A stretch of DNA of 24,012 nt, taken from a virus. The position numbers and the translations under genes are program-made. The notes below the pieces were generated by a model. It did no database searches, was not told the origin of the DNA, and saw only the letters and a program-made list of their open reading frames with translations. The DNA lies in the IMG/VR virus record IMGVR_UViG_3300048026_000076, positions 1-24,012 of that record; one strand, given 5' to 3'. Below, one piece after another: positions 1 to 24,012 of the stretch. Every line of letters starts with the position of its first letter. Positions within the stretch are counted from its first letter, which is position 1.

Positions 1-820
1 CCGGTAAAATTTCAGAATAACTAGGAAAACCTTTATCTCTATATTTAGATTTACCCATCATTCTTGAAAACTTAGTTCTGTTTTTACCTATGTTTGGAAA
101 TCCATTTTTACCTAAAAGTTGATTCATAGCATCCGGTGAATCTAACCCCACCCAATCAGGAAAAACTTTACGCAAATCCGCGTCAAATTCTATTCTATCT
201 TCTTTAGCTATTTTTAAAATAGGAATCTGAGACATCATAGGTTGTGCTACAGCCGTAGAAAAATCTGCGGAAGTGTCTTTCATTGAATTAAAAATAGCGA
301 CGGGGCTTTCTCCGGTAGCTTCTGCGGCTTTAATTATTTTGTCTTGCTGACCTTTAGCCACGCCAGCCATAGACATCCAACCTCTACCTGTTCCGGCATG
401 TTGTTGAGAAAACTTATTTCCAGCCTCCACCGGAGTTACGGATGGTAAATCAATACCACCTATTTTACTTAAAACACCTAAATTACTTTGATCACCCCTT
501 ACAGGTACAATCGGTCTGCCCACTATTTTTTCAAGATCAACTGTTTGCCTGTCGCCAATGTTTGCCGGAGTAAAAACAGTTTCATCCATACCCGCTTCAG
601 ACAAAGACTCCCTGTAATTAAAACCAGATGATTGTTCTCTAGCCTTGTTGTATTTAGTAAAAGCAGTTTTTACGGCTGTCGGGTTTTGAACAGACTCGTC
701 GGTTAAAAAACCAAGGCGAACAAGCCTCCCCAACGGAACCGACTCAGCTTCTTGAGACTGCGTAGCCGCTACTATTGGTGCGCTTGCTTTTGCCAAACCT
801 TTAAGAAAACTAGCTCCCAT
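1..820 (-). CDS. Partial large virion/ejection-type protein (C-terminus beyond left edge)
   Basis: Translating the minus strand from an ATG at 820 gives an open frame with no stop to the window edge, at least 273 codons. It begins MGASFLKGLAKASAPIVAAT. The start overlaps the stop of the upstream gene as TAATG, so the two are probably translationally coupled. The visible part is soluble-looking, mixed in composition and has no transmembrane segment. A distinctive conserved-looking stretch lies near residues 220-265, containing FPDWVGLDSPDAMNQLLG followed by a basic KNRTKFSRMMGKSKYRDKGF segment. I have only an impression that similar modules occur in very large internal proteins of marine phages; this is unverified. 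Position at the end of the ejection-protein block suggests a virion-internal role, by inference. It is a real gene because the frame is stop-free over 820 nt and fits the coupled operon. Confidence 0.8.
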   Translation of the reverse strand, partial: MGASFLKGLAKASAPIVAATQSQEAESVPLGRLVRLGFLTDESVQNPTAVKTAFTKYNKAREQSSGFNYRESLSEAGMDETVFTPANIGDRQTVDLEKIVGRPIVPVRGDQSNLGVLSKIGGIDLPSVTPVEAGNKFSQQHAGTGRGWMSMAGVAKGQQDKIIKAAEATGESPVAIFNSMKDTSADFSTAVAQPMMSQIPILKIAKEDRIEFDADLRKVFPDWVGLDSPDAMNQLLGKNGFPNIGKNRTKFSRMMGKSKYRDKGFPSYSEILP

Positions 821-1743
821 TAATCTTCTCCGCTCATAAGTAAAGCCCCGCCAGCCGCTGTGGCGCCAAGTAAAGCGGGGTCTGCCCCACCAAACTGTAC
901 GCCGTCCCTTGTAAACAAACGAGGGTCACCTTCGGGTATGTATTTTGGATTCTTAGCTACAAGCGTGTCACCTATCTGGATCACACGGTCGGCGCCTTCT
1001 AATGGCTTACCGTTTTTTATATCGTAGAAAGCTCCAGACTTTTGTGGGTTAGCTCCAACCTGAATAACATTTTTTTGTCTCATTAATTTATTCATGTCTT
1101 CGACAATGTTAGGGTTGTTTTGGTACTCACCGGTCATCATGTGAAACGGGTGTTTGTTTGTTTTGTTTGTCGCAACACCCAAAGCCGCGTCAGGGTTAAC
1201 ACCAAAGGTTACATTTTTTAAATCACTGCCGCCGCCGTAACCCATAACGTCTGTTTGTTTTGCGGGGTTGTGCAGTGTCTCAACGTACTCGCCTTTGTTT
1301 GTGTAGGCGGGTATGTCTAAGCGAGAGGAAACCTGTGTTCCATCTGGAATGTTAACAGTGCCGCCTTTACCGGTTAGACCTGTTTTAAAAACCTTTTTAC
1401 CGACACTAGCCAAAGCTTTATCAGTAGGAACAACCTCGGGTGCTGATGTGGCCGGAGACTTAGCTCTGTTAGTCAGCCACCAGTCACGGTACTCATCAAA
1501 AGTCATACTGCCTTCTTCGACTTTTTTAACAAGACTCATAGCCTCTAAGTCTTTACCAGTGTTGGCGTTAGGATTTGCCGACATGGTGCCACGCATATCA
1601 AGCATTTCTTCTTCGTTTCTGAAACCGCCAGCGGAAAGTACGTTATCTTGACGCGCTTGTTTTTCAGCCGCAGACAAATCCTTTACTTTTTTCATATCGT
1701 AAAAGTTTTCTACTATTCTTGTTGCCGCTTTAAAAACGCTCAT
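820..1743 (-). CDS. Unknown protein of the internal/ejection block, 307 aa
   Basis: I do not recognise a named family. The N-terminal third (about residues 1-100) is charged and helical-looking. The middle (about 128-215) has a compact, Gly/Pro-punctuated domain beginning with a VNIPDGTQVSSRLDIPAYT segment, followed by YVETLHNP and by a FGVNPDAALGVATNKTNKHP stretch. That layout resembles small globular domains embedded in large multi-domain phage proteins. The C-terminus is hydrophobic (DPALLGATAAGGALLMSGED), possibly a short membrane-active helix. The ATG at 1743 lies 2 nt past the upstream stop, and the stop overlaps the next ATG (TAATG). Context suggests a virion protein delivered with the DNA or part of the ejection apparatus. 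This is inference from position and composition only. Confidence 0.8.
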   Translation of the reverse strand: MSVFKAATRIVENFYDMKKVKDLSAAEKQARQDNVLSAGGFRNEEEMLDMRGTMSANPNANTGKDLEAMSLVKKVEEGSMTFDEYRDWWLTNRAKSPATSAPEVVPTDKALASVGKKVFKTGLTGKGGTVNIPDGTQVSSRLDIPAYTNKGEYVETLHNPAKQTDVMGYGGGSDLKNVTFGVNPDAALGVATNKTNKHPFHMMTGEYQNNPNIVEDMNKLMRQKNVIQVGANPQKSGAFYDIKNGKPLEGADRVIQIGDTLVAKNPKYIPEGDPRLFTRDGVQFGGADPALLGATAAGGALLMSGED

Positions 1744-1745
1744 AC

Positions 1746-2348
1746 TTAGTTGCCGGCTCGGTTATTAAGAAAATCGTCCACGCTTACTGTTTCAACAGGG
1801 GAGTATAAACTACCGTGAGTAAAATCCATAGGTTGGACGTCATTTAATTTTGGCAGGTTTGGATCTGCGTTTATAACATCTTCAACGGCTTGGTTTTTTT
1901 CTTTTTCAAACTGTATCGCTTTTTCCTCGGTGTCCGTTAAAGCTCCGCCTCCGTCATAAACGTAAGGTATTCCCACGTCAGAACCCGTGTCGACTGAGTT
2001 TAACATCCCAACGGAAGGGTTGTTAGTAAATTGGTTAACGCTTCTAAAAGAAGATATTGGGTCGCCCATAGACACCGGCGAGTAAGCACTGTGCTTGGAT
2101 ATGTTTGGGTCGTCACTAGGATTAAATAAACCATCAAGACCCGTACCCTTGGCGAAACCAGATTGACCAAAGGCAGAACCTTTGTAAGCGTCTGTTATTC
2201 CCCCCGTTATGTCTTTTGATTTTGCGCTAAAAGCTTTACTGACTTGGTTTATAGGATCAGTTATGCCAGCTAAAGCAGAACCCGCCTCACCCAAAGCCGC
2301 CATTGTGTTAGCGCCCATACCCTGTAACGCCGCTAAAAATTGCATCAT
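1746..2348 (-). CDS. Unknown Ala/Gly/Ser-rich protein, 200 aa, ejection block
   Basis: The product starts MMQFLAALQGMGANTMAALG, a small-residue amphipathic or membrane-prone N-terminal region (about residues 1-32). A Gly/Ser/Asn/Asp-rich, probably flexible middle follows, then an acidic C-terminal half. Two consecutive ATG codons are available (2348 and 2345). The first makes an ATGA overlap with the upstream stop; the second overlaps it too. There is no recognised catalytic motif. Its size and composition fit the small internal proteins of short-tailed phages that leave the capsid ahead of the DNA (the P22 gp7 role), but no sequence identity to such a family can be claimed. Confidence 0.75.
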   Translation of the reverse strand: MMQFLAALQGMGANTMAALGEAGSALAGITDPINQVSKAFSAKSKDITGGITDAYKGSAFGQSGFAKGTGLDGLFNPSDDPNISKHSAYSPVSMGDPISSFRSVNQFTNNPSVGMLNSVDTGSDVGIPYVYDGGGALTDTEEKAIQFEKEKNQAVEDVINADPNLPKLNDVQPMDFTHGSLYSPVETVSVDDFLNNRAGN

Positions 2349-4282
2349 TCTGCTAATACTCCTTTACCATCTGTGTCTTTGTCAAAAACAGCGTTGTAAA
2401 CTTTTTCTAAACCGTTTGCAGAAGCTATGTTAAGGCCGGCTCTCTGCCAATCTTTTAAAGCCTTAGCGTCAGTCGGCGCCCTCATAGCCCAATCCCTCAA
2501 AGCCTTACTGTTAAAACCTTTACCAGCTAAGTAAGTTGTTAAAAGACCAGCCATAGCGGGAGCAGACGCAACAGTTAAATCACCAGTTAACAGACTAGCG
2601 CCAATCAAACCCACTGACGCTAACCCACTTTGCACAGCCATAGTTCCAGCCGTGTTAGATCGGTTTACGTTTTGAGTTACATCTCTAGCGTTTTCAGCAA
2701 AAACTCTAAGGTCTTTTAGTATTTCTTTTTGCGAGCCCGAAAACAATATATCCTGTGAGGCTTGGGGTATAACATCAGTAGATGTTTGACTTAACATTCT
2801 CTCTAACGATAAAGCTGTTTCTTCTGCGTTTTGACCTCTAGGCGTTGCTTGACCAAGATTTTCCATTAAAGCACCACCGGCACTGTCGGGAACCATACCC
2901 GCGTCTGCTGATCTTGCAAGGTCGCTAGGCCGTTTAGTCGCTTGGCTTTTTAAATTTTGAAAAACAACTTCAGGCGCTAAATCACCTCTAGCGTTTTTAG
3001 TAAGCGGATCAATGACGTCTCTAAAAACTTTTGAGCCCTCACTGTAAAAACCATCCGCCCTTTGCCAAGCTTTGTATGCGTCAACACCCACTTCCTCAGC
3101 AACCAAACCCATGTCACTTGATAGGGCAGAGTATATTTTTTTAAGGTCTGAATCCATAGCGCCAGCTAGGGTGTCAGATTTACCACTGCTTATTAGGTCG
3201 CCTATCTTTGTACGCAAACTTTTTAAATCTCTATACGAAATTTGGCTTAAGTCAAGATTAGCTAAATCATACATAAGACCTTTGTTCATTAAATTAGCTA
3301 AGTCTTCATTTCCAAATGCGGATTTAAGATCAGCCGTAGCGGAAGAAAGGTTTGGCGTGTCTATTAAACGGTTAGGGTCAATAAAATCATCTACAGCGTT
3401 GTAAAGTTTATCTGCTTCGCTTTTAAATGTGTCTCTGGTTGCGTTAGCTATGGCTATCATTTCAGAACCAGAACTTGTTGGGTCTGCACGTCCACCGCCA
3501 GCGTTAAAGAAATCGTCTATTGATTGTCTAGCACTATCTATAGCCTCTTCACCTCTTTTTCTAGCTTTACCGGCGGTAAGAAAAAGACCGGACAAGGCCG
3601 CTTCTGTTTTTTGCACAATAGGGCTGTTACTTATCATCCCCAGTGTTGGCTGAAAGCCTCTGCGGTTTGCCGCTTCTATCATTGGGTTGTTAGCTACAGA
3701 AGTTCCAAATCTAGACACAGCAGGTTTTGCCGCGTCTATTGCCTTGTCAATAGGTAAAGCGTTTAATACAGTGTTCAAACCAATGTTTTTAGCTTGATCT
3801 CCGGCTGATCGCGTGTCTGTCGCACCCGTCAAAGCCCTAACACCTCGGTCGTAAAGCTCTCCACCTAAAGTAGCGCCAAGTCCGGCTCCGCCGTAAGCCC
3901 CCACAGGGTTCATAGTAGCCGCGCCGCCCAGCAAAAAACCACCTGTGCCGCCTATCATTTCCGGTATAATACGCCCTTGCTCAATAAAATCACCGGTATC
4001 AACGCCTCTCGGGTTGTGTATTCTTGGCGTTCCGTTCTCGTCAATGTAAGCGTAGTTTCCATCGCCATACGGGGTGGCCGTGGGGTATCGACTTCTAAGT
4101 GTTGAAAGCTTATCTTCAGGCGTTTGCGCTGTCGAAACAGCGGCTCTAAGATTTAAAGCAGAACCGCCAGAGTTTAAATTTTCATAAGGCGTTTGCTGAA
4201 GAGATTGTCTTTGCTTGTTAAGCGCCAACTCTTTTCTTCTAGCCTCTATTATTTTAGGATCTATAGGTACTAAAGTTGTCAT
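2345..4282 (-). CDS. Probable DNA-ejection / internal virion protein, 645 aa
   Basis: This is a large, mostly helical protein. The N-terminus is charged (residues 1-30). A glycine-rich hydrophobic stretch follows at about residues 108-140 (PEMIGGTGGFLLGGAATMNP). A long helical body with many Ala, Asp, Lys and Ser residues occupies about 180-540. A second hydrophobic Ala/Gly/Leu segment lies near 550-590 (SGLASVGLIGASLLTGDLTV). Two membrane-prone segments in a large helical protein of the virion operon are typical of pilot or ejection proteins that insert into the cell envelope (P22 gp16/gp20 and T7 gp15/gp16 functions). Function is therefore inferred from architecture and position, not from a motif. 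ATGA overlaps link it to both neighbours. No lytic transglycosylase motif is evident. Confidence 0.75.
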   Translation of the reverse strand: MTTLVPIDPKIIEARRKELALNKQRQSLQQTPYENLNSGGSALNLRAAVSTAQTPEDKLSTLRSRYPTATPYGDGNYAYIDENGTPRIHNPRGVDTGDFIEQGRIIPEMIGGTGGFLLGGAATMNPVGAYGGAGLGATLGGELYDRGVRALTGATDTRSAGDQAKNIGLNTVLNALPIDKAIDAAKPAVSRFGTSVANNPMIEAANRRGFQPTLGMISNSPIVQKTEAALSGLFLTAGKARKRGEEAIDSARQSIDDFFNAGGGRADPTSSGSEMIAIANATRDTFKSEADKLYNAVDDFIDPNRLIDTPNLSSATADLKSAFGNEDLANLMNKGLMYDLANLDLSQISYRDLKSLRTKIGDLISSGKSDTLAGAMDSDLKKIYSALSSDMGLVAEEVGVDAYKAWQRADGFYSEGSKVFRDVIDPLTKNARGDLAPEVVFQNLKSQATKRPSDLARSADAGMVPDSAGGALMENLGQATPRGQNAEETALSLERMLSQTSTDVIPQASQDILFSGSQKEILKDLRVFAENARDVTQNVNRSNTAGTMAVQSGLASVGLIGASLLTGDLTVASAPAMAGLLTTYLAGKGFNSKALRDWAMRAPTDAKALKDWQRAGLNIASANGLEKVYNAVFDKDTDGKGVLAE

Positions 4283-5619
4283 TGTCTCACATCCACGTCT
4301 GTTCTACTTCCGTCATCGTTAATAACGTAAAAACCAAGTTCATCTTCGTAATAGTCTTGGCCGTCGTCTGATGTTCCAACGGGTATAGGTGCGGCTTTTT
4401 CTTGCGGCCTGTACTCAGAGAAAACATCATTACCTAAAAAGCGTTGACCTAAACCGTTTTCATCCGAAACACCAAACATGCCAAGTTTATTAAGAGCAGA
4501 CGATCTACCGGCGTCATAGGTAGCCATGTTAATTTGCATTAATTCGGTAGATACATTTCTTAAATCCTCAATAATTTTAGCAGGTAAAAAATTACCTTCC
4601 TTAAATTGTCTTTCTAACATTTTAACTTTGTCTAATGCCGCCCCCGCACCTGCTACAACTCGGTATTCAGAATCACGAACAACTGAAGTTGGGTCAAGTT
4701 GTTTCATAAATTGAAATACAGCCGCAATATTTCCTACAGGGCTGTCTGCGTCAAGCGCGGCAATGAGTTGCTGATATTTTTCAATAGAGTCTCTAAAGTT
4801 ATCGGACTTAAACCTTTTTGCAACCTCATCAACCTCTGAGTATGTGTTTAGATTCATAATAACAGGTTCAAAGTCTCCTACAGGATCAATTCGTATAGCC
4901 TTACCCGTCGCACTTACATTATATTCACCAAAAATCTTTTTAAACATTACGGGGTCTTGTCTTGATTTATCGTAGGTGCCTTTTCCGTAAGTCCCATCTG
5001 CCCAGCTTCTAAAAGTTTTGTCTGCCTCAGTCATACCGGCAAAAGCCGAAGCTTGATTTAATCGAGTTTGGTTTTGAAAGTTAGTTATTCTGTTTTGATT
5101 TAACTGCTCAAGGTAAGAAGCCCTTGTCTGCCGCTGGTTGTCTGCCGCTTGGTATACAGCAGTTCGCATACCTTCTGCGGCTAAAAACTGTTGCCGGTAA
5201 CCGGCGTCAAGTTTTGCAGAAGGGTCGTATCGGCTTGTGTCCTCACCACCTAGCCAAAACAAGGGAGACAAAAACAACCTACCAGTGTCGGCTAACGTGT
5301 CGCCTATTCTAAACCCAACACTGTTTCTAATTTCTTTGTACTTATCCTCAGCCATCTGCATCCTAAGCTGAGTGTCTTTATCTTTAGCTTGAGCAAGCAT
5401 CATAGAAGGCGTAACAAATTTATCACTATCACCCACCCTAACCAAACCAGCGTTTAGAGCATCTCTCTGCTTTGAAGCTCCGACAACATGTATGCCTTTG
5501 TCTTGAGCGTACAACTGCTGAACAGTTGCCACTTGGTTAGAGTCAGCAGTGTTAAACCCCTCTAAAGCTTGTGGGTTGTTTTCGTCTAACTTACCTATTG
5601 AATCAAAAAAACCAGCCAT
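4279..5619 (-). CDS. Probable internal virion protein, 446 aa
   Basis: The product is a hydrophilic, largely helical protein starting MAGFFDSIGKLDENNPQALE. About residues 70-200 are rich in Gln, Ala, Arg and Asn with few Gly or Pro, consistent with long helices. One moderately hydrophobic stretch (DTGRLFLSPLFWLGGEDTSR) lies near 111-130. The C-terminus is acidic and Tyr-rich (DDGQDYYEDELGFYVINDDG). I do not recognise a family. The ATG at 5619 is preceded by a GGGA Shine-Dalgarno-like sequence about 9 nt upstream, and the stop forms an ATGA overlap with the next gene. Position between two other ejection-type proteins suggests it is packaged in the head or belongs to the ejection complex. That role is inference. 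Confidence 0.75.
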   Translation of the reverse strand: MAGFFDSIGKLDENNPQALEGFNTADSNQVATVQQLYAQDKGIHVVGASKQRDALNAGLVRVGDSDKFVTPSMMLAQAKDKDTQLRMQMAEDKYKEIRNSVGFRIGDTLADTGRLFLSPLFWLGGEDTSRYDPSAKLDAGYRQQFLAAEGMRTAVYQAADNQRQTRASYLEQLNQNRITNFQNQTRLNQASAFAGMTEADKTFRSWADGTYGKGTYDKSRQDPVMFKKIFGEYNVSATGKAIRIDPVGDFEPVIMNLNTYSEVDEVAKRFKSDNFRDSIEKYQQLIAALDADSPVGNIAAVFQFMKQLDPTSVVRDSEYRVVAGAGAALDKVKMLERQFKEGNFLPAKIIEDLRNVSTELMQINMATYDAGRSSALNKLGMFGVSDENGLGQRFLGNDVFSEYRPQEKAAPIPVGTSDDGQDYYEDELGFYVINDDGSRTDVDVRQ

Positions 5620-5631
5620 AACTATTTCCCG

Positions 5632-6690
5632 TTAACCGAAGCTAAAGCCTCTGCTTTTGCTACTAGATTTACTTGTCGAATCGCTAAGAACAGTAGGATC
5701 GCCAATAATGTTTTTGTAAAACTCAGTGCCTTGGTACGGCGCCATTTCATTAGCAAACTGATTGTTAAACTGCTCTTGTTGGTAACCACGCATGTAATCA
5801 CCAGCGCCAAACTGGTTTCCAAAGCCACTAGCGGCAATGTTTCCGCCAGTAGATATGTTATTAACACCCCTAGCGCCCATGTTTGCCGCCATGTTAGCAC
5901 CAAACTGTTGGTTCTGTTGGTTTCCAGTAAAAGCGTTCATGCCCATATTCATACCGGCGCCATACATATTGTTAAAAGCGCCAGCGTTAGCAAGGTTGGT
6001 TTGCTGGTTAAAGCCTGCGTTTTGAGCCGCACGTTGCGCTTCTACATTAATAGCGTTGTTGTATGCCTGACCTCTAAGACCAGCTATAATATCACCGGCT
6101 CTGTCTCCAGCGCCTCTAACAGCAACGCCTTCCATCATACCCGCTCGACTAGACCCACTGTTACCAGTGCCTGCCGCCGCAGAGCCGATACCTGTCAGTG
6201 TTTGCTCGTTTAACACTCGACCCACGTCTCTTGTTGCCGCGTCTATTTGCGAGTTAAGAAGATCATTATTAATGTAGTTGTTTAAATTGTTTTGGTCAAA
6301 ACCCATGTTAACAGCGGCGTTAGCGTTTGCCGTGTTACCAGCGGCAAGTTGACCACCCGTTAAAGCGGTTCCCATACCGGCGGCGGCTGTCCCGCCCATA
6401 GCGTTGTCGGCGTAACCCATAGCGGCGTCAGACCCACCCATAAGATTTTGACCTTGATTCATAACCGCTTGACCCGCGCCGACTTGCTGTCCTCCAAGGG
6501 CGGCTTGGTTGTTGATTCCGGTTTGTATGTTTTGGTTTAAACCCGCCAGTTGTTGTTGAGGCATTCCTGACTGATATAGGTCACTCGCCCCACCCCGAAC
6601 CTCGTCAAGATACGGCTGTTGATTAGGATCAACAAAAGTCTTTGCCGTTTGACTAGATTTGCTACTACTACTACTTAATCCGAATGCCAT
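5632..6690 (-). CDS. Gly/Ala/Asn/Gln-rich virion protein, likely ejection component, 352 aa
   Basis: The protein is low in complexity: Gly, Ala, Asn, Gln and Met dominate about residues 40-330, with recurring NQQ, MG, AAG and GAG patterns. The N-terminus (MAFGLSSSSSKSSQTAKTFV) and C-terminus (SDSTSKSSSKSRGFSFG) are both Ser/Lys-rich tails. Near residues 165-200 is a Gly/Ser-rich turn (GTGNSGSSRAGMMEGVAVRG) within an otherwise helical-looking region. Such proteins are common next to the tail genes of marine short-tailed phages and are usually found in virions, but I cannot assign a specific role. An AAGGTG Shine-Dalgarno lies just upstream of the ATG at 6690. The compositional bias creates several long antisense open frames here, which are not genes. 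Confidence 0.78.
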   Translation of the reverse strand: MAFGLSSSSSKSSQTAKTFVDPNQQPYLDEVRGGASDLYQSGMPQQQLAGLNQNIQTGINNQAALGGQQVGAGQAVMNQGQNLMGGSDAAMGYADNAMGGTAAAGMGTALTGGQLAAGNTANANAAVNMGFDQNNLNNYINNDLLNSQIDAATRDVGRVLNEQTLTGIGSAAAGTGNSGSSRAGMMEGVAVRGAGDRAGDIIAGLRGQAYNNAINVEAQRAAQNAGFNQQTNLANAGAFNNMYGAGMNMGMNAFTGNQQNQQFGANMAANMGARGVNNISTGGNIAASGFGNQFGAGDYMRGYQQEQFNNQFANEMAPYQGTEFYKNIIGDPTVLSDSTSKSSSKSRGFSFG

Positions 6691-6714
6691 TTTTTTTCAC
6701 CTTTTAATTAAATT

Positions 6715-7278
6715 TTATTGAGCTATCTCAGTAGCCGAAAAAATAGTCATACCTCTTTCACAATTAGTTGCGTCGGTATCATTGGCTGTGTGGTTAATAT
6801 TTATCGAACCGGTATATTTCCCGATAAAAGAGGGCTTATACGTTAATGTTGATGTTGTGTTTGGACTGTCATAATAAAGCACACTGACAGATTCTAAAGT
6901 AGTACTTTGATCCGTCGAAACATAGCTTTGAGAAGAAGGAACAATACCACACAGCCTGTCTCCCGCCGAAGAGGCTCCCAACCGTGTCGTCCCCCTGTGA
7001 AAACCCCAAACTCCGTCCCAAGCGTTGTCGTCTGGAACAAGCTCAAAACAAGAAACAAACTCTAGCTTTATTATAGAGTTTGTTTTTTTAGGCGTTATAT
7101 TAACAGCGTAATCGTCTAAAAGAACATATTGACTGCTGGTATGACTCACATCGCTAATAGCGTCGCTCTGAAAATATTTAACCTGCACCACAGATCCTGC
7201 CGCATAAACAGGAACAGCAGATTCAATAACGCCGGTTCCGGTTAAGTTGTTTAGATTGTTTACTTTAAGTGTACTCAT
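6715..7278 (-). CDS. Short tail-fibre-like / fibre-tip protein, 187 aa
   Basis: The N-terminus MSTLKVNNLNNLTGTGVIES matches a motif commonly seen at the start of marine phage fibre subunits. The rest is beta-rich with alternating hydrophobic residues and many Thr, Ser, Tyr and Asn. It includes GSVVQVKYFQSDAIS near residues 28-42 and a Trp-rich loop (DNAWDGVWGFHRGTT) near 84-98, consistent with a compact beta-sandwich binding domain. It probably forms or caps a trimeric tail fibre and contacts the host surface. It follows a collar-domain fibre gene by 8 nt, with an AGGA ribosome-binding sequence in the gap. The fibre assignment rests on composition and neighbours; no specific receptor can be inferred. 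Confidence 0.65.
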   Translation of the reverse strand: MSTLKVNNLNNLTGTGVIESAVPVYAAGSVVQVKYFQSDAISDVSHTSSQYVLLDDYAVNITPKKTNSIIKLEFVSCFELVPDDNAWDGVWGFHRGTTRLGASSAGDRLCGIVPSSQSYVSTDQSTTLESVSVLYYDSPNTTSTLTYKPSFIGKYTGSININHTANDTDATNCERGMTIFSATEIAQ

Positions 7279-7286
7279 TTTTTCCT

Positions 7287-8351
7287 CTAATTGATAGTAA
7301 CCGTCACGCCGGAATTTATCGTGGTTGTTGCTCCTTTAGTGATGTTTATAAAAGAAGAGTAGCTGGAGTTTACTGATACCACGGTGTCGACTAAAACCCA
7401 GTGATTAGGGTCAACCCTTTCCCATATATAGGTAGTAAAATAAGGAGGCATGTTGTTATGCGGTTGACCACCCCCCTTAACATCACTCCAATTATGCTCC
7501 ATAACACTTTCATCAGTGCCTGATGTACCATAAAGAGCGTAGTTATCATCTGTTCCGTATGAATCCCTTGGTATTCTTAAATTGTGTGAGTGACTCGGCA
7601 TTTCATTTTCTATCAACGTGTGTGTTTTATCTCCGCCTGCTTTTCTTGCAGAGTTAAAATCGCTATCTCCACTGTCAACTCCGACTAAAGTTCTCCCCTC
7701 CACGGATTGAACCCAATAACCATTAAAACTAGTGTTAGGATTAAATGTGCTAGAAACGGTAAGATAAATAGCGCCGATAGGGTATAGAGCGTCTAAAGTC
7801 TGCGTCCAAGTTTTGTAGTCACTTAGAGCAGTGCTTATTGACGTGCTTATTGCCGTGTTCATACCTGTGGTGTTAGTGTAATCAGACAATGCGGTAGATA
7901 TTGCAGTACCCATGCCGATTGTTGTGGTGTAATTATCTAAATTACTAGCTTCTTTTATTCTTTTATTTACGCTACCTGTTAGCGAGTCAGCGCCGTCTAT
8001 TAAATTAATTCTAGTTTCTAATGCCGGCAAAAACTCCGTGGTGTCTAACTGATCTTGCAGTAAAGTAACTATAGCATTGGCTCCGGCTTGTGTGTCTGGT
8101 ATGTCTACTCTAGACCAAGCGTTACCCGTGTAAAGATACAAACCTGCACCACTAGATGGATTCCAATCAGTGCCGTCTGCGTAAACAATGTCTCCAACTT
8201 GAGGTTTAGAAGGCTCTTGGTGTAAAACCGGCGTGTTGGTGGACGATTTTTCAGATGTCAAAGCGTTTGAAACTCTTGTCAGCTCGTTAAAAACCCAACG
8301 AACTATGTTTTCGTTAGTAGATAAAGACACCATTTGAGGTTTATAACTCAT
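7287..8351 (-). CDS. Tail fibre with collar-like (gp10 C-terminal type) receptor-binding domain, 354 aa
   Basis: About residues 1-110 form an N-terminal attachment region with a small domain near 50-85 (QVGDIVYADGTDWNPSSGAG followed by LYLYTGNAWSRVD). Residues 141-180 carry two imperfect repeats built on the word ISTALSDY, probably a short coiled or beta shaft. Residues 189-312 are a collar-like domain: LYPIGAIYLTV, then an EGRTLVGVD segment, HTLIENEMPSHSHN, and GGGQPHNNMPPYFTTYIWER. The MPSHSH and PHNN words are the hallmark histidine motifs of this fold, known from T4 gp10/gp12-type fibre tips. About 37 residues follow the domain (residues 318-354), ending in a Thr-rich beta segment, an unusual extra tip. 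It overlaps the upstream nozzle gene by ATGA. Likely role: host adsorption. Confidence 0.8.
   Translation of the reverse strand: MSYKPQMVSLSTNENIVRWVFNELTRVSNALTSEKSSTNTPVLHQEPSKPQVGDIVYADGTDWNPSSGAGLYLYTGNAWSRVDIPDTQAGANAIVTLLQDQLDTTEFLPALETRINLIDGADSLTGSVNKRIKEASNLDNYTTTIGMGTAISTALSDYTNTTGMNTAISTSISTALSDYKTWTQTLDALYPIGAIYLTVSSTFNPNTSFNGYWVQSVEGRTLVGVDSGDSDFNSARKAGGDKTHTLIENEMPSHSHNLRIPRDSYGTDDNYALYGTSGTDESVMEHNWSDVKGGGQPHNNMPPYFTTYIWERVDPNHWVLVDTVVSVNSSYSSFINITKGATTTINSGVTVTIN
7812..7931 (-). repeat. Imperfect tandem coding repeat in fibre shaft
   Basis: These bases encode residues 141-180 of the collar-domain fibre. The words TTTIGMGTAISTALSDY and TNTTGMNTAISTSISTALSDY occur back to back, with an extra STSI insertion in the second copy. 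The repeat is clear in protein and diverged in DNA, so it is an old structural repeat rather than a recent duplication. It probably forms the shaft between the attachment region and the tip. Confidence 0.6.
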
Positions 8352-9946
8352 CGACCGGAAACCTCTCTCACGTCAACATCCAGACCCGTTATGTTCCAAA
8401 AATTAGAACTTTCGTTGCTTTCAAAACGCAACGCTAAATACCTACCGGATGTTCTAACGTCTATTTTATGGTCTTGATCTATATTGAAAACATTAGTAGA
8501 GTACCAACTCACGGGATCCTGTGGTGTGTTTGAGTACCCCACCCGTATAGTCACACTGCCCTCGCCCCGTATCTGAGGCATTATTCCCATGACTTGTTTT
8601 ATGTTGTTGTTAGCCGTGTTTAGAACAGTGTCTAAATCTATTTTAGTAGCCTCCAAAAAACAATTTACGCTTGATCCCGAAAACCCCCTACTGTTATTCA
8701 TGATATACAGTTTACTGTTTGTGTGGTCTACTGAATAGAGAAAAATATCTTCGGCAACTGCATTTAACGAGGAGTTAGACCACCATTTAGTACTAACGCT
8801 GTAAGGTAAAGTTTCAATTACAGGGTCATCCCACGTTCCCTCAACACCGCCGCCACTCATAGCGTCCCCGTGTGAAAGGGATCGAATGTTTGGTAAGTCT
8901 ACAAAAGTAAAAGCGTCATTATCCCAGTTGTAAACAAGGCACTTGTTTGGAGAGTATTTTCCGTCAGTAGCGTCTTTAACGGCGCCTTGCACAGCGTAGC
9001 AAATCCAAACTTCTGAACGAGAAGCAACTGACTCGCAAAAAACGCTTTCTGTATCTATTAAACCTTTGTAAAACTCGTCTTTTACTTTTAAGCTAGACAA
9101 GCTTTTTTTAACATTTCCGTCGTGAACGTATATATCATTTTGTCCTACTACAAGGTGTTTTCCTTCCCACGAAGCGCAAGCGCCTCTGCTTATTATTCCG
9201 TCGTCACTAAATATTTCTCTAAAAGAAAAAACTAACGGCGCTCCGATAAAATCCATTGCGTACACACCGCGCTCGGCATATATAATTTGAGTGTTTCCAA
9301 GTGTTAGTTGGTCAAGTAAATTTCCGTTTTTGCCGCCAAGCTCATTAAAACCAGCAAGATTTGTTGTAGAAGTAACGTCATAGCTTGTGGGTACGCTAGA
9401 CGGATCAAACTCATCAGACCAACGAACTCTTGTGTTGTAATCACTGCCGCCGCCAGAGGTGTCTGTATACCCCGCCATTACAAGAAACGACTTGTATGGT
9501 TTTACGCTTTTAGTAGATAACGTGGAAGGCCAATTTGCTAAGTTGGAAAAATTACCGTTACTTGATAAAGTTGTTGTGTTTATATACTGAGGCACGTCAG
9601 AGCTATTATTAAAAATAATTCCAGAACCTATCTGCTCCGTTTGCCACATTGATGTGTTCGAGTAACCAGTACCGACATTCGTCACACTTGAGCCGTTGTA
9701 CCTGTAAATGTTGTTTCTTGATCCAATAAAAAGGTTATTTGATCCGGTTTTTAAAAACCCAGCGACAGTTACGGGGGCGTTAGGTATAGTGATTCCCACA
9801 TCGGTGTGACCCAGTGTTTTTCCTATAGCGCCATTTTCAAAAGAAACATTGTTTCCAGACGGAAACTGAGTAAGCTCTACGTCGTAAGGATTTTTATCTG
9901 GCACCAAACCTCCGGCGCCTATGTTTCTTAAAGGTATGTAAGCCAT
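8348..9946 (-). CDS. Tail nozzle/hub candidate (P22 gp10-like beta-propeller type), 532 aa
   Basis: The N-terminus contains YIPLRNIGAGGLVPDKNPYD and then LTQFPSGNNVSFENGAIGKT. The body has repeated blade-like patterns: FIGSRNNIYRYNGSSV, NTQIIYAERGVYAMDF, HLVVGQNDIYVHDGNVKKSL and KCLVYNWDNDAFTFVDLPNI. Such repeats are typical of the beta-propeller tail hub and nozzle proteins of short-tailed phages, for example P22 gp10 (packaged DNA stabilisation) and the SU10 nozzle. The C-terminal part (about 440-532) is beta-rich and includes SGRYLALRFESNESSNFWNI, a pattern seen at the end of many such proteins. It would cap the tail below the adaptor and hold packaged DNA. The gene is coupled to both neighbours (TAATG upstream, ATGA downstream). 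The nozzle assignment is moderately sure; virion structural protein is very likely. Confidence 0.68.
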   Translation of the reverse strand: MAYIPLRNIGAGGLVPDKNPYDVELTQFPSGNNVSFENGAIGKTLGHTDVGITIPNAPVTVAGFLKTGSNNLFIGSRNNIYRYNGSSVTNVGTGYSNTSMWQTEQIGSGIIFNNSSDVPQYINTTTLSSNGNFSNLANWPSTLSTKSVKPYKSFLVMAGYTDTSGGGSDYNTRVRWSDEFDPSSVPTSYDVTSTTNLAGFNELGGKNGNLLDQLTLGNTQIIYAERGVYAMDFIGAPLVFSFREIFSDDGIISRGACASWEGKHLVVGQNDIYVHDGNVKKSLSSLKVKDEFYKGLIDTESVFCESVASRSEVWICYAVQGAVKDATDGKYSPNKCLVYNWDNDAFTFVDLPNIRSLSHGDAMSGGGVEGTWDDPVIETLPYSVSTKWWSNSSLNAVAEDIFLYSVDHTNSKLYIMNNSRGFSGSSVNCFLEATKIDLDTVLNTANNNIKQVMGIMPQIRGEGSVTIRVGYSNTPQDPVSWYSTNVFNIDQDHKIDVRTSGRYLALRFESNESSNFWNITGLDVDVREVSGR

Positions 9947-11028
9947 TAACTATCTCTTACCCACATATACACGGTTAAGTAGGGTTGAATATTATTGTGA
10001 GAGGTGCCACCACCTGTGTTCTCCACTAAATTTCCACTGCCGTCAATAAATGTACCACTTTTGCTGTTCATCCCAGAAATACCTGAATTATTGCTCAATG
10101 CGTTAGTAGAGGCACCGCCACTGCCGTTCATCAATCTGTGTCTGTGAGAAGGCATTTCTGCTATTGTAAGGGTATGCTTATACTTACCACCCGTCTCTCC
10201 TGCCGTAAAAGTTTCGGTAGTGTCTCCGTCGTCAAGAGAGCCAAAACCAACAAGAACACGGCCAACACCCGTTTCTGACCAAGCCCCGCCAAATATGTCG
10301 GCTGGACTTGTGTTTTTAGTGGTACTCATGTAAATAGAACCAACAGGATAAACTTTGTCTAATATGTTAGCTATCCTAGTATCTGCAACAGTTCCGCTAG
10401 TCAAACCCGTGTTAAGACCCGCAACGTCTACGCCGTCAACAAGGCCGGTTCCGTTCATTGTTATGTTGCCCGCAACTGTCAAACCCCCCGTACTCACGGC
10501 TGAGGTGGTTGTTATGGATCCATTAACTGTTAAAGCGCCGCTGGCTAAATCTATTAAATCAGTATCATTTGTGTGACCTATGTTTGTGCCGTTAACAATA
10601 ACATCGTCTATGGTGGCTTTTCCTGCGGCTAAATCACCCGTAGTTGTAATGTTACTGGTACCGTTATCAATAGCGCCAAACCCACTTGTTATAGAACCAC
10701 CATCTAACGCGCCGACTGATGTTACGTTTGTCTGAGCCGCCGTAGTTAACGTGCCTACAAAAGCCGTTGCCGCTGTTATAGTGGCGCCGTTAAAATTACC
10801 GCTGGCGTCTCTTTTGACTAATTCATTGGCGGTGTTAGCGTTAGTGGCTGTTGTTAACAAATCCATCTGGGCGGCGGTAGCTTGCGTCGCCCCCGTCAAA
10901 CTAGGAAATGTTGCTTTTACTGCGGTTTTTATTAGCCTTATGTGGTTGTCGCCTTCACTAACAGAGTCTGACGGCGTCGGGTATGTGGGGTCTAAATTGT
11001 TTATGTGCGTTGCGTTTTCAACTGTCAT
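9946..11028 (-). CDS. Tail fibre with collar-like C-terminal domain, 360 aa
   Basis: The frame is open from 11118, but the ATG at 11028 is the likely start. It makes an ATGA overlap with the holin gene and gives MTVENATHINNLDPTYPTPS, a typical fibre N-terminus. About residues 1-45 form the attachment domain. About 45-215 is a Thr/Ala/Gly/Asn repeat shaft with words such as GTLTTAAQTNVTSVGALDGG and GLVDGVDVAGLN. About 225-360 is a collar-like tip: VYPVGSIYMSTTKNTSPADI, GRVLVGFG, an ETGGKYKHTLTIAEMPSHRH segment, and GGGTSHNNIQPYLTVYMWVR. The motif set matches baseplate gp10 C-terminal/receptor-binding domains. Its tip is paralogous to that of the fibre at 7287-8351. Role: adhesion to the host, with tip histidines possibly coordinating metal as in T4 short fibres. 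Confidence 0.82.
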   Translation of the reverse strand: MTVENATHINNLDPTYPTPSDSVSEGDNHIRLIKTAVKATFPSLTGATQATAAQMDLLTTATNANTANELVKRDASGNFNGATITAATAFVGTLTTAAQTNVTSVGALDGGSITSGFGAIDNGTSNITTTGDLAAGKATIDDVIVNGTNIGHTNDTDLIDLASGALTVNGSITTTSAVSTGGLTVAGNITMNGTGLVDGVDVAGLNTGLTSGTVADTRIANILDKVYPVGSIYMSTTKNTSPADIFGGAWSETGVGRVLVGFGSLDDGDTTETFTAGETGGKYKHTLTIAEMPSHRHRLMNGSGGASTNALSNNSGISGMNSKSGTFIDGSGNLVENTGGGTSHNNIQPYLTVYMWVRDS

Positions 11029-11405
11029 TTTTTTGAACCTTTGTTTTTCATTAAACCAACGGCAGACCGAACACCAAAACTTGCCGCAACAATAATAGAT
11101 AGTGTGTACTGATACCACTCAGGCATCATTGATAGAGCGTCAAAACCATCTCTAACGTATGGAACTAAACTTGGTATAAAGCACATAACAAGCGGTATGG
11201 AAAACAACACGGTTAACCACTCATCCTTCCAACTGTTACCGCTATTTTTAGCCATGTAGGCTTCCCAATCAGCGGCTGATTTAGAGCTTTGAACCATTAT
11301 TGTCGCTTCAGCCTCAGCCTTAGCCTTTGACTTAGCAACCTTACCTTCAACCCAAACCTTACCAATGTTTGCGGCAGACCCAAGAAGACCAAAAAGCGGA
11401 TTCAT
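11025..11405 (-). CDS. Holin of the GTA-release (3TM) type, 126 aa
   Basis: The short membrane protein has a charged helical N-terminal half (residues 16-50, Lys/Ala/Glu-rich), then the conserved-looking word NSGNSWKDEWLTVLFSIP at about 54-71. Transmembrane segments lie at about 64-84 and 98-117, and the tail is very basic (MKNKGSKK). A weaker hydrophobic N-terminus (NPLFGLLGSAANIG) may provide the third segment. This pattern matches the holin family named for gene-transfer-agent release (GTA_holin_3TM), which permeabilises the inner membrane so that the lysozyme can reach peptidoglycan. It directly follows the lysozyme gene with an ATGA overlap, as expected for a lysis pair. Confidence 0.8.
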   Translation of the reverse strand: MNPLFGLLGSAANIGKVWVEGKVAKSKAKAEAEATIMVQSSKSAADWEAYMAKNSGNSWKDEWLTVLFSIPLVMCFIPSLVPYVRDGFDALSMMPEWYQYTLSIIVAASFGVRSAVGLMKNKGSKK

Positions 11406-11818
11406 TTACCGTCACCATCAGCTATCATGTTTGCCACCTCAACGCTTCTTTGACCAACCTGCCGAGCGTAGTTGCTGTCAAGCAACTCTGTACCCGCCAG
11501 CTCAAACAAACCCTTCTCAATATACCCAATAGTTTTTTTAAATTTACAAAAAGTGTTTAACCCCATGTTAAACACTAGATTAACTATCGCTTCTTTACGA
11601 ACATCGTTTAGGCCGTCAAACCAAGAAAAGGTAGCTTGGCACTGAGCCACAACGCTTTTAATGTCGTTATCGAGAAGATACATAGCCTCGTCTTCGCTAA
11701 TACCTACCGATAAATTTCTACCGACACCTATAGTCGGATGACCCATACTACAGTGATATAGTTTTGTTTCTAATCCCTCATGAACTACTAGTTGTTTTTT
11801 AAGTCTATCGTAATTCAT
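11402..11818 (-). CDS. GH24 lysozyme (endolysin), T4-lysozyme family, Cys-type catalytic triad
   Basis: The N-terminal active-site region reads HEGLETKLYHC, then SMGHPTIGVGRNL. From the ATG at 11818, Glu14, Cys23 and Thr29 fit the E-x8-(D/C)-x5-T triad of glycoside hydrolase family 24 endolysins. The Asp of T4 lysozyme (D20) is replaced by Cys, a known tolerated variant. Later words NMGLNTFCKFKKT and the C-terminal GQRSVEVANM match the family's helical lobe. Length (138 aa) is slightly below T4 lysozyme. There is no signal peptide, so export depends on the holin encoded next. Start choice: the ATG at 11818 overlaps the upstream stop as TAATG and has a weak GGA in front. A second in-frame ATG at 11830 (4 residues longer) lacks any Shine-Dalgarno and overlaps the nuclease by 13 nt. 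Confidence 0.9.
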   Translation of the reverse strand: MNYDRLKKQLVVHEGLETKLYHCSMGHPTIGVGRNLSVGISEDEAMYLLDNDIKSVVAQCQATFSWFDGLNDVRKEAIVNLVFNMGLNTFCKFKKTIGYIEKGLFELAGTELLDSNYARQVGQRSVEVANMIADGDGK

Positions 11819-12240
11819 TAATTGTTCCATTTTTTAGATATTTTTTTTAAACTGTTTTCTTGTTTTCTTTTTGTCATAAGCCTTATCGGTATTCTCATAA
11901 ACAAAGTATTAACCTCAGAGGCTTCAACAAAATAAATCAAACCCTTGGGTAAACAAACAAAAGCAAAAAAATCAACGTCTTTTGCTTCGTACTTTTGATT
12001 TGTTTTTCCTGTGCTTGTTTTTCTGGCTCTATATCTCCAATACGAACAACCGTGGGTTGTCTCTATCCTATTGGTTGTTTTAACCTGACATTTGACAAAG
12101 CCACCGCTCTCTGTTTCGCAAAGAATGTCATAGTGTCTTGTAGTTTGTGGAAATGCTATCGCGGGAAATATGCGTTGTAGCACCGATGCGGCTAGAAGTT
12201 CACCAGAAAAACAGACCCTGTTAGACGACATATTTGCCAA
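11818..12240 (-). CDS. PD-(D/E)XK-like endonuclease, 140 aa
   Basis: The product has the order GE (Glu14), a helix (LLAASVLQRIF), then HYDILCE (Asp38), then FVKCQVKTT (Gln52 and Lys54). This reproduces the E...D...(E/Q)xK core of small PD-(D/E)XK nucleases such as the PDDEXK_5 and Hjc-like groups, with Gln in place of the usual Glu. A later DVDFFAFVCLPKGLIYFV strand-turn-strand also fits the fold. The C-terminus is strongly basic and may bind DNA. It likely cuts branched or host DNA, though the substrate is unknown. The TTG at 12240 is preferred because an AGAGGG Shine-Dalgarno sits 7 nt upstream; the ATG at 12231 would be too far from it. It is the first gene after a candidate promoter and precedes the lysozyme, an unusual place for a nuclease. 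Confidence 0.65.
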   Translation of the reverse strand: MANMSSNRVCFSGELLAASVLQRIFPAIAFPQTTRHYDILCETESGGFVKCQVKTTNRIETTHGCSYWRYRARKTSTGKTNQKYEAKDVDFFAFVCLPKGLIYFVEASEVNTLFMRIPIRLMTKRKQENSLKKISKKWNN

Positions 12241-12254
12241 AGGTCTACCCTCTT

Positions 12255-12282
12255 ATTTTACATAGTTTTTTATATTAATCAA
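12255..12282 (-). promoter_or_regulatory. Candidate sigma70-like promoter before the nuclease-lysozyme-holin genes
   Basis: On the minus strand TTGATT (complement of 12277-12282) is followed after 16 nt by TAAAAT (complement of 12255-12260), in the 69-nt gap 12241-12309. This is one of the few gaps over 50 nt in the window and it is very AT-rich. The match to TTGACA/TATAAT is partial (4/6 and 5/6), and AT-rich DNA gives chance matches. A TGACGT hexamer occurs twice just upstream (complement of 12284-12289 and 12307-12312). Confidence 0.3.
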
Positions 12283-12309
12283 ACGTCATTTTTTAGTTTA
12301 CTTTTTACG

Positions 12310-12726
12310 TCAAAGCAAAGGGTTGTTGTCTACTGCGTCCAACTTTTGACGTAATCTTTTAATTTCGTTTTCGTTTCTTTTAATCTCAGACGCAATAGTA
12401 GATATTCGGCTTTTATTAACGCTAACCCCGCTTTCAATTTGACCAATATCAAGGTTCTCAATTCCGCTAATTTTTGTTTCAACATTTAATATTTCTCCTT
12501 CTATTCTAGCTATTGTGCCGGATATGTGACCCACATCGCTATTTGATTGTGTAACCTCTAAAGTTGTAAGACGCTTTTCCATAACTCGGATTTCTTCGAC
12601 ATTATACAACTCCCCCATCTTAGTTTCTAAAGCTTCTAGCTTTGTTTCCAGAGTGACAAAAGCCCCCACCACCCCCGCAAAAGAGGTAGCTATCCCTATC
12701 CATGTGCTTATCTGTTCTGGCTTCAT
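12310..12726 (-). CDS. One-TM coiled-coil protein, 138 aa, membrane/lysis cassette
   Basis: Residues about 8-25 (TWIGIATSFAGVVGAFVTLE) form a single N-terminal transmembrane helix. The rest is almost entirely charged heptad-like helix, from LETKLEALETKMGELYN at about 26-42 to IKRNENEIKRLRQKLDAV near the C-terminus. Two Gly/Ile-containing breaks near 66-105 suggest two or three coiled-coil segments. Topology resembles inner-membrane spanins or small phage membrane-anchored coiled-coil proteins. No lipoprotein partner was found, so an Rz-type role is only a possibility. The ATG forms an ATGA overlap with the stop of the upstream secreted protein, so the two are probably made together. Family not recognised. 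Confidence 0.72.
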   Translation of the reverse strand: MKPEQISTWIGIATSFAGVVGAFVTLETKLEALETKMGELYNVEEIRVMEKRLTTLEVTQSNSDVGHISGTIARIEGEILNVETKISGIENLDIGQIESGVSVNKSRISTIASEIKRNENEIKRLRQKLDAVDNNPLL

Positions 12727-13511
12727 CGAGGTGTTATCTCCAAAGTTTGTTGTGCTTCATTTGAGTACAAATCATACATTTGGCTTTGCACTCCAATGTT
12801 GTGATTATGCCAGTCTAAATTCAATTGATTTGGCATAAGCTGATCAATAGACACAGCCGTGTTGGTAAAAAAATCCATAACTGTATTTGTAGCCATAAAC
12901 GCGGTTGCTATTGTATCTATAACAACTGAGTCTTTAGCATAGCCCTCTATCATGTTTTTAGTCAAACTAGCCTCAAGCATTCCTGATATGCTGGTATTAA
13001 ACTTTTGTCGGCTAGATTCCTTAATAGCTCTAAGGTCGTTGTCAGTTGCGTACTGCTCTGCGTTAATCTTAGTCTGCTGGTCGCCATTGACAAGCATGTC
13101 TGCTATTTCTGTGACTGCCGCTATTTCGCTTGCCGCTTCTATCAGCTCGCCTTTTTCTTCTTCGTATGTGCCTTGCTCAACATCTATCATATCGTTAAGC
13201 AAAACGGCTGTGAGAGCTTCTGGCGTACTGTTAACTAAACCATCAGCGTAAGCTTGGTTAAATATATCCATCTGTTCTGGAGTTAGTTCGTATTGCGTAC
13301 CGTCTCCGTTGTTGTAAATAACAGTGTTACCATCAATCATGGATTGAGTAGTCCATTGGATGTAATCTTGAATGTTCTCAGTTATTACATTCTGTATCAC
13401 GGACGTACTTTCGCTTAGTGAAGTCATATCGAAGTCGTTTTCCTGTGCAACTGTTTTTATCGACGACAGGAGCATTAGGAACAAGATCAGGGTGTTTCTT
13501 ATAGTATTCAA
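12723..13511 (-). CDS. Signal-peptide protein with TTG start, 262 aa, unknown function
   Basis: The start is a TTG at 13511 with an AGGAG Shine-Dalgarno 9 nt upstream. It gives MNTIRNTLILFLMLLSSIKT followed by VAQEN: a basic n-region, a hydrophobic core and a plausible signal peptidase I site near residues 21-23. The mature part is acidic and helical, without transmembrane segments or cysteines, and includes TPEQMDIFNQAYADGLV. The first in-frame ATG (13475) lies inside the signal peptide's hydrophobic core and the next lies past the cleavage site, so the TTG start is needed for export. The first 134 nt overlap the 3' end of the upstream secreted-protein gene in another frame. Predicted location is the periplasm or cell surface. 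I do not recognise the family; candidate roles are lysis control or superinfection exclusion, both speculative. Confidence 0.72.
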   Translation of the reverse strand: MNTIRNTLILFLMLLSSIKTVAQENDFDMTSLSESTSVIQNVITENIQDYIQWTTQSMIDGNTVIYNNGDGTQYELTPEQMDIFNQAYADGLVNSTPEALTAVLLNDMIDVEQGTYEEEKGELIEAASEIAAVTEIADMLVNGDQQTKINAEQYATDNDLRAIKESSRQKFNTSISGMLEASLTKNMIEGYAKDSVVIDTIATAFMATNTVMDFFTNTAVSIDQLMPNQLNLDWHNHNIGVQSQMYDLYSNEAQQTLEITPR

Positions 13512-13932
13512 GAGCTTCTTCTCCTATTTTACCTAATATTGGGCAAGGTGTTTGAGCGTTTCTCATAGCCCACCAAACCCTAGAATCTTGGCATAAAACA
13601 CTGGTAGCGGCAACTTTTAAGCCTAAGTTAGAAAGTTGTCGACTAAGCTTTAGCCTTTCGCAACTAACATCAACTTTCATTTTAGAAGTGCTAATTCCTA
13701 TTTGTAAAGTCTGTACGCCTGACCCCGATGTAACAATGCAAGTATCTGATTGATATGTCGGAGTCGACGGAGCAACCGCCGTCGTTACCGGCATGCCTTC
13801 TTGGTTTACTGTTGTCTCAGTGGTGGTTGTAATAGTGTCTGCTTGTTGATTAGTGCCGAAGTCACCTACAGTTGCTTCGCTTGCAAGGCTAGAAAAACTT
13901 ACTAATAATCCCACTAGCAATAATAAGCACAT
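13378..13932 (-). CDS. Cysteine-containing secreted protein with signal peptide, 184 aa
   Basis: The frame is open from 14019, but the ATG at 13932 is the sensible start. It begins a classical signal peptide (MCLLLLVGLLVSFSSLASEA) and has GGGGG about 4-8 nt upstream. The mature part opens with a Thr-rich linker (DTITTTTETTVNQEGMPVTT). A domain with several cysteines follows, with words DTCIVTSGSG, DVSCERLKLSRQLSNLGLKV and CQDSRVWWAMRNAQTPCP, then KNSCTGKRL and a final DTEC. The even cysteine spacing suggests disulfides in the periplasm. No lipobox is present, so it is not an o-spanin lipoprotein. The first 44 nt overlap the 59-aa membrane gene and the last 134 nt overlap the next secreted gene, each in a different frame. 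I have an unverified impression that related cysteine-rich proteins occur in other marine phages. Confidence 0.72.
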   Translation of the reverse strand: MCLLLLVGLLVSFSSLASEATVGDFGTNQQADTITTTTETTVNQEGMPVTTAVAPSTPTYQSDTCIVTSGSGVQTLQIGISTSKMKVDVSCERLKLSRQLSNLGLKVAATSVLCQDSRVWWAMRNAQTPCPILGKIGEEALEYYKKHPDLVPNAPVVDKNSCTGKRLRYDFTKRKYVRDTECNN

Positions 13933-14068
13933 ACAACCCCCAAATCGTGTTTTGCTGAAACTTAAACTTCTCACTTCCTGAAGCGAGTCTACGGTTAATC
14001 TCTTTAAGATGAATTCCACACTCAGCTTCGTGCTTTTCTAGTCTTGCTAGTAATTCTTTTGTAGTCAT
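13889..14068 (-). CDS. Small one-TM protein, XhlA/holin-like, 59 aa
   Basis: Translation from the ATG at 14068 gives MTTKELLARLEKHEAECGIH, a charged amphipathic helix. A basic stretch (RRLASGSEKFKF) follows, then a C-terminal transmembrane helix (about residues 40-56, TIWGLYVLIIASGIISK), ending FF. An N-terminal soluble helix plus one C-terminal transmembrane segment is the layout of the XhlA-type small haemolysin/holin-associated proteins. The ATG overlaps the upstream TAA as TAATG, which supports it as a real coupled gene. Its 3' end overlaps the following secreted-protein start by 44 nt in another frame. Likely role: inner-membrane partner in lysis or anchoring; this is inference from topology. 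Confidence 0.7.
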   Translation of the reverse strand: MTTKELLARLEKHEAECGIHLKEINRRLASGSEKFKFQQNTIWGLYVLIIASGIISKFF

Positions 14069-14559
14069 TAGTTAAACCTTGCTGTTTTTATAACACCTGT
14101 GTTTTCGTTAACAGTAATTTCTTCTGCTGTAACTGTTACATTGCTTCTTTCTGCATCTCTGCTTTGAATAAAAGTTTCATAATTTCCTAAAGGAGAGTTG
14201 TTTACAGCGTTAGAACACTGCTCATTTATACCCTCTGAGCGAATGAAAGTAGCAAAACTATCGCTCCAATCTTGGTTGTAAATGTAAGATTTACTGCCGT
14301 TAATATCCTTGCCAAATAAAGCAAATTGCCAACCTATTTTTGCACCTGTTCTTTTGCCTATATACATAGCAAGCAAATAACCATCTTCTCTATTTAAACA
14401 AAAATAATTAGACCGAGAAAATATTAACTTAATGAACTCTGTTGAAGAATCTTCAGTGCTTCCATCAAAAGTAGACAAAACAGGATTCATACTATCCGCA
14501 ACAAGCCTGCTGTATTCTTCTTCTGTCCAATCTTTGCTATTCTCAAATGTATAAGCCAC
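14068..14559 (-). CDS. Unknown protein of fibre module A, 163 aa, GTG start
   Basis: The gene starts with GTG at 14559, sharing a G with the upstream stop (TAGTG), with AGGGG 7 nt upstream. The product starts MAYTFENSKDWTEEEYSRLV. It is soluble, aromatic-rich and lacks repeats or a signal peptide. Visible words include SRSNYFCLNREDGYLLAMYI and AKIGWQFALFGKDINGSKSY, which look like a small alpha/beta fold. The C-terminus is beta-type (VTVTAEEITVNENTGVIKTA). I do not recognise a family. Its place directly after a fibre gene and a second unknown suggests a fibre accessory or tip protein or a fibre chaperone, all inferred. Confidence 0.7.
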   Translation of the reverse strand: MAYTFENSKDWTEEEYSRLVADSMNPVLSTFDGSTEDSSTEFIKLIFSRSNYFCLNREDGYLLAMYIGKRTGAKIGWQFALFGKDINGSKSYIYNQDWSDSFATFIRSEGINEQCSNAVNNSPLGNYETFIQSRDAERSNVTVTAEEITVNENTGVIKTARFN

Positions 14560-15161
14560 TAATATCCCCTAAACTCTACCGTAATCTCATCATTCAATGC
14601 CCACTTCAGCAAATCGCCAGATGAATTATTAAATCCTGACCCCAGCAGTCTGCGAAATTGAACTCTATGGTTATCTGTCTCACCGCTAACACTGCTCTGG
14701 TCAATTGGATCGCCATAGGGGTTAATTAGATACCAAGTAGATGCTGGAAAACTTGCCGTTACTAATCCTGAATTTGCCGCAGTATGATTGATATATCTAA
14801 CATTATGCCAATAGTTGTCTTTTATCTCTTGCTCAGTATCTCCAGAAGGTGGCGCACCCTGACCTAGATATTTTAAATCTATGACGAAAGCGTTAGATGA
14901 AACGCCAAATCCATTAAAGTTTTCATCAAATATACCTGTGCCAACCGAGTTTGAATTACTGGGGGCAACTAAGCTAACTGTAAGGCCATTAGTTAATCTA
15001 AAATCACTAGATATGGTGCTTATTTTACTTGAATCATTAATATTATTAAAAGTCGAAAGAGAAATCCCTGCGTTAGTTTGATAATTTGCAGTAGTACCAG
15101 CATCGCAGGTAAAGCTAAACCTAGCAATCAACCCTGAATCTGCAACAGCGCCAGAACTCAT
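14559..15161 (-). CDS. Unknown beta-rich protein of fibre module A, 200 aa
   Basis: The product is rich in Ser, Asn, Gly, Thr and aromatic residues, with alternating hydrophobics and no transmembrane segment. It starts MSSGAVADSGLIARFSFTCD and contains FGVSSNAFVIDLKYLGQGAP and WYLINPYGDPIDQSS. It ends in a FRRLLGSGFNNSSGD loop and ITVEFRGY. This looks like a beta-sandwich virion protein, plausibly a fibre tip or carbohydrate-binding element. It overlaps the 798-aa fibre stop as ATGA and is followed by a TAGTG overlap, so it belongs to the same translational unit as the fibre. Specific function is not recognised. Confidence 0.7.
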   Translation of the reverse strand: MSSGAVADSGLIARFSFTCDAGTTANYQTNAGISLSTFNNINDSSKISTISSDFRLTNGLTVSLVAPSNSNSVGTGIFDENFNGFGVSSNAFVIDLKYLGQGAPPSGDTEQEIKDNYWHNVRYINHTAANSGLVTASFPASTWYLINPYGDPIDQSSVSGETDNHRVQFRRLLGSGFNNSSGDLLKWALNDEITVEFRGY

Positions 15162-17554
15162 ATCACACCAGAGCCAAATATAATGATTTCATTATCAGCA
15201 GTAACCGTTAGCTCGGCAACACCGCCCTTAGATAAGGTAATTGTATTAGCTAAACTTGCAACCGTAGAGCCGTTTAATTGTTTAAATTGACTTGCGCTTA
15301 CTCTATCAAAGGTTAGCGTATCTGTTCCTGCATTGACAACAACCCAAGTATCACCTAGATTGCTTGATGCTGTGACATTAGGAAATTTCAAAGTAACAGC
15401 GCCACCAGTATGCACATACTTCTTGCTAATGTTAGAAGTCATATCGCTAATAGCGGCTGAACCTACTACAGTAGTTGGTGCAACAAATCCGATGTCAGAA
15501 GTAAGTGCTACTGTTCCTGTTGCTGATGGCAGGGTAAGTGTGATGTCACCGCTTGCACTTTCTTGGATTGTAGTTACAACGCCACCAGCATCTTTTATTC
15601 TCAAATCACCTGTAATTTCAACGCCATCTGTTCTAGTTACAAGTTTTATATTACCCTGATTAGACAATCGTGCAACATCGCTAAACGTACCTATTATTTC
15701 TTGGCCAGCGTCATTCTTTATTAAAACATTTTGCCCTTTGATAACTAAATTATCACTACCAGTAGCACCAGAGGGTTGTTCTATAAATGACGTTGCACCA
15801 TCTGAATATATTTCTAAGTCACCGCCAGCACCAAGAGTAATCTTTTCATTATCACCCATCGTCAAGGCGTCAGCACTTACAGTGCCTGTTACGGTTATGC
15901 CGTTTTTGTCTACATCTAAGATAGTCGTAAGCGTTCCAGCAACACTTGGTCGAAAAAGAAAAGAACCATCTTCATCGTTTTCAGTATAATCTTCTGCACG
16001 ACCTAATATTTCAGCAAAGGTTGAATTACCACTGTTAGAGTTTTTTGCATCAAAATGCATTTGACCTATGTTAGAAGCACCGCCTACTATTCTGTTTCCC
16101 GTTCTTGTAAATGTTAAGTCAGGCGAAGCAAGAGTGGCCGTTTCACTTGTTCTTATTTGCAACCCTGTTCCACCACCAGTGCCGTCAATTAAGACACCAT
16201 TAGAAGTAGCACCAGTGTTGAGCGTTGTTGAGCCATCTACAGTTAAACCATCAGCAGTTACAGTGCCGTTTACACTTATACCTGTGGCTGTAGTATTCAA
16301 CTTAGCATCAGAATCATTATTACCGATACTTCCGTAATACAGAGCTACCGAACCTGAGCTACCTGAACTAGCTACAATCCTTCTATTTTGCCCACCGCCA
16401 TCTTTGTCACGGACAACAAAAGCATCTGCATCAATAACTAAGTTGCCGCCACCAGCCTCATCAATGTATGTGTGATTGAAGCTTGCGTCAGTGTAAATTG
16501 TTAATGCTGTACTGCCATCTGTTCTTAGGGTTTGCAGAGATTCGTTGTTTCCTAATCTAAGCCCATCGCTAGTTACAGTACCAGATACAGTTATGCCTGT
16601 TTCTGTGGTTGCTAACTTAGTGCCTGTTCCAGATGCTCCTTGCCAGTTAAGACTTACGTTATCAGCATCACAGGATATAAGAGTTGCATCTGCATCATTC
16701 CTTGTCTCTACGTTCTGCCCTCGTATAATTAAACTTGTAGTTCCTGATCCTGAAGGTTGCTCAATGAAAGCGTTAGTGCCGCCAGAAAAGATTTGTAAAT
16801 CTGGTGTACCTCCGTTACCTGCACCTATCTTTATGTATTCGCTGTCACCTAAAGTAAGCCCGTCAGCATTTATAGTACCTGTTACGTCTATACCTGTATT
16901 AGTTGTGGTAAGTTTAGGATTATTAGCCCCATGTTTCAGTATAACTGCTCGGCCAGCATTTTGAACCTGCATTATCAAGTTACTGTTATTAGCTACAAGT
17001 ACACTATTGTTTTCATCTACGTGTTGAAGTCTAAGATCATAGCCAGTGCTATTGGGCTTGGCTATATCAATATAACCGCCATCAGTGCCAGATACTTCGA
17101 TAATACCGTAATCGGTACTTCCTCCAGTTGCTGTACTTTTGACCTCAAGTTGAGCGAATCCTGTAGAGCTTTTTATTTGACTTAAAGTGTTGCCAGTGCC
17201 TGCGTCTACAGTAAGAAGAGTTGTGTTACCGCTAAAAGTTGTGTTACCGCTAAAAGTTTTGTTGCCCGCTATAGTCTGGTCGCCAGTTAGCTTAACAACT
17301 GAAGTGTCGAGAGCTTGCAAGTTTATTCCGTTTACAAGTCCTGCGGTTGCAAGGTTTCCGTTAACCGTTAAAAGACCTGTACCCAAATTTAAAAGATTAG
17401 GGTCAAATATGTTTCCCATATTTGTGGTAGATATTTTTATACTGCCCATAAAACCAGTTTCAGAAGATACTTGCCCAGAAACATTTATGTTTTGGAAAGA
17501 TATTGTATTGCTTATAGGATTGTAGTTAGATAGGTTTTCGTAAAAACTAGCCAT
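15158..17554 (-). CDS. Large repeat-built tail fibre / adhesin, 798 aa
   Basis: About residues 1-120 are an N-terminal region with fibre words (GLLTVNGNLATAGLVNGINL and the tandem FSGNTT). About 121-650 is the shaft. It holds five copies of a GIxVxGTVxADGLTLGDNE-type word starting near residues 221, 320, 425, 552 and 644, each heading a unit of about 92-127 residues. Units one and four share extra words (LQIFSGGTNAFIEQPSGS against LEIYSDGATSFIEQPSGA, and GQNV followed by NDA). About 690-798 is a C-terminal beta domain with TWVVVNAGTDTLTFDRVSAS and a Gly-Ser-Gly ending. There is no intramolecular chaperone or peptidase motif that I can see. It follows the adaptor gene by 3 nt. Likely role: trimeric fibre or spike for host recognition. 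Confidence 0.82.
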   Translation of the reverse strand: MASFYENLSNYNPISNTISFQNINVSGQVSSETGFMGSIKISTTNMGNIFDPNLLNLGTGLLTVNGNLATAGLVNGINLQALDTSVVKLTGDQTIAGNKTFSGNTTFSGNTTLLTVDAGTGNTLSQIKSSTGFAQLEVKSTATGGSTDYGIIEVSGTDGGYIDIAKPNSTGYDLRLQHVDENNSVLVANNSNLIMQVQNAGRAVILKHGANNPKLTTTNTGIDVTGTINADGLTLGDSEYIKIGAGNGGTPDLQIFSGGTNAFIEQPSGSGTTSLIIRGQNVETRNDADATLISCDADNVSLNWQGASGTGTKLATTETGITVSGTVTSDGLRLGNNESLQTLRTDGSTALTIYTDASFNHTYIDEAGGGNLVIDADAFVVRDKDGGGQNRRIVASSGSSGSVALYYGSIGNNDSDAKLNTTATGISVNGTVTADGLTVDGSTTLNTGATSNGVLIDGTGGGTGLQIRTSETATLASPDLTFTRTGNRIVGGASNIGQMHFDAKNSNSGNSTFAEILGRAEDYTENDEDGSFLFRPSVAGTLTTILDVDKNGITVTGTVSADALTMGDNEKITLGAGGDLEIYSDGATSFIEQPSGATGSDNLVIKGQNVLIKNDAGQEIIGTFSDVARLSNQGNIKLVTRTDGVEITGDLRIKDAGGVVTTIQESASGDITLTLPSATGTVALTSDIGFVAPTTVVGSAAISDMTSNISKKYVHTGGAVTLKFPNVTASSNLGDTWVVVNAGTDTLTFDRVSASQFKQLNGSTVASLANTITLSKGGVAELTVTADNEIIIFGSGVI
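15602..16894 (-). repeat. Multi-copy coding repeats in the fibre shaft
   Basis: Five repeat heads (residues 221, 320, 425, 552 and 644 of the fibre) lie in this span. The words are GIDVTGTINADGLTLGDSE, GITVSGTVTSDGLRLGNNE, GISVNGTVTADGLTVDGST, GITVTGTVSADALTMGDNE and the degenerate GVEITGDLRIKD. Copies one and four remain alike for roughly 70 more residues, suggesting duplication of a larger block. DNA copies are diverged. Confidence 0.75.
17220..17255 (-). repeat. Exact 18-bp tandem repeat, two copies
   Basis: The plus-strand unit gttgtgttaccgctaaaa occurs at 17220-17237 and again at 17238-17255. A third, mutated copy follows (gttttgttgcccgctata). The unit is six codons, so it encodes the FSGNTT word in frame in the large fibre and could gain or lose units without breaking the gene. 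Confidence 0.85.
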
Positions 17555-17557
17555 TTT

Positions 17558-18157
17558 TTAATACCCGTTTTCGACAATGGCTGTAGAGCCAGAAGTCTCT
17601 GCCTGCCTAGCGTGACGCATTAATATTGCAAAAGATTCTTCGTACTTAGATTCCCAAATTGAGGGGTCTTGCTGTAAAAATATAGACGCCTCTTTAAGAG
17701 CGCCGTATAAATAAAGCTCTGGAGAGTAATTAAAAATAACATTAGTGGTGTTGGTGTCTGACAATCTAGGAACTACATAATAATAATTAATCTGCAAATC
17801 TCCGGTCGTAACACTTGTTATGCTTGGGAAAAATACAAGTTTTTCTCCTTTCCTAGCAAAACAAGTAGGCGTTCCAGACTGATCAGCATAGTTGTAAAGC
17901 TCGCCCAACGATACTCTGGTTAACGGAACTTTTTTGTAAAATATATCTTTAGCTTCTACATAATCACTTGGCAAAGTAGATTCACTGCTAGAGTCTACAG
18001 ACAAATTAGCTATTTTTTCATTTAGAGGTGATTTTAACTCTCTCTCTAAACGACTCTCAGCAATAGTAATAAAATCTTTAATTTGACTTGTTAGATCGGT
18101 TCTGTTTAACCAATCAGCTATTGAGCTTTGTAGCTCAGAATAGGTTGTTAAGCTCAT
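17558..18157 (-). CDS. Head-tail adaptor protein (SU10/P22 gp4-type), 199 aa
   Basis: The N-terminus contains YSELQSSIADWLNRTDLTSQ and then FITIAESRLERELKSPLNEK, the typical opening of the short-tailed-phage adaptor family: helix, loop and a long helix ending in an RxxRxL-like basic stretch. The middle has LPSDYVEAKDIFY, then GEKLVFFPS and a LQINYYYVVPRLS beta strand. The C-terminal half is helical (YLYGALKEASIFLQQDPSIW and ESKYEESFAILMRHARQAET), again family-like. It would form a 12-subunit ring under the portal that links head to tail. It overlaps the small upstream gene by ATGA. Confidence in the adaptor role is good. Confidence 0.83.
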   Translation of the reverse strand: MSLTTYSELQSSIADWLNRTDLTSQIKDFITIAESRLERELKSPLNEKIANLSVDSSSESTLPSDYVEAKDIFYKKVPLTRVSLGELYNYADQSGTPTCFARKGEKLVFFPSITSVTTGDLQINYYYVVPRLSDTNTTNVIFNYSPELYLYGALKEASIFLQQDPSIWESKYEESFAILMRHARQAETSGSTAIVENGY

Positions 18158-18486
18158 AGTCTACCGCCGCCTGTTCTCAGGTAAGCATAATCGGGTGAGT
18201 TAAGTTTCTTTTTAATTCTTTTAATATCTTCTTCGTTAGGGTTCATAACATTTATACCCTCACTTAACCACTCCATAACAACCACGTTGGGTATAGACGC
18301 TACTTTTTGCATATCGGGCGTAACGCCTTGTTGAGAAGAAATATCTCGATCTATCTTGTTAGATTCAAGAATCTTAGATATGTCTTGGGTGTACTGAGTG
18401 TGGGTTGTGCCTTTTTCAGCGTTAACGTGAAAAAAAGTCTCTAACTTATCAGAGTCGTTGTATAAATTTTTTAATTTATCAGACAT
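18154..18486 (-). CDS. Small conserved-looking head/tail-module protein, 110 aa
   Basis: The ATG at 18486 has AGG 7 nt upstream; a TTG two codons earlier is a possible alternative but less likely. The product has a charged N-terminal half (FHVNAEKGTTHTQYTQDISK, then ILESNKIDRD). A well-ordered C-terminal half follows: VASIPNVVVMEWLSEGINVM, NPNEEDIKRIKKKLNSPDYA and YLRTGGGRL. The WLxxGINVxNPN...KRKLNxPxYxYLRT-like pattern is one I associate with a small protein encoded beside adaptor genes in many short-tailed phages. Its biochemical role is unknown to me. It is the first gene after the capsid terminator and is coupled to the adaptor by ATGA. Confidence 0.72.
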   Translation of the reverse strand: MSDKLKNLYNDSDKLETFFHVNAEKGTTHTQYTQDISKILESNKIDRDISSQQGVTPDMQKVASIPNVVVMEWLSEGINVMNPNEEDIKRIKKKLNSPDYAYLRTGGGRL

Positions 18487-18506
18487 GTGCAAACCTAGAA
18501 ATAATT

Positions 18507-18535
18507 AAAAAAGAGAACAGCCCCGAAGGGCTGTT
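18507..18535 (-). terminator. Intrinsic terminator behind the major capsid gene
   Basis: On the minus strand AACAGCCC-TTCG-GGGCTGTT forms a perfect 8-bp stem with a UUCG tetraloop (18516-18535). After CTC comes a run of six T (18507-18512). The hairpin lies 20 nt past the capsid stop. It is the only strong intrinsic terminator I found in the window. Confidence 0.92.
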
Positions 18536-18555
18536 TTCTAGATGCTTACAAAATA

Positions 18556-19452
18556 TTAAGTAATATCTTGTAAAGCGCCGCTTGCTTTGCTGTTTTCACA
18601 AACAAGAGTCAACTCAGTTAGGAGTTGTTTCTTCTCAGAGTCGCCAGTAGTAGCGAGGTTGATAGTTTGCATAGGACGTAAAACAGCCCGTGACCAATAG
18701 TCCGTATCTAACAACAAGACAGTGTCACCCACAATAAAGCGGTTAGTTACAACAGCCGATTCACCGAAAGGTGATACATAAAAATCGACCGCGTTAACGA
18801 CACGCTTAGACTCAGCAAAATCACGGGTAGTGTTTCCGCTAGTTGCAAAGCCAGCTACAGTTACCGCTTTAGCAGGAGCAACTTGGATCTGGTTTACGTT
18901 TCCGCCTTCTGTAAAAACCGCTTGCAAGCCAGTCAAAAGTGCAGTTTCAGTTAAAGTACCGGTGCTTGTGGTAATGTTTCCTGAATCCATTTGATTAGTT
19001 GCTGAGGTTAAAAGACGACCCGCAGATCCAGTTTCATCGGCGCCAGCTTGCTCAAGGCCAACAAAAGCGTGTTCAATATCTCGCTTAAGTTCTTTTCCTC
19101 GTTTAGCAATTTGATAGCTCATCTCGCTAGAGCGGCCATATTTGCCGATTTTTTCTGCGGTGCCGGTTACCGAAACGTCTTTAACAAAGATTTGAGTTCG
19201 GTTAGTTTTTACTGTGGTTTTAGCTACAGCCGTGTCAGCCGCGTCTGCACCTTCTCTCGCGTTATTAGCCGCCGGAGCTGTTAGAGAGTCTTCTTGCCAT
19301 TGATGCAAAACAGCACTAGCAGTAGAAGATCCTATAGAGCTAGTGAAAGGAGTTTCAGTTGGAGAAATGTCATAGATGATGTCTTCAACATCTTCTCTTT
19401 GACCTTCAATGTTATTACCAGCGGTGCTGGATTTTGCGCTATATTTAGCCAT
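18556..19452 (-). CDS. Major capsid protein, SU10-type HK97 fold, 298 aa
   Basis: The N-terminal region (residues 18-40) contains GQREDVEDIIYDISPTETPF then TSSIG, the signature opening of the SU10-like major capsid family (DUF5309/SU10_MCP). HWQ-type and basic words follow: LHQWQEDSLTAPAANNAREG, then NRTQIFVKDVSVTGTAEKIG and YQIAKRGKELKRDIEHAFVG. The latter corresponds to the long spine helix of HK97-fold subunits. The C-terminal domain carries IQVAPAKAVTVAGF, DFYVSPFGESAVVTNRFI and TVLLLDTDYWSRAVLRPMQT. Length is ordinary for the family. An AGGA Shine-Dalgarno precedes the ATG. It follows the scaffold gene by 15 nt and is immediately followed by a strong terminator, consistent with high expression. 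Confidence 0.9.
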   Translation of the reverse strand: MAKYSAKSSTAGNNIEGQREDVEDIIYDISPTETPFTSSIGSSTASAVLHQWQEDSLTAPAANNAREGADAADTAVAKTTVKTNRTQIFVKDVSVTGTAEKIGKYGRSSEMSYQIAKRGKELKRDIEHAFVGLEQAGADETGSAGRLLTSATNQMDSGNITTSTGTLTETALLTGLQAVFTEGGNVNQIQVAPAKAVTVAGFATSGNTTRDFAESKRVVNAVDFYVSPFGESAVVTNRFIVGDTVLLLDTDYWSRAVLRPMQTINLATTGDSEKKQLLTELTLVCENSKASGALQDIT

Positions 19453-19467
19453 GATAAAAGTTCCTAA

Positions 19468-20433
19468 TTAAAAGAGTTTATTAAGAGCGTTGACAGCGTC
19501 GTCCATTCTTCCAGACTTTCTTAACCTAGCTCTAGATTCCTGCTCGGCCTTGACGTTTCTGGTTTTCTTAGACTCCGGCGCCTTGTTGCTCGACAAAGTT
19601 TTTTTAGGCGCTGACTTAACTTTTTTGGTTGTCTTTGCCTTAGCCTGATCGTACATTTGAGCTTTATACAATGCCGTTATTAACCGGTGGTCTGTTACTT
19701 TATTAAACTCTTCACGGCTAACTCCAACGCTTTCAGCGTAAGAACCGACAGAGCTGTAAAGCTCGTTATTCCAGTTAGGTATTGTAGATTTCAAAACAGA
19801 CAGACTCTCTTGAGCTTTCGCTTGAGAATCTAATTGCTCTTGTTTATCAATCTGGTCTGCGTGAGTCTGAGCCTGCGCTTGAATAAAATCGTGCGTCTGC
19901 TTAGTTTGCTCGTACATAGCCTTCGCTTGCTTGTACTGTTCAGGGTTTTCCACTGCGGCTTGCTCCCAATTCACATTGTTAAAACGTGATAGGTCTGCTC
20001 CTGCGGCGGTAAGAAGGGCATTAAGTGTGGATTCGTAATTCCGCGTCTGATCTTCTGCGGCTTTACGCTGTTCGGCAACAGCTTGCGTCTTCTTAGTGTA
20101 GTCGGCCTGACGCATATAACCAAGTTTAACCTCATCAAGATCAACATTTTCTCCGTTAATTTCAATGACGCCTTCAGTTATAGCTTCAACTTTATCCTCT
20201 GACTCTTCTTCAGATTCTTCGGTTTGGTCTTCTTCGACTTCCTCAGATTCTTCCGTATCGTCTTCGGTCAGTTGTTCCTCTTCGACCACTTCGTCGTCAG
20301 CTTCCGCTGACTCTTGCTCTTCTTCAGGTTCTTCGGTTTGGTCTTGCGACTCCATAGCCAAAAGTCTAGCAATACCCTCATCTAGCGAGGATAATTCTGG
20401 TGAGACCGCCTCTGCGGTTTGCTCTTCACTCAT
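19468..20433 (-). CDS. Capsid scaffolding protein, 321 aa
   Basis: The N-terminal third (about residues 28-95) is extremely acidic with Glu/Asp/Ser/Gln runs. About 110-210 is a helical, Gln/Ala-rich coiled-coil core (YTKKTQAVAEQRKAAEDQTR and YEQTKQTHDFIQAQAQTHAD). The C-terminal 60 residues are Lys/Arg/Ser/Pro-rich and end in a short basic amphipathic helix (RARLRKSGRMDDAVNALNKL). Acidic N-terminus, coiled core and basic C-terminal capsid-binding helix are the general plan of phage scaffolds, and the gene sits just before the capsid gene. An AAGGAAGAGGTG sequence gives a very strong Shine-Dalgarno. It probably directs procapsid assembly and exits before maturation; no protease domain is present. 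Confidence 0.82.
   Translation of the reverse strand: MSEEQTAEAVSPELSSLDEGIARLLAMESQDQTEEPEEEQESAEADDEVVEEEQLTEDDTEESEEVEEDQTEESEEESEDKVEAITEGVIEINGENVDLDEVKLGYMRQADYTKKTQAVAEQRKAAEDQTRNYESTLNALLTAAGADLSRFNNVNWEQAAVENPEQYKQAKAMYEQTKQTHDFIQAQAQTHADQIDKQEQLDSQAKAQESLSVLKSTIPNWNNELYSSVGSYAESVGVSREEFNKVTDHRLITALYKAQMYDQAKAKTTKKVKSAPKKTLSSNKAPESKKTRNVKAEQESRARLRKSGRMDDAVNALNKLF
20203..20345 (-). repeat. 29-bp direct repeat in the acidic part of the scaffold gene
   Basis: Positions 20203-20231 and 20317-20345 share 29 bases with a single mismatch. On the plus strand both begin ctcttcttca and end ttcggtttggtctt. Spacing is 114 nt, a multiple of three. Both copies encode the acidic word DQTEE(S/P)EEE, so the acidic tract looks expanded by in-frame duplication. 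Confidence 0.8.
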
Positions 20434-20436
20434 ATT

Positions 20437-20691
20437 CTACACCTCTTCCTTAGATTTTTCCAACTCTAAACGGTTAATCATTGAGGCAAATTGCTGGACA
20501 AACATCTGTCCACCCTTATACAGCGAGTATAAACGCTCGCGTTCCTCAGTAGATTCCTGCGGTGTAGCGAGTATGCTGTCAACGATTTGCTGATTCATAC
20601 TCTGAAAAGCTTTATTAAAAATATAGTTATTAAGCGTACTACTGGACAAATTTGCGTCAGTAGCAATCTCATTAATGTTTTCTTCGCTCAT
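20437..20691 (-). CDS. Small unknown head-module protein, 84 aa
   Basis: The product is a short, soluble, mainly helical protein starting MSEENINEIATDANLSSSTL. Its C-terminal half (ERERLYSLYKGGQMFVQQFA, then SMINRLELEKS) looks like a helical hairpin. A GGAG Shine-Dalgarno lies 9 nt upstream, and the stop is 3 nt before the scaffold start. Small helical proteins in this slot between portal and scaffold are common in short-tailed phages, but their role is not generally known. I do not recognise a family. It could assist capsid or portal assembly, which is inference from position only. Confidence 0.75.
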   Translation of the reverse strand: MSEENINEIATDANLSSSTLNNYIFNKAFQSMNQQIVDSILATPQESTEERERLYSLYKGGQMFVQQFASMINRLELEKSKEEV

Positions 20692-20715
20692 AAGTTAAAC
20701 TCCATAAAGGTTGGT

Positions 20716-20892
20716 TTAGTTTGTTTTCCTCGCACCTCTTCGGGTTAAAGGTCTTTTGACTTCTTCGACTTTAGGCAATTCATCTGGGTCTTTTCCATCG
20801 GCTATGAGTTGGTACCGTTGCTGACGAGTCATTTTATTTTTTTGTTTATCTCTGTTTTTTTGTTTCGCCGCAACGTAGTCTTCTATACTCAT
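20716..20892 (-). CDS. Very small basic protein, 58 aa, between portal and head genes
   Basis: Translation from the ATG at 20892 gives MSIEDYVAAKQKNRDKQKNK, then MTRQQRYQLIADGKDPDELP, and a basic C-terminus PLTRRGARKTN, with TAA at 20716-20718. The start overlaps the portal stop as ATGA, and without this gene there would be a 197-nt gap in an otherwise gapless operon. The two charged halves suggest a short helix followed by a basic tail that may contact DNA or acidic protein surfaces. Family not recognised. Confidence 0.7.
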   Translation of the reverse strand: MSIEDYVAAKQKNRDKQKNKMTRQQRYQLIADGKDPDELPKVEEVKRPLTRRGARKTN

Positions 20893-22982
20893 CCGCCGAC
20901 ACTCACTGATCGACCTTGTTTTTCCTCTAACTCAAGCTCCTGCTCTTTCATTTGCATGTCGTGAGTTTGTTTTTCCGTTTTAAGAAGAAGCTCGGTATCT
21001 TCAATTTCTTCTTTATGTTTTATTTTATCCATCTCAATAACAAAGTTATTTTGTTCCTTAATAACGTCTAGCTCTAGCTGACCTTCTAAAACAGCAACCT
21101 GTCTAGCTGTCATGCCCGCTTGGAACTTGTCAATCTCGTTCTGCTTGGCTTGCGCTTCCTGTTGTTGTTGAGCCATCATCTGCTGTTGTTGTGCATATTG
21201 AGGAGTTGTCGGATCAACTAAGTACATAGACGATCCTTTAACGCCCATAAGCTCAAACGCTCTGGTTAACATGGCGTGACGCTGTTGAGCAGTGTAAAGA
21301 CCACCGACTGATGGGTCGTTAGGGTTCATAGTAAATTGTTGGTCTAAACTTAAAAGCATTTGAGCTTCTTGCATTTGCTCTTCAGGTGTTAAAGCAACCG
21401 CAACGCTCATCTCTGTCCTGTCACCTAAGAACTGAGGGTTAACAGGTACAAATTGGCCGTCTAGCTGAACCAGTTTTTCTTGCGATTCGTTTTCTATCGC
21501 CAACTTATAAATATCAAACATAAGTGGCTTTAAAAAATTTTCTGCGAGGTTTCTTGCCATAACCATGATTCTGCGGTTACTGGCGTTCATAAACTGAGAT
21601 ATAAGGTCGCTACTGTTTTGCTTGCTTACAACGGTAGAGTCCATACCTCTAGCCATACGGCTCATACCTGAACGAGCTTCTTTCTCTACCTCAAGGCTTT
21701 CCATAGCTTGGAACACGGTACCGCTAAGGTTTGGCATTGGCATAGGCCGCACAACATTTTCAGGGTTAGGGCTGTTAACATCAATAACGGCGCCAACCTT
21801 GTTGTCTAGCAGATCGCGTGGGTTTTTAACCAATGATAGGTTAGCAATAAACCGTGACGTGTTTGTCATAAACGTGTGATCTACGACGCCTCGTTTCAAG
21901 CTAGACTGTGTTTTCTGTATGTCAAGAAGCACATCTGCAAGGCTCATCCCGTGGAAGCGGTGAGGTATTGGGAACGGTGTGAAGTACCTAAAAGGTTTCT
22001 CGCTTACAATCTCTTTATCAAGTACGACTCTGCGGCTGTGAACAACCTTTAAGAACACACATTTCTTTAAGTCTGGTCGGTATTTTTTAATGTAAGACTC
22101 GTAGACTGTGACGTACTCTCTGTCCCTGTCGCTTTCTTCATGCTCGTCGGATCGGAAATTATCAAAAGAATCTCTGCCTAGAGAGCTGTCCTCGTTAAAG
22201 TTTCTCTCTTCGTCTAAACGATCAACTATGTCTTCGTCATAACCCTCAGCCAAAAGTTCTCCGCGAGTTCTTTTGGTTCGGTGAGAGCAGAAATCTGCAT
22301 CGTTTTCATCCGTAGCCATTGGTGTAATTAAAAAATCTTCAGGCGGAACCATCTCAATGCAAACCTTACTCTTGTCGATTTCTCGCAAAAGCTCGCCCGA
22401 ATACACTGTTTGAGAAGACTCAATAGGCTGTCCGGTTTGAGGGTCTTGAACCACAACAGAGGTTGTTTGCTCGTCTATCATTGATATAGACACGTCGTCC
22501 TGAGACATAAGCATGTTAAGCTCTGCCTCGTTAAGACCTTCAAAAACCTCTTCTTCCATTTCGTAATATTTTTTATAGTAACGCTTAACAATTCCTGTTT
22601 TAGAAACAAGCGCGTCGTGAATTACATCGTGAAGTATTTTGGTGCCTTTGTTTTCACGATAGAATATAAAGTTAGTAAGTGCTGTAGCCATTCTAGCTGG
22701 CATAACATCTTCGGCTGTTTGGGCGTCGAATTTGCACACATTGCGATCAGCGGTAAAGGTTTCCATTAATAAAGACTTTACAGACTCTACCGCGTCAAAG
22801 ACGTCCATAGAGACGTGTTGACTTCGACCTTTACGCTCATTGCCTAACGGCTCACCGTAGTAATACTGGTGACCCTTGTCTCTCTGCTCTCCAATATCTC
22901 CGTTGTATTGGTCTGCCGAGTCAATGCTGTGTTCCAACGATGTTAAAAGTTCACCGTCGTCGATGTCAGTAAGAATAGTCAT
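20889..22982 (-). CDS. Portal protein, P22-like family, 697 aa
   Basis: Length is close to the P22 portal (725 aa). The N-terminal wing has YYYGEPLGNERKGRSQHVSM and DVFDAVESVKSLLMETFTAD. The clip and stem region contains YFTPFPIPHRFHGMSLADVL followed by DIQKTQSSLKRGVVDHTFMT, a strongly portal-like stretch. The long-helix region has SSDLISQFMNASNRRIMVMA and then NFLKPLMFDIYKL. The C-terminal 120 residues are Gln-rich (QYAQQQQMMAQQQQEAQAKQ) and then charged coiled coil, reminiscent of the P22 portal barrel. As the dodecameric ring at the head vertex it would serve DNA packaging and ejection. It overlaps the terminase 3' end by 17 nt and the next small gene by ATGA. Confidence 0.88.
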   Translation of the reverse strand: MTILTDIDDGELLTSLEHSIDSADQYNGDIGEQRDKGHQYYYGEPLGNERKGRSQHVSMDVFDAVESVKSLLMETFTADRNVCKFDAQTAEDVMPARMATALTNFIFYRENKGTKILHDVIHDALVSKTGIVKRYYKKYYEMEEEVFEGLNEAELNMLMSQDDVSISMIDEQTTSVVVQDPQTGQPIESSQTVYSGELLREIDKSKVCIEMVPPEDFLITPMATDENDADFCSHRTKRTRGELLAEGYDEDIVDRLDEERNFNEDSSLGRDSFDNFRSDEHEESDRDREYVTVYESYIKKYRPDLKKCVFLKVVHSRRVVLDKEIVSEKPFRYFTPFPIPHRFHGMSLADVLLDIQKTQSSLKRGVVDHTFMTNTSRFIANLSLVKNPRDLLDNKVGAVIDVNSPNPENVVRPMPMPNLSGTVFQAMESLEVEKEARSGMSRMARGMDSTVVSKQNSSDLISQFMNASNRRIMVMARNLAENFLKPLMFDIYKLAIENESQEKLVQLDGQFVPVNPQFLGDRTEMSVAVALTPEEQMQEAQMLLSLDQQFTMNPNDPSVGGLYTAQQRHAMLTRAFELMGVKGSSMYLVDPTTPQYAQQQQMMAQQQQEAQAKQNEIDKFQAGMTARQVAVLEGQLELDVIKEQNNFVIEMDKIKHKEEIEDTELLLKTEKQTHDMQMKEQELELEEKQGRSVSVGG

Positions 22983-24012
22983 GCGATGTATACCTGCCGC
23001 TTCCGTTGTTGTTTTGCTCTGCCTCGTTTTGGCCGAACCTCGTAACGCTTATCGCTGAGTACCGCGTAGCGTCCATTAAGTCATCAAACTCTTTATGTAT
23101 CTTACCTTTCTTTCTATGGTAACGCCTAAACTCCTCAAACCAAGGTTTAAGGTTACTAAAAACTTGCAGTCGCCCTGTACGAAAACGCTCAAGCATCTCC
23201 ATAAGCGCGGGCTCGACGTAGTTAGTCCCGTCAGGATTCGTGAACCTGCCGATCATTAATACGCCCGCCTCGGTATACATCTCTGCTAACGTCTTGCCGC
23301 TACCTTTCTCGGTGTTGTCACCGTCGTGCGGGTATATAACAGGTATGTGTTTGCCTCTCGACTTGATCACCGTAGCGTGTATCGCAGGCACCTCGCCCTC
23401 TTTTTTGTAGGCGTCGTACACATATATTGTGTCGTTGTCAGGGTTGTACGCTGTCCAAACACACGTTGTCGGGTGAGTAATACCGAAATCTATCGCCGCT
23501 AGTTTCTTGTAGTGCGGTGGTATCTCAAACGGCTCACACTGTATAGCCTCTTCGGCTATCGGGAATATCATCCCCTCGCCCAACACCGGAATACCCTTAG
23601 AGCGCATATCGCGCTGGTACTCAGGTATCGCCTGTATTAACTGCTCCTGCGTCTCCTTGTCTAAATGAGGCGCGTCTTCCCATGTAACATTCTTTAAGAA
23701 CTGACCCTTAGCAGGGGTGTCCATAAACTGAGATACCAGTTCCGTCATACCGTTCTCAGGCGTCAGGGTTCCTACTAAATATCCACCCTTACCGCCGTTA
23801 CCCGTCGCCGTCCTTGTCAGACACTGTGGGTAAATAGCTGTATCGGTCGGCTCCTCGTCAATCCATATGTAGTCTTGCGACGACCCCATAAGAACGTGCT
23901 GACCCTGCGTGTAAGACTTAAAGCTTACTGTGCTTACGCCACCACCAATGTGACGTATAGACACGTCTCTAGGCAGTCTTGGCGTACCCATCGCTGGCGT
24001 TACTTGAGCTAT
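22966..24012 (-). CDS. terL: Terminase large subunit (partial, N-terminus beyond right edge)
   Basis: The frame continues through an internal ATG at 23991 to the window edge, so about 348 C-terminal residues are visible. Near the start is the Walker B/catalytic Glu segment DYIWIDEEP, then a GGYLVGTLTPENGM coupling-type motif; Walker A must lie outside the window. The RNase H-like nuclease domain follows: LAAIDFGITHPTTCVW (first acidic residue), IPVIYPHDGDN (middle) and FDDLMDATRYSAIS (final acidic pair). Together these define a packaging ATPase-nuclease that pumps DNA into the procapsid through the portal and cuts it. The C-terminus is Asn/Ser/Tyr-rich. The stop overlaps the portal start by 17 nt. 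The small terminase subunit is expected outside the window. Confidence 0.93.
   Translation of the reverse strand: MAQVTPAMGTPRLPRDVSIRHIGGGVSTVSFKSYTQGQHVLMGSSQDYIWIDEEPTDTAIYPQCLTRTATGNGGKGGYLVGTLTPENGMTELVSQFMDTPAKGQFLKNVTWEDAPHLDKETQEQLIQAIPEYQRDMRSKGIPVLGEGMIFPIAEEAIQCEPFEIPPHYKKLAAIDFGITHPTTCVWTAYNPDNDTIYVYDAYKKEGEVPAIHATVIKSRGKHIPVIYPHDGDNTEKGSGKTLAEMYTEAGVLMIGRFTNPDGTNYVEPALMEMLERFRTGRLQVFSNLKPWFEEFRRYHRKKGKIHKEFDDLMDATRYSAISVTRFGQNEAEQNNNGSGRYTSHDYSY

What the first reader, a model, noticed from the sequence alone, without database searches (positions are those of the whole stretch)
1..1743. Left-edge genes with embedded globular domains and unknown role
The 307-aa protein and the cut frame after it have ordered domains (VNIPDGTQVSSRLDIPAYT; FPDWVGLDSPDAMNQLLG) unlike the low-complexity ejection proteins upstream. 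They may be parts of a larger multi-domain protein family split into separate genes here, possibly effectors delivered with the DNA.
Basis: inference. Interest (0 to 1): 0.5.

Follow-up and report, generated by a model that had tools for sequence, protein, structure and literature searches.

The report
Split phage proteins beside ejection genes
Two neighbouring genes at the edge of a marine virus fragment each encode a domain that other viruses join, together or with toxin-like enzymes, into large proteins thought to be injected with the viral DNA, so they are probably pieces of an interchangeable injected-protein kit whose exact job is unknown.

Summary
W307 (820-1743, minus strand) and W273 (2-820, cut by the record's end) each carry an ordered domain. 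D1 (in W307) is a distant relative of the unexplained Pfam family Phage_L5_gp82. D2 (in W273) matched no Pfam, PHROGs or NCBIfam model.

Both recur in larger phage proteins with polyvalent-type domains: ADP-ribosyltransferase (ART) with each; pyrophosphatase, Zeta toxin and LPD23 with D2; LPD38 with D1. In four viral contigs D1 and D2 are fused in one protein, three times in the window's gene order.

The genes sit at the end of the ejection-protein block of a LUZ24-like podovirus core. Of 69 related loci, 33 show this region: D2 is there in 10, ART in 10, both fused in two. Packaging and activity are untested.

D2's confident model (relative L195, pLDDT 92) resembles EVE/YTH modified-base readers, but only at Z up to 6.4, and an EVE profile comparison was negative. 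D1 gave no useful PDB match in the one look that ran.

The parts
820..1743 (-). W307: 307-aa protein; helical N-terminal part plus the D1 domain
   Evidence: model pLDDT 82.9; relatives
919..1449 (-). D1 domain (W307 residues 99-275), distant relative of Pfam PF25735 Phage_L5_gp82
   Evidence: HMM boundaries; PF25735 at 17 bits, E 7.9e-5, below the 27-bit cut-off; two relatives above the cut-off
2..820 (-). W273: 273 codons, ATG at 820, 3' end cut by the edge of the record; linker plus the first part of D2
2..574 (-). D2 domain, profile positions 2-199 of 315
   Evidence: hmmsearch 247.5 bits, residues 83-273
818..831 (-). Gene junction: TAATG overlap (818-822) with GGAG Shine-Dalgarno-like motif (828-831)
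   Evidence: sequence read; W273 frame open 35 codons upstream with no ATG, GTG or TTG
1746..2348 (-). g200: 200-aa protein preceding the slot; by position and size like the 126-188-aa genes of most sister loci (sequence relationship not shown)
2345..4282 (-). g645: putative ejection-block protein (phrog_36512, unknown function), relatives in 9 of 69 sister loci
4279..5619 (-). g446: putative ejection-block protein (phrog_13634, unknown function), relatives in 18 of 69 sister loci
5632..6690 (-). ej352: DNA ejection protein (phrog_4287), relatives in 59 of 69 sister loci
8348..9946 (-). vsp532: virion structural protein (phrog_3287; relative of LUZ24 gp56), anchor used to find sister phages

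Best explanation
W307 and W273 are the two halves (D1 and D2) of a polyvalent-type cargo protein, kept here as two overlapping genes at the end of the ejection-protein block of a LUZ24-like podovirus core. They are most likely translated together late in infection, packed in the virion with the ejection proteins, and ejected into the next cell with or ahead of the DNA, where they act on a host target in the first minutes. Shown: the domains, their fusions, the slot and its exchangeability. Inferred: packaging, ejection and action on the host. D1's likeness to small free-standing phage proteins suggests that it acts as an independent unit inside the cell rather than as a virion brick. D2 may be a nucleic-acid-binding (PUA-like) module; that step is weak.
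For: Fusion: D1 and D2 in one protein in L091, L092, L093 (D1 then D2) and L145 (D2 then D1); the BFVD protein A0A6J5L605 matches both models. Company: of 25 D2 proteins scanned, ART-PolyVal 4, InPase 1, Zeta toxin 1 (with two AAA models), LPD23 1; of 23 D1 proteins, PF25735 10, ART-PolyVal 2, and LPD38, ResIII, Helicase_C_4, DEAD, methyltransferase and DUF3990 1 each. Some ART matches are below Pfam's cut-off; those I saw above it are L120 for D1 and L178 and L198 for D2. Slot: 33 of 69 sister loci show at least 6 kb past vsp532; D2 in 10, ART-PolyVal at E <= 0.001 in 10, 4 above cut-off; by my comparison of coordinates all ten lie inside the slot ORF. Sister contig L198/L244, with vsp532 and ej352 about 50% identical, has ART fused to D2 in this slot. 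W273 residues 25-120 align with the stretch after ART in L198, and 18-120 with L211. In other lineages D2 ORFs directly precede the portal gene (L187, L188, L190) and D1 proteins lie between portal and coat genes. The matching position in LUZ24 holds gp49-gp53: gp49-gp52 annotated as virion structural proteins, gp53 noted as a phage particle protein. Published precedent: solo LPDs near structural genes (PMC5512222, section 29).
Against: No mass spectrometry or assay. Neither window protein has a recognised catalytic domain. D1 was found in 0 of 69 loci of the sister lineage and PF25735 in 0 of the 33 sister records, so the D1 half is not a regular tenant of this slot. The split D1-D2 pair was seen only in the window. 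W307 is the most divergent of 53 D1 sequences (34 of 54 conserved columns kept; median member 51 of 53), though the others were fetched with conserved motifs. Window ejection genes, D1 and D2 share no detectable similarity with LUZ24 gp48-gp55, so that comparison is positional.
Confidence: 0.6

Rival explanations
1. D1 and D2 are carrier or anchoring modules: they pack or thread cargo into the ejection machinery, while the swapped enzyme domains (ART, Zeta, InPase) are the real effectors. The window phage would then keep the carrier without an enzyme.
For: D1 and D2 recur while enzyme partners change; position in the ejection block.
Against: ART-PolyVal is in the slot of 10 of 33 sister records and only 2 of these also have D2, so ART proteins manage without it. 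D1-like proteins also occur as small free-standing proteins in Mycobacterium, Streptomyces and Bacillus phages (Foldseek).
Confidence: 0.22
2. They are ordinary structural parts of this phage's ejectosome with no action on the host.
For: Position and synteny with annotated LUZ24 virion proteins; one D2 relative in BFVD is named 'Structural protein' (Flavobacterium phage).
Against: The slot content is mosaic and exchangeable between relatives; partners are enzymes of the kind seen in polyvalent proteins.
Confidence: 0.1
3. One fused D1-D2 gene has been broken in this record by a sequencing error or a recent frameshift.
For: The two frames differ and W273's frame is open for 35 codons upstream of its ATG; fused forms exist.
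Against: The W273 start has a GGAG motif and a TAATG coupling; other complete D1 proteins, such as L089 and L132, also end some 35-50 residues after D1; there is no start codon in the 35 open codons.
Confidence: 0.05

Closest known systems
Polyvalent proteins of phages and conjugative elements (Iyer et al. 2017, PMC5512222)
   Same: Domains shared with proteins that carry ART-PolyVal, InPase, LPD23 and LPD38; gene lies among late virion genes; solo versions of such domains are described there
   Different: Here the two domains are separate genes without any recognised enzyme; D2 matched no LPD model in Pfam
Pfam PF25735 Phage_L5_gp82 / phrog_586
   Same: D1 relatives score above the curated cut-off (L148 28.4 and L115 29.2 bits against 27); Foldseek matches in actinophage and Bacillus phage proteins
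   Different: W307 itself scores 15-17 bits, below the cut-off; it has an added helical N-terminal part and sits in the ejection block; I found no stated function for the family
ART-D2 protein of sister phage contig L198/L244
   Same: Same gene slot, D2 47% identical to W273, similar linker
   Different: N-terminal ART domain fused to D2 instead of a separate D1 gene
EVE / YTH domains (PUA-like readers of modified bases)
   Same: The listed rows with Z 3.1 or more for the D2 model are YTH domains or proteins that I recall as EVE-type (best Z 6.4, rmsd 4.0, 140 aligned)
   Different: D2 is twice as long, no profile similarity to EVE (hhalign probability 0.6%), Z below 8
LUZ24 (Bruynoghevirus) ejection block gp49-gp53
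   Same: Same relative gene position after the gp56-like structural protein
   Different: No detectable sequence similarity of the ejection genes, D1 or D2

Membership tests
Polyvalent protein (Iyer et al. 2017) | Several domains of disparate activity in one polypeptide | tested here: not met
   W307 and W273 each hold one homologous domain found here; the fused relatives do meet it
Polyvalent protein (Iyer et al. 2017) | Shares domains with polyvalent proteins | tested here: met
   D1 and D2 in proteins with ART-PolyVal, InPase, LPD23, LPD38
Polyvalent protein (Iyer et al. 2017) | Gene in the vicinity of late virion genes | tested here: met
Polyvalent protein (Iyer et al. 2017) | Packaged in the virion and injected with the DNA | not testable with these tools
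   no proteomics at hand; position only
PF25735 Phage_L5_gp82 | Score above the curated cut-off of 27 bits | tested here: not met
   W307: 15 bits, 17 bits; relatives L148 28.4 and L115 29.2
ART-PolyVal PF18760 | ART domain present | tested here: not met
   0 matches in the window record, 10 in 33 sister records
EVE/YTH (PUA-like) domain | PUA-like fold | tested here: inconclusive
   D2 model: Z up to 6.4 to YTH, 5.7 to PH1033 and MJECL36; Foldseek itself no match at E <= 0.001
EVE/YTH (PUA-like) domain | Profile similarity to EVE (PF01878) proteins | tested here: not met
   hhalign of the D2 alignment against 25 EVE proteins: probability 0.6%, reverse 0.4%; YTH profile not tested

The most novel reading that the evidence does not exclude
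The slot is a polymorphic cargo cassette of LUZ24-like marine podoviruses: exchangeable effector domains, many in front of a common C-terminal delivery tag (proteins ending in SP followed by L, I or Y). D2 is a PUA-like reader of modified nucleic acid delivered with the genome, and D1 does a job that some phages pre-load into the virion and actinophages express after entry.
Probability: 0.17. Interest if true: 0.75.

Novelty: new variant of a known kind. Interest (0 to 1): 0.5.

Why it matters
It links two domains of unknown function, one of them (D2) without a match in the Pfam, PHROGs and NCBIfam models searched, to a single exchangeable gene slot at the end of the ejection block, in which ADP-ribosyltransferase domains also appear. 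That makes one question directly testable in culturable phages of this type: does a podovirus carry a replaceable injected-effector slot, and by what signal is cargo chosen? D1 relatives were confirmed in 414 of 433 pattern-matched stretches of the viral collection, so its function would annotate many phage genes.

Tried and rejected
Single-protein scans of viral contigs for W307 and W273 found nothing; alignments did. The five-member D2 alignment had no stretch conserved enough to search with. D2 in genome contigs: 30 stretches, no relative; D1: 6 loci in two MAG assemblies, which I take to be viral contigs (untested), so I do not treat either as a cellular family.

PDB sequence search: D2 none, D1 two matches up to E 1, the better 3dwo at 0.0029, which I take as chance. 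The D1 VIA look had 1 of 311 chains at Z 2.0 or more. The ordinary PDB Foldseek search for D1 was never run.

EVE homology of D2 by profile: rejected for now. A zincin reading of HExxH motifs in L223 and L246: MPTase-PolyVal rang in 0 of 34 records and nowhere in the controls, so untested rather than excluded. Function of L5 gp82: two papers found by search, passages only, said nothing on it (PMC11373665, PMC3203893). Virion proteomics for the D2 relative named 'Structural protein' in a Flavobacterium phage: two searches, none and one listed paper on airborne viruses that I did not open.

The SP[LIY] tail was noticed by eye and then counted in the same proteins, so its p-value is descriptive only; against a general D1 tag, 0 of 113 complete D1 ORFs have it (6 of 47 D2 ORFs). 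The GNAT-like stretch in L089 is my reading by eye, untested; the CHAP/lysin-like stretch in CRP-9 gp54 rests on my eye and a weak phrog_21357 match (E 0.04). The placement of L5 gp82 in the early arm of L5, and the labels EVE (PH1033, MJECL36, Rpa0253, THYN1), VcaM4I and Lon N-domain as PUA-like, are recalled and come from no call.

Full report
What is there. The window is an entire 24,012-base virus record. Its genes run on the minus strand: a frame similar to large terminases, portal, scaffold, major head protein, virion and tail genes, a DNA ejection protein (ej352, 5632-6690), then g446, g645, g200, W307 (820-1743) and W273 (2-820), which is cut by the end of the record. By the gp56-like protein the listed phage relatives are Pseudomonas phages, LUZ24 among them, at about 30% identity (25 of 269 records listed); the portal also matches Pseudomonas phages and Pelagibacter phage HTVC106P at about 30% (15 of 300 listed). 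The two frames are longer than chance: the longest stop-free frame in 1000 shuffles of 1-2348 was 246 codons. Stop and start overlap as TAATG, with GGAG before the second start.

Two domain families. tblastn against 50,697 phage records gave three records for W307 and four for W273, all below 60% identity; the features under the matches are called hypothetical protein, once 'type I restriction enzyme' (in fact D2 plus InPase). Profile searches then defined D1 (W307 residues about 99-275) and D2 (W273 from about residue 83). D1 has 414 relatives among 433 pattern-matched stretches of viral contigs, of which the best 80 were kept in each of two calls. D2 has 33 among 107. In the 205 sequences held at that point, D1 was found in 165 ORFs and D2 in 47 (L001 is a copy of the window and some loci come from one contig, so these are not independent counts). 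D1 belongs to the neighbourhood of Pfam PF25735: 10 of 23 representative D1 proteins match it at E <= 0.001, L148 and L115 above its cut-off, while W307 stays below (15 and 17 bits against 27). The D2 regions scanned matched nothing in Pfam, PHROGs or NCBIfam at the thresholds used.

Fusions. Four ORFs hold both domains: L091, L092 and L093 in the order D1-D2, and L145 in the order D2-D1. L091 and L092 are close to each other and both run off the start of the stretch held. A fifth, A0A6J5L605, is suggested by Foldseek, which lists it for both models. Among those 205 sequences the window is the only place where the two are separate neighbours. The 113 complete D1 ORFs range from 172 to 3702 aa. 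Partner models seen with D2 in 25 proteins: ART-PolyVal 4, InPase 1, Zeta toxin 1 (plus AAA_33 and AAA_18), LPD23 1. With D1 in 23 proteins, besides PF25735: ART-PolyVal 2, and LPD38, ResIII, Helicase_C_4, DEAD, methyltransferase and DUF3990 1 each. ART, InPase and LPDs are domains described for polyvalent proteins (PMC5512222: abstract, sections 9, 23, 29 and 32, and passages); Zeta toxin I did not look up there, and a word search of that paper for PcfJ, mycobacteriophage, EVE, YTH and PUA found none. The paper also says that several LPDs occur alone near phage structural genes and may act in solo form, which is what the window shows.

The slot. Using vsp532 as anchor, 69 loci of the same lineage were found among 170 stretches; 33 reach at least 6 kb further. 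Judged by size and partial similarity (ej352 relatives in 59 of 69, g446 in 18, g645 in 9), the usual order is tail gene, ej352, g446-like, g645-like, mostly a 126-188-aa gene, then one variable protein. D2 is there in 10 of 33 (L208, L211, L228, L229, L231, L234, L244, L251, L262, L265; L228, L229 and L234 are near-identical, as are L262 and L265 over D2), D1 in none. ART-PolyVal is in 10 of these 33 records (4 above cut-off), 0 in the window; I compared coordinates by hand and all ten lie in the slot ORF. L244 (the contig of L198) and L251 have both. I assigned a slot protein by eye in 26 of the 33; four loci (L233, L237, L241, L266) have only small genes there and in three (L258-L260) the order is unclear. 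Slot proteins share pieces with one another in mosaic fashion. W273 residues 25-120 align with the stretch after ART in L198, and residues 18-120 with L211, whose own N-terminal part was not recognised as ART; so the gene boundary lies in the stretch between domains.

Virion context. In LUZ24 the corresponding block is gp53-gp49, in which gp49-gp52 are annotated virion structural proteins and gp53 is noted as a phage particle protein. The window's ejection genes, D1 and D2 share no detectable sequence with them. Elsewhere D2 ORFs directly precede the portal gene (L187, L188, L190), and the D1 proteins of MW202701, CRP-9 and CRP-207 lie between portal and coat genes. [quoted passage not shown] PMC8528129 (passages only) describes CRP-9 as having HMO-2011-type morphogenesis genes.

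Structure. D2 (L195 copy, 46% identical to W273) was modelled at pLDDT 92.4. Foldseek against PDB gave no match at E <= 0.001. The second look aligned 980 of 990 preselected chains; the listed rows with Z of 3.1 or more are YTH domains or proteins I recall as EVE-type, best Z 6.4, then a Lon protease at 2.5 (its N-domain recalled as PUA-like) and a virus capsid at 2.4. Because candidates were preselected, Z is below 8, and an EVE profile comparison was negative, I keep the PUA-like reading as a hint. D1 (W307, pLDDT 82.9) has no PDB relative worth naming in the VIA look; it matches BFVD proteins named for ART-PolyVal, Zeta toxin, lysozyme and PcfJ-like parts, and small proteins of Bacillus, Mycobacterium and Streptomyces phages (E 3.6e-6 to 3.7e-3). 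W307 shares the 16 columns that are invariant in all 53 D1 sequences, itself included, but keeps only 34 of 54 conserved columns, the lowest of 53; the others were fetched with conserved motifs, which exaggerates this.

How it most likely works. Shown: domain identity, fusion, gene slot, exchangeability. Inferred: late translation as a coupled pair, packaging beside the ejection proteins, entry with the DNA, action on a host target. A carrier role for D1/D2 is the main rival.

Novelty. Polyvalent proteins are known; a solo form is foreseen in print. I saw no description of D2 as a family, of the D1-D2 pairing, or of a mosaic slot in LUZ24-like podoviruses in the ten word searches of the held library; these were few and by word, so this is not proof of absence. 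LPD alignments kept only on the authors' ftp site were not read, so D2 may equal an LPD that Pfam lacks.

Noticed in passing
slot proteins of L211, L212, L213, L218, L231, L240, L248, L251, L255, L256, L257, L263, L269: 13 of 23 complete slot proteins end in SP[LIY], against 1 of 569 other complete ORFs of 100 aa or more in the same 26 loci (9 of 16 after dereplication); a possible delivery tag, counted after being seen by eye; 0 of 113 complete D1 ORFs have it.
   Followed up: partly
L255:16169-17284, L240:7745-8890, L213:11762-14110 and other slot proteins: A hydrophobic small-residue stretch followed by a motif such as TPEQAQA comes after the ART domain; it looks like a processing or membrane-passage site.
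   Followed up: partly
L002:8530-11514 and L003:7201-11388, downstream of D1: A second conserved module (DPVSGN..P.G....EVRDDI.A.LSEGE.V.PADVVR) follows D1 in these and other D1 proteins; no function named.
   Followed up: no
L223:12747-14600 and L246:10366-12003: Slot proteins with HExxH motifs suggesting a zincin-like peptidase; PF18818 did not ring anywhere, controls included.
   Followed up: partly
L152:1519-4362: D1 lies across two ORFs (373 and 557 aa), apparently an interrupted gene; not mended.
   Followed up: no
window 15158-17554: 798-aa repetitive protein with a phrog_13518 match (unknown function), in the tail region; unexplained.
   Followed up: no
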